Assembly (NCBI GenBank): GCA_021405325.1
Contig: QWII01000071.1
Coordinates: 1 to 50,806, forward strand
Origin: Caldilinea sp. CFX5
GTDB taxonomy: Bacteria; Chloroflexota; Anaerolineae; Caldilineales; Caldilineaceae
Length of the DNA: 50,806 nt
Direction of reading: 5' to 3'
Part shown: piece after piece, positions 1-50,806 of the stretch
Position numbering within the stretch: the stretch's first letter is position 1
Layout of the letters: every line of letters begins with the position of its first letter
Notes under the pieces: generated by a model
Told to the model about the DNA's origin: nothing
What the model saw: only the letters and a program-made list of their open reading frames with translations
The model's database searches: none
Program-made: the position numbers and the translations under genes

Positions 1-44
1 TGTCGAGCTAAAGCTCACGCCGCCTACCGGCGTCGCCCTGCGGG

Positions 45-90
45 TAAGCCCTTATATCCCAACCCTAAAGGAATTGGGTTTTACGGGCTA
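45..90 (+). terminator. weak nested hairpin, possible terminator of a gene left of the window
   Basis: A small stem (CCCAA at 58-62 with TTGGG at 74-78) is followed by TTTT and nested inside an outer GCCC/GGGC pairing. Stems are short, so this is only a plausible intrinsic terminator for a gene outside the window. Confidence 0.25.
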
Positions 91-114
91 TTTCTATAAA
101 AAAGAGGCAAAACG

Positions 115-486
115 ATGACATATCTGCGATGCATCAGCAATCAAGGGTTTATTTGGCAACAGGGCAAGTTGCTCGATGAAACATTGGTAAGCCTTACCGT
201 TGGCAAGCTTTACAAAGCCGTTACCACGACGCCGGCAGAGCGTGAGCGCGGCTTTGTTCGCGTGATTGACAATAGTGGGGAAGATTATCTTTATCCAACC
301 ACGCGTTTCGAGCCGGTTGCTGTCAATGGGAATCTTCATGATGCGGCAGCAACGGCGACCTTGACGGCCCATGTTCCACCGCTGTTACGCGATATTTTAC
401 AAGCAGAAGCATTAGCAAACGGGAAGTCGCTCAGTGCGCTGCTACGCGAATGGATCGAAGAGCGGTTAGATTTAGCCACTGCCTAA
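115..486 (+). CDS. hypothetical protein with C-terminal ribbon-helix-helix-like segment
   Basis: A 123-residue protein I do not recognise. The ATG at 115 follows an AGAGG box at 7 bases spacing, which supports the start. Residues about 1-70 look like a small beta-rich domain. Residues about 82-120 (strand, then 'LLRDILQAEALANGKSLSALLREWIEERL') resemble the beta-helix-helix pattern of CopG/Arc-type DNA-binding proteins or antitoxins. No toxin partner follows directly. The RHH assignment is inference from pattern only. Confidence 0.6.
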   Translation: MTYLRCISNQGFIWQQGKLLDETLVSLTVGKLYKAVTTTPAERERGFVRVIDNSGEDYLYPTTRFEPVAVNGNLHDAAATATLTAHVPPLLRDILQAEALANGKSLSALLREWIEERLDLATA

Positions 487-553
487 GTTCAGCGTTGTTG
501 ATGACAAGCTAATAGGATGAATTCCGCTCCGTCACCTTGTTACCCCTTCATCT

Positions 554-592
554 TCACCCCACCCGCGGCGGCAACTTTGGTAGGACGCGACT
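554..592 (-). repeat. stranded copy of the tricorn-protease gene 3' end
   Basis: Bases 557-592 match 3641-3676 at about 33 of 36 positions. The latter encodes the last residues of the tricorn-like protease. Read on the minus strand the copy encodes LPKLPPRVG followed by a stop, the same C-terminus. The flanking CACCTTGT/CACCCTGT-like sequence is also shared. Nothing else of a second tricorn gene is present, so this is a relic of duplication or recombination. Confidence 0.6.
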
Positions 593-620
593 GTCATATG
601 TTTCACGTTTGGGTGAACAA

Positions 621-929
621 ATGAAGCAATATTTTCCTTTGGTTTCTGGATCTGTTGCCCTCGGAATTGAGGTTCTGGTTTTTCTCTCACTCATGGAATT
701 GCCACCGTTTGGCAAAGGTGGAAGCGACATCATTTGGGGTTTGCCGTTTTTCGGGCTTATCGTATTGACGCTTTCGGTTTCGGGCTTGTTCGCATCCATT
801 CGAGGAAAGGAGAACCCACCGTTCAATGCAAAACTAATAACTGGTGGATTAATAACTAACGGTCTTAGCCTAGCTGTTCCAATTTTATTATTGGCGTTCG
901 GTATTTTTCGTGCTTTGGTGTTACGTTAG
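621..929 (+). CDS. small integral membrane protein, three predicted TM segments
   Basis: About 102 residues from ATG 621. A GGTGA box 6 bases upstream supports this start over the longer frame beginning at 537, whose first part runs through the tricorn relic. Three hydrophobic stretches lie at about residues 5-26, 38-60 and 75-100. Codon use is more AT-rich than in neighbouring genes, which suggests a recent arrival. No family was recognised. Confidence 0.55.
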   Translation: MKQYFPLVSGSVALGIEVLVFLSLMELPPFGKGGSDIIWGLPFFGLIVLTLSVSGLFASIRGKENPPFNAKLITGGLITNGLSLAVPILLLAFGIFRALVLR

Positions 930-1019
930 TCCGCCATCCACCATTGCCGTACTCGATACAGTCATTAGGCACGTTACATCATTCTACTCAGCAGGCGCAT
1001 CGCCAAAGGAACAGGCTGC

Positions 1020-1160
1020 ATGGCGCTTGAAGCTGAACGCATCTATCCCAATTGCCCGACGGTCATCAGCGTTGCACCCATCGGTGGTGTGAGCAAAGGG
1101 GAGTTGTTGGCGCAACTGCAAGGCAACGCCATCTTGCTGAACGAGGCAGCAGAGCAGTGA
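1020..1160 (+). CDS. possible small protein or gene fragment (46 aa)
   Basis: A short frame from ATG 1020 to TGA 1160 with high-GC, coding-like codons, preceded by AAGGA at about 9 bases. It begins MALEAERIYPNCPTV and ends NEAAEQ. It may be a small gene or the remnant of a longer one. The rest of the 930-1270 gap shows no gene. Confidence 0.3.
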   Translation: MALEAERIYPNCPTVISVAPIGGVSKGELLAQLQGNAILLNEAAEQ

Positions 1161-1271
1161 TTCGCCAGCCATCATATCACGACCGCTGAAACACCCTGCA
1201 CCTGGAATTATGTTGAATTGATTGTAGCATGATAATGGGCCTAGCAACGGTTTTTAGTACAATTTTTCGCG

Positions 1272-1844
1272 CTATCCATCTACGTGGGATCTTCGGATCA
1301 CCTCCGCTTCTACCAAAGCTACCGTCTGCTCGACACTCAACGCCGAATTATCGATGACATAGACGCGTTTGTCAGTACGCCAAGTCTCCCAATCATAGGC
1401 AAAGTTGCGGCGAACACCTTGCTCTCCTACGTGACTGCGACCAACGCGATTCATATCCCGTCGCAAAACGACTTCCAGCGTTGGTAGCAAGACAACAATC
1501 ATTGGGTTCAGCGCATCAAGCGACGCCCAAGATTCTTTCCAATTATCAGGAGGGCAAAAGGCTGACAAGGCAAAATCAACGCCCCGCGTCGTATAGGTGA
1601 CCGCCATCGCCGCGCATACCGCCGCAGCTAAGAGCCATTGATCAACAGCGGCTTCGTGCAAGGCTGGATTCGCAAGTGATGCTTCGGGCGCGACATAGCC
1701 GGCGCGTACCAGGAATCGTGCATGGTCATGGTCAAAGTGCGCTGTTTGTTTCGTGCGCGAAGTAGCCCATGCCTCGGCCACAGTTGATTTGCCAGCAGCG
1801 GCAGGCCCGGTAAAAAAGACAAGCTGTCCACGTTTTGTTGTCAT
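1272..1844 (-). CDS. P-loop NTPase / kinase-like protein
   Basis: A 190-residue protein with a Walker A motif GPAAAGKST near the N-terminus (about residues 11-19), a DHDHAR segment after strand 2, a hydrophobic VVLLPTLEVVLRRD strand-helix and a VYVIDNS strand near the C-terminus. This is the layout of small-molecule kinases and uridine/gluconate-kinase-like or zeta-toxin-like ATPases. The substrate cannot be told. The start at 1844 has GAGGGTG 7 bases upstream. A longer frame to 2006 lacks such a signal. Confidence 0.75.
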   Translation of the reverse strand: MTTKRGQLVFFTGPAAAGKSTVAEAWATSRTKQTAHFDHDHARFLVRAGYVAPEASLANPALHEAAVDQWLLAAAVCAAMAVTYTTRGVDFALSAFCPPDNWKESWASLDALNPMIVVLLPTLEVVLRRDMNRVGRSHVGEQGVRRNFAYDWETWRTDKRVYVIDNSALSVEQTVALVEAEVIRRSHVDG

Positions 1845-2045
1845 CTTATTCACCCTCGATTTTCTGCTTGGCCGATATCCGTTCGGCTTCCTTTCCAGGT
1901 CGTGGTTCGGGAATGACTGATAGCACAGCATGGTAGTGATGAATGAAGCGTTCCAGCACATCACTGGTGAATGAGTGTTGCTTTGACCATTCAGCCATTC
2001 TACCATATTTGCCGTCAGTTCCTATTTAACCACTACTTTTTTATC

Positions 2046-2074
2046 TTGACACACTAGAATAGATGTTCTAAAAT
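2046..2074 (+). promoter_or_regulatory. sigma-70-type promoter of the VOC gene
   Basis: TTGACA at 2046-2051 and TAAAAT at 2069-2074, separated by 17 bases. It lies about 60 bases upstream of the VOC gene start. Confidence 0.7.
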
Positions 2075-2136
2075 AGAAGCAAGTAACGCAAACCATTGGG
2101 CAGACATGCTCGTCGCCCGCACATAGGAGACCTATC

Positions 2137-2598
2137 ATGAACAAAGTGACGCCTTTCCTCATGTTCAACGACCAGCTCGAAGCGGCGATCGCGTTCTACA
2201 CCGCGACGTTTCCGAACTCCGAAGTACGTAACGTCGTCCGCACGGGCAAGGACGGTCCCATCAACTCCGCCGAGTTCGTCGTTGGCGGTCAACGCTTCAT
2301 GGGCTACAACGGCGGCGAATACTTCAGCTTCTCTGAGGGGTTCTCGCTCTATGTGGACTGCGCGGATCAGGCTGAAGTCGATGAATACTGGGACAAGCTC
2401 GTGAAGGCCGGCGCAACGCCCACGGCCTGCGGTTGGATCAAAGACCCCTTCGGCCTCTCCTGGCAAATTGTCCCGCGACGATTCACCGAGCTGATCGGTG
2501 ATAGTAACCCCGCGAAGGTGAAGGCTGTGATGGAAGCCATGCTGACGATGGTGAAGCTCGACATGGCTGAACTCGAAAGAGCCTACAACGAGGCGTAG
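2137..2598 (+). CDS. VOC-superfamily PhnB-like protein
   Basis: A 153-residue protein of the PhnB / '3-demethylubiquinone-9 3-methyltransferase' domain family, a glyoxalase/bleomycin-resistance (VOC) fold. Family-typical features are the opening KVTPFLMFNDQLEAAIAFY, the central beta-hairpin and AGATPTACGWIKDPFGLSWQIVP near residues 95-117. Full length for the family. The family name overstates function: most members have no known substrate. A promoter at 2046 and an AGGAGA box before ATG support expression. Confidence 0.85.
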   Translation: MNKVTPFLMFNDQLEAAIAFYTATFPNSEVRNVVRTGKDGPINSAEFVVGGQRFMGYNGGEYFSFSEGFSLYVDCADQAEVDEYWDKLVKAGATPTACGWIKDPFGLSWQIVPRRFTELIGDSNPAKVKAVMEAMLTMVKLDMAELERAYNEA

Positions 2599-2655
2599 TC
2601 TTGCTCGTCCCGTCAGATGTGAAATGCACAACCGAGAACCCAGGAGCGCTCCGCC

Positions 2656-2736
2656 ATGAAATACACTGTATCGATCGCGATCGCCAGACCGCGCGAGGAG
2701 GTGGCCCAACTGCTCGCCGACTTCATTTCACCATGA
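2656..2736 (+). pseudogene. SRPBCC (START-like) domain gene, N-terminal remnant
   Basis: ATG at 2656 opens MKYTVSIAIARPREEVAQLL, the usual first strand and helix of small SRPBCC proteins, and then stops after 26 residues where about 140 are expected. The following 2737-2846 encodes no recognisable continuation. It looks like a deleted gene beside the VOC gene, a common partner. Confidence 0.5.
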
Positions 2737-2883
2737 CAACGTTACCGGCGCAGGCGCTTACGAGGAGTGTGATCTGGCCGTTCTTTGTCGGCGCGTCGGG
2801 GTTGTTTCACCAGGGGTTGCGGCGCTATGCCAGCGCGTCGAGTTAAGGTAGAGCAAAGAGCGGTTTTACTATAAAATCGACGC

Positions 2884-2912
2884 TTGACAATCCGCTATTA
2901 ATCCGCTATAAT
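2884..2912 (+). promoter_or_regulatory. consensus promoter with direct repeats, toxin-antitoxin operon
   Basis: TTGACA (2884-2889), a 17-base spacer and TATAAT (2907-2912) match the sigma-70 consensus exactly. The spacer holds two copies of AATCCGCTAT overlapping the -10, a likely operator for autoregulation by the downstream antitoxin. Confidence 0.75.
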
Positions 2913-2949
2913 TCAGCCGTCCTGATTTATCTAGAGAGGAAGAACGATA

Positions 2950-3234
2950 ATGAACCAACTATATCAGACTTATGGCGCTGGTGATTTGAAGACCCACACG
3001 GCGAAAGCGTTTGAAATGGCAAAAAAAGGCCCTGTTGTCATTCTTTCACGCCAACAGCCAAAAGGGGTTCTGGTTGATCCCGATCAATGGAACGCGATGG
3101 CCGCACGACTGAAAATGCTTGAAACCATTCACGAAGCGCGCAAGATTGAAGCAATCGCCAACGAAGCCGGCTCCTGGGTGCCGTGGGAGCAAACCAAAGC
3201 AAGGATGAAGGCGAATGGAAACGTGGCAGATTGA
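2950..3234 (+). CDS. Phd/YefM-like antitoxin
   Basis: A 94-residue protein. The N-terminal half (THTAKAFEMAKKGPVVILSRQQPKGVLVDPDQWNAM) has the Phd/YefM layout: a helix, 'GPVVIL' strand, 'P.GVLV' strand and a helix. The C-terminal half is the toxin-binding tail. AGAGGAAG sits 5-10 bases before ATG 2950. It overlaps the following toxin by 20 bases, typical of type II pairs. It should neutralise the toxin and repress the promoter at 2884. Confidence 0.8.
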   Translation: MNQLYQTYGAGDLKTHTAKAFEMAKKGPVVILSRQQPKGVLVDPDQWNAMAARLKMLETIHEARKIEAIANEAGSWVPWEQTKARMKANGNVAD

Positions 3235-3460
3235 ATCAAGCCCCGAAGTTGATGCGTTCATGGTCGACAATGCGGGCTTGGTTGATGATCTGGTAAAGTC
3301 GCTTGAATCGCTGACCTTTACGGAAGGTTTGCCAGACATTGGGGCGATGGAGGTTGAACCTAATTTGTTCTACTGGCTGACGGCTGACCATATCGTGGTA
3401 TACCGCCGTATGACCAGAACAAAAACCGTCCGTTTACTCTCCATCAAACCAGATCAGTAA
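3215..3460 (+). CDS. RelE/ParE-like toxin
   Basis: An 81-residue protein starting inside the antitoxin gene. It shows the short helix-rich N-terminus (SPEVDAFMVDNAGLVDDLVKSLESL) and the C-terminal beta-hairpin (LFYWLTADHIVVYRRMTRTKTVRLLSIKP) of the RelE/ParE fold, probably a ribosome-dependent mRNA nuclease or gyrase poison. The family call rests on size, fold pattern and partner. Activity is not visible in sequence. Confidence 0.7.
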   Translation: METWQIESSPEVDAFMVDNAGLVDDLVKSLESLTFTEGLPDIGAMEVEPNLFYWLTADHIVVYRRMTRTKTVRLLSIKPDQ

Positions 3461-3637
3461 GGTAAAAGTGATAAGGTGACAAGGCGATGGTGTGAATCAC
3501 GCCGCGTCACTCTGTCACCCATTCATTTTACCCTTAGAGCGGTTGGCTTTGGCTACCGCCTAACGAATGGGATAGGGTGACACAGTCACAAGTTCGTGCA
3601 TTACAGTCCACCTTGTCACCCTGTCACCCTGTCAGCT
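3461..3637. repeat. GTCACC/GGTGACA repeat cluster between convergent genes
   Basis: The 177-bp gap between the toxin gene and the tricorn gene consists largely of short GTCACCC(T)TGTC-type units on one side and GGTGACA units on the other. They can fold into long imperfect hairpins that may end transcription from both sides. Confidence 0.5.
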
Positions 3638-6600
3638 TTACCCCACCCGCGGCGGCAACTTCGGCAGGGCGCGACTGGGCCGCGTTGCCACATCCGGTTT
3701 GACGATGGGATGTTCGGCCAGCAGACGGAGAATCTCGCTGATCGCCCGTTCCAGTTGCGGGTCATAACCGGCGCGATAATCTTGCGGCGTAATGTCCACC
3801 TCAATGTCCGGTTCGGCCCCGTAGTTCTCAACATTCCAGCCTACATCGGTGAACCAGAAGCTGTATTCGGGTTGCGTCGTCACCGTGCCATCGACCAGGG
3901 CGTGATGGGGCGAAATGCCGACGACGCCGCCCCAGGTGCGTTTGCCGATCAACGGCCCCAGTTTCATCAACTTAAAGCTGTGACAGAAGATGTCGCCATC
4001 GCTGCCGGCATGTTCGTTGGTGATGGCGACCAGCGGCCCCGCCAGCGAGTCCGCCGGGTAGGCTGACAAACCACCCCAGCGCGAGAGATCATAGCCCAAC
4101 CGTCGCCGCGCCAACTTTTCCAGCAACAACTGGCTGACGTGACCACCGGCATTGTAACGCACATCAATGACCAGCGCGTCGCGCTCCACCTCGGCCAGGT
4201 AGCCCCGGTGAAATTCGGCATAGCCGCTCACCCCCATATCGGGGATATGCACATAGCCCACCCGCCCGTTGGTCGCCTCATGGACGCGGCGGCGGTTGGC
4301 TTCGATCCAGGCGCGGTAGCGCGCCGGCATCTCGTCTTCAATCGCCGTCACCACCATCGAACGGAACTGATCCTTGGGCGGAATGCTCTTTGGGGCTGGC
4401 GTTTCACTATTTTCTGCCGGTGCTGCCGCCGTCGCCTCGGTTGCGACAGTTGTATCCTCCGGTGTTGCTGCACTGCTTGTGGTGGCGGTCGTCGTTGTGT
4501 CGCCACCAGTTTCGGTCGCGCCCTCACCCGTTGCGGGCGATTCAGGCGCGGGGCGGGGCGCTAAGGTCAGTAAAATCTCTTGACCGGCCTGGTTAACCAG
4601 CAGATGGGCCGGACTGGTCTGTTCATCCAGCCGTTGTCCATTGATCGCCAGCAGCAGATCGCCGGGGCGCACATCAACGCCGGGCGCGACCAGCGGCGAG
4701 GTATTCTTGGTATCCCACGGGTCGCCCACCACCAACTCGCCGACGCGATAGCCGCCGGCCTCGGCATCCCAGGTGAAGCCGGCGCCGAGAAAGCCCTGAT
4801 TGAAGTAGGGGCGCGGGCGGTAGTCGCCGCCATACTCGTAGGCATGACTGGTGCCCAACTCGCCCTGCATCTCCCACATCAGATCGCTAAATTCGCTGCG
4901 CGTGCTGACCCGGTGGATGATCGGGAAGTAGCGCTGGTAGACCATCTGCCAATCGACTTCCGACATATCCTCGGTCCAGAAGTGATCGCGTTGGAGCCGC
5001 CACGCCTCGCGGAACATCTGCTCCCATTCACTCTGCGGGTCGATGGAAACTTTGATGCGATAGAGGTCGATCCAGCCGGTGCGCCGGTAGGCGCCGGTCT
5101 CGCTCACCGGCTTCTCGCCGGCCGGAATGACGCGCAGACGGCGGCGGCTGGTGTAGAGCAGCTTTTTGCGATTCTCGGCCAGTTGGAACCAGTTCACATC
5201 TTCGGCAATCGCCTCGCTCTTGTACTCCTTAAAGTTGTACATGCGCAGCGCGCCGGTCTCACTCCCTTCATCATCCCACTCTTGCCCATTGTCCAACGAG
5301 CCATGAATCGGGAAGACAGTAAAGATCGCCTTGTTGGGGACGCCGGCAATCTGCCCGTAGCGCCCATCCGGCACCGGGAAGGGGAGGACGCGCCGCTCAA
5401 TGCCATCCAGGTCAATCAGCATGGGTTTGACCTTCGGCTTGGCGCGGTCGCCTTTGCTCTGCTTGCCCTTCTCCCCCTTTTTCTTCTCGCCGCTTTCTTT
5501 CTTCTCGGCTAATTGGGGAATGAGGGCATCGGGCGCCATTTCGCGCGTGCGCCGAAGAGACGCAAAGAAGTGACGGTGCGTGCGCGGTCGAAGACTTTCA
5601 ACGGCATCTTCATCATCCGCTTCGGCGTCCATGTCACCCTCGTCGTCACCCGCATCATCGTCATCATCGCCGGCATCCTCTTCCTCGTCACCCTCACCTT
5701 CCGCACCGCCGCCCTCTTCCTCGTCACCGGCGCCTTCGTTTTCGGCTGTTTCCTCCTCCTCGTCATCCTCATCCATTTCGGGCTGGGGAATAAAGGGGTT
5801 GGGCAAGTCGGCGCGCAAGGTGAGCAGATAGGGGCGCATCCCCCAGGGAAAGCCCAGGTCGAAGTGCAGCCCGTCGTAGACCGGGTTAAATTCGCGCTGG
5901 CTCAAGAAGTAGAGAAAGTTCCCACCCGGATCAAAGGCCGGGTTAAAATCATGCAGCACCGGTCGCGTCACCGTAAAGATGGCGCTCTGCGCAACGCCTT
6001 CAGCGGTGGCGTTAGGATCGGCCAAGCGATAGAGCCGAATCGCCGTTGTTTTATCCGTCGCGCCGTAGCCATAGGCCAGCCAGCGACCATCGGGCGACCA
6101 GTCAAACCCGGCAATCGGTCGATTGGGGCTGCGATCCACCACGGTGAGTTCGCTCGTCTGCAAATTGACCAGCAGCAACTCGTGGCGGTGGTTGGTGAGC
6201 GCCAGCAGATCCTGCACCGGCGACATCTTCACGCTGATCGGGCGCCCAATGTCGAGATTTTCCAGGCGGCGCGGCTGCTCTTGGGGGTCTAGGGGGTGAA
6301 TTTCAATCACCTCTTCCCCCGGCTCATCGCTGATCAAGACGAGACTCTCTTTATCCGTCGTCCACTCCGGGAGCCGATAGCGCACGCCCATGCGCTTGCC
6401 ATATTGCAGCACCGGCCCCTCATGATTGAAAAAGGCAAAAGCTTTGCCGCGCGTGGTAAGCGCCATCGCTTTGCCCGATGGATGGAGCCGCACACTGTCC
6501 CAGTAGCGCATGGCGTCGGCAAAGCGGCGATTGCGTTGGACGCGCGGACTGAAATAAGTGACCGGAATCTTCTCTGTGCGATCCGTGCTAATCATATAGC

Positions 6601-7387
6601 AATAGAGTTCGCCGCCGGCATGGTAGACAATCGACGCGCCGTCGGTGGTTGGGTTGCGCACATAAAAATCTTCGTGATCGGTGTGCCGGCGCAGACCGGA
6701 ACCATCCACGGTGCAACTGTAGAGGTTGCCGATGCCTTCGTGGTCACTGATAAAAAAGATGCGCTCCTGTGTCGCTCCGTCGGCGTTTGTCACCGTCAAC
6801 CACATAGGCGCGGCAATGTTGCCGTTCACCTGATCCAGAAAACGGCTGAAGTTGCCGTCACCCCGGCTGTCGACCCAGAGGTGACCGGTGGTGCCGCCCC
6901 GGTAACGCTTCCAATAGGCCGGATCTTGCGTGTTGCGCCCGATGACCACCTGGCCCTGTGGCCCAAAGGTCACCGTGCGCGCCGGACCATAGGGCAGCGC
7001 TGCAATCGCACCGTTGACGCTCGTGTACGGGACGGCATAGAGACCATATTCACTCTGCGCGATCTGGCCGTAGGTGCTGGCAAAGATGATCTGCTGGCCA
7101 TCTCGCGTCCAGCCAACGACCCGGCAACTACTGTTCAAATAGGTCAAGCGGCGAGCACGACCCCCCTCTGCCGGCATGACATAGACCTCGGCGTTGCCCT
7201 CTTCGCGCCCCACAAAGGCCAGCCAGGCGCCATCGGGCGAGAGGACGGGGTGAGTCACCTCGCCGACGTTGCTGGTGAGCCGTCGCGCCGCCCCCCCGTG
7301 GCGGGCCACTTGCCAGAGATCGTCTTCACATACAAAAATCACACTGTCACGATAAATCGTCGGGTAACGATAATAACCTTCTGTCAT
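3638..7387 (-). CDS. tricorn-like protease (peptidase family S41)
   Basis: A 1249-residue homologue of tricorn, which trims peptides released by the proteasome or other proteases. An N-terminal propeller made of WD/TolB-like repeats (for example LSPDGAWLAF, WSPDGRWLAY) spans about residues 10-530. Next come a C1 domain with GTSHAYE (Ser-His near 846-848), a PDZ domain with PGDLLLAINGQ, and the S41 core with VIDVRYNAGGHVSQLL and the nucleophile region NEHAGSDGD near residue 1128. EPDIEVD follows, around the tetrad Glu. Two insertions are unusual: a Glu/Asp stretch at about 536-606 followed by a Lys-rich block at about 626-652, and a Thr/Ala/Glu-rich low-complexity stretch at about 946-999 within or after the PDZ domain. 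It is probably cytoplasmic, since no signal peptide is seen. Confidence 0.93.
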   Translation of the reverse strand: MTEGYYRYPTIYRDSVIFVCEDDLWQVARHGGAARRLTSNVGEVTHPVLSPDGAWLAFVGREEGNAEVYVMPAEGGRARRLTYLNSSCRVVGWTRDGQQIIFASTYGQIAQSEYGLYAVPYTSVNGAIAALPYGPARTVTFGPQGQVVIGRNTQDPAYWKRYRGGTTGHLWVDSRGDGNFSRFLDQVNGNIAAPMWLTVTNADGATQERIFFISDHEGIGNLYSCTVDGSGLRRHTDHEDFYVRNPTTDGASIVYHAGGELYCYMISTDRTEKIPVTYFSPRVQRNRRFADAMRYWDSVRLHPSGKAMALTTRGKAFAFFNHEGPVLQYGKRMGVRYRLPEWTTDKESLVLISDEPGEEVIEIHPLDPQEQPRRLENLDIGRPISVKMSPVQDLLALTNHRHELLLVNLQTSELTVVDRSPNRPIAGFDWSPDGRWLAYGYGATDKTTAIRLYRLADPNATAEGVAQSAIFTVTRPVLHDFNPAFDPGGNFLYFLSQREFNPVYDGLHFDLGFPWGMRPYLLTLRADLPNPFIPQPEMDEDDEEEETAENEGAGDEEEGGGAEGEGDEEEDAGDDDDDAGDDEGDMDAEADDEDAVESLRPRTHRHFFASLRRTREMAPDALIPQLAEKKESGEKKKGEKGKQSKGDRAKPKVKPMLIDLDGIERRVLPFPVPDGRYGQIAGVPNKAIFTVFPIHGSLDNGQEWDDEGSETGALRMYNFKEYKSEAIAEDVNWFQLAENRKKLLYTSRRRLRVIPAGEKPVSETGAYRRTGWIDLYRIKVSIDPQSEWEQMFREAWRLQRDHFWTEDMSEVDWQMVYQRYFPIIHRVSTRSEFSDLMWEMQGELGTSHAYEYGGDYRPRPYFNQGFLGAGFTWDAEAGGYRVGELVVGDPWDTKNTSPLVAPGVDVRPGDLLLAINGQRLDEQTSPAHLLVNQAGQEILLTLAPRPAPESPATGEGATETGGDTTTTATTSSAATPEDTTVATEATAAAPAENSETPAPKSIPPKDQFRSMVVTAIEDEMPARYRAWIEANRRRVHEATNGRVGYVHIPDMGVSGYAEFHRGYLAEVERDALVIDVRYNAGGHVSQLLLEKLARRRLGYDLSRWGGLSAYPADSLAGPLVAITNEHAGSDGDIFCHSFKLMKLGPLIGKRTWGGVVGISPHHALVDGTVTTQPEYSFWFTDVGWNVENYGAEPDIEVDITPQDYRAGYDPQLERAISEILRLLAEHPIVKPDVATRPSRALPKLPPRVG

Positions 7388-7420
7388 GAAGCTAACTTTG
7401 TCCTCAATTCCATTGATTTG

Positions 7421-7510
7421 GGTAGACAGGTAGACAGGTAGACAGGTAGACAGGTAGACAGGTAGACAGGTCGAATGTACCTGTCTACTTGTCTACTTAT
7501 CTACCTGTCC
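7421..7510. repeat. 8-bp tandem repeat GGTAGACA with inverted partner
   Basis: GGTAGACA is repeated about six times head to tail from 7421, then an inverted set (TGTCTAC units) follows to about 7509, so the block folds into one long hairpin upstream of the tricorn gene. It belongs to the same style of repeat-built palindromes as 3461-3637 and 20418-20510. The rest of 7511-7657 shows no gene. Confidence 0.7.
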
Positions 7511-7657
7511 CCTTGCGTTTCGATGCACTTGCATTTTTCTACGCTAAGTATACCCGCAATGGGCAAAAAGTGTTAAAACCGATCCGTCTGGCTCGCTATA
7601 CGATGGTGTAAAGCAACTAACAACGAATGACGTAGGGAAAGATCCAAAGTTAGGAAG

Positions 7658-7687
7658 TTGATTGGAACAGGCCAGACCATGTATACT
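7658..7687 (+). promoter_or_regulatory. promoter immediately before the hydrolase gene
   Basis: TTGATT (7658-7663), an 18-base spacer and TATACT (7682-7687). The only in-frame ATG giving a lipoprotein signal is at 7695, 8 bases after the -10, so the mRNA would begin at or near the start codon. Confidence 0.45.
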
Positions 7688-7694
7688 GGCACTA

Positions 7695-9062
7695 ATGCAG
7701 AGATTAGGCCAACAATTCTTCTTTACGCAACGCTTCAAAATTTTCCAAGAGCATGGCTATGCCGCCCGGTATTGGCTGTTTTTATCCTGCCTTACCTTTC
7801 TGCTCATCGCTTGTGCGCCGACGCCGGAAGGGAATGTCATCGGCTATCTATTGGCGAAACGAGTGGGCCGCTTTGAGGCGCCGCCGCCGGTTGCGCGTGG
7901 CAGCGTGCAGGGAATAGTGTTACACAACGATGCCCCGCTCGCTGGTGCAACGGTGGTGTTGGCGGAACGCAACGGTCGCCCCCACAGCGCCCAGACCGAT
8001 AAACAGGGTCGCTACCGCATTGACGGCGCGCCGCCCGGTCAATATGCGTTGGCCGCCATCGCGCCACACTTTGAAGAAAGCCGACTTCAAGATAAACTTG
8101 GCCTGCCCCTGTTGGTGACGATTCAGGCCGACGCCGTGGCAGAAGCGCCGCCGATCACGTTACAGCGTCATGTACCGCTGCCGTTGCCGGAACCACTGGC
8201 GGCGGCGACCCAGTTCACCCTCACCCAAACCGCGGTTGTCACCGCCGCTTTTCCGGCAGGTTCGCGCGCCCAGGTGCAGGCCTTTCAGTTCACCTATGCC
8301 GGCGCCGTCGTTCCCACCTTGCGGCTCTATCTGCCGACCGATACCGCCCTCGAACCGGATTGGCCCATGCTCTTTATGGTTTACCCCACGGCCGTAGATG
8401 CGTGGCAATCGGTCAGCACGGCCTATGCGGCGTTGGGCTTTGCTGTGGTGGCCGTCTCGCCGGTGGCGGAGCGGGCGCTGAATATTGACGCCCACGCCCA
8501 GGATGCGCGCGTGGCGTTGGCGCTGGCCCAACAAGGGTATCTGGATGAACGGCTACGAGATCGACCGGCAGTGGCGCTTGGGGGCAGTTTTAGCAGCGCG
8601 ATCCTCCATCGCTTTCTACGTGACACCGCCGGGGCTGTCGTTGCCTGGGTGACCGTTGGCGGCATTGCCAATGCCTTTAGCGGTACGGCTGATTTCTATG
8701 CCGGGCAAATCGCGATGCCGCCGGAATACACCTATTTGATCCCGGCGCTGGGGCCGCCCAATCTCTATCCGTTGGTCTTTCTGCGCTACTCGCCGGTCTA
8801 CACCGCCGCACAACTGCCGCCGACCCTGCTCATCCACACCGCCGCCGACCGGATTATCCCGATCAGTCAGGCGTATGAGTTGGAAGCGGCGTTGCGCGCC
8901 GCCGGGGTGCCGGTGACCGTCTTCTATTACCAGGATGTGAGCCATTATCTACAAATTGATGACCAGATGACAGATGCGGGCCGCGAAATGTTTTATCGTG
9001 TAGCAGAGTTTGCACAGCAATATGGCAAAGTAGCTATCAACCCGCTCGTCGCCGGTCCGTGA
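7695..9062 (+). CDS. lipoprotein with CarbopepD-like domain and alpha/beta hydrolase domain
   Basis: A 455-residue secreted lipoprotein. The signal sequence has hydrophobic LFLSCLTFLLIAC, with lipobox LIAC about 40 residues from the start. A carboxypeptidase-regulatory-like (CarbopepD_reg) domain follows with GIVLHNDAPLAGATVVL and DKQGRYRIDGAPPGQYAL. The C-terminal half is an alpha/beta hydrolase: nucleophile elbow GGSFSS, acid in HTAADRIIP and His in DVSHYL. Substrate unknown; ester or peptide hydrolysis outside the cell is the likely role. The last seven codons (NPLVAGP) lie inside the left arm of the palindrome 9039-9113, so the C-terminus may have been changed by repeat insertion. Confidence 0.8.
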   Translation: MQRLGQQFFFTQRFKIFQEHGYAARYWLFLSCLTFLLIACAPTPEGNVIGYLLAKRVGRFEAPPPVARGSVQGIVLHNDAPLAGATVVLAERNGRPHSAQTDKQGRYRIDGAPPGQYALAAIAPHFEESRLQDKLGLPLLVTIQADAVAEAPPITLQRHVPLPLPEPLAAATQFTLTQTAVVTAAFPAGSRAQVQAFQFTYAGAVVPTLRLYLPTDTALEPDWPMLFMVYPTAVDAWQSVSTAYAALGFAVVAVSPVAERALNIDAHAQDARVALALAQQGYLDERLRDRPAVALGGSFSSAILHRFLRDTAGAVVAWVTVGGIANAFSGTADFYAGQIAMPPEYTYLIPALGPPNLYPLVFLRYSPVYTAAQLPPTLLIHTAADRIIPISQAYELEAALRAAGVPVTVFYYQDVSHYLQIDDQMTDAGREMFYRVAEFAQQYGKVAINPLVAGP

Positions 9063-9113
9063 CCGGCGGATTTGGCAAGCAGGCGCCGATCACGGACCGG
9101 CGACGAGCGGGTT
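9039..9113. repeat. 24-bp inverted repeat, CCGTGAC family
   Basis: Arms 9039-9062 and 9090-9113 are exact reverse complements around a 27-base loop. The left arm forms the end of the hydrolase gene. The core GGTCCGTGACC recurs in palindromes at 10133, 14692, 18470, 32592, 32901 and 34781. Position after a stop codon fits a terminator role, but no T-run follows. Confidence 0.8.
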
Positions 9114-9156
9114 AAGCGGGTCAGTCATTACCAGAAATAAGCGGAGGAAGAACACT

Positions 9157-10116
9157 GTGGCGCCAACGATAAACAATGACTATACCGCACTGACCACCGC
9201 CGCCGCGCTATTGGAACGCCCAACCGCCGGTGTCTTAGTGCTGACCGATGCCGATCGTCATGACTTTTTGCATCGCATGACGACGAACGAGATTAACAAA
9301 GTTAAGCCGGGCGCAGCAACTGTCACCGTCTTGACCAGCCCGACGGCGCGCATTCTCTTTGTCTTCACCGTGCTGGTGCGCCCGGAGGAACTCTGGCTCA
9401 TGCCGGCGCCGGGGCAGACGCCGGCGCTGGAACGCCACTTGCGCGGCCAGATTTTCTTTATGGACAAGGTGAAGGTGCGCAATGCCGGTGAGACGCTGCG
9501 CCGCAGTCGCCTCATGGGGCCGCAGGCCGCGCAACAGTTAACCGACCTGGGCTTTGCCGTGACCACGCTGGCCGATGACCACTGGTTGGAACAGGAGGGC
9601 GTTGTCATCCTGGCGCAGAGCCGCTTTGACGTTCCCGGCTTTGAAATCATCGCCCCGCCGGAGCAATATCAAACCTTATTGACGCAACTGACCGCGGCTG
9701 GCGTACCGTTGTTGTCCGATGAAAGCGCCTACGAGAGCTACCGGATCGAACTGGGGCGCCCGCTGGCTGGTCACGAGTTGACCGACGCGTACAACCCGTT
9801 AGAAGCAGGGTTAGCCTGGACGTGCGCCGACAATAAAGGCTGTTACACGGGGCAAGAGATCATTGCACGCCAGATTACCTATGATAAAATTACCAAGAGC
9901 CTGGTCGGCTTACGCAGCGCACAGCCGTTGCCGGTCGGCGCGGAAATCAGTGCTGATGGGCGCGCTGTTGGGAGTGTAACCAGCGCAACCACGAGCCTAG
10001 GGATGCAAACGCCCATTGCCTTGGCGATTGTCAAGCGCCCTTTTCACGAAGCCGGCGCCACTGTAACCGTGGACGGCCAATCGGTTGAAGTGGTCGCGTT
10101 ACCGTTTTGTTCCTAG
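9157..10116 (+). CDS. YgfZ/GcvT-like folate-binding protein
   Basis: A 319-residue protein starting at GTG 9157, with GGAGG about 10 bases upstream. It carries the YgfZ signature NKGCYTGQEIIARQ at about residues 226-239 and the N-terminal folate-binding aminomethyltransferase fold (TDADRHDFLHRMTTNEI). YgfZ/IBA57 proteins use tetrahydrofolate to support repair or assembly of certain iron-sulfur enzymes, including radical-SAM proteins. The neighbouring lipoate ligase gene fits this, because lipoyl synthase is an iron-sulfur enzyme. Confidence 0.88.
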   Translation: MAPTINNDYTALTTAAALLERPTAGVLVLTDADRHDFLHRMTTNEINKVKPGAATVTVLTSPTARILFVFTVLVRPEELWLMPAPGQTPALERHLRGQIFFMDKVKVRNAGETLRRSRLMGPQAAQQLTDLGFAVTTLADDHWLEQEGVVILAQSRFDVPGFEIIAPPEQYQTLLTQLTAAGVPLLSDESAYESYRIELGRPLAGHELTDAYNPLEAGLAWTCADNKGCYTGQEIIARQITYDKITKSLVGLRSAQPLPVGAEISADGRAVGSVTSATTSLGMQTPIALAIVKRPFHEAGATVTVDGQSVEVVALPFCS

Positions 10117-10132
10117 AGATTGAGCGATTGAA

Positions 10133-10167
10133 CCGCTCGTCGCCGGTCACGGACCGGCGACGAGCGG
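10133..10167. repeat. compact palindrome, CCGTGAC family
   Basis: A 15-bp stem (CCGCTCGTCGCCGGT with its complement) around CACGG. It has the same arm sequence as the 9039-9113 element 1 kb away and fills the gap between the YgfZ-like and ligase genes. Confidence 0.8.
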
Positions 10168-10197
10168 GCTTGTCACCTTAATCGGTGCTAATAATCA

Positions 10198-11061
10198 ATG
10201 ACCATGTCCCTGTCAGAAGCTGAACTGCTCCCCCCCGCCACCTGGCGGTTACTGATTGAAGAGGAACCCCAATCCGGGGCGGCCAACATGGCGCTCGACC
10301 AGGCCATTGCAATGGCGTGCGCCGCCGGGGAGAGTCCGCCCACCCTGCGTTTCTACCGTTGGCAACCGCCTGCTGTCAGTCTTGGCCGCCATCAACCGGT
10401 CGCCGACATTGATCAAGCTGCCGTCGCCGCGCATGGCTACGACATTGTGCGGCGCACCACCGGCGGGCGCGCCATTTTGCATATCGACGAATTTACCTAT
10501 TCGGTCGCCGCCGCCGCCACTGAACCGCGGGTGGCCGGCGGTGTGATGGACGCCTACCTGCGTCTGAGCAATGCCCTGGTGGCGGGACTACAGGCGCTGG
10601 GCGTGGCGGCGGACAAAGCAGGTGGCGACGTGCGTACCGGGCCGGATGTTTCCGCTGCCTGTTTTGAGGTGCCCAGCGCTTACGAAATCACCGTGCAGGG
10701 GCGCAAACTGATGGGGAGCGCGCAGAGTCGCCGCGCCAAATATGTCTTGCAACATGGCAGTTTGCCGCTCCATGGCGACATCACCCGCCTGGTGGATGTG
10801 CTGGTTTTGTCGGCAGAAGAGCGCACATTGTTGCACCGTCAATTAGCGCATCACGCCTGCACCCTGGCGACTGCGCTTGGCGTCGCTGACGATGATCCGG
10901 CGCTGCGTTTTGAGCAGGTGGCCCAGGCCATGATCCAAGGCTTTGCCGCCACCCTCAATCTGTCCTTTCAGCGCGGCGCACCGACCGCCGGCGAATTACA
11001 AACCACCGCCCACTTGATTCGTGAGCAATATGCCCATGCAGATTGGACAGCAAGTCGTTGA
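10198..11061 (+). CDS. lipoate-protein ligase A / octanoyltransferase LipM-like
   Basis: A 287-residue protein of the biotin/lipoate ligase fold. Visible are [10 protein letters not shown] near the N-terminus, [17 protein letters not shown], the [11 protein letters not shown] loop at about residues 84-94 that binds the acyl group, and [14 protein letters not shown] with the conserved Lys. It attaches lipoate or octanoate to the carrier lysines of dehydrogenase E2 or GcvH. Length fits LipM/LplA. Whether it uses free lipoate (ATP-dependent) or octanoyl-ACP cannot be read from sequence alone. Confidence 0.87.
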
Positions 11062-11063
11062 GA

Positions 11064-11126
11064 CTAGGTGATGGGGTGCTTCGGTGATTTCGACAGGCTC
11101 AATCACCGAAGCACCCCATCACCTAG
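11064..11126. repeat. 24-bp inverted repeat with TTTCGACAGGCTCAA loop
   Basis: Arms 11064-11087 and 11103-11126 are exact complements. The 15-base loop 11088-11102 is identical to the loop of the element at 19525-19589, although the arms differ completely. Located directly after the ligase stop codon. Confidence 0.85.
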
Positions 11127-11180
11127 ATATTTACCGTTTATTGATTACGTGCCGGAGAACACGCTTTCTCCACCAAACAT

Positions 11181-11471
11181 ATGGCAGCGATTGGCAGACT
11201 GACCCTCGAACTTTATCTCCCCCTCAATGACAGCTTGAAAGGCAAGCGCGGGATTTTGAAGCCGCTGATTGCCCGGTTGCGCCGGGATTACAATGTCTCG
11301 GTCTGTGAGGCGGACGCGCAGGATGTGCTGACGCGCGCCAGCCTGGAAGTGGTCTGTGTCAGCCAGACGAGCGCCTTGGCCCATCGCCAGCTCCAAAATG
11401 TCGCCCACCGGGTGGAGGAGTGGCGGATGGATGCGCAGTTGATCGACTATTTCATTGAGATGGTCGCCTGA
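11181..11471 (+). CDS. DUF503 family protein (YlxP-like)
   Basis: A 96-residue protein, full length for DUF503. Recognised by [42 protein letters not shown] and the C-terminal [12 protein letters not shown]. Members such as YlxP often sit next to rbfA/infB and have been linked to ribosome maturation, but function is not established. The 3' end overlaps the convergent lgt gene by 25 bases. Confidence 0.85.
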
Positions 11472-12409
11472 GACGCTGCCGCCGGTCGGTGATGGCGGCT
11501 GAGCGCGATCAGGGAATCTTCCGGGTGTTCCCGCCATGACCAGTTGCGATGGCGCCAGATCAAAGCCACAAGGCTAAAGAGTATGGCGCCAAGCGCAATC
11601 CACTGGGCGGTGGCTAATTGCCCCCACACCCAGGCATCGGGGCGGAAGAGTTCAACCCAGAAGCGACCAAGCGGATAGGCGATCAAGTAGAGCAAGGCGC
11701 CATCCCCCGTGCGCAGCCGCTGTCCAAATTGCCAAATCACCCAGGTGAGCAACAGAAACATGAGCAGGTTCCAGCCGGCTTCATAAAAAAAGGTCGGGTG
11801 ATAGCCGTGGGTGGCGTACCAATTGAGCGTCTCTTCCGTGAGGGTGGGGGTGCCGCAGAGTTGAATGTTCTGCGGCAGATCGGGCGGTAATTGGCAAGGG
11901 TAACGCGGGTTAATATGAAAGGCCCAGGGCAAGGTGGCCGCCCTTCCAGAAAGGGGGGGGCCATACAACTCCTGGTTGGCAAAGTTGCCGATCCGCCCGA
12001 TGGCTTGCGCGAGCAGCACATTGGGGGCGATAAAGTCGAGGTAGCGCAATGGCCGTAACCGGTTGCGCCAGCAGTAGATGACCACCGCCAGAATGCCGCC
12101 GACCAGACCGCCATAGATGCCCAGCCCCCGAAAGCCGCCATGCCAAAAGTTAATAATTTCCCAGGGATTTTCCCGATAGTAGGGCCAGCCCAGCCCATCC
12201 GCCGGGTTGCTAAAGACATGATAGAGGCGCGCACCGATAATGCCGGCGACCAGCGACCAGGCCAGTAAATTCCAAATGTGATCAGGGTTTTCCCCGGCTT
12301 TTTGAGCGTAGCGGGCAGCAAACCAGGCGGCCACTACCGCGCCGCCAACGATCAAAAGACCATACCAATGCAGGGAAAAGGGGCCGTATTCAAAGATAAC
12401 CGGATTCAT
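11447..12409 (-). CDS. lgt: prolipoprotein diacylglyceryl transferase
   Basis: A 320-residue polytopic membrane enzyme that transfers diacylglyceryl from phosphatidylglycerol to the lipobox cysteine of prelipoproteins. Signatures seen: [10 protein letters not shown] near the N-terminus, [18 protein letters not shown] with the essential His region, and the Lgt motif [16 protein letters not shown] Pro/Trp-rich insertion follows this motif before [13 protein letters not shown]. The start at 12409 was chosen because GAGG lies 8 bases upstream and [17 protein letters not shown] is family-like. Two predicted lipoproteins (7695 and 12466) are local substrates. Confidence 0.93.
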
Positions 12410-12429
12410 CTTAGGTGCCTCAAACTTTT

Positions 12430-12460
12430 TTGACAAAGCAATGTTCTAGCAATCTAGTAT
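12430..12460 (+). promoter_or_regulatory. promoter abutting the NTF2-like lipoprotein gene
   Basis: TTGACA at 12430-12435 and TAGTAT at 12455-12460 (19-base spacer). The start codon at 12466 lies 6 bases after the -10 and no ribosome binding site fits between, suggesting a leaderless transcript. Confidence 0.4.
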
Positions 12461-12465
12461 ACCGT

Positions 12466-13017
12466 ATGTCTTTTATTTTGAAAGCAGCAAGCTTCCAGTT
12501 TTGGAGAATCCAGGGTAGCAGCGCGCCTACGAGCAAGGTTGTCGGATTGAGTATGCTTTGGCTTGTGTTGGCAGGATGCGCGTCAACGAGCCAACGACCC
12601 TTACCGCCGCCAACGCCCACCGTCGCCGCAAGCCAGGCATGGCCGGAACTTTTTGCCCAACATCCCACAGCAGAAGCCGCGGTGACAGCCCTCATCCTGG
12701 CCGAACGGCAGGCGGCTATCGCTCATGATTTGGCTTTGCTGGGTCAGCTTTGGGCAGAGGATGCACAGATCATTGATGGGCGCAATAATAGTACCCCTGC
12801 CGATGATTACCGCTGGCAAGGGCGGGCCGCGATTTTAAACCGGTATGTGGTGGCCGTCTTTCCCTTTTATGTGCCGCCGCTCCCCAGTTTGGAGCCGACA
12901 GCGGTGATCACGATTACAGGTGAACAGGCAAGTGTGCAAAACGGTAACGACCATTGGCAACTGCTCCAGGTCAACGACCGCTGGTGGTTAACCGAACTGC
13001 GGTATGGCGCGCCGTGA
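12466..13017 (+). CDS. lipoprotein with SnoaL/NTF2-like domain
   Basis: A 183-residue protein. An N-terminal hydrophobic segment LSMLWLVLAGC with lipobox LAGC is followed by a Pro/Thr linker and a domain resembling SnoaL/DUF4440-type NTF2 folds. The domain has AVTALILAERQAAIAHDLALLGQLWAEDAQIIDG and ends HWQLLQVNDRWWLTELRYG. It is likely anchored outside the cell; ligand unknown. Divergent from lgt, whose start is only 56 bases away. Confidence 0.65.
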   Translation: MSFILKAASFQFWRIQGSSAPTSKVVGLSMLWLVLAGCASTSQRPLPPPTPTVAASQAWPELFAQHPTAEAAVTALILAERQAAIAHDLALLGQLWAEDAQIIDGRNNSTPADDYRWQGRAAILNRYVVAVFPFYVPPLPSLEPTAVITITGEQASVQNGNDHWQLLQVNDRWWLTELRYGAP

Positions 13018-13024
13018 ACACAGC

Positions 13025-13087
13025 AACGGATGTGGGAAGCAACGGATTTTTTACGCTCGAAGAAATTCGTTGCTTCCCACATCCGTT
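13025..13087. repeat. 20-bp inverted repeat between convergent genes
   Basis: Arms 13025-13044 and 13068-13087 pair perfectly around a 23-base loop. It sits between the lipoprotein stop (13017) and the receiver gene stop (13094), so it could end both transcripts. Confidence 0.8.
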
Positions 13088-13093
13088 ATTGTG

Positions 13094-13504
13094 TCACGCA
13101 AAAGGAGTGCTAATCGAGTCCGGCGGCGCCACCCGTTGCACCACCTGATAAAAATAGTCGATCGTAAAGGGTTTGTGCAACAGCGCGACAAAGCCGCACT
13201 GCTTGAGCTGGTGGGTAACCGCTTCCGTCGAATGCGCGGTCATCGCAACAACCGGCAAGGTCGGGTAATTAGCTCTGATCCAGCGCATGAGATCAAAGCC
13301 ATTTTCGCGCGGGATGACAATATCGGTAATGACAAAGTGCCATTGGCTGCTACTCAACAGGCGGCGCGCCTCTTCGACGCTTTGGCAAGTGGTCGCCTGA
13401 ACGCCCATTCGTTTTAAGAGCATACAGACAAAGCGGCCGAGCTTTTCTTCATCATCAACCACCAAAGCATAGACCGGACGACGACCTTCACCTGACAATT
13501 CCAT
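13094..13504 (-). CDS. single-domain response regulator (CheY-like)
   Basis: A 136-residue receiver domain without an output domain: acidic pair in VVDDEE, phospho-acceptor Asp in ITDIVIP, MTAHS with the conserved Thr/Ala region, and Lys in LHKPF. It probably passes a signal by protein-protein contact. No histidine kinase is nearby. AGAGG lies just upstream of two adjacent ATG codons, and the second (13504) has the better spacing. Confidence 0.85.
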   Translation of the reverse strand: MELSGEGRRPVYALVVDDEEKLGRFVCMLLKRMGVQATTCQSVEEARRLLSSSQWHFVITDIVIPRENGFDLMRWIRANYPTLPVVAMTAHSTEAVTHQLKQCGFVALLHKPFTIDYFYQVVQRVAPPDSISTPFA

Positions 13505-13704
13505 CATACCTCTACCCCATAACAATGGGAACAATGGCAGAATCCGCCGTAAACCTGGCAGCAAGGCTACGGGCCGGCGGGGTGATTGCGGATTCGTGTT
13601 CACTCCCCTAAACAATGTTATTTTTGCAGCCGAGGCTCATTGTACTACAAATTTAGAGGAAGGTAACTGGTACGCTAGTCCTAATTTTAGCAGAATAGGT
13701 ATAC

Positions 13705-14652
13705 CTATCTTGACGCTTGTGATGCGATTGTACTGCCTTCTAACCAGCTTTCCAATGTGCGCCCAACGCCCAGCAGACTATCGGCGCTGACTTTATCCAG
13801 GGTATCCTGCGTGGTGTAGCGGTGGGGATAGGTAAAGCTGGTGATCATAATGGTCGGCGCCCCCAGTTGTATGAGCGGAGAGGTGATGATCCCGGCGTTG
13901 TCACCGCGGAATTTCGCGGCATAGCCCAACTCGTCGGCGACCTGCTGGAGGGAATCACGGAGCGCGGTCGCCCCATTTTCAGCGACAATCGACAAGCTCT
14001 GGCCGGCGTAGCCAACGGTGTCCACCAGAATGATGAGCGTGGGTTGCCGGCAGCGGTCAATGCTCTCAGCGCTATTCTGTACAAAGAACTGTGTTCCCCA
14101 AAACGCGTCCCAGTTGGGCAGATTGCCGTTGTCATCCGCGTCAAAGAGCGCCAGGCAGAACGTATAGGGGCTTTTTTCCTGGTTAAAGGTGCGAATCAAC
14201 TCCAGCAACAGCGCAACACCCGACGCATTGCTATTGGCGCCGAGCGGCGCCAGCCCTTGCTTCTCCGCCGCCGGGTCGGCATCAGCCACGAGACGCGTAT
14301 CGTAGTGACCCGCCAACAAAGCAACCGGCGCCGCCGTGTTATTCGGATCCGAGAGGGCAATAATATTGCGCGCCCCAATCCCATTGGTCAGCGTAAAAGG
14401 TTGTAAATAGACCTTCCACCCGGCATCGGCGATCTCCTGGGCCAGCCAGTCACCGACTGCTGTATTGTTGGCGCTGCCGGTGGTGCGGTCGCCCTTTTCC
14501 ACCTGCCGTTCGACATAGCGTAGCGCTTGTTCACCGGAAAAGGTGGGGGTCGTATAAACCAACCCGTAACCGAGATACCCAAAAAAAGCAATGGCGCCGA
14601 GCAAAGCGGCCACCAGCACCAACTCAATACTATAAAGGCGTAATACCTGCAT
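13705..14652 (-). CDS. M28-family peptidase-like membrane protein, altered metal ligands
   Basis: A 315-residue protein with one N-terminal TM segment (about residues 8-32) and an M28/glutaminyl-cyclase-like zinc hydrolase domain outside. AGHYDTR supplies the first ligands. The usual GADDNASG is GANSNASG, with Ser where the bridging Asp is expected, and the usual GEE/GED pair is replaced by DADDNG. The C-terminal ligand His may be in YPHRYTTQDTLD. It may therefore be a glutaminyl-cyclase-like variant or a non-enzymatic homologue. It lies 91 bases after der on the same strand. Confidence 0.75.
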   Translation of the reverse strand: MQVLRLYSIELVLVAALLGAIAFFGYLGYGLVYTTPTFSGEQALRYVERQVEKGDRTTGSANNTAVGDWLAQEIADAGWKVYLQPFTLTNGIGARNIIALSDPNNTAAPVALLAGHYDTRLVADADPAAEKQGLAPLGANSNASGVALLLELIRTFNQEKSPYTFCLALFDADDNGNLPNWDAFWGTQFFVQNSAESIDRCRQPTLIILVDTVGYAGQSLSIVAENGATALRDSLQQVADELGYAAKFRGDNAGIITSPLIQLGAPTIMITSFTYPHRYTTQDTLDKVSADSLLGVGRTLESWLEGSTIASQASR

Positions 14653-14691
14653 AACCAGCCTTATTCTTGTTCGTTACTCAAATACCAGACG

Positions 14692-14724
14692 CGCTCGCAG
14701 CCAGTCCGTGACCGGCTGCGAGCG
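14692..14724. repeat. compact palindrome, CCGTGAC family
   Basis: CGCTCGCAGCC pairs with GGCTGCGAGCG around an AGTCCGTGACC core, directly downstream of der and upstream of the M28 gene. Confidence 0.75.
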
Positions 14725-14743
14725 GCTGGGGTCACATTGGTTC

Positions 14744-16129
14744 TTACTCTTGTTCATTACGCTGGGCGCGGAAGAGGATGCGAATCGGCGTCCCGGTAAA
14801 GGGATAGTGGGCGCGAATGCAATTTTCCAGATAGCGCTCGTAGGAGAAATGAACCAACTCCGGGTCGTTGACAAAGAGGACAAAGGTCGGCGGCTCGGTC
14901 TCTACCTGAGTGCCATAGTAGATGCGGAGCGGGCGCCCATGTCGCGTGGGCGGCGCGGCTTTGTCATACGATTCACGCAGGAGTTGGTTGAGTTCGCTGG
15001 TTGACAACCGGTGACGCCGCGCTTCGACCACATTGAGCGCCGTCGGCAGCACTTGATGAACGCGCTGGCGCGTCTGGGCGCTGATAAAGAGCACCGGCAC
15101 ATAGGATAGAAACTTCAGATCCTCGCGCACCTGTTTAGCAAATTCCACCAGCGTATGTTCGTCTTTCTGAATCATGTCCCACTTGTTGACAATGACGACC
15201 ACTCCTTTGAGCCGCTCCAAGACATAGCCGGCCACATGGGCATCCTGCGCCGTCACGCCGTCATTGGCGTCCACCACCAATAAGGCGACATCGGCGCGGT
15301 CGATGCTGCGCATACTGCGGGCGACGCTGTAGCGTTCGATGCCTTGCTCGATGCTGCCCCGGCGGCGAATGCCGGCGGTGTCGATCAGCACCAGGCGCTG
15401 CCCTTCGTAGACGATTTCGGTGTCGATGGGGTCGCGCGTGGTGCCCGGTACATTGCTCACAATAGCGCGCTCGGCTTGCAACAGGGCATTGAGCAGACTG
15501 CTTTTGCCCACATTGGGCCGCCCGACAATGGCAATGCCGACCAACTTTTCCTCTTCATAATCGACCGGGTAAGCCGGCAAGCCGCGCACCACCTCGTCGA
15601 GCAGATCGCCGACGCCATCGCCATGATAGGCGCTGATGGGGTGTGGTTCACTGAGACCCAAGTTCCAAAATTCGACGGCATCAAGCTTGCGATCCACATT
15701 TTCGGTCTTGTTGACGGCGACGAAAATGGGCTTGTTAGAGAGGCGTAACACCTCCGCGACATCCTCATCGGCGGCGGTTGACCCTTCCCGGCCATCAACC
15801 ACAAAGATGATGGCGTCCGCTTCTTCAATCGCCACCTGCGCTTGATTCTGGATCGGTTTGACAAAATCGATTGACCCGGTCGCTAGGGGTTGGGCATCGG
15901 GCTGACGCAGGCGGGCGGCGCCAATGTCAGAGGGTGCTTCCAAGCCGCCTGTATCAATCAGCGTAAAGGCCACGCCATTCCAATCAGCATCGCCATAAAT
16001 GCGATCGCGCGTCGTGCCGGGTAGATCTTCGACAATGGCGACCTGTTGCCCTAAGACGCGATTAAAGAGCGTCGATTTTCCTACATTCGGTCGCCCCACC
16101 AGGGCAACTACTGGTTTCTTTGCTTTCAT
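14744..16129 (-). CDS. der: ribosome-associated GTPase Der (EngA)
   Basis: A 461-residue protein with two tandem G domains (GRPNVGKSTLFNRVLG near residue 12 and GRPNVGKSSLLNALLQ near 206), each followed by DTGG/DTAG and NKxE/NKWD motifs, and a C-terminal KH-like domain. Needed for 50S subunit maturation. The first G domain carries an extra loop of about 25 residues after DTGGLEAP. Seventeen bases separate it from cdaR, so the two are probably cotranscribed. Confidence 0.95.
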   Translation of the reverse strand: MKAKKPVVALVGRPNVGKSTLFNRVLGQQVAIVEDLPGTTRDRIYGDADWNGVAFTLIDTGGLEAPSDIGAARLRQPDAQPLATGSIDFVKPIQNQAQVAIEEADAIIFVVDGREGSTAADEDVAEVLRLSNKPIFVAVNKTENVDRKLDAVEFWNLGLSEPHPISAYHGDGVGDLLDEVVRGLPAYPVDYEEEKLVGIAIVGRPNVGKSSLLNALLQAERAIVSNVPGTTRDPIDTEIVYEGQRLVLIDTAGIRRRGSIEQGIERYSVARSMRSIDRADVALLVVDANDGVTAQDAHVAGYVLERLKGVVVIVNKWDMIQKDEHTLVEFAKQVREDLKFLSYVPVLFISAQTRQRVHQVLPTALNVVEARRHRLSTSELNQLLRESYDKAAPPTRHGRPLRIYYGTQVETEPPTFVLFVNDPELVHFSYERYLENCIRAHYPFTGTPIRILFRAQRNEQE

Positions 16130-16146
16130 AAAGTATACTCTTATGG

Positions 16147-17550
16147 TTACTCCTGGCCCGACTTTTGGTTTTCAACCGTTGGCGTCACTGTGGTTGTCAC
16201 AGTGGCTGTCACTGTGGTTGTCACTGTGGTTGTCACAGTGGTTGTCGCTGTGGCCGTGATGGTTGGCGTGACCACCGAAGGCACGGTGCCGCCGGGCGCT
16301 ACAGTGGGCGTCACGGCGGAAGTGATCACAACAGCAACCGTCTCCGGCAGCACCCCTTCCGCTCGAATGCCGTTGGGCTTGGCGACCTGGGGTTGAATTG
16401 GGTAATTGCCCTCGGCCAGACCGTTGACATCCAACAGGACATAGACATCGTCAGAGCCTAACGAACTGAGCAAATTTAACGGCCCGCTCAGAATGACATC
16501 CACCGTATCGGGAACATAGGTCGCGCGTAAGCCTGGCCCCAAATTGGTTACTAATGGCTTGAGGGTAATCGTGCGCCCATCTTCTACCGGCAGGATTTCG
16601 GCCACCACTGATACGCTGTTACCCTCGGAAGCATTGACCCCTGCCGGTAGTTTAAGGTCAAGGGTCGTCCGAATGTTTTCTTTAGCGCCATCCAACGGCA
16701 GCGGCGCGGTCTCAACAACGCCCGGCACCTCTTCCAGGGCATTGACCGGCCCATAGAGGACAACGCTCGACGGCGTGGCCGTCACCCGCCCTAGCCGATA
16801 GCCGTAGGCCAGGTCACCGGTCAACTTGACGCGCACCGCGACCGGGCGCTGGCCCGGCCAGCGCGCCACCGGAATCGTCACCGCCACCTCGCTCGGTTGG
16901 GCCGTCACATTGGGGACGTTCTGATTCTGACGATTGACTAGTTGCAGCTCCTCAAAGCGCTCAACCTGGCTGCTGGCGCCCCGCAAATAGACCGCCGCCA
17001 CGGCTCCTGTGACCGCATTCACCTGCGCCGCCGGCCCCTGAATGGTGACAACCGTTGGACTGATGACGGGTTGCTGCCAGGCGTAACCGTAGGCGGCGTT
17101 ATCCATCACCGCGACTTCGGTGGCAATGGTTTTGGTGATGACGGTGTCCAGTTGCACACGCAACTGTCCCCGTTGCACCTCGATGACATCCACATTGGGA
17201 TCATCTTTTTCAATCTGAATCGGTACATCATATGAACCTTGACCTAACCCACTCAGATCAATGTAAGCCGAAATATCACGCGGGCGTAAGCGGGCCCACG
17301 AAGTGCGCGGCGCCCGCAGCACGAGACGTACATACTCTTTACTCAGATCCTGAATCGGCTGTAATTGACTTTCGTCCAGCCCACGCACCTCCACCGGCAC
17401 GGTTTCGGGAAAATCCTGCGTAATCAGCGGATTGACTTCATTGATGGCAATCAGCCAGACAATCGTGCCCATGATCAGCGACAGCAGCAGCGTGCTGAGA
17501 TGGCCGAACGCGTTGCTGCCAAAGCTGCGCAAACTTTGTCTATTTTGCAT
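16147..17550 (-). CDS. cdaR: YbbR-domain protein, CdaA regulator CdaR
   Basis: A 467-residue protein with one N-terminal TM segment (about 18-38) and four YbbR-like beta domains outside the membrane (repeated patterns such as VRLVLRAPRTSW and VVLYGPVNAL). YbbR/CdaR proteins bind CdaA and tune c-di-AMP synthesis. The C-terminus after about residue 415 is a run of Thr-Val-Thr repeats encoded by an imperfect tandem repeat at 16180-16265. The gene begins one base after cdaA ends. Confidence 0.88.
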   Translation of the reverse strand: MQNRQSLRSFGSNAFGHLSTLLLSLIMGTIVWLIAINEVNPLITQDFPETVPVEVRGLDESQLQPIQDLSKEYVRLVLRAPRTSWARLRPRDISAYIDLSGLGQGSYDVPIQIEKDDPNVDVIEVQRGQLRVQLDTVITKTIATEVAVMDNAAYGYAWQQPVISPTVVTIQGPAAQVNAVTGAVAAVYLRGASSQVERFEELQLVNRQNQNVPNVTAQPSEVAVTIPVARWPGQRPVAVRVKLTGDLAYGYRLGRVTATPSSVVLYGPVNALEEVPGVVETAPLPLDGAKENIRTTLDLKLPAGVNASEGNSVSVVAEILPVEDGRTITLKPLVTNLGPGLRATYVPDTVDVILSGPLNLLSSLGSDDVYVLLDVNGLAEGNYPIQPQVAKPNGIRAEGVLPETVAVVITSAVTPTVAPGGTVPSVVTPTITATATTTVTTTVTTTVTATVTTTVTPTVENQKSGQE

Positions 17551-17551
17551 A

Positions 17552-18322
17552 TTATACTCGATAAAAGTTGCTCAAAATGGTGCGCAAGACCCCCGTTTCC
17601 ACACGTAAAATCCGTCCATTTTGTGCAACTGACACAGAGCCGCGCTCCTCGGAGATGACAATGGTGAGGGCGTCGGTCTGCTCGGCAATGCCAAGCGCCG
17701 CCCGGTGCCGCGTCCCCATCTGTTTGTCGCTGAGTTCATTTTCCGAAAGGGGCAAGACACAACTGGCCGCGATCACGCGATCACGGCGGATCACCACGGC
17801 GCCATCATGCAAAGCCGTATTGGGGAAAAAGATGGTGGTCAACAATTCAGCGGTAATCTCGGCATTGAGCGTCACGCCATGAACGGCAACATCATTTAAC
17901 CCCGTCGTCCCTTCAAAGACAATGAGTGCGCCATGCCGCCGTTGCACCAACTGCTCCACGGCTTTGAGTACTTCACTGATGACACTCTGGGTGCCGGTAT
18001 TGTCAACGCGCCGGCCAAACAAGGGCGCCGACCGCCCCACCCGCTCTAAGGCTCGGCGCAATTCCGGCTGGAAGATCACCGGGATCGCCACCAGGATCAC
18101 TTGCATACTCTGACCGAGCAGCCAGTTAAAAGCGCTTAAGTCACTGATTTGGCTGACAACCGCCGTGGCGAGGGCAATGAGCAGAATGCCGCGCAAGAGC
18201 TGCACTGCCTGGGTTCCATGAAAAAAGCGCAGCAAAATATAGAAAACCAGGGAGACCAGGGCAATGTCCAGAACATTCTGGAAATCTTTCAAGCGGCTCA
18301 GCGAGGCCAAAATCTCAGTCAT
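17552..18322 (-). CDS. cdaA: diadenylate cyclase CdaA
   Basis: A 256-residue membrane enzyme that makes c-di-AMP from two ATP. Three TM segments lie within residues 20-90, followed by the DisA_N cyclase domain with LHDGAVVI (DGA motif) and GTRHRAALG (RHR motif). Full length. First gene of a cdaA-cdaR-der run. Its product may control K+ and osmolyte handling; no c-di-AMP receptor was recognised nearby. Confidence 0.95.
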
Positions 18323-18398
18323 CTTTGCGTATACGCCTCAATGCAGCCAAAAGTTGCGTCTGCCTCGCTCGGCTGCGACAGTTTCATACATAAGTTGG

Positions 18399-18437
18399 TT
18401 CGTTCGTTGGTTGAGCTTGTCGAAACCAACGAACGAA
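18399..18437. repeat. inverted repeat with TTGAGCTTGTCGAAA loop
   Basis: Arms TTCGTTCGTTGG (18399-18410) and its complement (18426-18437) flank a loop that is the reverse complement of TTTCGACAAGCTCAA, one base different from the loops at 11088 and 19550. Confidence 0.8.
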
Positions 18438-18469
18438 TCAACCACACGTCTAAAGTGCGTAACTCCCAA

Positions 18470-18506
18470 CCCGCTCTGCGCCAGTCCGTGACTGGCACAG
18501 AGCGGG
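18470..18506. repeat. palindrome, CCGTGAC family
   Basis: CCCGCTCTG and GCCAGTC pair with GACTGGC and CAGAGCGGG, with a one-base difference beside the core. It lies just downstream of argF, whose stop is at 18537. The gap 18323-18536 contains only this and the 18399 element. Confidence 0.8.
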
Positions 18507-18536
18507 CTTAGTAGTTATTCAAGCGCCGGCTATTCG

Positions 18537-19484
18537 CTAGGCCAGAGGAACGCCACCTAGCAGGTGGGCCAGCACGGCTTTTTGCGCATGTAACCGATTA
18601 TGCGCCTGGGGGAAGAGCAGGCTCTGTGCGCCATCGGCTACCGCATCGGTGATCTCTTCGCCCCGGTGCGCCGGCAAACAATGAAGCACCTTCACTGCCG
18701 GGTTGCGCGTATGCGCCAGCAGCTTTTCATTGATCTGATAGGGCGGGAAGACCGCCAGGCGGGTTTCCCGCTCGGTCTCTTGCCCCATGCTCGTCCAGAC
18801 ATCGGTGTAGAGCACATCGGCGCCAATCACGCCATCCACATCATCGGTGACGGTGACATCGGCATCGGTCTGTTGGAGAACGCCCGGCTCCGGTTGGTAG
18901 CCGCGCGGTGCGACAATGCGCATGACCATCCCCGCTTTGCCGCCCGCCTGCATCAAACTGGTGGCGACATTATTAGCGCCGTCGCCGATGTAGACCAGTG
19001 TGCGACCGGTCAGATCGCCCATATCTTCCCACAGGGTCAGGAGATCGGCCAGCGCCTGACAGGGATGGCTAAAATCGCTGAGGCCATTGATCACCGGCAC
19101 GCTTCCCCACTCGGCCATCGCGACGACGAGCGCGTGTTCAAAGACACGGGCCATAATGCCATCGACATAGCCGCTCAGAACACGCGCCACATCCGGCGCA
19201 CTCTCCCGCGTCCCCAGCCCAACCTCTTGCGGGCTGATATAAAGCGCATGACCGCCCAGATGCTGCATTGCCATTTCAAAGCTGACGCGTGTGCGCAGGC
19301 TTGGTTTTTGAAAGACCATCGCCAATGATTTGTCGCTCAAAAGCGGCGTATTGCGCCCCAGACGCGCCCGTTCCTCTTTGAGCGTCTTCGCCAACCGCAA
19401 TAGCCCCCAGAACTGTTCCGTGGAGAGATCGTGAAGATCGAGAAAATGTGTAAGTGCGGGGATCGAATTCGTCTGCGTTGCCAC
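18537..19484 (-). CDS. argF: ornithine carbamoyltransferase
   Basis: A 315-residue enzyme of arginine synthesis that condenses carbamoyl phosphate with ornithine. Motifs: [13 protein letters not shown] (carbamoyl-phosphate loop, STRTR-like with K-P-S), [14 protein letters not shown] and [13 protein letters not shown] (HCLP). The GTG at 19484 was chosen because it yields [21 protein letters not shown], a family-length N-terminus. An upstream open frame to 19580 runs through the palindrome 19525-19589 and is unlikely to be translated. Confidence 0.92.
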
Positions 19485-19524
19485 CTGAAGATTGCTTTCT
19501 GTGTAAATGTTGGTTAGTTGGGTG

Positions 19525-19589
19525 GGTGGTGCGGTGGGTGGTGCGGTGGTTTCGACAGGCTCAACCACCGCACCACCCACCGTACCACC
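19525..19589. repeat. 25-bp inverted repeat with TTTCGACAGGCTCAA loop
   Basis: Arms 19525-19549 and 19565-19589 differ by one base and are built of GGTGGTGCGGTGG-like units. The loop 19550-19564 is identical to that at 11088-11102. Confidence 0.85.
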
Positions 19590-19595
19590 TACCTT

Positions 19596-20360
19596 TTACG
19601 AAAAACGCGTATCGTTAATAATCAACTGAAACTCACAACCCAAAAAGCGCACGGCCTGGCGCACCATGGTCATGCGGCTGAGAAAGATTTCAAAGTATTC
19701 GATCACCTGGGCATACTCGGTGTCGATTTGCAGTTCCAGGGCAATCACCTTCTCATCAGCGCGCACACGGACAAAGCTACGGGTGGCGGCATAGTTGACC
19801 CGGTCATGAATGTCAAAGGTCGCCATATCCGGGTTTTGCACACGGCTACGATGCACATCCGATTTGTCAGCGATGATGAGGGCAGCGGAGATAGCGTTGG
19901 TTGCCAGGCCGCGCTCCTCTTCATGGTTGCCGATGGCGTTCATAATAATGGCACATTCATCCGGCTCCATCCCCATGCGCGACAACATGTGCCAGGCCAT
20001 CAAACTGCCGCTCAACGCATGGTTTTCACGATGAATGGTGTTGCCGATGTCATGCAGGTAGCCGGCAATGTTCGCCAGTTGACAGGTGCGCTCATCATGA
20101 CTCAACCGTTCCAGGATGTTGGCGGCGATGTTGCCCACCAGCCCGGCGTGGCGTTGCCCATGTTCCGTATAGCCGATCCCGCGCAACGTTGCATTGGCGC
20201 TACGAATCAAGCTGATCACTTCCGGGTCGCGCCGCACCTGTTCAATGGTCACTTTGGCGGTTGCCGGCGGCGTGCCATTGGGCCGACCAATGAGCGTCTG
20301 GTTAGCCGCTGTCTGAACGACAACCGGTTCCGGCGTCTGTTTTTCTACAACCCCATTCAT
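19596..20360 (-). CDS. HD-domain phosphohydrolase-like protein
   Basis: A 254-residue protein. HD motif residues are visible: HGQRHA (first His), AGYLHDIGN (HD pair), NHEEE and [10 protein letters not shown], together with [11 protein letters not shown] proteins hydrolyse nucleotides or cyclic dinucleotides. The C-terminal quarter (about 175-254) is a separate alpha-beta segment I do not recognise. ArgF follows on the same strand 111 bases downstream, across a palindrome. Confidence 0.75.
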
Positions 20361-20417
20361 CTAGTTCTATCCTTTCCACGTAATGCGATGCGCACCCAGG
20401 CTGCTAGTGCAGTCACA

Positions 20418-20510
20418 GTAGGACAGTAAGACAGTAAATCAGTAGGACAGTAGTTCAGTAACCCAGTAGAACCATGACTGCCGCACTGACTTACTGTCTT
20501 ACTGTCCTAC
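20418..20510. repeat. inverted repeat built of AGTAGGACAGTAAG units
   Basis: Arms 20418-20443 and 20485-20510 (one mismatch) consist of short tandem ACAGTA units. Related units fill 28309-28390 and 29025-29080. The right arm touches the stop codon of the membrane protein gene at 20510. Confidence 0.75.
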
Positions 20511-21427
20511 TAGTTGCCTTGACCAACCGCCCAAGCGCTCAGAAGCAGCGCCGCCAACCAGATAAAGTTGAGCCGCCGCAAATTTTGGCCTTGATAGATC
20601 GCCAGCCAGGTGGGTAACCAAAGCAAGATCAGAAAGGCCAGCCACAAGGGCGCCTGCACGAAGAGCAGCACACTGACCATCCCCATTGCGGCTACCCCTA
20701 ATAATAGCAAACCCCACGGGTCGGCGCTGGAACGCAGATTACGCCCTTCGCCCCAATTGTGGAGCGTCCAAAAGGTAATTAAGAGCAGGTAGAGCGGTCG
20801 CTCCCCGGCGCCGCTTGCCGGCGGGAAGAGGTTGAGCGCCAAAGTGGCCGGCAAGGCCACTGTGACCAGGCTATGCAAGAAATTGGCCGAGCTATTGAGG
20901 GTGCGCCGTACAATCCACGCCAGCACACTGGCCAGAAAGACAGCCCCGGTCAACCAGATCGCCAGCGGATCCAGCACCGCCGCCACCACCAGCGCCAACA
21001 GCAAACTGGGCAACCCCACGCGAAAGAGCAGCGGCACCGCGCGCACATAGTTCCAGTCAAAGAGCCGCGCCGCCGGCGAACCCGGTTTCAGATAGGGCAG
21101 CCAGACCGGTCGCGGGGCGACTCTGGTTTGCAGCGGTAACAATTCATCCCGCCCCGCCGCCAGCCGCCAGATGCTACCCCAGATCGGATCGACCAGCAAC
21201 AACAACAAGATGATCGTGCGCCATTCGCCGGTGAAAGCTTGCCAGCCCAAGCCGGTCGCCAACAGCGCCGCCACCGTCGCCCAAGCCGCCGTCGGTCGCC
21301 AGGGGAATTGCTCCAGCCAAAACTGGGCATTGAGCGTAGCGCTGCTGCTAAAGGTCATCTCCTGCTGGTCGGTTGTTACCGCCGTCGGGATCGCCGGTGG
21401 TATGGGTCTGCGTAATGATCTGGTCAT
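20510..21427 (-). CDS. polytopic membrane protein, unknown function
   Basis: About 305 residues with seven or eight hydrophobic segments after a Pro/Thr-rich N-terminus, among them WATVAALLATGLGW, TIILLLLLVDPIWGSIW, LPSLLLALVVAAVLDPLAIWL, VTVALPATLALNLF and NFIWLAALLLSAWAV. No transporter motif seen. It may start later, at MTFSSSATLNAQF. It lies 130 bases beyond the GH13 gene on the same strand. Confidence 0.6.
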   Translation of the reverse strand: MTRSLRRPIPPAIPTAVTTDQQEMTFSSSATLNAQFWLEQFPWRPTAAWATVAALLATGLGWQAFTGEWRTIILLLLLVDPIWGSIWRLAAGRDELLPLQTRVAPRPVWLPYLKPGSPAARLFDWNYVRAVPLLFRVGLPSLLLALVVAAVLDPLAIWLTGAVFLASVLAWIVRRTLNSSANFLHSLVTVALPATLALNLFPPASGAGERPLYLLLITFWTLHNWGEGRNLRSSADPWGLLLLGVAAMGMVSVLLFVQAPLWLAFLILLWLPTWLAIYQGQNLRRLNFIWLAALLLSAWAVGQGN

Positions 21428-21435
21428 AGATTCGG

Positions 21436-21567
21436 CCTTGAAATAAATTTCAGGCTAACAGCCAAAGTCGACTAATGAGCGTTGCGAATTTATTTCGGTA
21501 ATCGTAGGGGCGTGCCCTTGCGGTCGCCCCAGAACGCTTGAGTTATCAGCCTGAAATTTATTGCAAG
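21436..21567. repeat. long inverted repeat enclosing a GTAGGGGCG element
   Basis: CCTTGAAATAAATTTCAGGC near 21436 pairs imperfectly with GCCTGAAATTTATTGCAAGG ending at 21567, which includes the GH13 stop codon. Between them lies GTAGGGGCGTGCCC..GGTCGCCCC (about 21505-21531), a hairpin of the kind also seen at 38311. Confidence 0.65.
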
Positions 21568-23060
21568 GCTGCACCCAGCTCCGTCTCCGCTACCAACACA
21601 ACCGCATCGCGTGCAGGGACGACGAGGTTGCTCACCTTGCCCCCTTGCATCTGCATCTCACCAGCACGGCTCGGCCAAACGTGACGATAGCGCTGATCCA
21701 CTCCTTGCAGTGCGTTGACGGTCAAATCGACCGTGACCGGCTGCCGGCCACTGTTGAAAATAATAAGCGCGGAAGCGTCGGCTGTCGTCCGCCGAAAAGC
21801 GTAAATTCCATGATCGGCTTGGAGTGTTTCATAATCACCCAGGCTCAGGACCGGATGCTGGTGACGCATAGCAATGGCCCGGCGGTGGAAAGCGAGCAAG
21901 CCCTCGTCCCACTGGCGCTGATCATGCCAGGGGAAGGCGGCGCGACAGTAGGGGTCGGTGGCGCCGGTCAGGCCGATTTCGTCGCCATAGTAGATACAAG
22001 GAGCGCCGGGCATGGTCATCTGGAAGAGGGTACAAAGCCGGAGTGCGCTCTTGTCCTCATTGACCGTCCAGAGCGTGCGCGCGGTGTCGTGGCTATCCAT
22101 GAGATTTAACTGACTCTGGATCACCGGCCAGGGGTAGAGCGCCAGCATCTGTTCCACCGTCTTGGCAAAGGCCGGCGCCGTCAGGGGCGCCAGGTGAAAG
22201 CCGCCGGGGTGGTAATCCATCCGCAACGTCTCGGCGGCAAAGAAGCCCAATGCCGCCCGGCTGAAGATGTAATTCATCACGGCGTCAAACTTATCGCCGC
22301 GCAACCACTCCTGGGCGACATGCCAAATCTCACCGACAATGTACGCATCGGGGTTAGCCGCTTTAACCACCCGGCGGAAATCCTGCCAGAAGGCTTCATC
22401 CTTGATCTCTTCCGGCACATCCAAGCGCCAGCCATCGACGCCAAAGTCGATCCAGTAGCGCGCCACGTCCAGCAGATAGTCACGTACACCGGGGTTGGCA
22501 ATGTTAAATTTGGGCAGCGCCGGAATGCCCCACCAAGCGGCATAGTTGATCTTCTCCGTGCCATCCGTGGGGTAGGGGCGCAGCGGCCAATCTTCAACTA
22601 TAAACCAGTCCAGATAGGGCGAATTGCCGCCACACTCCAAAATGTGATGAAAGGCCCAGAAGCCGCGACTAGCATGGTTAAAGACGCCATCCAACACCAC
22701 CCGCATGTTGCGGGCATGGGCGGCCGTCAACAGGGCGCGTAACCCCTCTTTCCCGCCAAGCAGCGGGTCAATTTCCAGGTAATCAAAGGTGTGATAGCGG
22801 TGGTTGGCCGCCGACGAAAAGATCGGGTTGAGATAGAGCGCTGTGATCCCCAAGTCTTGCAGATAATCTAACTGCTCCACAATGCCATAGAGATCACCCC
22901 CCTGAAAGCCTTGTTCCTCCGGCGGTGTTCCCCACGGTTTCAAGGTGATGCCGCGCGGATGGCGCATCTGCGCGCCACGGGCAAAGCGATCGGGAAAGAT
23001 TTGATAGAAAACGGCCTGTTTGACCCAGGCCGGCGTCTGCACCGTTGCTACTGCTGTCAT
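21558..23060 (-). CDS. glycoside hydrolase family 13 (neopullulanase/cyclomaltodextrinase-like)
   Basis: A 500-residue alpha-amylase-family enzyme without a signal peptide, so probably cytoplasmic. GH13 conserved regions: DGVFNH (I), GWRLDVPEE with the nucleophile Asp (II), GEIWH with the acid Glu (III) and MDSHD (IV). The opening WVKQAVFYQIFPDRFARG is typical of maltogenic amylase/neopullulanase types, but the separate N-terminal CBM34-like domain is missing. It should cleave maltodextrins or cyclodextrins. Follows the integrase-like gene by 8 bases. Confidence 0.9.
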   Translation of the reverse strand: MTAVATVQTPAWVKQAVFYQIFPDRFARGAQMRHPRGITLKPWGTPPEEQGFQGGDLYGIVEQLDYLQDLGITALYLNPIFSSAANHRYHTFDYLEIDPLLGGKEGLRALLTAAHARNMRVVLDGVFNHASRGFWAFHHILECGGNSPYLDWFIVEDWPLRPYPTDGTEKINYAAWWGIPALPKFNIANPGVRDYLLDVARYWIDFGVDGWRLDVPEEIKDEAFWQDFRRVVKAANPDAYIVGEIWHVAQEWLRGDKFDAVMNYIFSRAALGFFAAETLRMDYHPGGFHLAPLTAPAFAKTVEQMLALYPWPVIQSQLNLMDSHDTARTLWTVNEDKSALRLCTLFQMTMPGAPCIYYGDEIGLTGATDPYCRAAFPWHDQRQWDEGLLAFHRRAIAMRHQHPVLSLGDYETLQADHGIYAFRRTTADASALIIFNSGRQPVTVDLTVNALQGVDQRYRHVWPSRAGEMQMQGGKVSNLVVPARDAVVLVAETELGAALQ

Positions 23061-23068
23061 GGTTAGTA

Positions 23069-24034
23069 CTACCCCTGTCCGGTCAGTTTTAAGATCTTTT
23101 CACGGGTCTCGCGCCAGGAAATTTTACTAAGCCCCATTTTCTGGCGCAGACGGTCTTCCGGCATCCCACGGCGAAAATCGCGCACGGCGCAGGTCCAACG
23201 CAAGGTCTCAAAGCCGACCTGGGTGTGGTGAATTTCCGCCTTGCGCCCCACCTCATCCAGCACATATTCCAGATTACGCGGCGTACATTCAAAGAGAAAA
23301 TTCTGCGGCTTGTACTCAGTGAGATATTGCTGGAAGACTGTCGCCAGATTGGGATCGAGCGCCATGGTGCGGTTTTTGTGGGCGTGGCGTTCATCCGGGT
23401 AGCGCACCGTCAATTCAATGATATCTGTGCGGGCGAGATCCACATCGTTGACCAGGAGGCGCGCACACTCGGCCTTTTTCATCCCGGTCTGCAAGAGCAG
23501 ATTGATGAGCAGATAGGGGCGCGCATCGGGCTTATTACGATCCCAGAGATAATCCTGGGCCGTGCGCACCAGTTGACTGATCTCACTGTCACGCAGGATG
23601 ATAGGCAGCGGTGTGCGCGCCGGCTGTTGGATCACCGGTTCCGCCGGGTCGGTGCCGATGACGCCAATGCCGTGAATCCAACCAAAAAAGACCTTGATGG
23701 TGGTGATGCGCCGGGCCAGACTTTTGGCGCTACAGGGCTTGCCCCGCTCATGTTGCAGCCATTCGAGAAAGTCGTAGAGATGCTGTGTATTGACTTGATG
23801 GAGACGGGTCTCCCGCCCCAAAAAGTCTTGGACGATTTTTAAGTCATTGCGAAAGGCTTTGATCGTATTGTCGCTAAAGCCTTTGCGCACCATATATTCA
23901 TCAAACGCGGCCACGGCTTTGACAAGAGTGCTATCAGCGCGCAAAGGCGGTGGCAATGCGGCTTCCTCCTTGTCGATTTGGGTCTTGTCGGTTTGGGTGG
24001 TTGGATTGACAATTGCGTTGTCGGTCATTGTCAT
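23069..24034 (-). CDS. tyrosine-recombinase-fold protein lacking catalytic residues
   Basis: A 321-residue protein with a SAM-like core-binding domain (VAAFDEYMVRKGFSDNTIKAFRNDLKIVQDFLG, about residues 44-77) and an integrase catalytic-fold domain. The residues that define the family are replaced: Arg I in TGLRxxE is Lys (TGMKKAE), the HxLR box reads FETLRWT without the His, the GHSS His is absent (MGLSKISW), and no Tyr follows in WRETREKIL. It may keep DNA binding without strand exchange. It lies upstream of GH13 in one transcription unit. Confidence 0.8.
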   Translation of the reverse strand: MTMTDNAIVNPTTQTDKTQIDKEEAALPPPLRADSTLVKAVAAFDEYMVRKGFSDNTIKAFRNDLKIVQDFLGRETRLHQVNTQHLYDFLEWLQHERGKPCSAKSLARRITTIKVFFGWIHGIGVIGTDPAEPVIQQPARTPLPIILRDSEISQLVRTAQDYLWDRNKPDARPYLLINLLLQTGMKKAECARLLVNDVDLARTDIIELTVRYPDERHAHKNRTMALDPNLATVFQQYLTEYKPQNFLFECTPRNLEYVLDEVGRKAEIHHTQVGFETLRWTCAVRDFRRGMPEDRLRQKMGLSKISWRETREKILKLTGQG

Positions 24035-24180
24035 TAGAAGATTCCTCCAAGTACAGAATCAGGCGAGCCGCGTGGCAGTGGCTCGGCCGGGAATAGGCTT
24101 TGCTTCGCGTAGTTGTAGTATATGCCCTCCTACGCATTCTGTCAAAGCCATCACCGCCAAATCTCCAGGCATAAAAAGGA

Positions 24181-24213
24181 TAGAGACGCAGCAAAGCGCT
24201 TGCCACGTCTCTA
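24181..24213. repeat. hairpin TAGAGACG/CGTCTCTA
   Basis: An 8-bp stem around a 17-base loop in the 265-bp gap between the integrase-like gene and hppA. The gap otherwise holds only the 24252-24300 palindrome and, probably, the promoter of the integrase-like gene. Confidence 0.5.
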
Positions 24214-24251
24214 TGTCTGTGACGCATCTTTAATTGAAGCAGAGCATCATC

Positions 24252-24300
24252 AATCATTAATGGAGAATCATTAACAATGAATGATTCTCCATTAATGATT
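24252..24300. repeat. 21-bp AT-rich inverted repeat at the hppA stop
   Basis: Arms 24252-24272 and 24280-24300 are perfect complements with a 7-base loop. It directly follows the hppA TAA (24300-24302) and is the likely terminator, although base composition differs from other palindromes here. Confidence 0.75.
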
Positions 24301-26558
24301 TAGAAGCCTAACCAGCCATTGCCAAAGGCGCTGGCAAAGACCAGGGACACAATGCTCATGAGCTTGATCAAAATGTTGAGCGACGGGCCGCTGGTGTCCT
24401 TGAAGGGATCGCCGACGGTGTCACCGACAACGGCAGCCTTGTGCGGGTCGGAGCCTTTGCCGCCCATTTGGCCGGTTTCGATCCACTTCTTCGCATTGTC
24501 CCAGGCGCCGCCGGCATTTGCCATCATAACCGCCAGCAGGAAGCCGGAGGCTGTCGCGCCAATCAACATACCGGCCAACGCCTCCTTGCCCAGCACAAAA
24601 CCAACCGCAATCGGCACGACCACGGCCAAGGCGCCGGGCAGAATCATTTCGCGCAGAGCGCCTTCGGTGCTGATGCCGACACAGGTGCGGTAATCCGGTT
24701 GGGCGGTGCCTTCCATCAGGCCCGGAATTTCGCGGAACTGGCGGCGCACCTCTAACACAATCTGATAGGCTGCTTTGCCCACGGCGGTCATGGTCAACGC
24801 CGAGAAGAGATAGGGCAACATGGCGCCGATCAGAATGCCCGGTAACATCGTCGGATCGAGCAGATTCAAGCTTTCCACCTTGGCGGCCGAAACATAGGCC
24901 GCCACCAAGGCTAGGGCCGTCAACACCGCCGACCCGATGGCAAAGCCCTTGCCGGTGGCCGCGGTGGTGTTACCCAAGCTATCCAGCGCATCGGTGCGGG
25001 TGCGGATTTCACTCGGCAGGTGGCTCATTTCAGCAATACCGCCGGCATTGTCGGCCACCGGACCATAGGCATCCGTTGCCAGGGTGACGCCCAGGGTGCT
25101 GAGCATGCCGACGCCGGCCAACGCTACCGCATAGAGACCGGCATTGATGGTGCCATCAGCCTGGATGCCCAGCCAGATGCTCAACAACGTTGCCACGGCG
25201 ACGATCAAGACCGGGGCGACTGTACTCATCATACCGACGGCCAACCCTTGAATAATGGTCGTGGCGGCGCCGGTCTGGGAAGCTTGGGCAATCGCCTGGG
25301 TCGGTTTTTCGGTGTAGGAGGTGTAATACTCGGTGGCATAGGCGATGCCGTTGCCGGCCACCAGGCCGACCACAATCACCAACCAGTAGTTGATGCTGAC
25401 GCCGGCCAGTAACACTGCGAGGAACGAAAGGATCAAGACCAACACCGAGGCGCCCCAGACCGAGCGGCGGAGGGCAGCGAGCAATTCTTCCTGGGTGGCG
25501 TTCTCGTCGATCTTCGCCACAAATTGCTTGACAAATTTGACCACACCGCCGAGGGTCGATTGTACGGTAATCGGTTCGCTCTTGGGTAAGGTATAACGTG
25601 GCGTAATATCCGCTGTTGATGTCCCGGTTGCCGTGGCATTGGCATCCGTATCGACCACTTGGACAGCGCCGCTGACCGGCACCTTGCTGTCGTCATGGCT
25701 GGTCGGCGTGGCGTCCCACACTTCGCCAATGACCATGTAGATGCCAAAGAGGGCGGAGATGACGCCAACCGCGCTCACGAGGAAGGGCAACCCGATAAAG
25801 GCCAGAGCCAGATCGCCGCCAAAGGCCGCGCCCAACGTGGCCGCCGCAATCACCGAGCCGCTATAGCTCTCAAACAAGTCGGCGCCCATGCCGGCCACAT
25901 CACCGACATTGTCGCCCACATTGTCCGCAATGACGGCGGGGTTGCGCGGATCATCTTCGGGAATGCCCTGCTCCACCTTGCCGACCAGATCGGCGCCGAC
26001 ATCGGCCGCTTTGGTGTAAATACCACCGCCGACACGGGCAAAGAGCGCAATGCTGCTGGCGCCAAAGCCGAAACCGGTGACATAGGTCAGTTGGTGCGGA
26101 TCGCCGTTAAAGATCAGATAGAGAATGGTCATGCCCAGCAAGCTAAAGCTGACCACGCACATCCCCATAATCGAACCGCTGCCAAAAGCGACGCGCAACC
26201 CTTCATGCAGCCCGCGACTGGCCGCCGCCGCCGTGCGAACATTGGCGCGCACTGCCACATACATGCCCAGGTAGCCGGCGCCCGCTGAAGCGATGGCGCC
26301 TAACACAAAGGAGAGCGCCGTTTGCCATTCGAGGAAGGCCGCAATGATAACAGCAACGATGACGACAAAGATTGCCAAAAAGCGATATTCACGGTTGAGA
26401 AAGGCCGCTGCGCCTTCCTGAATCGCACCGGCAATGGTACGCATCGTGTCGTTGCCCTGATCATAACTGAGCACATTGCGCAGTTGCCAGAGAACGTAGC
26501 CGACTCCGATGATACCCATCAAAAAGGCAAAAACGACTGATGCAGATCCTTGTAACAA
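24300..26558 (-). CDS. hppA: membrane-bound ion-translocating pyrophosphatase
   Basis: A 752-residue polytopic pump that couples pyrophosphate hydrolysis to H+ or Na+ export. Substrate-site motifs are [35 protein letters not shown] and, near the C-terminus, KKWIE and [16 protein letters not shown]. The determinant segment reads [11 protein letters not shown] with Ala where K+-independent enzymes have Lys, so this is the K+-dependent type, which includes both Na+ and H+ pumps. A loop of about 50 residues (around 295-345) is longer than usual. Start TTG 26558 is preceded by AAGGAGG at 9 bases. Confidence 0.93.
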
Positions 26559-26623
26559 GATACATACCCTCCTTCGTAGTTATCCGATAAATGGTAGGTT
26601 AGGTTATAATGATTAAGTGGACA

Positions 26624-26676
26624 GAAAAACTTCTGCGAAAGCGCAGGCCCAGTTGCCCGGAAGCTTTGCAGAAGTT
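26624..26676 (-). terminator. intrinsic-terminator-like hairpin in the hppA leader
   Basis: On the minus strand AACTTCTGCAAAGC (26676-26663) pairs with GCTTTCGCAGAAGTT (26642-26628), one bulged base, followed by TTTTTC. It lies about 66 bases before the hppA start, so it could act as an attenuator or end an upstream transcript. Confidence 0.45.
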
Positions 26677-26985
26677 CCTAAATCCAGTAGTTGCCTCAGT
26701 GCAACAGCGCTCGTGATGATAGACCTTGCAGGGGTCAATTGTAACCAGACAGACGCTGTTTTGCACACCACTTGCGATTTTGGGGCCAAATCGACAATTG
26801 AGGTGACAACGGCCCAAAGTCAAACGTTATGAAAGCCAAACGCTGTTGCCGAACTTTGTCGATGGCGACAATGATCAAAGAACATCATGAGTATACCATA
26901 GCCTTTTGCGAACGGCTAAAACCGTTGGGGCAATAGTTGAAATGTTTGTAATATGCGCGCCGGTCAGCAGCCGGCGCCCCGGATG
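26677..26985. other. intergenic region without recognised gene
   Basis: About 300 bases upstream of hppA and the cysteine desulfurase gene. I see no credible reading frame, tRNA or known riboswitch. It may hold the hppA promoter and leader. Confidence 0.4.
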
Positions 26986-27138
26986 AGTGACAAGAAAGTA
27001 GGTAACGACTAACCCCTCCCTAGCCCTCCCCTGCTAAGGGAGGGAACCGTGGTGCGCTCGACCGTTCCCTCCCTTAGCAGGGGAGGGTTAGGGAGGGGTG
27101 GCTTGGTAGTTACGAAAGTAGTAGTGACAAGAAAGTAG
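26986..27138. repeat. MITE-like palindrome flanked by 16-bp direct repeats
   Basis: A 36-bp inverted repeat (27012-27047 with 27064-27099, one mismatch) of CCCTCCC/GGGAGGG type is bracketed by direct copies of AGTGACAAGAAAGTAG at 26986-27001 and 27123-27138. The right copy lies 12 bases before the cysteine desulfurase start. Sequence related to the arms recurs at 47190-47290. Confidence 0.7.
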
Positions 27139-27150
27139 TAGTGTAAACCG

Positions 27151-28308
27151 ATGCCTCGCCTCATTTATCTCGACCATGCGGCGACTACGCCGGTTGCGCC
27201 CGCTGTATTGGCAGCAATGCAACCCTATTTTACTGAGTTCTACGGCAACCCATCCAGCCTGCATCGCTTTGGCCGCCGGGCCAGCGTCGCTTTGGAGCAG
27301 GCGCGCCGTACCATCGCCGAACAGATGGGCGCCGCCGCCAAAGAGATTATTTTCACCAGCGGCGGCACCGAGGGTGATAATGCGGCGCTGCGCGGGATTG
27401 CGCTGGCGCGGCGCGCGGCCACCGGCGCCAACCGCATCATCACAACGCCGATTGAGCATCACGCGGTCTTGCATACCGCCTTTGATCTGCGCGACCACTT
27501 TGGCTTTGATTTAACCCTGTTGCCCGTAAACCAGGAGGGTCTGGTCGATCCGGCGGATCTAGCACACGCGCTGGGTGACGGCAAAACGGTGGCGGTGGTC
27601 AGCATCATGTACGCCAACAACGAGATCGGCACGATTCAACCGATAGCGGCGTTGGGCGCTCGCTGTCGCGCTGTAGCTGTACCGCTCCATACTGATGCCG
27701 TACAGGCCGCCGGCAAGTTATCGTTGGCCGTGGCTGAATTGGGGGTGGCGGCCTTGAGTGTCAGCAGCCACAAGTTTTACGGCCCCAAAGGGGTAGGCTT
27801 TCTCTATCTGCGCAACGGCACGCCCTATTGGCCCTTGTTGACCGGCGGCAGCCATGAACAAGATCGCCGCGCCGGCACCGAAAATGTGCCGTTGATTGTG
27901 GGCATGGCGGCAGCCTTTACTTTGGCTGAAGCCGAACGCGCAACCGAAGGCCCGCGCCTCAGCGCGTTGCGCGACCAGTTGATCGGCAACATTTTAGCGA
28001 AGGTTGATGGGAGTTCCTTAACCGGCGCTCGTGACCAACGGTTGGATAACCACGCCAGCTTCATCATCCGTGGAGCAGAGGCGGAAAGCCTTTTGATCGC
28101 CCTTGATCTCGCCGGGATTGCGGCCAGCAGCGGCAGCGCCTGCGCCAGCGGGTCGCAACGCCCCAGCCATGTGTTGGAAGCCATCGGCCTCGCGCCGGCC
28201 GAGGCGCGAGGCGCCCTCCGTTTCAGCCTGGGGCGCAGCACCACCGCCGACGAGATCGCCTACGTTGCGGAAAAATTGCCCCAAATTGTCGCCCAGCTTC
28301 GCTTATGA
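27151..28308 (+). CDS. cysteine desulfurase (NifS/IscS class)
   Basis: A 385-residue PLP enzyme that takes sulfur from cysteine for iron-sulfur clusters and thiolation. IYLDHAATTPV opens the protein. TSGGTEGDN, the cofactor-binding VSSHKFYGPKGVGFLYLR (Lys near residue 206) and the catalytic-Cys loop SSGSACASGSQRPSHVL (Cys near 331) are present. The short loop with an SGSACASG context resembles group I (IscS/NifS). No iscU-like scaffold is next to it. Confidence 0.93.
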   Translation: MPRLIYLDHAATTPVAPAVLAAMQPYFTEFYGNPSSLHRFGRRASVALEQARRTIAEQMGAAAKEIIFTSGGTEGDNAALRGIALARRAATGANRIITTPIEHHAVLHTAFDLRDHFGFDLTLLPVNQEGLVDPADLAHALGDGKTVAVVSIMYANNEIGTIQPIAALGARCRAVAVPLHTDAVQAAGKLSLAVAELGVAALSVSSHKFYGPKGVGFLYLRNGTPYWPLLTGGSHEQDRRAGTENVPLIVGMAAAFTLAEAERATEGPRLSALRDQLIGNILAKVDGSSLTGARDQRLDNHASFIIRGAEAESLLIALDLAGIAASSGSACASGSQRPSHVLEAIGLAPAEARGALRFSLGRSTTADEIAYVAEKLPQIVAQLRL

Positions 28309-28390
28309 GTGGAACAGTAATCAGTTACACAGTGTAACAGCATTCACGTCCCGTTGCCCAACTGTCTTATTGGCTTACGGATCTACTGAC

Positions 28391-28849
28391 TTACTGGGAA
28401 CTTGCCTGTTCCGCCTGCCACGCATCAGCAATCAGGCGAAAGATGTCGGTTTCGGTGACAATGCCCACCAAGCGCTGGCGATTACAATGGGTGGCATCGA
28501 CCGCTACGACGGGAAGACCGCCGACCTTGTGTTCCATCAAGCGGCGCGCCAACTCGCCCACGGTGGCATCAGGGGTAATGGTGTAGACAGTGCGGCTCAT
28601 AATGTCACCCACCGAGAGCCATTCGGTCTCGGCGCCCGGCTCGTAATTGTTCAGGACTCGATTGGCAGTTTCGGCTTCCAACACATCAGTGTCGGTGACA
28701 ATGCCGACCAGACAATCGTCTTCATCGACAACCGGCAAGCGGCGAATCCGAAATTCCGCCATCAACTGAGCGGCATCAACGGCCAACGCGGTCGGGTGGA
28801 TTGTGATCACCGACCGTTGCATAATTTGATTGACTGGTATTCGGTGCAT
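28391..28849 (-). CDS. tandem CBS-domain protein
   Basis: A 152-residue protein with two CBS motifs: VNQIMQRSVITIHPTALAVDAAQLM..RRLPVVDEDDCLVGIVTDTD and VGDIMSRTVYTITPDATVGELARRLMEHKVGGLPVV..LVGIVTETD. CBS pairs bind adenine nucleotides and signal energy or redox state. Start 28849 has a GGGGGA box upstream. Between it and the desulfurase lie ACAGT-type repeats (28309-28390). Confidence 0.88.
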   Translation of the reverse strand: MHRIPVNQIMQRSVITIHPTALAVDAAQLMAEFRIRRLPVVDEDDCLVGIVTDTDVLEAETANRVLNNYEPGAETEWLSVGDIMSRTVYTITPDATVGELARRLMEHKVGGLPVVAVDATHCNRQRLVGIVTETDIFRLIADAWQAEQASSQ

Positions 28850-28921
28850 AAACCATCCCCCCTTATTTGTCCTGTAGCTACCCAACGAAAACGCATAGCA
28901 AATCGCTGAATCATCACCGTG

Positions 28922-28982
28922 TTTCTGCTATCTGTGTTTCGTTGTTGATGGTTGCCCAACAACGAAACACAGATAGCAGAAA
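28922..28982. repeat. 26-bp perfect inverted repeat
   Basis: Arms 28922-28947 and 28957-28982 pair perfectly around nine bases. It sits upstream of the CBS gene start rather than after a stop. Further ACAGTA/CACTGTCTCACT units follow at 29025-29080. No gene is seen in 28850-29187. Confidence 0.8.
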
Positions 28983-29187
28983 TGCAGACGCATAGAATGT
29001 ACTAGTACAGAGCGGCCTAAGTAAGCCAGTAGGACAGTAGGACAGTAAGTCAGTCACTGTCTCACTCTCTCACTGTCTCACTGGCAACTATGGGTTTATT
29101 TACGCCGTCATGTACTAGCCTTATAATACTAGTACGTACTACACTCGTCAAAAGTTTTGCAAACCGGGTTGGTATATACTATCAACG

Positions 29188-29345
29188 ATGCGCAAGCGAT
29201 TCCAGCAGCGGTGCTGGGTGGAGTGGCAAGGTCGGCGCTTCTGTATTTGCGATGGCGGCTACACCTGGTTACAACACTTTCCCGCCCATACCCACTATGC
29301 CGTCACAACGATGTTTGATGGGCAAGGACAGGTGATTCAGTATGC
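29188..29345 (+). pseudogene. DUF402-like protein, N-terminal remnant
   Basis: From ATG 29188 the frame reads CWVEWQGRRFCIC, then GGYTWLQHFPAHTHYAVTTMFDGQGQVIQ, the characteristic DUF402 stretch. It loses similarity after residue 52, where family members continue WYIDI and run another 100 residues. A TATACT box (29175-29180) ends 7 bases before the ATG. The break point coincides with a 22-base sequence (29342-29363) that recurs at 30458-30479. Confidence 0.5.
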
Positions 29346-29411
29346 TGGTGAGCCATTCGTTGTGCGGGTGGCGGGCCATTTTCATCATTCATGGTGCGAC
29401 GAAGGGTGTTC

Positions 29412-29678
29412 ATGCACAAGAATACAAAAACGCTGCTGTATATTCTTTATTTGTTGATCGCCTTGCCGGTGAGCGGCGCTGTGTTTGGTTTTGGCTTGCG
29501 GGTTTGGGCGCCCATAGATTGGGTAGATTGCGCATTGTACACGCTGGCGTTTGGGGTGGGTGGAGTTCTCTTTGCGCTGCGCAAGGAGCGGGCAAGAGAG
29601 GCTTTTTTGAACACAGAGGGCGCGCCGGTATTGAAATGGGCTGTTGGTTCGCCTTGCCAATCCAGTTACTGTTTATAG
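29412..29678 (+). CDS. small membrane protein, two TM segments
   Basis: An 88-residue protein from ATG 29412, with GAAGG 6 bases upstream. Hydrophobic segments at about 7-30 and 38-57 are followed by a charged tail. Family unknown. Overlaps the opposite-strand gene at 29666-29935 by 13 bases. Confidence 0.45.
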   Translation: MHKNTKTLLYILYLLIALPVSGAVFGFGLRVWAPIDWVDCALYTLAFGVGGVLFALRKERAREAFLNTEGAPVLKWAVGSPCQSSYCL

Positions 29679-29935
29679 GGTGCCTGTGGCTGTTGTGGGC
29701 GCAGGTGAGCCGGCTGTTCTGATTGCCAGTCCCAAAAGAGGTTCATCCCATGGCGGCCGGCGAGGAACAGCCCGATCACAAAGGCGACATGCAAGGCTAT
29801 GTGCCAGAGCGGTGCTGACAACGTCAGGTAGGATTGGGGGCTGATCTGCCAGACGACCGCACTGATGAGCCAGACAGCGGCCAGCACCAGGGATGTGAGT
29901 AGGTAGAGCAGAAACTTTTTCATGATGTGGATCAT
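29666..29935 (-). CDS. small membrane protein, two TM segments
   Basis: About 89 residues from MIHIMKKF (a start at the second Met, 29923, is equally possible). TM segments FLLYLLTSLVLAAVWLISAVVW and LWHIALHVAFVIGLFLAG are followed by a Pro/Gln-rich tail. No family recognised. Confidence 0.5.
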   Translation of the reverse strand: MIHIMKKFLLYLLTSLVLAAVWLISAVVWQISPQSYLTLSAPLWHIALHVAFVIGLFLAGRHGMNLFWDWQSEQPAHLRPQQPQAPYKQ

Positions 29936-30039
29936 ACCAGAGTTTTGGGGAACATTCAATTTCGTAGAAACAAGTATCTATGAACAGGAATACACTTATT
30001 TCCATAAAACAGCGGCTTGTTCTGACATATCACTCCAGG

Positions 30040-30459
30040 CTAACAAGAAGGCATCGAGTTGCACAGTAACCGGCCCATAGGATAGGGCCGATCATGATAG
30101 GCGATTTGCGTAGCATCGATTGCCGTGACAACAATAACATGCTGTGTACGAAGTGTACTCCATCCTGGTAGGTCGTGTGAAGTTAGGACAGCCGCAATTA
30201 CTGCCCGGTTCAGGCGCAGCGCCTCGCTTAAAGTATTCGTACCTTGCCATTGAATTTGTTTAACCTGAACCCCAAGTTTCTCAAGCCGTTGCACGTTGGG
30301 AAAAGGCGTTCCTATTTTGGCGATGGTGCCTAACTGCTTTGCCAATCGTTGTTGGGATACTGTCACGCCCAGTTGGGCAAGCGCCATTTGCGCACAAGCA
30401 GGCAGACAGTATCCCCAGTCACTTTGTTGAACATGATTAAGCGAGGGTTGGAGCGCCAT
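30040..30459 (-). CDS. C39-like cysteine peptidase
   Basis: A 139-residue peptidase-C39-like domain with the triad visible: Cys in SDWGYCLPACAQMAL (about residue 19), His in TQHVIVVTAI and Asp in YHDRPYP. No membrane or ABC-transporter part, so it is a free-standing protease or deamidase-like domain. It overlaps the upstream Phd-like gene by 23 bases, so translation is coupled. The pair resembles a toxin-antitoxin layout with a peptidase in the toxin place. Confidence 0.65.
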   Translation of the reverse strand: MALQPSLNHVQQSDWGYCLPACAQMALAQLGVTVSQQRLAKQLGTIAKIGTPFPNVQRLEKLGVQVKQIQWQGTNTLSEALRLNRAVIAAVLTSHDLPGWSTLRTQHVIVVTAIDATQIAYHDRPYPMGRLLCNSMPSC

Positions 30460-30877
30460 GTTGGTGAGCCATTCGTTGTTGGATCTGTTCAAATAACGCA
30501 GTACGATCCGCGTTGGTAAAAAGTGCTTCCCCTGTCCGTGCATCGATTGTCACAACGCATAACAACGTACTATCGAATAAACGATAAGGCACACGCCAAT
30601 AGGGGGTAGGATCAGGAACCCAAACCGGCTCATCACAACTCACAGGACACCCCACCAGATCACCAAAGATCGCCCGATTGGCTGCTCGGCGTGCTACAGT
30701 AGCCGAAATAAACTGATCGGTATGGAGTAGCGCCTGGTATCGTTCAAAGTCTTGTAAGCTCAACAAAACAGCTACGGCTTCACCATCATGCTCTAAGATC
30801 AACGGCGGTTTATCACTATGCCCGGTTACTGTTTTGTACTCTGCTGCTACTTTGCGTAGAGTTTGGGAACTATTCAT
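30437..30877 (-). CDS. Phd-like antitoxin-fold protein with C-terminal extension
   Basis: A 146-residue protein. Residues 1-60 show a Phd/YefM-like pattern (PPLILEHDGEAVAVLLSLQDFERYQALL), followed by about 85 residues with SCDEPVWVPDPTPYWRVPYRLFD and CVVTIDARTGEAL that I do not recognise. The start at 30877 is preceded by AGGTG at 7 bases. A TACAAT box lies about 50 bases upstream. It is translationally coupled to the C39-like gene. Confidence 0.6.
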   Translation of the reverse strand: MNSSQTLRKVAAEYKTVTGHSDKPPLILEHDGEAVAVLLSLQDFERYQALLHTDQFISATVARRAANRAIFGDLVGCPVSCDEPVWVPDPTPYWRVPYRLFDSTLLCVVTIDARTGEALFTNADRTALFEQIQQRMAHQHGAPTLA

Positions 30878-30960
30878 AAAATACACCTTGTATTCAACAC
30901 GGGATACCTGAACGTGCTATATTGTAACATACCGGAACGATAGCCGGAAAGCGCTTCCCA

Positions 30961-32565
30961 TCATTGCTTGACAAATAAGACCGCACCCGGCTGCACTTGC
31001 GTACCGGCTGACAATTGGCCCCAACCCAACCCGTTACACCACTGATGCTCTTCTATTACCAATGATACGCCCACTTGTTGCGCAATCGCTGCCGCTGTAC
31101 CCGGTAGAAATGGCGTCAGATAATGGGCAATCAAGCGCAGACTTTCTGCCATATTGTAGAGGCTAGTTGCTAACCGTTCCCCAGCGTGCCGATCACCGGT
31201 TTCTTTCGCTTGCTTTGCCAATGTCCACGGCTCTACTTGGACAATGTACTTGTTGGTGGCGGCGATGAGATGCCAAACGGAGCCAAGCGCACGGTGGAAG
31301 GCAAACGCCGCAAACGACTCGTGATATTCGGTTTGGACTTTGCCCGCTAGAGCGATCAAGTCGCGATCCAGATCGTTCAGGGAACCAGGGGTCGGAATTG
31401 TGCTGCCGCAGTAGCGCTCGATCATCTTCACTACCCGGTTGAGTAGATTGCCCAGTTGGTCGGCCAGATCGGCGTTGTAGGTGTAGATAAATTCACTCAG
31501 TGTAAAATTGCTGTCGCCGGTAGTCGGCACCTTGCGCAGCAGATAGTAGCGCAGTGCATCCGTGCCAAACCGTTCCGCCAGTTCCACCGGATCAATCACG
31601 TTGCCTTTGGATTTACTCACTTTGCCGCCGTCGATGGTAATAAAGCCATGCACCAAAATTGTGTCGGGCAATGGCACACCCGCCGATAGCAGCATGGCCG
31701 GCCAGTAGATGGCGTGAAAGCGCGTAATGTCCTTGCCGATCAGGTGGATACGCTGATCAGCGTTGCACCAGAAGTGTTGGTAGTCCGCACTTTCTGTCGC
31801 ATAGCCGGGACCGGTAATGTAATTGACCAGCGCATCGAACCAGACATAGATCACCTGGCTAGGGTCGTCCGGCACGGGAATACCCCAACCGCGACTGCGC
31901 GTCGCATTGCGCGAGATGCTAAAATCGGCCAATCCACGGCGAATGAAGCTCAGAATTTCGTTCTTGCGCGTCTCCGGAACAATCCGTAGTTGTTCGGCTT
32001 CGATCCGATCGGCTAACTGCTGCTGGTAACGGGAGAGGCGGAAGAAGTAATTCTCTTCGGCCACCACCTCTGGCGGGCGCTCATGGATCGGGCAAAGGCC
32101 GTCCACCAATTCATCTTCGTTGTAAAACAGTTCACAGCCGACACAGTAGAGACCCTGATAGCGTTTCTTATAAATATCGTCATTGGCCGCACACGCCCGC
32201 CAGAATTTTTCCACCCCCTCCCGATGCCGCCGTTCGGCACTCGTGCGGATGAAGTCATCCCAGGCCAGGTTGAGCGGCTGTTGCAGGCTCTGAAAGCGGG
32301 CTGCGTTGCTCTCGACCAAACTTTGCGTGGTCACGCCGGCTTGTTCTGCTGCTTGTACATTTTTTAGTGCATTCTCGTCAGTTCCGCTCTGAAAGCGCAC
32401 CGTATGACCCAGCAAGCGGTGATAGCGCGCCAGCGTATCGGCCTGCACCATCTCCAGCGCATGGCCGATGTGGGGCTGGGCGTTGACATAAGGAATCGCG
32501 GTGGTGATCGTCCAGGTTGTTTTATGTCTGGCGGTAAGATCATCGGTTGTGTAACTTGTGTTCAT
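30961..32565 (-). CDS. metG: methionyl-tRNA synthetase
   Basis: A 534-residue class I synthetase. The HIGH box is PHIGHALEMVQADTLARY, the KMSKS box GGKVSKSKGNVIDP. A single zinc knuckle is seen (CVGCELFY..LVDGLCPIHERPPEVVAEENYFFRLS). The C-terminal dimerisation domain found in E. coli is missing and the anticodon-binding domain ends the protein, as in the shorter bacterial form. Start 32565 has GGAGG 6 bases upstream. Confidence 0.94.
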   Translation of the reverse strand: MNTSYTTDDLTARHKTTWTITTAIPYVNAQPHIGHALEMVQADTLARYHRLLGHTVRFQSGTDENALKNVQAAEQAGVTTQSLVESNAARFQSLQQPLNLAWDDFIRTSAERRHREGVEKFWRACAANDDIYKKRYQGLYCVGCELFYNEDELVDGLCPIHERPPEVVAEENYFFRLSRYQQQLADRIEAEQLRIVPETRKNEILSFIRRGLADFSISRNATRSRGWGIPVPDDPSQVIYVWFDALVNYITGPGYATESADYQHFWCNADQRIHLIGKDITRFHAIYWPAMLLSAGVPLPDTILVHGFITIDGGKVSKSKGNVIDPVELAERFGTDALRYYLLRKVPTTGDSNFTLSEFIYTYNADLADQLGNLLNRVVKMIERYCGSTIPTPGSLNDLDRDLIALAGKVQTEYHESFAAFAFHRALGSVWHLIAATNKYIVQVEPWTLAKQAKETGDRHAGERLATSLYNMAESLRLIAHYLTPFLPGTAAAIAQQVGVSLVIEEHQWCNGLGWGQLSAGTQVQPGAVLFVKQ

Positions 32566-32591
32566 GCGAACCTCCATCGTAACTATTCAGT

Positions 32592-32626
32592 CCGCTCCTC
32601 GCCAGTCTGTGACTGGCGAGGAGCGG
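32592..32626. repeat. compact palindrome, CCGTGAC family
   Basis: CCGCTCCTCGCCAGTC pairs perfectly with GACTGGCGAGGAGCGG around TGT, upstream of metG and downstream of the small peptide gene. Confidence 0.8.
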
Positions 32627-32644
32627 GCTTGGCCGCTTATAGGC

Positions 32645-32680
32645 AAAACAAAAAGGCCGCCCACACTGTGGACGGCCTTT
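32645..32680 (-). terminator. intrinsic terminator of the small peptide gene
   Basis: On the minus strand GGCCGTCCACA pairs with TGTGGGCGGCC and is followed by TTTTTGTTTTG. It lies 28 bases after the stop of the 39-residue gene. Confidence 0.8.
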
Positions 32681-32707
32681 GGCGCTCGTTGATTGTCTAC
32701 ATCGGGA

Positions 32708-32827
32708 TTACAAGAGCAGCGGTTCCGGCGGCGGACAGCATGGGACATCAGGCGTGCCTTTGCACATCTGCATGACCATGCCCATCATATAAACGAAGGT
32801 TGCTACTGCCGGTTGCGTTTGACTCAT
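32708..32827 (-). CDS. 39-residue Met/Cys-rich peptide
   Basis: ATG 32827 to TAA 32708 encodes MSQTQPAVATFVYMMGMVMQ followed by a Cys- and Pro-rich tail with CKGTP and CCPPPEP. A near-consensus promoter (32834-32861) and a strong intrinsic terminator (32645-32680) bracket it as a monocistronic unit. Five Met and three Cys in about 20 residues recall small metal-binding peptides (copper or zinc), but no family is recognised and function is unknown. The -10 ends 6 bases before the ATG, so the mRNA is probably leaderless, although GGAG overlaps this space. Confidence 0.6.
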   Translation of the reverse strand: MSQTQPAVATFVYMMGMVMQMCKGTPDVPCCPPPEPLLL

Positions 32828-32833
32828 GACTCC

Positions 32834-32861
32834 ATCATAGCAGAAAAATGGCAGTTGTCAA
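32834..32861 (-). promoter_or_regulatory. promoter of the small peptide gene
   Basis: On the minus strand TTGACA (32861-32856), a 16-base spacer and TATGAT (32839-32834) lie directly upstream of the ATG at 32827. Confidence 0.75.
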
Positions 32862-32900
32862 GCGGAAATTTCCGGCTGTATTTGTTCAGGTGAGTTTTTG

Positions 32901-32954
32901 CTCTGCGCGAGTCCATGACTCGTCCTGCCCAGCGAGTCACGGACTCGCGCAGAG
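32901..32954. repeat. inverted repeat, CCGTGAC family
   Basis: Arms CTCTGCGCGAGTCC (32901-32914) and complement (32941-32954), with a second nested TGACTCG/CGAGTCA pairing inside. The gap 32955-33107 shows no gene. Confidence 0.75.
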
Positions 32955-33107
32955 CGGTGCTACCCCAAAAGTCAAATGCGCCCTTTCGCGTTGTGTTCTG
33001 TCACGGGGATGTAGTGTGCGCATACGCCGACCAGGCCAGGACAAAGCCCAGCATATTGGTCAATACGCTTTGCCATTCGACCAGCTTTGCGCCATCCCGC
33101 GTCTGTC

Positions 33108-34499
33108 CTATTCCGCCACCAATGTAGCCGAAACATGCTCCGCCAAATAAGCCACTGCCGCGGCAACCGTGGGGGCGCGCCCGGTGGCGACAAAGCCCAA
33201 CGCCATCAGCCCCAACATCGTATCCTCGGACGTGGGGCAGAGGCGGGTGGGGCGGTTGAATTGTTGCTGAATCAACTGTTGGAGGACAGCGATCTTCTGC
33301 GCCAGGCCGCCGGAAAAGACCAGTTGGCGCCAGGGCTGATCCGCAGCCAGTTGGATGGCGCTGCGATAGTAGTTGCCGGCCATGCTCTGGAAGGCGGCAT
33401 GGAAGAGATGGCCCACGGTTAAATTGTCTTCACGAATATTGGCAATCGAACCGCTGCTGCCACCCACACTATCAAAGAAGGAGAGGTTGACCGCCAGATC
33501 ACTGCGGCCGACATTAGCGGCGGCCTGCGCGATGGCGGGCCAGGGATCATCCAGCGGCTTACCTTGCATCTGCGCCAACTCGGTCAGCAGCGCCACCAGA
33601 TGGTTGAGCGCACGACCGGCGGGAATGCCGGTGAAGGTGTTGAGAAAACGGCCATCAAAGAAGGGGCGTGTCTGGTAGGCGCCCAGGGTTAGCTGCGGCG
33701 TGATCAGGCTGACCTGCGACCCGGTGGAGATGTTGAGCGACAACTCATCGGGCGCCAGGAGCGCACCGACCACGGCGCATTGATGATCCCCCACCGGTGC
33801 AAAACAGGGCAACGTTTGGCCAGCGATCTTCACCATTGCCACGGGTGGCCCGAAAGGCTGAATTGTCGGCCAGCGCAGCTGATCCAGCCCCAGGCGCGCC
33901 AGCATGGGGGTGTGCCATTGCATCGTCGTCAGGTTGATCGCACCATGCGCGCCGGCATTGGTCGGCTCAATGGTGGGGGTGCTGCCGGCCAGGTTGGCGA
34001 TGACAAAGTCGGCCAGCGCCGCCGGGATCACTGCCGCCTGGGGCAGTTGCCCATTGACCGCCATCCAGTAGAGATAAGACAAGGGGCGGCTGGGCTGCAC
34101 TTCGCGGCCCGTCTCTTGGCGCTCCTCCGGCGTGATGGTCGCCAGCAATTGGGCCAGGTGGGCGCCTTGCCCGTTGGGGTGGGGGGTCAAGCTGCGTTGA
34201 TCCTGCCAGGTGATGGCATTGGAGCGTGCCTGACCGTCGGCGGTGCAAAGCACCATACCGTGCATCTGGGTGCAAATGACAATGCCTTCACAGGCGGGGG
34301 CAGCGGTCAGTAGCTCCGTCAACAAGGTGCGCACCGTCGTCACAATGGTCTGCGGATCGACCTCATAGAAAAGCGGCGGCCGGTTAGGCAGCGGCTTGGG
34401 AAAGGGCTGGCGACGGATATGGCGCAATTGCAGCTTGTCGAGATCAAGAACGGCGCCTTTGATAAAGGTCGTGCCCAGGTCGAGTGCAAGTAGGGTCAT
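33108..34499 (-). CDS. FGGY-family carbohydrate kinase (xylulokinase/gluconokinase-like)
   Basis: A 463-residue sugar kinase. LDLGTTFIKGAVLD is the phosphate-1 loop, CTQMHGMVL and ITWQDQR the sugar-binding region, NISTGSQVSLI the phosphate-2 region and VFSGGLAQKIAVLQQLI the adenosine motif. It phosphorylates a sugar or polyol. The short N-terminus and HGMVL resemble gluconate/xylulose kinases, but the substrate is not certain. The start at 34499 was chosen because the longer frame begins in non-conserved sequence. Confidence 0.85.
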   Translation of the reverse strand: MTLLALDLGTTFIKGAVLDLDKLQLRHIRRQPFPKPLPNRPPLFYEVDPQTIVTTVRTLLTELLTAAPACEGIVICTQMHGMVLCTADGQARSNAITWQDQRSLTPHPNGQGAHLAQLLATITPEERQETGREVQPSRPLSYLYWMAVNGQLPQAAVIPAALADFVIANLAGSTPTIEPTNAGAHGAINLTTMQWHTPMLARLGLDQLRWPTIQPFGPPVAMVKIAGQTLPCFAPVGDHQCAVVGALLAPDELSLNISTGSQVSLITPQLTLGAYQTRPFFDGRFLNTFTGIPAGRALNHLVALLTELAQMQGKPLDDPWPAIAQAAANVGRSDLAVNLSFFDSVGGSSGSIANIREDNLTVGHLFHAAFQSMAGNYYRSAIQLAADQPWRQLVFSGGLAQKIAVLQQLIQQQFNRPTRLCPTSEDTMLGLMALGFVATGRAPTVAAAVAYLAEHVSATLVAE

Positions 34500-34710
34500 G
34501 GTTGGTTCCGTTATAAAAAGTGAAAGAGACCATTTTGATAAGTAAATTGTACTGTCTAGCTGGCTTAGTGTCAAAGCATTGACCGTAGGTGCGATTTGTA
34601 CCGCACCGACAGTAGGAGGTCGGCGTATTTAGCATACCGGCAATTTGAGCAAAGCCGACCTTGTATGCGACAATCAAAGGCCATTGCTCCGAGTTGGCTG
34701 ACCTACACAT
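34444..34710 (-). pseudogene. possible SEC-C-type zinc-motif fragment
   Basis: The minus frame contains CRCGTNRTYGQC, close to the SEC-C pattern CxCGSGKKYKKCC, though the last Cys is Phe. The frame runs into the start of the FGGY kinase gene and has no other domain. It may be a small remnant of a SEC-C protein gene or a chance match. Confidence 0.25.
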
Positions 34711-34780
34711 GGGCTATGGTTTGCCAACCGCCCTCCCCAGCAGCAGCAGGGCAATCGCCTACGGAAAAGCACCAGGATAG

Positions 34781-34835
34781 CTCCCAGCGAGTCCGTGACT
34801 CGCAAGGGCCTTGCGAGTCACGGACTCGCTGGGAG
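34781..34835. repeat. 27-bp perfect palindrome, CCGTGAC family
   Basis: Arms 34781-34807 and 34809-34835 pair perfectly around a single base. It is the longest perfect member of this family in the window, located upstream of the fmdE-like leader. Confidence 0.9.
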
Positions 34836-34844
34836 CGGTGTAAG

Positions 34845-34955
34845 GTCGCAATTGTCTTGTCGGCAGCAGCGGATTGAGGGCCGGGCCGCCACCGGAAACG
34901 GGGTGACCTCCCGACGTTTCGGCACTGGCGCCGGAACCGACTTGGAAAGGAGATT
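34845..34955 (+). promoter_or_regulatory. structured leader, possible Moco-type riboswitch
   Basis: A GC-rich leader of the fmdE-like gene. It contains, in order, GGGCCG, GCCGCCACC, GGAAACGGGG, GACCTCCCG and GGAAAGGAG, which resemble conserved blocks of the Moco RNA motif as I remember it. The 5' half of the motif is not clear, so this is tentative. The final GGAAAGGAG would double as ribosome binding site. Confidence 0.3.
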
Positions 34956-34959
34956 TAGC

Positions 34960-35658
34960 ATGAGTTTTGATCTGCAAGCGATCTTGCAGGAATCGTCGGC
35001 GCGCCACAAACATCTCTGTCCGCGCCAGGTCTTGGGCGCGCGCATCGGATTGGCCGGCGCCGCCGCCGTTGATCTCACCGTTCCCCGGTGCGACAAACGC
35101 TTGTTGACAATCGTCGAGACCGATGGCTGTTTTGCCGACGGCGTCGAAGTGGCCACCGGCTGCACTGTGGGCCATCGCACCTTGCGCGTTGAGGATTGCG
35201 GCAAGGTGGCCGCGACCTTTGTCAATGTGCAGCGTGGGGTGGCTGTGCGGGTGGCGCCCCAATTGGATGTGCGTGAACGCGCCTACCAGTATGCGCCCGG
35301 CGAACAGCGGCACTATTTCGCCCAACTTCACGCCTATCAAGTGATGCCGGACGCCGCGTTGCTCACCATCCGGGCCGTTACACTCACCCCCACAATTGAG
35401 GCCATTGTCAGCCGACCGGGCGCGCGGGTCAACTGTATCCACTGTGGCGAAGAAATTATCAATGAGCGCGAACTGTTGGTTGCTGGGCAAATTCTTTGTC
35501 GCACCTGCGCCGGTCGCGGCTACTATACCGTTGTCCATCCTGACTGCGGTAGCGATGACAACCACGACCGGTTAGCCTTACCCGGCGATCGCTTAGCCCG
35601 CTGTCGCACAGAGTCGACGCACCCGGCACAGCTTGAGCAACGACCGCCCCATGCTTGA
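34960..35658 (+). CDS. FmdE-family protein with C-terminal zinc-ribbon
   Basis: A 232-residue protein. The N-terminal domain has the FmdE signature RHKHLCPRQVLGARIGLAGA, VETDGCFADGVEVATGCTVGHRTLRVEDCGK; a C-terminal four-Cys ribbon is CIHCGEEIINERE..ILCRTCAG. FmdE was named from the molybdenum formylmethanofuran dehydrogenase operon, but stand-alone bacterial forms have no proven role and may serve molybdenum or tungsten cofactor enzymes. AAAGGAG lies 7 bases before the ATG. It ends inside the start of the TauE-like gene. Confidence 0.85.
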   Translation: MSFDLQAILQESSARHKHLCPRQVLGARIGLAGAAAVDLTVPRCDKRLLTIVETDGCFADGVEVATGCTVGHRTLRVEDCGKVAATFVNVQRGVAVRVAPQLDVRERAYQYAPGEQRHYFAQLHAYQVMPDAALLTIRAVTLTPTIEAIVSRPGARVNCIHCGEEIINERELLVAGQILCRTCAGRGYYTVVHPDCGSDDNHDRLALPGDRLARCRTESTHPAQLEQRPPHA

Positions 35659-36418
35659 CCCCAATGCCTTGCCGCCGTGGCCGCTGGTGTTGCTCGCCTT
35701 TGCCGTCGCCTTTCTCTATGCCAGCGTGGGGTTGGGCGGTGGTTCCGGCTACCTGGCCGCCATGAGTCTCTTTGCCGTCGCCACGCCGTTGATTGCCAGC
35801 ACCGCCTTGACGTTGAACATTCTGGCCGCCTCGATTGCTTTTCTCACCTACCGGCAAAGCGGTTATTTTCAACCGGCGCTGCTCTGGCCCTTCCTGTTGA
35901 CCTCGTTGCCGGCGGCATTTTTGGGGGGCTATCTGCGCCTGCCTGAGACCATTTATCTGCTCATTTTGTATGCCGTGCTGGGCTATATCGGTCTGCAACT
36001 GCTCTTTTGGGAGCCACGGGTGCAGACCGCCGTCACCCCCAGGCGCTTTTCCTGGTTGGTGATCCTGCTGAGCGGCTTTGTGATCGGCTTGCTCTCCGGC
36101 ATGGTCGGCTTAGGGGGCGGCATCTTTCTCTCGCCGCTCATTGTGCTGGCGGGGTGGGGAACGCCTAAACAGGCCGCCGCCGCCTCCTCGGCCTTTATTG
36201 TTGTCAATTCTGCCAGCGGTTTGCTGGGGCGCGTCCTGGGCGGCACTTTTGTGCTGGGGATGATGGGCGCGGCCCTGTTACCGGCAGGGTTGATCGGCGC
36301 CGTGCTAGGGAGCCGGTTGGGCGCCCGTTATCTCTCCGGGCTGTGGCTGCGGCGGCTGTTGGGGATTGTCCTGCTGCTGACGGTGTTGAGCTATCTGGTG
36401 CAATCCCTCGCGCCATGA
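35651..36418 (+). CDS. TauE/SafE-family membrane permease
   Basis: A 255-residue protein with about eight TM segments and the duplicated family motif: LYASVGLGGGSGYLAAMSLF in the first half and GLLSGMVGLGGGIFLSPLIVLAGWGTPKQAAAASS in the second. The family exports sulfite, sulfoacetate or related anions. The ATG overlaps the FmdE stop by 8 bases, so the two are translated together. An oxyanion linked to molybdenum or tungsten metabolism is a possible substrate (inference). Confidence 0.88.
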   Translation: MLDPNALPPWPLVLLAFAVAFLYASVGLGGGSGYLAAMSLFAVATPLIASTALTLNILAASIAFLTYRQSGYFQPALLWPFLLTSLPAAFLGGYLRLPETIYLLILYAVLGYIGLQLLFWEPRVQTAVTPRRFSWLVILLSGFVIGLLSGMVGLGGGIFLSPLIVLAGWGTPKQAAAASSAFIVVNSASGLLGRVLGGTFVLGMMGAALLPAGLIGAVLGSRLGARYLSGLWLRRLLGIVLLLTVLSYLVQSLAP

Positions 36419-36520
36419 CCCGGGTGCATTTCCCCTATGACCACCAGCGTTTGACGCGACCATGACCGTGTGATACGATTCCCGACAGCGAGAAAAATCG
36501 TCGTGAGCAACGGTTGCTCC

Positions 36521-36619
36521 GACAGGTGATGAGGCTCACCATTTGCCTGACACGAGCAGGCTGATAGCTTCTATATGACTGACCGCCGATAAGCGATTGG
36601 TTGTATAGAAGCTATTTTT
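36521..36619 (+). promoter_or_regulatory. fluoride riboswitch (crcB motif) with terminator
   Basis: The aptamer reads GGTGATGAGGCTCACC (36525-36540), matching the GGNGAUGGNGUUCNCC hairpin, followed by a second stem and GGCTGATAGCTTCTAT (about 36559-36574), matching the conserved GCUgAUgaCUcCUAc strand. That strand is also the 5' half of a terminator: ATAGCTTCTATA (36564-36575) pairs perfectly with TATAGAAGCTAT (36604-36615), followed by TTTTT. Fluoride binding should prevent the terminator and switch on the downstream exporter. Confidence 0.88.
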
Positions 36620-36658
36620 GATCCGGCAACCATGGAGCGAAACGGGAGTACGCGCAGC

Positions 36659-38077
36659 ATGATTGAACGTCTTTTAACCAGGTGGCGCCCCAAAAGGATG
36701 TCCGCCGCGACAACCGATATCGGGCAAGGTAGCCAACAGGCCAAACCGCGTCGGCGCAGATGGCTGCTCTATCACAGTTGGCACGAATTCTTTGTATTAC
36801 AGCCGCTAGACTTCTGGGATTCCTTGCAACTCATCATCAAGTGGACCGTCTTGGGCGGGGCCGCGGGCGTCCTGGCGGGAACAGCCGCGTACATCTTTCT
36901 GAGCGCCCTGGCCTGGGCGACGGCGACACGCCTGGCCTATCCCCAACTACGCTATGCGTTGCCGTTGATCGGCCTGGGCGTGGGCTGGCTCTATCACCGC
37001 TTTGGCGGCACGGCGGCGCTGGGCAACACCCTGGTGATCGATGAGGTCAACAACAACCGGGCGAAGATTCCGCTGCGCATGGCGCCCTTTGTCCTCTTGG
37101 GAACCATTCTCACCCACCTGGGCGGCGGCTCGGCGGGGCGGGAAGGGACGGCGATTCAGATGGGCGCCAGTCTGGCCGATGGGCTGCGCCGCCTCCTGGG
37201 GCTGACCGGTGAGGATCGGCGCTTATTGCTCATGGCCGGCATTAGCGGCGGTTTTGGTTCCGTCTTTGGCGTACCGGCGGCGGGCTTTGTCTTCGGCATG
37301 GAGGTGCAGGGCATCGGGCGGATTCGCTACGAGGGGATTGTGCCTTGTCTGGCGGCGTCGGTGATCGGCGATCTGGTCTGCCGGGCCTGGGGCGCGCCCC
37401 ACAGCCACTATCCCCACTTTGACCCGATTCCGCTGGAACCGTTGCTGCTGCTCAAGGTCGGGCTGGCCGGCATTGCCTTTGGCTTGACCAGCCTGCTCTT
37501 TGTCGAATTGACCCACGGGATCAAGCTCATCATGAGTCGCATCACCACCTGGCCGCCGCTGGCGCCGGTGATCGGCGGCGGCGCGGTGATCGCGCTGACC
37601 GCGCTGGTCGGCACGCAAGAGTATTTGGGATTGAGCCTGCCGTTGATCAGCGCCAGCGTCGAGGGGACAGGGGTGGCGCCGTGGGCTTTTGCGCTCAAGC
37701 TGTTCTTTACCGCCGTCACGCTGGGTACGGGCTATATGGGCGGCGAAGTGACCCCGCTCTTTGTCATCGGCGCGACCTTGGGCGCGGCGTTGAGCGGCCT
37801 GCTGGGCGGGCCGCCCGGTCTGCTGGCGGCGGTGGGGTTGGTGGCGGTCTTTGCCGGCGCCAGCAACACACCGCTGGCCTGCGCCATCATGGGCATCGAA
37901 CTCTTTGGCAGCGGCGCCACGCCCTATCTCTTTATCGGCTGTGTCGTGGCCTACCTGGCGTCGGGCCACCGGGGGATCTATATGACACAACGGGTCCATC
38001 ACCCCAAGAGCGCCCTGGCCGATCTACAACCGGAGGAGAATCTGCGCATGTTGCGGGCGCGACGGGGCGGGAGCTAG
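36659..38077 (+). CDS. CLC-F type fluoride/proton antiporter
   Basis: A 472-residue CLC-family transporter with about ten membrane helices after a basic cytoplasmic N-terminus. The glutamate-gate motif reads GGSAGREGT, as in fluoride-specific CLC-F proteins, instead of GREGP. The first anion motif GSGIP is replaced by the NNRAKIP region, another CLC-F-like departure. The third region is TGYMGGEVTPLF. The riboswitch at 36521 confirms the role. ATG 36659 has GGGAG 10 bases upstream; an alternative ATG lies at 36632. The 3' end overlaps the convergent gene at 38024 by 54 bases. Confidence 0.9.
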   Translation: MIERLLTRWRPKRMSAATTDIGQGSQQAKPRRRRWLLYHSWHEFFVLQPLDFWDSLQLIIKWTVLGGAAGVLAGTAAYIFLSALAWATATRLAYPQLRYALPLIGLGVGWLYHRFGGTAALGNTLVIDEVNNNRAKIPLRMAPFVLLGTILTHLGGGSAGREGTAIQMGASLADGLRRLLGLTGEDRRLLLMAGISGGFGSVFGVPAAGFVFGMEVQGIGRIRYEGIVPCLAASVIGDLVCRAWGAPHSHYPHFDPIPLEPLLLLKVGLAGIAFGLTSLLFVELTHGIKLIMSRITTWPPLAPVIGGGAVIALTALVGTQEYLGLSLPLISASVEGTGVAPWAFALKLFFTAVTLGTGYMGGEVTPLFVIGATLGAALSGLLGGPPGLLAAVGLVAVFAGASNTPLACAIMGIELFGSGATPYLFIGCVVAYLASGHRGIYMTQRVHHPKSALADLQPEENLRMLRARRGGS

Positions 38078-38239
38078 GGCGTGGGGTTCCTTGCCCAATA
38101 TCACCGCGAAAACAAACCTATAATCACGCAATTTGGTGCGCAACCGCTTCTGGGTTGCCCGATCGGCCCCCCATTTTTGACGAAGGAGCTTTTTGATCTG
38201 CTCGGCTTCCTGAGGCGTAAATTGTGTTTTGCTTTGCAT
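38024..38239 (-). CDS. small basic protein, unknown
   Basis: A 71-residue, Lys/Arg-rich protein starting MQSKTQFTPQEAEQIKKLLR, with a strong AGGAGA box 6 bases before the ATG, which makes it a real gene. The middle (RATQKRLRTKLRDYRFVFAVI) is predicted helical, possibly a nucleic-acid-binding helix-turn-helix. The last 18 codons lie opposite the end of the CLC-F gene. Confidence 0.6.
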   Translation of the reverse strand: MQSKTQFTPQEAEQIKKLLRQKWGADRATQKRLRTKLRDYRFVFAVILGKEPHALAPAPSRPQHAQILLRL

Positions 38240-38310
38240 CCTCTTCTCCTTTGCACGATAAATTTTTCGGGTAAACCGTTCGCAATTCGGCCATTCCAAA
38301 GAAGATACCA

Positions 38311-38390
38311 CCCGTAGGGGCGTCCGCTTGCCGGCGCCCTATCCGTCTCACGGGCAAACCGGGGCGCCGGCAAGCGGACGCCCCTACGGG
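38311..38390. repeat. 29-bp perfect inverted repeat, GTAGGGGCG family
   Basis: Arms 38311-38339 and 38362-38390 are exact complements, each with a GTAGGGGCGTCCGC core. It marks the junction between the housekeeping genes and the defence-island debris. Confidence 0.9.
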
Positions 38391-38396
38391 ATTACG

Positions 38397-38565
38397 CTAC
38401 GCCGCCGCCAGCGCTTCCGCCAAAGCCGCCTCCAACAACCGCCGCCGCGTAGCCGTGACCGTCGCCAGATTGGCCGCCAGTTCATCGCACAGCGCCAGCA
38501 GTTCGTCCACCCTAGCGACGATGCGCTGTTGTTCGGCGAGGGGTGAGAGGGCGAGCGGTGCTTTC
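38397..38565 (-). pseudogene. type I restriction specificity subunit (HsdS), C-terminal remnant
   Basis: The minus frame ending at TAG 38397-38399 reads PLALSPLAEQQRIVARVDEL, followed by a helix with LCDELAANL and TRRRLLEAALAEALAAA. This is the conserved tail of HsdS after the second target-recognition domain. An in-frame stop lies three codons before PLALSP and nothing upstream resembles the rest of HsdS, nor are hsdM or hsdR present. Confidence 0.75.
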
Positions 38566-38637
38566 TACAGATTAGGTTGGAATAATACATCGTTGGTAAC
38601 AAAACATATTTTCCGAGAAAAGGCAAAAAATGCCCTC

Positions 38638-38666
38638 TTGACCTTTCGCAAAAACTGTAGTATAAT
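38638..38666 (+). promoter_or_regulatory. promoter upstream of the DUF3800 gene
   Basis: TTGACC (38638-38643), 17 bases, TATAAT (38661-38666). It leaves a leader of about 128 bases before the DUF3800 start. Confidence 0.65.
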
Positions 38667-38738
38667 GACTGGTGGTTGGGAGGGTTGCATAAGCGATCCG
38701 CTGAGAGAAGAATCTCACCCGGCCGCATTTGCCGCAAA

Positions 38739-38774
38739 CAAGACCTCTTAGGGGTAACACCCTAAGAGGTCTTG
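38739..38774 (+). terminator. 15-bp hairpin in the DUF3800 leader
   Basis: CAAGACCTCTTAGGG (38739-38753) pairs perfectly with 38760-38774, then CCTTTTC. Placed between promoter and start codon, it looks like an attenuator or a terminator that shields the gene. Confidence 0.6.
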
Positions 38775-38800
38775 CCTTTTCTAAAGAGACTTCCCGAAAT

Positions 38801-39166
38801 ATGTACATTCTCTATCTTGATGATTCCGGTTCCGTTCACAACGCCAACGAAGCTTATTTCGTCCTTGGTGGCGTCGCCGTCCCTGAACAAAGCATCCGCT
38901 GGCTCTCTCACCAAATCGAACTCCTCGCCCAACAGATTGATCCCACCAACCCGGGACTGGTCGAATTTCACGCCGCCGAAGTCTTCGGTGGCCGCACCGG
39001 CTACTGGAAAAGCATCACCGAAAAACAAAAACGCATCGACATCATCAAAAATGTTCTCGGCGTCATGGGGAAAGCCTACCCCGACATCACCACCTTTGCT
39101 TGCGCTGTCCACAAACAAACCTATAATCCATCCTGCACCTGCCCGGCCTGCATCACCCGTCGCTAA
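38801..39166 (+). CDS. DUF3800 protein, C-terminally truncated
   Basis: A 121-residue protein opening MYILYLDDSGSVHNANEAYFVLGGVAV, the DUF3800 signature, with GLVEFHAAEVFGG further on. DUF3800 proteins are RNase-H-like and common in defence islands and phage genomes, usually 220-260 residues. Here the second half, with its own conserved acidic residues, is missing and the frame ends in an unrelated CTCPACITRR tail just before the palindrome at 39183. Probably a non-functional fragment. Confidence 0.7.
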   Translation: MYILYLDDSGSVHNANEAYFVLGGVAVPEQSIRWLSHQIELLAQQIDPTNPGLVEFHAAEVFGGRTGYWKSITEKQKRIDIIKNVLGVMGKAYPDITTFACAVHKQTYNPSCTCPACITRR

Positions 39167-39182
39167 TTTTTATCAAATGATA

Positions 39183-39259
39183 GGAGTTACGCAGTTGGGA
39201 GCATCGCTATCTCTGGCGGCAGGCCAGCAGGATGCCGGCGTTCCCAACTGCGTAACTCC
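39183..39259. repeat. 18-bp inverted repeat (GGAGTTACGCAGTTGGGA)
   Basis: Arms 39183-39200 and 39242-39259 are perfect complements around a 41-base loop. The GCGTAACTCCCAAC half also occurs at 18456-18469, so it is an interspersed element. It lies between the convergent DUF3800 and J-domain fragments. Confidence 0.75.
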
Positions 39260-39272
39260 CCAAATGATCAAT

Positions 39273-39599
39273 CTAGTGGACGCGTAGTTTTTCGATGGCA
39301 TCGAAAATATTTTCTGCCTCTTTAAAGATGTTTTCTGCTGCACTTTTTTTGTCAGGGGGATATTGATCAGGATGATAATATTTTCGGTACGCTGTTCTAG
39401 CTGCTTTCACTAGAAAGTCCGGCGCACTTGGATGTAAACCAACACTCGCAAACAACGCATGTTGTTCGTTTGGTTCAGGTTGAGGCGCCCCGCTAGAACT
39501 GTGATTTTTTGCTAATTCGGCGATTCGCTCTTCAACAGCTACAAATGATATACTCGTGCAACTTTGGTAATATTCTGTTGGCTTGATAATGCTGGCGTT
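39273..39599 (-). CDS. J-domain (DnaJ-like) protein, 5' end uncertain
   Basis: The frame ends with a recognisable J-domain: HALFASVGLHPSAPDFLVKA, then AYRKYYHPDQ with the HPD tripeptide that stimulates Hsp70, and ENIFDAIEKLR at the end. The frame is open upstream to a stop at 39600-39602, right where the helicase gene ends, but has no ATG or GTG. The only common start, TTG 39455, would cut off the first J-domain turn. It is either the 3' fragment of a larger gene joined to the operon or uses an unusual start. Confidence 0.5.
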   Translation of the reverse strand, partial: NASIIKPTEYYQSCTSISFVAVEERIAELAKNHSSSGAPQPEPNEQHALFASVGLHPSAPDFLVKAARTAYRKYYHPDQYPPDKKSAAENIFKEAENIFDAIEKLRVH

Positions 39600-39604
39600 C
39601 TAGC

Positions 39605-42304
39605 TCACCACGGCGCTGACAAACGCTCGACCACATCGCGCCGGGCCAGGACACGCGAACAGAGTTCCCAGCGGTTCTGATCCGGGTCGATGGTCTCTTT
39701 GTAGCGCAGTTCAAAGACATCACGCGCCTTTTTACGCAGGTGGATATATTCGTCCATCATCGCTTCCAGTTTTTCGATGTTTTCAATCCATTCATCTTCA
39801 ATTGTATCGGGCAGACCGCCGAAAATATCGTATTTATCCTTTAAGCGCTGAGAGAGGACGCTATAGATCTTTTCGTCCTGGGTTTCGTGGTAGACCAGAT
39901 TGAGCATATCCACCGTGCGCCGGGCTTGCCCAAAGCGTTTAATGCGCCCCAACCGCTGCTCTAACCGCGAGGGATTCCACGGCAAGTCAATGTTGATCAA
40001 CGTCCCCAGCGTTTGCAGGTTAAGCCCTTCACAGGCAGCGTCGGTGGCGACGACCAGGCGCAGCTTGCGTTCTTTAACCGCCTGCTTGATCGCCTCACGC
40101 TCAACCGAAGAGAAGGCTTCACCGCCAAAGAGACCGCTTTTGCCCAGACCAGCATAGACCGCCACCGGTTCATTGGGTAAGCTCTTGGCTAACTCACCGG
40201 CAATCCAGAAGGCGGTGTCGTAATATTGGCTAAAGATGATGCAGCCATGTTCCAGCCAGCTTTTCCCGTCGGTACGGTGATCGGTGAGGAAGTAATGAAT
40301 GGCGGCCAGTTTGGGGTCGCGTGCCTCCGGGCGTGACAACTCTTCCACAATGGCGCGCAGGTGGCTGGCCTCGGTTGGCGTCAAAGCACTGAGCGGCTCA
40401 AGCAGGCGGGGCGCGTCCTCATCATCGTCCAGCAGTTCGCCATGTAACATCTTGTGCGCCGTGCCACGACCGGAGGCGAAACTGGAGCAGATACGTTGGA
40501 GCAACAACGTTTTCATAAAGCCGGCCGCTTTGGTGCGCTTTTGTAGGGCGGCGGTGAACTCCTCGGCGGCCTGGTAAGCCAGGTCAAAGGGGTGATTGGT
40601 GAGCAAACCCAAGTCGGTAAAGTTGACGCCAGGATAGGTGCGGGCCGGCGCAGTGGGATTGGGATGCACCTCGACGCCGACGCGCGCCAACAGCCCTGCC
40701 TCTTCCAACGTCTGCCGACGGCGCAGGACCGTGTGGCGGACAATCGGATTGTGTTGCTGGTAAAAGCCGGGTTCCAGGGTTTGCTGCACAGATTGGCGTT
40801 CAAAATAACCAAGCGCGCCAAAGCCGCGATCGGTGAAAAAGAGATGGTCGGGCAGACCCAGTTGGAGCCGCAGGTTGGCAATGAGCAGATCCTGATCGCC
40901 GGGCGGCAAGGGGTTGCGCAGCCATTCCCAGGCCGCACGCTCATCGTTGGGCGTCGCCTCGCCTTTGACCACCGGCAGGGCGCGCACCCAATCCGCCCAC
41001 AAGGTGGCCGGCTCCTTGCCGAGGACAAAATCAGCGCCGGCGTTGAGGATCTGCATCAGATCCCAAAGCTCGGCAACGGCGGTTTGGATCGGCGTCGCCG
41101 TGCCCAGCAGAAGATGCCTGGTGCGCGGCCCGATGCGGAGCATAAAGTCGAGCAGATTGTTGGCCTCCTCCCGCTTTTCCCCCAAGCCGCCGCGCCGCCG
41201 CGCTTTGTGCGCTTCATCGAGAATCACTGTCCCCAATTTGCGTTCGAGCAGGTAACGGCATTCGTCGGCATTCTGGACAATGAGACCGGTGGAGACAATG
41301 GCAATGCGATAGGGGCAGCGGGCAATGTCTTCCACCCCGCGCGTTTTGATGATGTGGCCGTTGGGGTCGATCCAGAGCTTTTTGTTGGAAAGCCAGACCG
41401 CGCTGGGGATGCCCAGTTTGTCCTTCAACTCCACTTGCCACTGCAGGGTGAGGGTGGAAGGACAGAGAATCAGCACCGGCCCATCATCCAGCAAGGCGGC
41501 GACCATGGCGCTGGCCGCCAACGACAACGTCTTGCCGACCCCCACTTCATCGGCGAGGAGGAGACGGGCGCAGCCATAGCTCTCCCGGTGCTTGAGGAAG
41601 AGGGTGACAAAGGCGCGCTGCCAGGGTTGCAGTTGTTCCCCGCCCCGGTAGATCGGGCTTTCGACCAAGGCGGCGGCGGCCAGTTCATCCGGTCGCACGT
41701 CGTCAAAGCGCACTTCGACGCGGCCGGCCACGCGCGCCACCTCTTCAATAATAGCGTTGGGCAAATCATGGCCCAGTTGCCAGAGCGCCTCGAACTCCTC
41801 TTCCACCCAGGCCACACCGGCGGGCGACTGATCTTCCCACAAGATTTCGTAATTTTGGGTAAAAGCGCTTTTGGTCTCATTAATGGAGCCGAGAAAGGCC
41901 GTTTTGGCGCCATCAGCGCCCGTAATAACGCCGGCCTTGCCATGCAAGAAGACGTAGTTCTTCGGCACCACGCGAATCTGGACGCGACCACTGGTCAACA
42001 ATTCGTGGAGCTTGCGGTAACGTTCGCGGTGTAACAGCGCTTCGACTTCGGGGGACGCACTGTTCCAGCGTTCTTTTAAGGCTGTTTCGCGCACCTGTTG
42101 CGAGACCTTGACATCGGCCTCATCCACTTCACTGTTACAGACAATGCGCACATCGGGGATGGCGGCAATGGCCTCGCCCACCAATTCAAAGATCGAGCTG
42201 CGAAAGTAACCGGCAATGCGCTTGTATGATTGGGCGCCCTGTAATTTGGCGTTGAGAAAGGCATGGTCAAGCCGTTGGCGGCGGGAGGAGAAACGGTTGA
42301 TCAT
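39605..42304 (-). CDS. PLD-domain SNF2-family helicase, anti-phage operon
   Basis: An 899-residue protein. The N-terminus carries one phospholipase-D-like half-site (HGKAGVI at about 121-127 with FLGSINET at 138-144). The SNF2/SF2 core follows: Walker A ADEVGVGKTLS (251-261), DEAH box ILDEAHKARR (361-370), motif III LLLGTATP (398-405), and in the second lobe VVATDAACEGLNLQ and WNPSRLEQRLGRIKRFGQ (motifs V and VI). This is the helicase-nuclease part of the DUF499/DUF1156 system. Its ATG overlaps the DUF1016 stop (ATGA), so it is translationally coupled. Confidence 0.9.
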   Translation of the reverse strand: MINRFSSRRQRLDHAFLNAKLQGAQSYKRIAGYFRSSIFELVGEAIAAIPDVRIVCNSEVDEADVKVSQQVRETALKERWNSASPEVEALLHRERYRKLHELLTSGRVQIRVVPKNYVFLHGKAGVITGADGAKTAFLGSINETKSAFTQNYEILWEDQSPAGVAWVEEEFEALWQLGHDLPNAIIEEVARVAGRVEVRFDDVRPDELAAAALVESPIYRGGEQLQPWQRAFVTLFLKHRESYGCARLLLADEVGVGKTLSLAASAMVAALLDDGPVLILCPSTLTLQWQVELKDKLGIPSAVWLSNKKLWIDPNGHIIKTRGVEDIARCPYRIAIVSTGLIVQNADECRYLLERKLGTVILDEAHKARRRGGLGEKREEANNLLDFMLRIGPRTRHLLLGTATPIQTAVAELWDLMQILNAGADFVLGKEPATLWADWVRALPVVKGEATPNDERAAWEWLRNPLPPGDQDLLIANLRLQLGLPDHLFFTDRGFGALGYFERQSVQQTLEPGFYQQHNPIVRHTVLRRRQTLEEAGLLARVGVEVHPNPTAPARTYPGVNFTDLGLLTNHPFDLAYQAAEEFTAALQKRTKAAGFMKTLLLQRICSSFASGRGTAHKMLHGELLDDDEDAPRLLEPLSALTPTEASHLRAIVEELSRPEARDPKLAAIHYFLTDHRTDGKSWLEHGCIIFSQYYDTAFWIAGELAKSLPNEPVAVYAGLGKSGLFGGEAFSSVEREAIKQAVKERKLRLVVATDAACEGLNLQTLGTLINIDLPWNPSRLEQRLGRIKRFGQARRTVDMLNLVYHETQDEKIYSVLSQRLKDKYDIFGGLPDTIEDEWIENIEKLEAMMDEYIHLRKKARDVFELRYKETIDPDQNRWELCSRVLARRDVVERLSAPW

Positions 42305-43416
42305 GGTGCTGGCTTACCCTCCTCAGCAATCTTGTCTAAATCTTGCTGAAGTTCGGCTTCAATGGCCTCAATGCTAGGGAGGGCTGATTGCAGGCTTTCC
42401 GGGAGGGCGCGCGTTAATTCATATTCCGATACGCCAATCGGTTTGTTCATCCCGCGCAGGGCATACTCAGCGACGACGGCATTCTTGCTTTGACAGAGAA
42501 TTAGCCCGATGGTTGGCTGATCGGTATGATGTTTGAGATGATCATCGACAATATTGCAATAGAAATTGATCTTGCCGGCGTATTCAGGCTTGAATTTGCC
42601 TCGCTTTAGCTCAATCACGAAAAAGCAGCGTAGCCGTAGGTGGTAGAAGAGCAGATCGATGTAGAAATCTTCATCACCCACACTCACCAGATATTGACGC
42701 CCAACAAAGGCAAAGCCTTGACCGAGTTGCAACAAGAATTCTTCTAGATGCCGAATCAGGCCAGTTTCCAATTCACGTTCGTGAAAAGGCTCGTCCAGGG
42801 TAAGAAAGTCAAAGAGGTAGGGATCTTTGAGGGTCTGTTGCACCAAGTCGGATTGAGGGGCAGGCAGATGGGTGGCAAAGTTGTTGATCGATCGCCCTTG
42901 CCGGTCGTAGGCCCGTGCTTTGATCATCATGCCGAGGGTGTTGCGGCTCCATCCTTGGGCCAGGGTCTGCTCCATATACCAACGCCGAATCGTGCGGTCT
43001 TTGATTTGTTGCAGCAGGAGAATGTTATGTCCCCAGGGAATTTTTGCAACAAGCTGTTGCAAAATCAGCCGGTTGTCGGCCTCTGTTGCTGCGTCAGTTG
43101 CATCGGGTAATTTTGCAACAGCTTGTTGCAAAATTAGAGGTTCACCATACTCGCGCGCAAATTGCAGCATATAGCCAATGTTGCGTTCTGAAAATCCTTT
43201 GACTTCAGGCAGTTCGTTATGCAAATCGGCGGCAAGCCTGGGAATAAAACCAGCGCCCCATCCTTCCTCCTGTTGCCGCCGCGCAATAAGCTGCCCAATA
43301 TCCCAGTAGAGTTGGATTAGTTCGGCATTGACTGCTACCAGTGCACGGGTTTGCGCCGCACGAATGCGCTGTTTAATGTCACGTAGGAGATCGGCATAAA
43401 GGGTTATCACGTTCAT
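42301..43416 (-). CDS. DUF1016/YhcG-family PD-(D/E)XK nuclease
   Basis: A 371-residue protein. DUF1016 N-terminal domain: LIQLYWDIGQLIARRQ and LPEVKGFSERNIGYMLQFAREY. The C-terminal PD-(D/E)XK nuclease core is FYIDLLFYHLRLRCFFVIELKRG, with Asp254, Glu269 and Lys271. In the middle LILQQ-VAK-P is present twice (about 95-104 and 117-126), an internal duplication also visible in DNA. Start 43416 chosen because AGAGG lies 8 bases upstream. Such proteins often accompany type I restriction or defence genes. Here it is inside the anti-phage operon. Confidence 0.88.
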   Translation of the reverse strand: MNVITLYADLLRDIKQRIRAAQTRALVAVNAELIQLYWDIGQLIARRQQEEGWGAGFIPRLAADLHNELPEVKGFSERNIGYMLQFAREYGEPLILQQAVAKLPDATDAATEADNRLILQQLVAKIPWGHNILLLQQIKDRTIRRWYMEQTLAQGWSRNTLGMMIKARAYDRQGRSINNFATHLPAPQSDLVQQTLKDPYLFDFLTLDEPFHERELETGLIRHLEEFLLQLGQGFAFVGRQYLVSVGDEDFYIDLLFYHLRLRCFFVIELKRGKFKPEYAGKINFYCNIVDDHLKHHTDQPTIGLILCQSKNAVVAEYALRGMNKPIGVSEYELTRALPESLQSALPSIEAIEAELQQDLDKIAEEGKPAP

Positions 43417-43478
43417 AACGGTTACCTCTTGCAAGGAATGAACTTTTGCTACACAAGTCATCCCAATCGTTGCCAGCT

Positions 43479-43507
43479 CAAATCGAGACGCGGTGCGTCT
43501 CGATTTG
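43479..43507. repeat. 13-bp hairpin between methylase and nuclease genes
   Basis: CAAATCGAGACGC and its complement flank three bases in the 142-bp gap. It splits the operon and could reduce or protect the downstream part of the mRNA. Confidence 0.6.
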
Positions 43508-43558
43508 GAAAAAAGAGATAGAATTGCTGCATCTTGCACAGATTGGTGACTTGGCAGT

Positions 43559-46500
43559 TTACCCCAATCGTTGATTGCGCACCAGATCGCGCAGCACACG
43601 CGCAGCGCTGGCTTCTTCGGGGCGCAGGTGTTCGAGATGTTTGGCGAGGTAGGCCGCCAGTTCGATCACCAGGTCGCGCTGGGTCAAGTCGCCGTAGTAG
43701 TTGGGCACATTCAACATCAGGTGAGCCAGCACTTCGGTGCTGTCCACATTTTTGACCAGTTCCAGCATGGCATAGAGGACGGCGCGCAAGGCGGACTGAT
43801 AGAGTTCGGAACTTTCATTCATCTCGCTCTTGCCCAGTTCGACGGCGCTTTTGAGGCGGGCGGCGTTGGCTTTTTGGCTGGCCATGAGCGGGCGAAAATC
43901 GCGCACCTTGAAGGCTTTGGCAAAGTTCTGGTAGTTGTCGAGCGTCTTCTGCCCCTTGGCTTCGAGATCGATCAGCTTGAGATAGAAGCGTTCCGCCGCG
44001 CCCAGGCGATCCCAGTAGGCTTTGGCCAGACCCGGCGGCACAAGACATTGATTGGCGGTGGCAACGGCAAATTCGATCAGCCCATCGACAAAGGTGCTTT
44101 CGCCCTTGAGCCGGGGGCGGCTGGCTTCGACTGTCATATCGCGACCGTCGATGATGGCGTAGCGGGTGAGAACGCGCAGGGCGGCGGCGTAACCGGCCAT
44201 CTGGAGGTCGGCATCTTCAAAGACATTTTCGTCGCGATAGAGACCTTTGGCTTGCTGGTTGAGGCCGGTGAGGGTCGCCACCTGTTGTTCAACTTCTTCC
44301 TGGATCTCCCAGGCCAGTTCGTCGCGCGTGGTCTTGTAAGCGCCCCGGCGTTTGCGCAGCACCAGCAGCACCGTGCCTTTGACATAGCTGCCCTCGCGCA
44401 GCGCGCTGTCAGTTTCAGTGACCACATACCAGGCCGCCGTGACCTGAAGACCGGCCGCCCAGACAATGTTAGCCATGTCAGCCCAGATGGCGCCGGACTG
44501 GTGGGTGAACATGATGACCTGGATGCCGTTGTCGGGCATACATTCGGCCATGCGTTTGTAGGCGGCGATCATGCCCCGCCGGAAATCTTCCCCTTCGCCC
44601 TTGATGGCGAGGGAACGGCGGCTGTCCCAGACCCAATCGGCAAATTCAGGTGGTGGGTTCTTGCGCAGCCAGGCAATGAAGAATTCTAAAATCTCTTCGT
44701 ACTTCACCGCGTCACCATATGGTGGATCAGTGATGAATATCTCGCATTCTTCGGTAATTTGATTTGCAGAACAGCATTTAACGAATGTCCTACTATGAGT
44801 AATTGGAAAGCGCTTGAAATCGGCGAGTACGAGATCCCCCGCATAGGAGATGCCTCTTGTTCCAAGGTTGTAAAGAGTGTTAAGTGCCTGATTGTCAAAA
44901 ACTCCCTGAACCTTGCCAGGACCTTGTGTGTAATCCCATCGGCTCAGGCGAGAACTTTGGTTCAGAATACGTGTTACGCCAAACTTCAGATGTTCATCAC
45001 TATGCCGATTAGAAACGCTTGCCATCAGCAACTGCCGCGGATTGAACAGGTGATGCCAGTGTGTCCAGCCGCGCTCGCGATATAGGCGTTCCGTCTCATC
45101 GCCAGGCTCAATACGCATGTCCGGCACCCACCCTTTGGCCTGCCAGTCAGCCAGATGCTCGGCGACAAAATTCTCAACAACCTGCTCACGTTCCTGGTCT
45201 TCGGCTGTAACGGCGCGAAATTCGTACTCGTCGCTCTTCCCCTTCGGCTTGGGGCGCATCCACTGCACACAGTAGAGACGTTCCTGCAAGATGTCATCAG
45301 GGCGGGGTTTAAAGTCGTGTTTCTCCCAGAGCCGTAACTGATTCCCCGTGCTACCATCAGCTTTGCGGTAGTCACCCCGCAGCGTAGTGATCTTGGTGCG
45401 ATATTCGACGCCGTTAACCGTGTGAAATAAGTACGGATCTTGCCCACGCCCATCCGCGCGTACAGTTCCCTTCTCCGCCGCTGTCAGTTCTTCATCCAAT
45501 ACACCGGTACGGATGGCGATATCGTACCGTTTGTTCCTGGCATCCGGTCGTAGTTCGGCAACGACGCGGTAGCCCTTGCTCACAATCAAGGTGGGCAGCA
45601 GCGGCACCAGCCAACCAGTTTGCGGGCAGCGCGTTTCTACACAGTAGAGAAAGACCTTAGCCCGCCAACCCTTGCCATCGCATTCAACGCCCAGCCGGTC
45701 AATCTCTGCCTGCACGCGGCGTACCAGTTCTGCTTGATCTGCGGCCAGTTTCTCCCGGCTCGCCGGCGAGCCGCCAACGATGTTGAACGCGCCCCAGGTC
45801 AACATACAGGCCACCGGGTTGAGATCCGAGGCATAGACATCACAGCCCAGCCGGGCAGCCTCAAAGGGAATTTGGCCGGAGCCGCAGAAGGTATCGGCCA
45901 GGCGGGGGCGGTGGCCGAAACGCATGATCCCCAGTTGTTCGACCAGTTCGGGAAAGGAACAGGCATGGGTGCCCAGATGTCTGTTGACGGCGTCCCAAAT
46001 GTGGTCGTGGACGGTTTCCATCACTTCCTCTGGACGGTTTGCCGCTTCCACACGGGCGCGATAGCCGGTCTTGGGCAACATCTGCGTCTCTAACCGGCGG
46101 CGTTCCAGTTCGGCAATATCAGTGCGCCAGGCGACCTTCACTTTCTCATAGCCCGGTTGCGACCAATCGATTGGCGCCGATGGAGGTAAAATGCCACCTG
46201 GCTCAACGGTGAAGTAGTCGGTAATGCGGGCAATGGAGAGGGTCGCCAGAATCTCCTTGGGGCGTGGGCGGCGCGGCCAACGTGCGACAAAAGATTCATC
46301 ATCCATGGCCATCAGCTTTTCAAAGATTTCCAGATCGCGTTTGAGGTTGCCGGTGGCCGGCAGCAGACAGCCCAGAATACAGGCTTTGGCCAGAATGAGC
46401 GGCTTGCGCCCCTTCCAATAGCTGCCCAGCGCCGTCAGCGTCTTGCCACTGCCGGCCATCTGCTCCTTGTACGCCTCCGCCGAAAGCTTTTGCACCGGCA

Positions 46501-46561
46501 GCAGTTGCTCAATCAGGGCGGGGGCGTCTTTGAGAGAAAAGGGGATCACAGTGCGGCTCAT
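43559..46561 (-). CDS. DUF1156 adenine-type DNA methyltransferase, anti-phage operon
   Basis: A 1000-residue protein of the DUF1156 family (COG1743, adenine-specific methylase with a Zn-ribbon). SAM-binding motif I is DTFCGSGQIPFEAARLGCDVYASD (about 223-246), catalytic motif IV ITDPPYGD (610-617). A Cys pair at 307-312 (CVETRC), a TGW turn and later CVQW may form the zinc ribbon. Order of motifs is I then IV with a long insertion. It should methylate host DNA so that self is spared. It overlaps the DUF3780 gene by 4 bases. Confidence 0.92.
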   Translation of the reverse strand: MSRTVIPFSLKDAPALIEQLLPVQKLSAEAYKEQMAGSGKTLTALGSYWKGRKPLILAKACILGCLLPATGNLKRDLEIFEKLMAMDDESFVARWPRRPRPKEILATLSIARITDYFTVEPGGILPPSAPIDWSQPGYEKVKVAWRTDIAELERRRLETQMLPKTGYRARVEAANRPEEVMETVHDHIWDAVNRHLGTHACSFPELVEQLGIMRFGHRPRLADTFCGSGQIPFEAARLGCDVYASDLNPVACMLTWGAFNIVGGSPASREKLAADQAELVRRVQAEIDRLGVECDGKGWRAKVFLYCVETRCPQTGWLVPLLPTLIVSKGYRVVAELRPDARNKRYDIAIRTGVLDEELTAAEKGTVRADGRGQDPYLFHTVNGVEYRTKITTLRGDYRKADGSTGNQLRLWEKHDFKPRPDDILQERLYCVQWMRPKPKGKSDEYEFRAVTAEDQEREQVVENFVAEHLADWQAKGWVPDMRIEPGDETERLYRERGWTHWHHLFNPRQLLMASVSNRHSDEHLKFGVTRILNQSSRLSRWDYTQGPGKVQGVFDNQALNTLYNLGTRGISYAGDLVLADFKRFPITHSRTFVKCCSANQITEECEIFITDPPYGDAVKYEEILEFFIAWLRKNPPPEFADWVWDSRRSLAIKGEGEDFRRGMIAAYKRMAECMPDNGIQVIMFTHQSGAIWADMANIVWAAGLQVTAAWYVVTETDSALREGSYVKGTVLLVLRKRRGAYKTTRDELAWEIQEEVEQQVATLTGLNQQAKGLYRDENVFEDADLQMAGYAAALRVLTRYAIIDGRDMTVEASRPRLKGESTFVDGLIEFAVATANQCLVPPGLAKAYWDRLGAAERFYLKLIDLEAKGQKTLDNYQNFAKAFKVRDFRPLMASQKANAARLKSAVELGKSEMNESSELYQSALRAVLYAMLELVKNVDSTEVLAHLMLNVPNYYGDLTQRDLVIELAAYLAKHLEHLRPEEASAARVLRDLVRNQRLG

Positions 46562-47148
46562 CGGCTCTCCTGAAATAGTGGCAAATTGACAGATTCTTCT
46601 TCAACGACGCGGCGGGGCGCCGACAGCCCTTGACGGTGCGGGTGCGCAACCGGCGTATGCTCGCCTTCCGAGAGGGCATGGAAGAGGGCGCGGCGCCAGC
46701 CACGGCCCGTATCTTCGGCGCGACCGGCCTCGGCCACGGTCATGGCAAAGAGCCACCAGCGCTCTTCGGGGCGCAGCGCCGCCCATTTGCTGCCGATCAC
46801 CGGTAGTTGGGCGGGGGTGGCGGTTTCGGCAGCCCAGGCCAGCACACACAACTCCTTGCCCAGCAGCCGATCCACCAGGGTAGGGCCGGTGCGCCAGCGC
46901 GCGGTGGGCGCTTTGGCGCTCTTGAGGCGCAGGTTGAATTCCCGCCGGGCCACCGGTGCAATCGCCGACCACACGGCATGGCTCAAGAGAACGCGCACCT
47001 CGTCGCTGGGGCGACCCCCTTCCAGCCCGCGGTAGCCGAAATCTTCAATAATGCGCACCGGCACCGTGCGGGCCGGGGGAATCTCCACCCGAAACACATG
47101 GGCGCCAAACGCCTCAGGCGCGCCGAAATCGACGGTTTTGGTCAACAT
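46558..47148 (-). CDS. DUF3780 anti-phage-associated protein
   Basis: A 196-residue protein recognised as DUF3780 from GKELCVLAWAAE, the LRPEERWWLFAMTVAEAG block and GRGWRRALFHALSEGE. The family is found almost only next to DUF499 and DUF1156 genes; its biochemical role is unknown. A start at 47148 (MLTKTVDFGAPEAFGAHVF) fits the family. A longer frame upstream would translate the tandem repeat at 47190. Coupled to the methylase by an ATGA overlap. Confidence 0.85.
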   Translation of the reverse strand: MLTKTVDFGAPEAFGAHVFRVEIPPARTVPVRIIEDFGYRGLEGGRPSDEVRVLLSHAVWSAIAPVARREFNLRLKSAKAPTARWRTGPTLVDRLLGKELCVLAWAAETATPAQLPVIGSKWAALRPEERWWLFAMTVAEAGRAEDTGRGWRRALFHALSEGEHTPVAHPHRQGLSAPRRVVEEESVNLPLFQESR

Positions 47149-47179
47149 AAGCCACCCCCGACTAGCGTTACACCCCCTC

Positions 47180-47300
47180 CGCGCCCAGTGGGCCCCCGCC
47201 CCCAGCTTGGGGGAGGAGCCGTGGTTCCCTCTCCAAGCCGGGGAGGAGCCGTGGTTCCCTCCCCAAGCTGGGGAGGGGTAGGGAGGGGTGAATTCCCCAT
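47180..47300. repeat. imperfect tandem repeat in the operon gap
   Basis: Three near-identical copies of a unit of about 32 bases containing GGGGAGGAGCCGTGGTTCCC lie between the DUF499 and DUF3780 genes, ending in GGGGAGGGGTAGGGAGGGG. The sequence is related to the palindrome arms at 27012-27099, so a copy of the same element seems to have landed here and been reshaped. Confidence 0.65.
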
Positions 47301-47314
47301 TTTGCTCTGTTCGC

Positions 47315-50300
47315 TCATTGCTCCACATCCCCATTCTGCAACTCAATGCCCAGCGTGTCGGCAAAGGTTTTGAGATCATAGCCGGAGGCAAAGTGGGCCT
47401 TGCGGAAGGTCATGGAGACCGGCGTGGTCGGCGTGAACTTTTCCAAGACCATTTTGAGCAGCGTCTCCAGAAAGGCGCTATCAACGGCAACCTCACCGAC
47501 ATTGATCCCGATCATCTGGGCGCCCTGGCCCACGGTCAACACAATGCCTTCAAAGGTAGCGGCCTTGTCGCCGGCCTGTTTCAGCCCTGCAAAGGTCTTG
47601 GTGCGAGAGTCGAGCTTATGGGGGGCGCGCGGCGCGACCAGATAGCCAGGTTTGCTTTCATGAAGCTGAATGCCCTTCTTGCCCCTGGCCCCAAAGCGAA
47701 ACTCACTTTTGGCTTCCAGCCCGGCGGCCTCGGCAAAGACGCGCAGCAGCACCTCGCCCTCGCCAATCGCAATCGGCCCGCTGTAGGCAATGCCTTCCCG
47801 CGGTTCGCTGCCGTCAAGCGCGTAGCGGATGGCGCCCGTGGGTGCGACCAAGAGTTCAACAAAGCGTTGGCCCTCCTTGTCAACCAGCAGATTGCGCAGG
47901 ACAAGCTTGTTGGTCCAGGTCACGGGGTCGCCCGTCTCATATTGACCGGAGGGATCCACCACCAGGAAGTTGACGCGCAAGGCGCGGGTAGTCAGCGTCT
48001 GCTCCTTGAGTTGCGGGCTGCTTTCGCTGACCGGGGCATCTTCGGCATAGTAGAGGCGCGGGGCCGGGCCGGCATACTGGGGGTTGACCTGCAGCCGTAC
48101 TTCGCCCTGATCATCCGGCCCGTACTCAACGATCACCTGTACGGCGGTCTTCTTCTTCTTCGGTTTCTTGGTCACATAGCCGTTGCCCAGATCTTCCCAC
48201 AACCCCCGGTTACAGGCCAGCGCCTTGAGCGTTTCCAAGCCCTTGGGCGGCAGCCAGGGCATCCCCGCCTGTTCCGCCATGCGGTCAACAAGATCGGACC
48301 AGCGCGCCTCATCCAGATTTTCCGGCCAGAGCAGATCCTGCGCTTTGTCGCGGATGGCGTCAAACTCCTGCTCTACATCGAGATAGAGCTTGAGCGGATG
48401 GGCGGTCAAGGTCTTTTCGATCTGCGCCTCGCCATCAAAGGCTTTGGCGCCGTCGCGCGTGAGATCGAGCGCTTTGGCGATCAGTTGGGGCGGGCGACCG
48501 GCGCGCTGGATCGGAAAGAGCACCTTGTCAAAAAGACCCAGCACCGAGGCGTTAAAGTCCTGCTCGTAGCTCTGCTGTTTCTTTTCCAACTCCTCACGCT
48601 GGGGATGGCCTTTGGGGATGCGGCTATCGGCCTTTTGCGCGGCAAAGACGTGGCGCGCCGCCTTTTCGACGCTGCCCATCGCCGTCTTGTCGCCGGTCAG
48701 CACGCAGAAATTGTTCTTCTGGCTCTGCGTCTCAAAGAACTTCTGCACTTCCTCTGGCGGAATCTTGGAGTCCGGGCTAACTACCAGCAGCACTCGGCCA
48801 CGGCGCACCCGGTCAGCCACTTCGTCAAGCCGCGGCAGCGCGAGCACCTCTTCATAGCAGGTTTTGCGGTTGGCCTTAAACATGGTAGCGAGGCGATGGC
48901 AAATCAGGTTAGCCACCTGGGGTTCCGGGGCATCGGTCGCCAGCCCTTGCAACAGCTTGGTCAAGTTCTCCTGACGGTCAAAGTAGTAGCGCCCTTCGGC
49001 GTTGTGGTGGAGATACCAGGCCGACTTTTCCAGCTCGGCAAAGGCTGTGAGAAAATCGCTCGGTTCATGCAAGGGCGAGAGCAGACATTCCACCATCTCC
49101 GCGGCGGTCAAGCCTTTGACGGCATTGACGGCGGTGGAAAGGCTGGTGGTAAAGAGCAAAGCGCCGACCTGAGTGGCCGCTTCACTGCCGCGCCGGAGAT
49201 CAATCAGTTGGGCATGGGCCGACTGGTTGGCATCCCAGAGATCTTTGGCAATGACATCGCGCATCCCGGAGATCTCGGTGAGCTTGTCGCGCACCTCGCT
49301 AATACTCAGGTCAAAATGTTGCGGGCCAATCAGAAAGACATCATTCGCCGGTCGCTCCCAGACCGAACGAAGCAGCCGGGAGATCAGTTCGATCAAGCCG
49401 CGGGTCTGTTTGAATTGCTCGTTCTCTTTGAAGAGCGCAATCATATTCTTGAGGCGGGGATGGAAGGGATAGGTTGCCACAATTTCATCGGCAATCGCCT
49501 CGGCGCCGCGGTCGGCTACTTTGGCCTTGGCAGCCTCTTCCAGCTTGCGCCCATAGGCATCGGCAATGTCGGCAATCACGGCGCGGTCGGGGAGACATTT
49601 GAAGAGGCGCTTGCGCAGAATATCATAGATCTCATTGGCGGCCAGATCGACGGGGGTGATATTCCGCTCCTGCCGCCCTAGCTCCTGGCGGGCATTCTCA
49701 AGCGCCCGATTGATCAAGGCGCCGCCGGTCTGATAGGCCGCCCACAGATCTGAGATGACGACACAGACATTGGCCTTCTTGCTGGCGGCGGTGAGCAAAT
49801 TAGCAAAGGCGCGTGTGGCAATGTCGGCCACCGTGCCGGCGCCAATGGGGCGCGTCGCCAAATCTTCAAAGTAGGGCGGCATCTCATCCAACAGGATCAG
49901 GATGGGCTGATCGCCGGCAAACAATTTGAGCCAGGCGCGCTCATCCGGCGCCTTTGGCCCGGAGGCCCAATACTCTTGAAAATGCTCGGCCTTGCCCAGT
50001 TGACAGGCAATTTCGCCCCAGAAGAAGTGGGGCGGGCTGTTACGGCCATTGAAAGCCGCAATCTGGGCGCAGTGGAAGGCATTGGCGTAGGGCATCCCGG
50101 CGCAATATTTTTGGCGCAAGGCGGGATGACGGGCCAGCAGGCCAAAGCCGACCAACAGGTGGGTTTTACCGCCACCCATGGCCTGCTTCAGGTGAAAAAT
50201 CGCCTGGGTCGAGGCGCCGGCCAGCCGGGCGATTCCCTCGCTGATCAGATCCTGCATCCCTTGGGTGATATAGGTTTTTTCAAAAAAGGCAACGCCATCG

Positions 50301-50401
50301 CCTTCAGCACAGATCAACTCGTCAAGTTGCTCCACTTGATCGCTGATCTTGATGGCAAGGGCATTCGGTTGAAGATGACAAGCATCGCGGACCGTTCTCA
50401 T
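47315..50401 (-). CDS. DUF499 AAA-type ATPase, anti-phage operon
   Basis: A 1028-residue protein of the DUF499 family (COG1483). P-loop QAMGGGKTH at about 73-81 and Walker B ILILLDEMPPY at 167-177. ISDLWAAYQTGG may be a sensor-like strand. The C-terminal part is alpha-helical and beta-rich, and a Lys stretch (TKKPKKKK) occurs near residue 738. First gene of the operon. Large ATPases of this kind are thought to sense or remodel invading DNA. ATG 50401 has no clear ribosome binding site. Confidence 0.9.
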   Translation of the reverse strand: MRTVRDACHLQPNALAIKISDQVEQLDELICAEGDGVAFFEKTYITQGMQDLISEGIARLAGASTQAIFHLKQAMGGGKTHLLVGFGLLARHPALRQKYCAGMPYANAFHCAQIAAFNGRNSPPHFFWGEIACQLGKAEHFQEYWASGPKAPDERAWLKLFAGDQPILILLDEMPPYFEDLATRPIGAGTVADIATRAFANLLTAASKKANVCVVISDLWAAYQTGGALINRALENARQELGRQERNITPVDLAANEIYDILRKRLFKCLPDRAVIADIADAYGRKLEEAAKAKVADRGAEAIADEIVATYPFHPRLKNMIALFKENEQFKQTRGLIELISRLLRSVWERPANDVFLIGPQHFDLSISEVRDKLTEISGMRDVIAKDLWDANQSAHAQLIDLRRGSEAATQVGALLFTTSLSTAVNAVKGLTAAEMVECLLSPLHEPSDFLTAFAELEKSAWYLHHNAEGRYYFDRQENLTKLLQGLATDAPEPQVANLICHRLATMFKANRKTCYEEVLALPRLDEVADRVRRGRVLLVVSPDSKIPPEEVQKFFETQSQKNNFCVLTGDKTAMGSVEKAARHVFAAQKADSRIPKGHPQREELEKKQQSYEQDFNASVLGLFDKVLFPIQRAGRPPQLIAKALDLTRDGAKAFDGEAQIEKTLTAHPLKLYLDVEQEFDAIRDKAQDLLWPENLDEARWSDLVDRMAEQAGMPWLPPKGLETLKALACNRGLWEDLGNGYVTKKPKKKKTAVQVIVEYGPDDQGEVRLQVNPQYAGPAPRLYYAEDAPVSESSPQLKEQTLTTRALRVNFLVVDPSGQYETGDPVTWTNKLVLRNLLVDKEGQRFVELLVAPTGAIRYALDGSEPREGIAYSGPIAIGEGEVLLRVFAEAAGLEAKSEFRFGARGKKGIQLHESKPGYLVAPRAPHKLDSRTKTFAGLKQAGDKAATFEGIVLTVGQGAQMIGINVGEVAVDSAFLETLLKMVLEKFTPTTPVSMTFRKAHFASGYDLKTFADTLGIELQNGDVEQ

Positions 50402-50550
50402 GATATCAAAACTCGCTTTGATTCACTGAATGTGTTGCGACGATGGGTGGCAAAGGTATATAGTTGGTGGTTGTATTTCATAGAAGTTGTAAGCTTCTAG
50501 TGCAGGAGAGCGATAACGTCTCTTTTGATTGATTCCAAGTTTTACCAACA
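50402..50550 (-). promoter_or_regulatory. probable promoter region of the anti-phage operon
   Basis: An AT-rich stretch in front of DUF499, with CTATATAC-like -10 candidates and a small hairpin TAGAAG/CTTCTA (about 50480-50500). No -35 match is strong. The change in composition marks the boundary of the operon. Confidence 0.35.
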
Positions 50551-50806
50551 TTACATTAAATTAATCAAAATTACAACTGCTTTTTGTCGTAAATTATACG
50601 AGGAATGTTGTAGAAAAGTGGCAGTTACTTTAAACTTACGCATTTTTGCCGATAGGTGTGAGAATTTGTAGACAAAGAAATCGTAGTATTCCAAATAATC
50701 ATCTAAAAATAAGGCGTTCTCCGAGAAATAAATATCCAGCCGCTGAGGCGGCTTCTCGCTGTCAGCAACGGATTGCATCCGAGAAAATGGATAGGTAAAT
50801 CTTTGA
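50551..50806 (-). CDS. partial or remnant coding region entering from the right edge
   Basis: The minus frame is open from the window edge to a TAA at 50551. It contains RMQSVADSEKPPQRLDIYFS and FLDDYLEYYDFFVYKF, which read as plausible protein. An ATG at 50778 could start a 75-residue protein, or the frame may continue beyond the window. AT-rich compared with the operon. Not recognised. Confidence 0.35.
   Translation of the reverse strand, partial: QRFTYPFSRMQSVADSEKPPQRLDIYFSENALFLDDYLEYYDFFVYKFSHLSAKMRKFKVTATFLQHSSYNLRQKAVVILINLM

What the first reader, a model, noticed from the sequence alone, without database searches (positions are those of the whole stretch)
39605..50401. DUF499-DUF3780-DUF1156-DUF1016-PLD/helicase anti-phage operon
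Five co-oriented genes, with ATGA overlaps at two junctions, encode an ATPase, a partner of unknown function, an adenine-type methylase, a PD-(D/E)XK nuclease and a PLD-SNF2 helicase. Known from the families: DUF499, DUF1156 and DUF3780 are labelled anti-phage-associated, and a helicase-methylase-ATPase set (hma, as I recall it) has been catalogued computationally. Mechanism is essentially unknown. Inference: self/non-self discrimination by methylation, with ATPase-helicase-nuclease attack on unmodified DNA.
Basis: partly seen in the sequence, partly recalled or inferred. Interest (0 to 1): 0.85.

Follow-up and report, generated by a model that had tools for sequence, protein, structure and literature searches.

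The report
BREX-related operon with swappable effector slot
This is a recently described kind of bacterial anti-virus operon that resembles restriction-modification systems; its one unusual gene, a nuclease, sits at a place where relatives carry other toxin or defence genes, apparently a swappable slot tied to the gene behind it.

Summary
The five genes are real, intact and correctly placed. Four are the curated "anti-phage-associated" set (NCBIfam NF042961-NF042964 above cut-off; PADLOC PDLC02189, 02191-02193): by sequence a Type-2 BREX-Related (BR) system (PMC12839542), not PADLOC Hma. The core is known. The DUF1016/YhcG nuclease is no core member: tblastn finds it in 2 of 96 related loci, at another junction. 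It occupies a cargo slot between methyltransferase and PLD-helicase. Inserts fill that slot in 31 of 71 loci (28 identifiable, 15 kinds, many toxin-antitoxin or effector genes). In 20 of 31 the last insert gene overlaps the helicase start by exactly four bases, as here; in 0 of 40 loci without insert does the methyltransferase (kinship-aware sign test, median p 0.016). The window's two nearest helicase relatives carry different cargo; DUF1016 has atypical GC3 (0.52 against 0.67-0.75). Best reading: a restriction-like system with a swappable auxiliary effector coupled to the helicase; coupling and function are inferred, untested. Side finding: some phages carry DUF3780 alone.

The parts
47315..50401 (-). 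DUF499 AAA+ ATPase (1028 aa) with an Fn3-associated region near the C-terminus; first gene
   Evidence: NF042962 1461 bits, cut-off 1200; PDLC02192 1582 bits; Fn3_assoc 853-894; GGGKT and LLDE conserved in 79 homologues
47149..47314 (.). 166-nt spacer with a 30-nt repeat in two adjoining copies (47210-47239, 47240-47269); relatives mostly have a 4-nt overlap here
   Evidence: 61 of 83 short junctions overlap by 4
46558..47148 (-). DUF3780 protein (196 aa), signature gene of Type-2 BR systems
   Evidence: NF042961 217.8 bits, cut-off 200; PF12635 7.7e-65; start inferred from alignments
46558..46561 (-). ATGA overlap: DUF3780 stop / methyltransferase start
   Evidence: coordinates
43559..46561 (-). 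DUF1156 amino-methyltransferase (1000 aa); motifs DTFCGSG and DPPY
   Evidence: NF042963 1335 bits, cut-off 1000; motifs
43417..43558 (.). 142-nt spacer before the cargo gene: 13-bp perfect hairpin (43479-43507) and, at 43462-43472, a copy of 11 nt near the methyltransferase end (43563-43573); both copies can be read as QRLG-stop; possible recombination scar, but a two-copy repeat this short may be chance
42301..43416 (-). Cargo gene: DUF1016/YhcG PD-(D/E)XK nuclease (371 aa), GC3 0.52
   Evidence: YhcG_C 2.9e-66, DUF1016_N 1.6e-41; PDC-S02; D254 and K271 invariant in 30 sequences; GC3
42301..42304 (-). ATGA overlap: cargo stop / helicase start
   Evidence: 4-nt overlap of an insert gene with the helicase in 19 other loci
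39605..42304 (-). PLD (HKD-type) nuclease fused to SNF2-family helicase (899 aa), predicted primary effector; last gene
   Evidence: NF042964 1230 bits, cut-off 1100; H121, K123, N142 invariant in 69 homologues plus the window

Best explanation
A Type-2 BREX-Related, restriction-modification-like system with an exchangeable auxiliary effector in a slot coupled to the helicase. Inferred mechanism of the core: the DUF1156 methyltransferase marks host DNA; the DUF499 AAA+ ATPase assembles on and surveys DNA; DUF3780 acts as reader or adaptor; on unmodified DNA the PLD-SNF2 helicase translocates and its PLD domain cuts. Shown here: family membership, conserved motifs, conserved order, and that DUF1016 sits where relatives carry other genes, with a 4-nt overlap to the helicase start. 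Inferred: that the overlap makes effector and helicase be translated together, and that the DUF1016 nuclease is a second, probably less discriminating DNA-cutting layer that works when the core is overwhelmed or blocked.
For: Equivalog matches for four core proteins. Same order DUF499-DUF3780-methyltransferase-helicase in 71 of 71 loci with all four on one strand, and in viral contigs. Inserts over 250 bp: 31 of 71 methyltransferase/helicase junctions, 12 of 81 DUF3780/methyltransferase, 3 of 88 DUF499/DUF3780. The last insert ORF overlaps the helicase start by 4 nt in 20 of 31 insert loci, against 0 of 40 without insert (Fisher 3.8e-10, blind to kinship; 2 of 40 could use another start at -4). 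Kinship-aware: in 10 independent pairs that differ in cargo, the overlap goes with the cargo in 6.7 on average and against it in 0 (median p 0.016, range 0.008-0.063). Eight of 15 insert kinds show it. Cargo state changes at least 20 times on a tree of helicases with the three doubtful loci left out; the window's clade (SH-aLRT 99) has three members with three different cargos. Cargo GC3 lies outside the core range in 23 of 29 loci. HKD residues are invariant over 69 homologues with and without cargo, so cargo does not merely replace a lost nuclease in this sample.
Against: No experiment on this operon or, in what I read, on any Type-2 BR system. 4-nt overlaps are common in operons (61 of 83 short DUF499/DUF3780 junctions, 35 of 68 short DUF3780/methyltransferase junctions), so coupling is inferred from position alone. 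DUF1016 at this slot is seen in one locus, the window. DUF1016 is very widespread elsewhere (7,989 homologues at E 1e-60 among the candidates scored), and the nearest (80%) come from unknown contexts. 11 of 31 insert loci lack the overlap, one of them (L042) with cargo on the opposite strand; in L010 the overlapping ORF is a 120-aa ORF of doubtful nature behind the cargo gene.
Confidence: 0.62

Rival explanations
1. DUF1016 is a hitch-hiker. Defence genes pile up in islands; an operon junction before the last gene tolerates insertions, and the 4-nt overlap is merely the usual way bacterial operons compact. The nuclease acts, if at all, independently.
For: DUF1016 is widespread; GC3 is atypical; cargo turns over quickly; 11 of 31 inserts lack the overlap; 4-nt overlaps are common at the other junctions too; the flank holds other apparent gene remnants.
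Against: Inserts are strongly biased to one junction (31 of 71 against 3 of 88), and the 4-nt overlap is with the helicase far more often than with the methyltransferase (20 of 31 against 2 of 30); identified kinds are mostly toxin-antitoxin, nuclease or other defence families, though several have no family.
Confidence: 0.22
2. DUF1016 is an integral restriction subunit here: a second DNA nuclease recruited to DNA engaged by the DUF499/helicase complex.
For: PD-(D/E)XK motif residues conserved; overlap with the helicase; PD-(D/E)XK enzymes are named as the most prevalent auxiliary effectors of BREX/BR systems in PMC12839542 section 35.
Against: The same slot in the closest relatives holds proteins of families not known to me as DNA nucleases (AbiJ_NTD4, DUF4062-HATPase), and 40 of 71 loci have no insert there.
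Confidence: 0.14
3. Not a BR system but PADLOC Hma or a type-I-like restriction system.
For: Weak matches to HmaA, HmaB and HmaC.
Against: Scores about 9 to 17 times lower than for the DUF499, DUF1156_MTase and PLD_Helicase models; DUF3780 and the N-terminal PLD are present; none of the five genes matches a type I specificity subunit.
Confidence: 0.02

Closest known systems
Type-2 BREX-Related (BR) system, Rakesh & Krishnan, NAR 2026 (PMC12839542)
   Same: DUF499 ATPase, stand-alone DUF3780, DUF1156 methyltransferase, HKD(PLD)-SNF2 helicase; Fn3-like region in DUF499
   Different: Extra DUF1016/YhcG nuclease inside the core. The paper describes auxiliary nucleases in or near BREX/BR loci in general; DUF1016, YhcG, COG4804, DarT, VapC and DUF4062 have 0 occurrences in its main text. 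Its supplement was not open to me.
PADLOC Hma (Payne et al. 2021, PMC8565338, passages)
   Same: Helicase, methylase, ATPase trio
   Different: Three-gene operon; here DUF3780 is present and the Hma models match only weakly
COG1743-DUF499-SWI2/SNF2-nuclease operon with EVE protein (PMC7641849, passages)
   Same: Methyltransferase, DUF499, SNF2 helicase fused to PD-(D/E)XK or PLD nuclease
   Different: No EVE gene among the five genes; DUF3780 and DUF1016 present
PDC-S02 / YhcG (DUF1016) nucleases
   Same: The cargo protein: YhcG_C plus DUF1016_N
   Different: PMC1189080 (passages) found no general gene association and one case beside a type I restriction cluster; here the gene lies inside a BR core

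Membership tests
Type-2 BR system | DUF499 ATPase of the anti-phage type | tested here: met
   NF042962 above cut-off
Type-2 BR system | Stand-alone DUF3780 in the core (98% of taxa in the paper) | tested here: met
   NF042961 217.8 bits against 200
Type-2 BR system | DUF1156 amino-methyltransferase | tested here: met
   NF042963, PF06634
Type-2 BR system | HKD/PLD domain at the N-terminus of an SNF2 helicase | tested here: met
   PLDc_2 20-175, then SNF2 239-423; H121, K123, N142 invariant
Type-2 BR system | Two FnIII-like domains before a C-terminal RRM in DUF499 (53% of taxa in the paper) | tested here: inconclusive
   One Fn3_assoc region at 853-894; second copy and RRM not resolved, DUF499 was not folded
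Type-2 BR system | No N-terminal TUDOR in the helicase | tested here: inconclusive
   No TUDOR among the Pfam matches; PLD match begins at residue 20
Type-2 BR system | DUF499 in the Type-2 clade of the published tree | not tested
   no Type-1 or Type-3 sequences were gathered
Type-2 BR system | Phage protection with methylation of host DNA | not testable with these tools
   needs experiment
PADLOC Hma | HmaA, HmaB, HmaC as best models | tested here: not met
   118, 87 and 169 bits against 1477, 1479 and 1582 for the other set
YhcG/DUF1016 nuclease (cargo gene) | YhcG_C PD-(D/E)XK motif with DUF1016_N | tested here: met
   D254 and K271 invariant; E in the window at 269, D or E in the sequences shown

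The most novel reading that the evidence does not exclude
Type-2 BR operons have a dedicated socket before the helicase-nuclease gene. Whatever effector sits there (DarTG, DUF4062-HATPase, VapC, OLD/TOPRIM, DUF1016) is made in step with the helicase and held or watched by the core complex, so that a phage which blocks restriction releases a second, cell-sacrificing layer. The window shows a DUF1016 nuclease recently plugged into it.
Probability: 0.27. Interest if true: 0.78.

Novelty: new variant of a known kind. Interest (0 to 1): 0.55.

Why it matters
Backup effectors beside BREX-like systems have been catalogued, but what makes them part of a system rather than neighbours is open. A preferred junction, a recurrent 4-nt overlap with the helicase across different effectors, and fast swapping give a concrete, testable rule: the helicase gene is the docking point. 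If true, unknown proteins found in this slot (such as the 173-aa protein of L063 or the 607/553-aa pair of L097) are predicted anti-phage effectors, and effectors could be exchanged in the laboratory to test the guard idea. The stand-alone DUF3780 genes in phages point at the DUF3780 protein as a possible target of phage counter-defence.

Tried and rejected

Near-duplicates above 90% DNA identity in the helicase were kept (L009/L012, L015/L017/L054, L025/L049, L072/L096, L092/L093); loci without a helicase were not checked for duplicates. Viral loci L099-L131 were not counted. Insert genes are mechanical ORFs of 55 aa or more with longest-ORF starts. L021 holds only a repeat-like ORF and L082/L083 no convincing cargo, yet all three count among the 31; one search gave 23 (states) and 16 (presence) changes with L021, L082 and L083 bearing labels, one search gives 20 and 14 without them. 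The GC3 counts include L021 and L082, and its control includes L066. L044 and L081 show no methyltransferase by tblastn, and L040 has a DUF1156 homologue on the other strand. The tree is a quick LG+G4 tree with long branches that meet; L048 and L089 have long ends, perhaps partly from frame breaks.
Full report
What is there. Searches confirm five minus-strand genes at 39605-50401: DUF499 ATPase, DUF3780, DUF1156 methyltransferase, DUF1016/YhcG nuclease, PLD-SNF2 helicase. Four match NCBIfam equivalogs named anti-phage-associated (or anti-phage protein) above their cut-offs (1461/1200, 218/200, 1335/1000, 1230/1100 bits) and PADLOC models PDLC02192, PDLC02191, PDLC02189 and PDLC02193. The DUF1016 protein has no NCBIfam match at E 0.001 and is PADLOC PDC-S02. 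Starts supported by homology are 47148 (DUF3780) and 43416 (DUF1016). ATGA overlaps lie at 46558-46561 and 42301-42304. Key motif residues are conserved: helicase HGK, GSxN, GxGKT, DEAH (69 homologues), methyltransferase DxFxGxG and DPPY (69), DUF499 GGGKT and LLDE (79), DUF3780 LGxEL and ERWW (49).

What it belongs to. PMC12839542 (sections 12, 28, 29, 30 and 35 read; other passages; supplement not open) defines Type-2 BREX-Related systems by this core: DUF499, DUF1156 N6-methyltransferase, HKD-SNF2 helicase and DUF3780 (1,120 taxa; DUF3780 in 98%). It proposes RM-like action with DUF3780 as reader, and reports auxiliary nucleases embedded in or beside BREX/BR loci. Earlier notes of such neighbourhoods: PMC3710099 and PMC7641849 (passages). 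PADLOC Hma (PMC8565338, passages) is a three-gene relative; its models score far lower here.

Is DUF1016 part of the set? One region (L066) repeated L021 and was dropped. By tblastn a DUF1016 was found in only L011 and L016 of 96 other loci, both between DUF3780 and methyltransferase (L016 has two). Many loci are short contigs, so this is a floor. DUF1016 thus lies at two different places of the operon in different lineages.

The slot. Over all usable junctions, inserts above 250 bp sit at 31 of 71 methyltransferase/helicase, 12 of 81 DUF3780/methyltransferase and 3 of 88 DUF499/DUF3780 junctions. Twenty-eight of the 31 hold identifiable cargo of 15 kinds: DarT-DarG (6 loci), DUF4062+HATPase_c_4 (7), DUF1016 (the window), PDC-S14, an unknown 173-aa protein, AAA_21 with DUF4276/OLD-like TOPRIM (2), PIN/VapC, a pair whose first protein has sub-threshold AAA matches, GmrSD, AbiJ_NTD4, nucleotidyltransferase with HepT (2, in L078 the nucleotidyltransferase only, by eye), TumE (antisense), Schlafen AlbA_2+HATPase_c_4, HATPase_c_3 with Methyltransf_35, and a three-gene cluster with one ParA-like protein. 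The Schlafen and DUF4062 kinds share HATPase_c_4. Scanned members were L004 for DarTG, L013 and L016 for DUF4062, L069 for OLD/TOPRIM; the other members of these kinds (L003, L007, L009, L012, L041; L010, L014, L022, L026, L033; L070) were placed by BLAST clustering or, for L070, by eye.

The overlap. In 20 of 31 insert loci the last insert ORF overlaps the helicase start by exactly 4 nt (eight kinds; in L010 the overlapping ORF is a doubtful 120-aa ORF behind the DUF4062 gene). None of 40 insert-free loci has that, 2 of 40 if another in-frame start is allowed. Taking kinship into account, 10 independent pairs on supported branches that differ in cargo show the overlap going with cargo in 6.7 on average, against it in 0, no difference in 3.3; median p 0.016, range 0.008 to 0.063. 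The first insert ORF begins 9 to 23 nt behind the methyltransferase in 17 of 30 loci and overlaps it by 4 nt in 2 of 30; without insert the helicase begins 1 to 13 nt behind it in 32 of 40. The second codon of the helicase begins with A in 29 of 31 insert loci and 14 of 40 others.

Turnover. On a quick tree of 71 helicases, with three doubtful loci not counted, at least 20 changes of cargo state are needed, 14 for presence/absence (23 and 16 with them). The window (DUF1016), L016 (DUF4062-HATPase) and L053 (AbiJ) form a clade with SH-aLRT 99. Cargo GC3 is outside the range of the core genes in 23 of 29 loci, on average 0.10 lower; the control, helicase against the other core genes, is +0.01 (sd 0.046, n 72). 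In the window it is 0.52 against 0.67-0.75. The 142-nt spacer upstream of DUF1016 holds a 13-bp perfect hairpin and a second copy of 11 nt from the methyltransferase end; both copies can be read as QRLG-stop. That could be a recombination scar; so short a repeat may also be chance.

How it most likely works. Core (inference from families and PMC12839542): methyltransferase marks self; DUF499 and DUF3780 survey; PLD-SNF2 helicase attacks unmarked DNA. Slot (inference from this work): an effector whose synthesis is tied to the helicase. Because the neighbours of this DUF1016 in the tree carry abortive-infection-type or unknown proteins at the same site, I favour a backup effector over an integral restriction subunit, and rate a plain hitch-hiker at 0.22.

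Against this reading: coupling is inferred from overlap alone; 4-nt overlaps are common at the other junctions of the same operon; near-duplicates were kept in the plain counts; 11 of 31 inserts lack the overlap; DUF1016 at this slot is a single case; no experiment on Type-2 BR was seen.

Is it in print? Searches covered DUF3780/DUF1156/DUF499, DUF1016/YhcG, DarTG with BREX/RM, Hma and coupling terms. I saw the listings (often the best 8 to 40 rows only), and read passages or sections of the papers named, plus passages of PMC11341870 and PMC10865869. None that I read describes a preferred junction with helicase overlap, or DUF1016 or DarTG in Type-2 BR; supplements were not read, so this is no claim of absence from print.

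Side finding. Of 28 viral-contig loci with DUF3780, 22 also show two or three other core genes and six (L107, L125, L126, L127, L129, L130) show DUF3780 alone in the stretch held. Proteus phage Pm34 carries DUF3780 beside a piece matching the last 184 aa of DUF499 (31% identity). Neighbours include a terminase (L107), a Sak4-like annealing protein (L125) and exonucleases (L126, L129). The L125 protein has nine close relatives of 154-157 aa (59-91% identity); the rest of the 120 listed of 811 are at most 51% identical.

Noticed in passing
L085:5953-6468 (Proteus phage vB_PvuS_Pm34 gp4), L107:5992-6447, L125:5881-6354, L126:5881-6357, L127:931-1407, L129:2784-3458, L130:5695-6330: Phages or viral contigs carry DUF3780 without the whole operon, several beside recombination or packaging genes; candidate counter-defence proteins or decoys. 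The four of them scanned (L085, L125, L127, L129) match no PHROG.
   Followed up: partly
L085:5380-5907: Phage Pm34 gp5 is an open reading frame matching the last part of DUF499 (residues 845-1028, 31% identity).
   Followed up: partly
L101:6624-8350: In this viral-contig operon a DarT-like and a macro-domain-like (DarG) gene, judged by eye, lie between DUF3780 and methyltransferase instead of before the helicase; L102 and L103 have gaps of like size, not read.
   Followed up: partly
L010, L013, L014, L016, L022, L026, L033: The most frequent slot cargo is a DUF4062 + HATPase_c_4 protein of about 490-570 aa; its function is unknown to me.
   Followed up: no
L063:16687-17208; L097:7038-10498: Slot genes without a confident Pfam family (173 aa; 607 and 553 aa), the last overlapping the helicase start by 4 nt; predicted effectors.
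   Followed up: partly
window 38384-38570 (-): A frame reads [49 protein letters not shown], which I recall as a type I HsdS C-terminal end; apparently a remnant beside the operon.
   Followed up: partly
window 38801-39166 (+) and about 39284-39600 (-): Short DUF3800 match (Pfam 21.8 bits, cut-off 21) and a frame with an HPD motif resembling a J domain (recalled).
   Followed up: no
window 38311-38390: 29-nt perfect inverted repeat with 22-nt loop; no further copy of its 26-nt core in the window.
   Followed up: partly
L086:1-1840: Tn7-like tnsD/tnsE genes stand upstream of the BR operon on an Acinetobacter plasmid.
   Followed up: no
L040:1-2367 (-): A DUF1156 homologue lies divergent to the DUF499-DUF3780 pair.
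   Followed up: no
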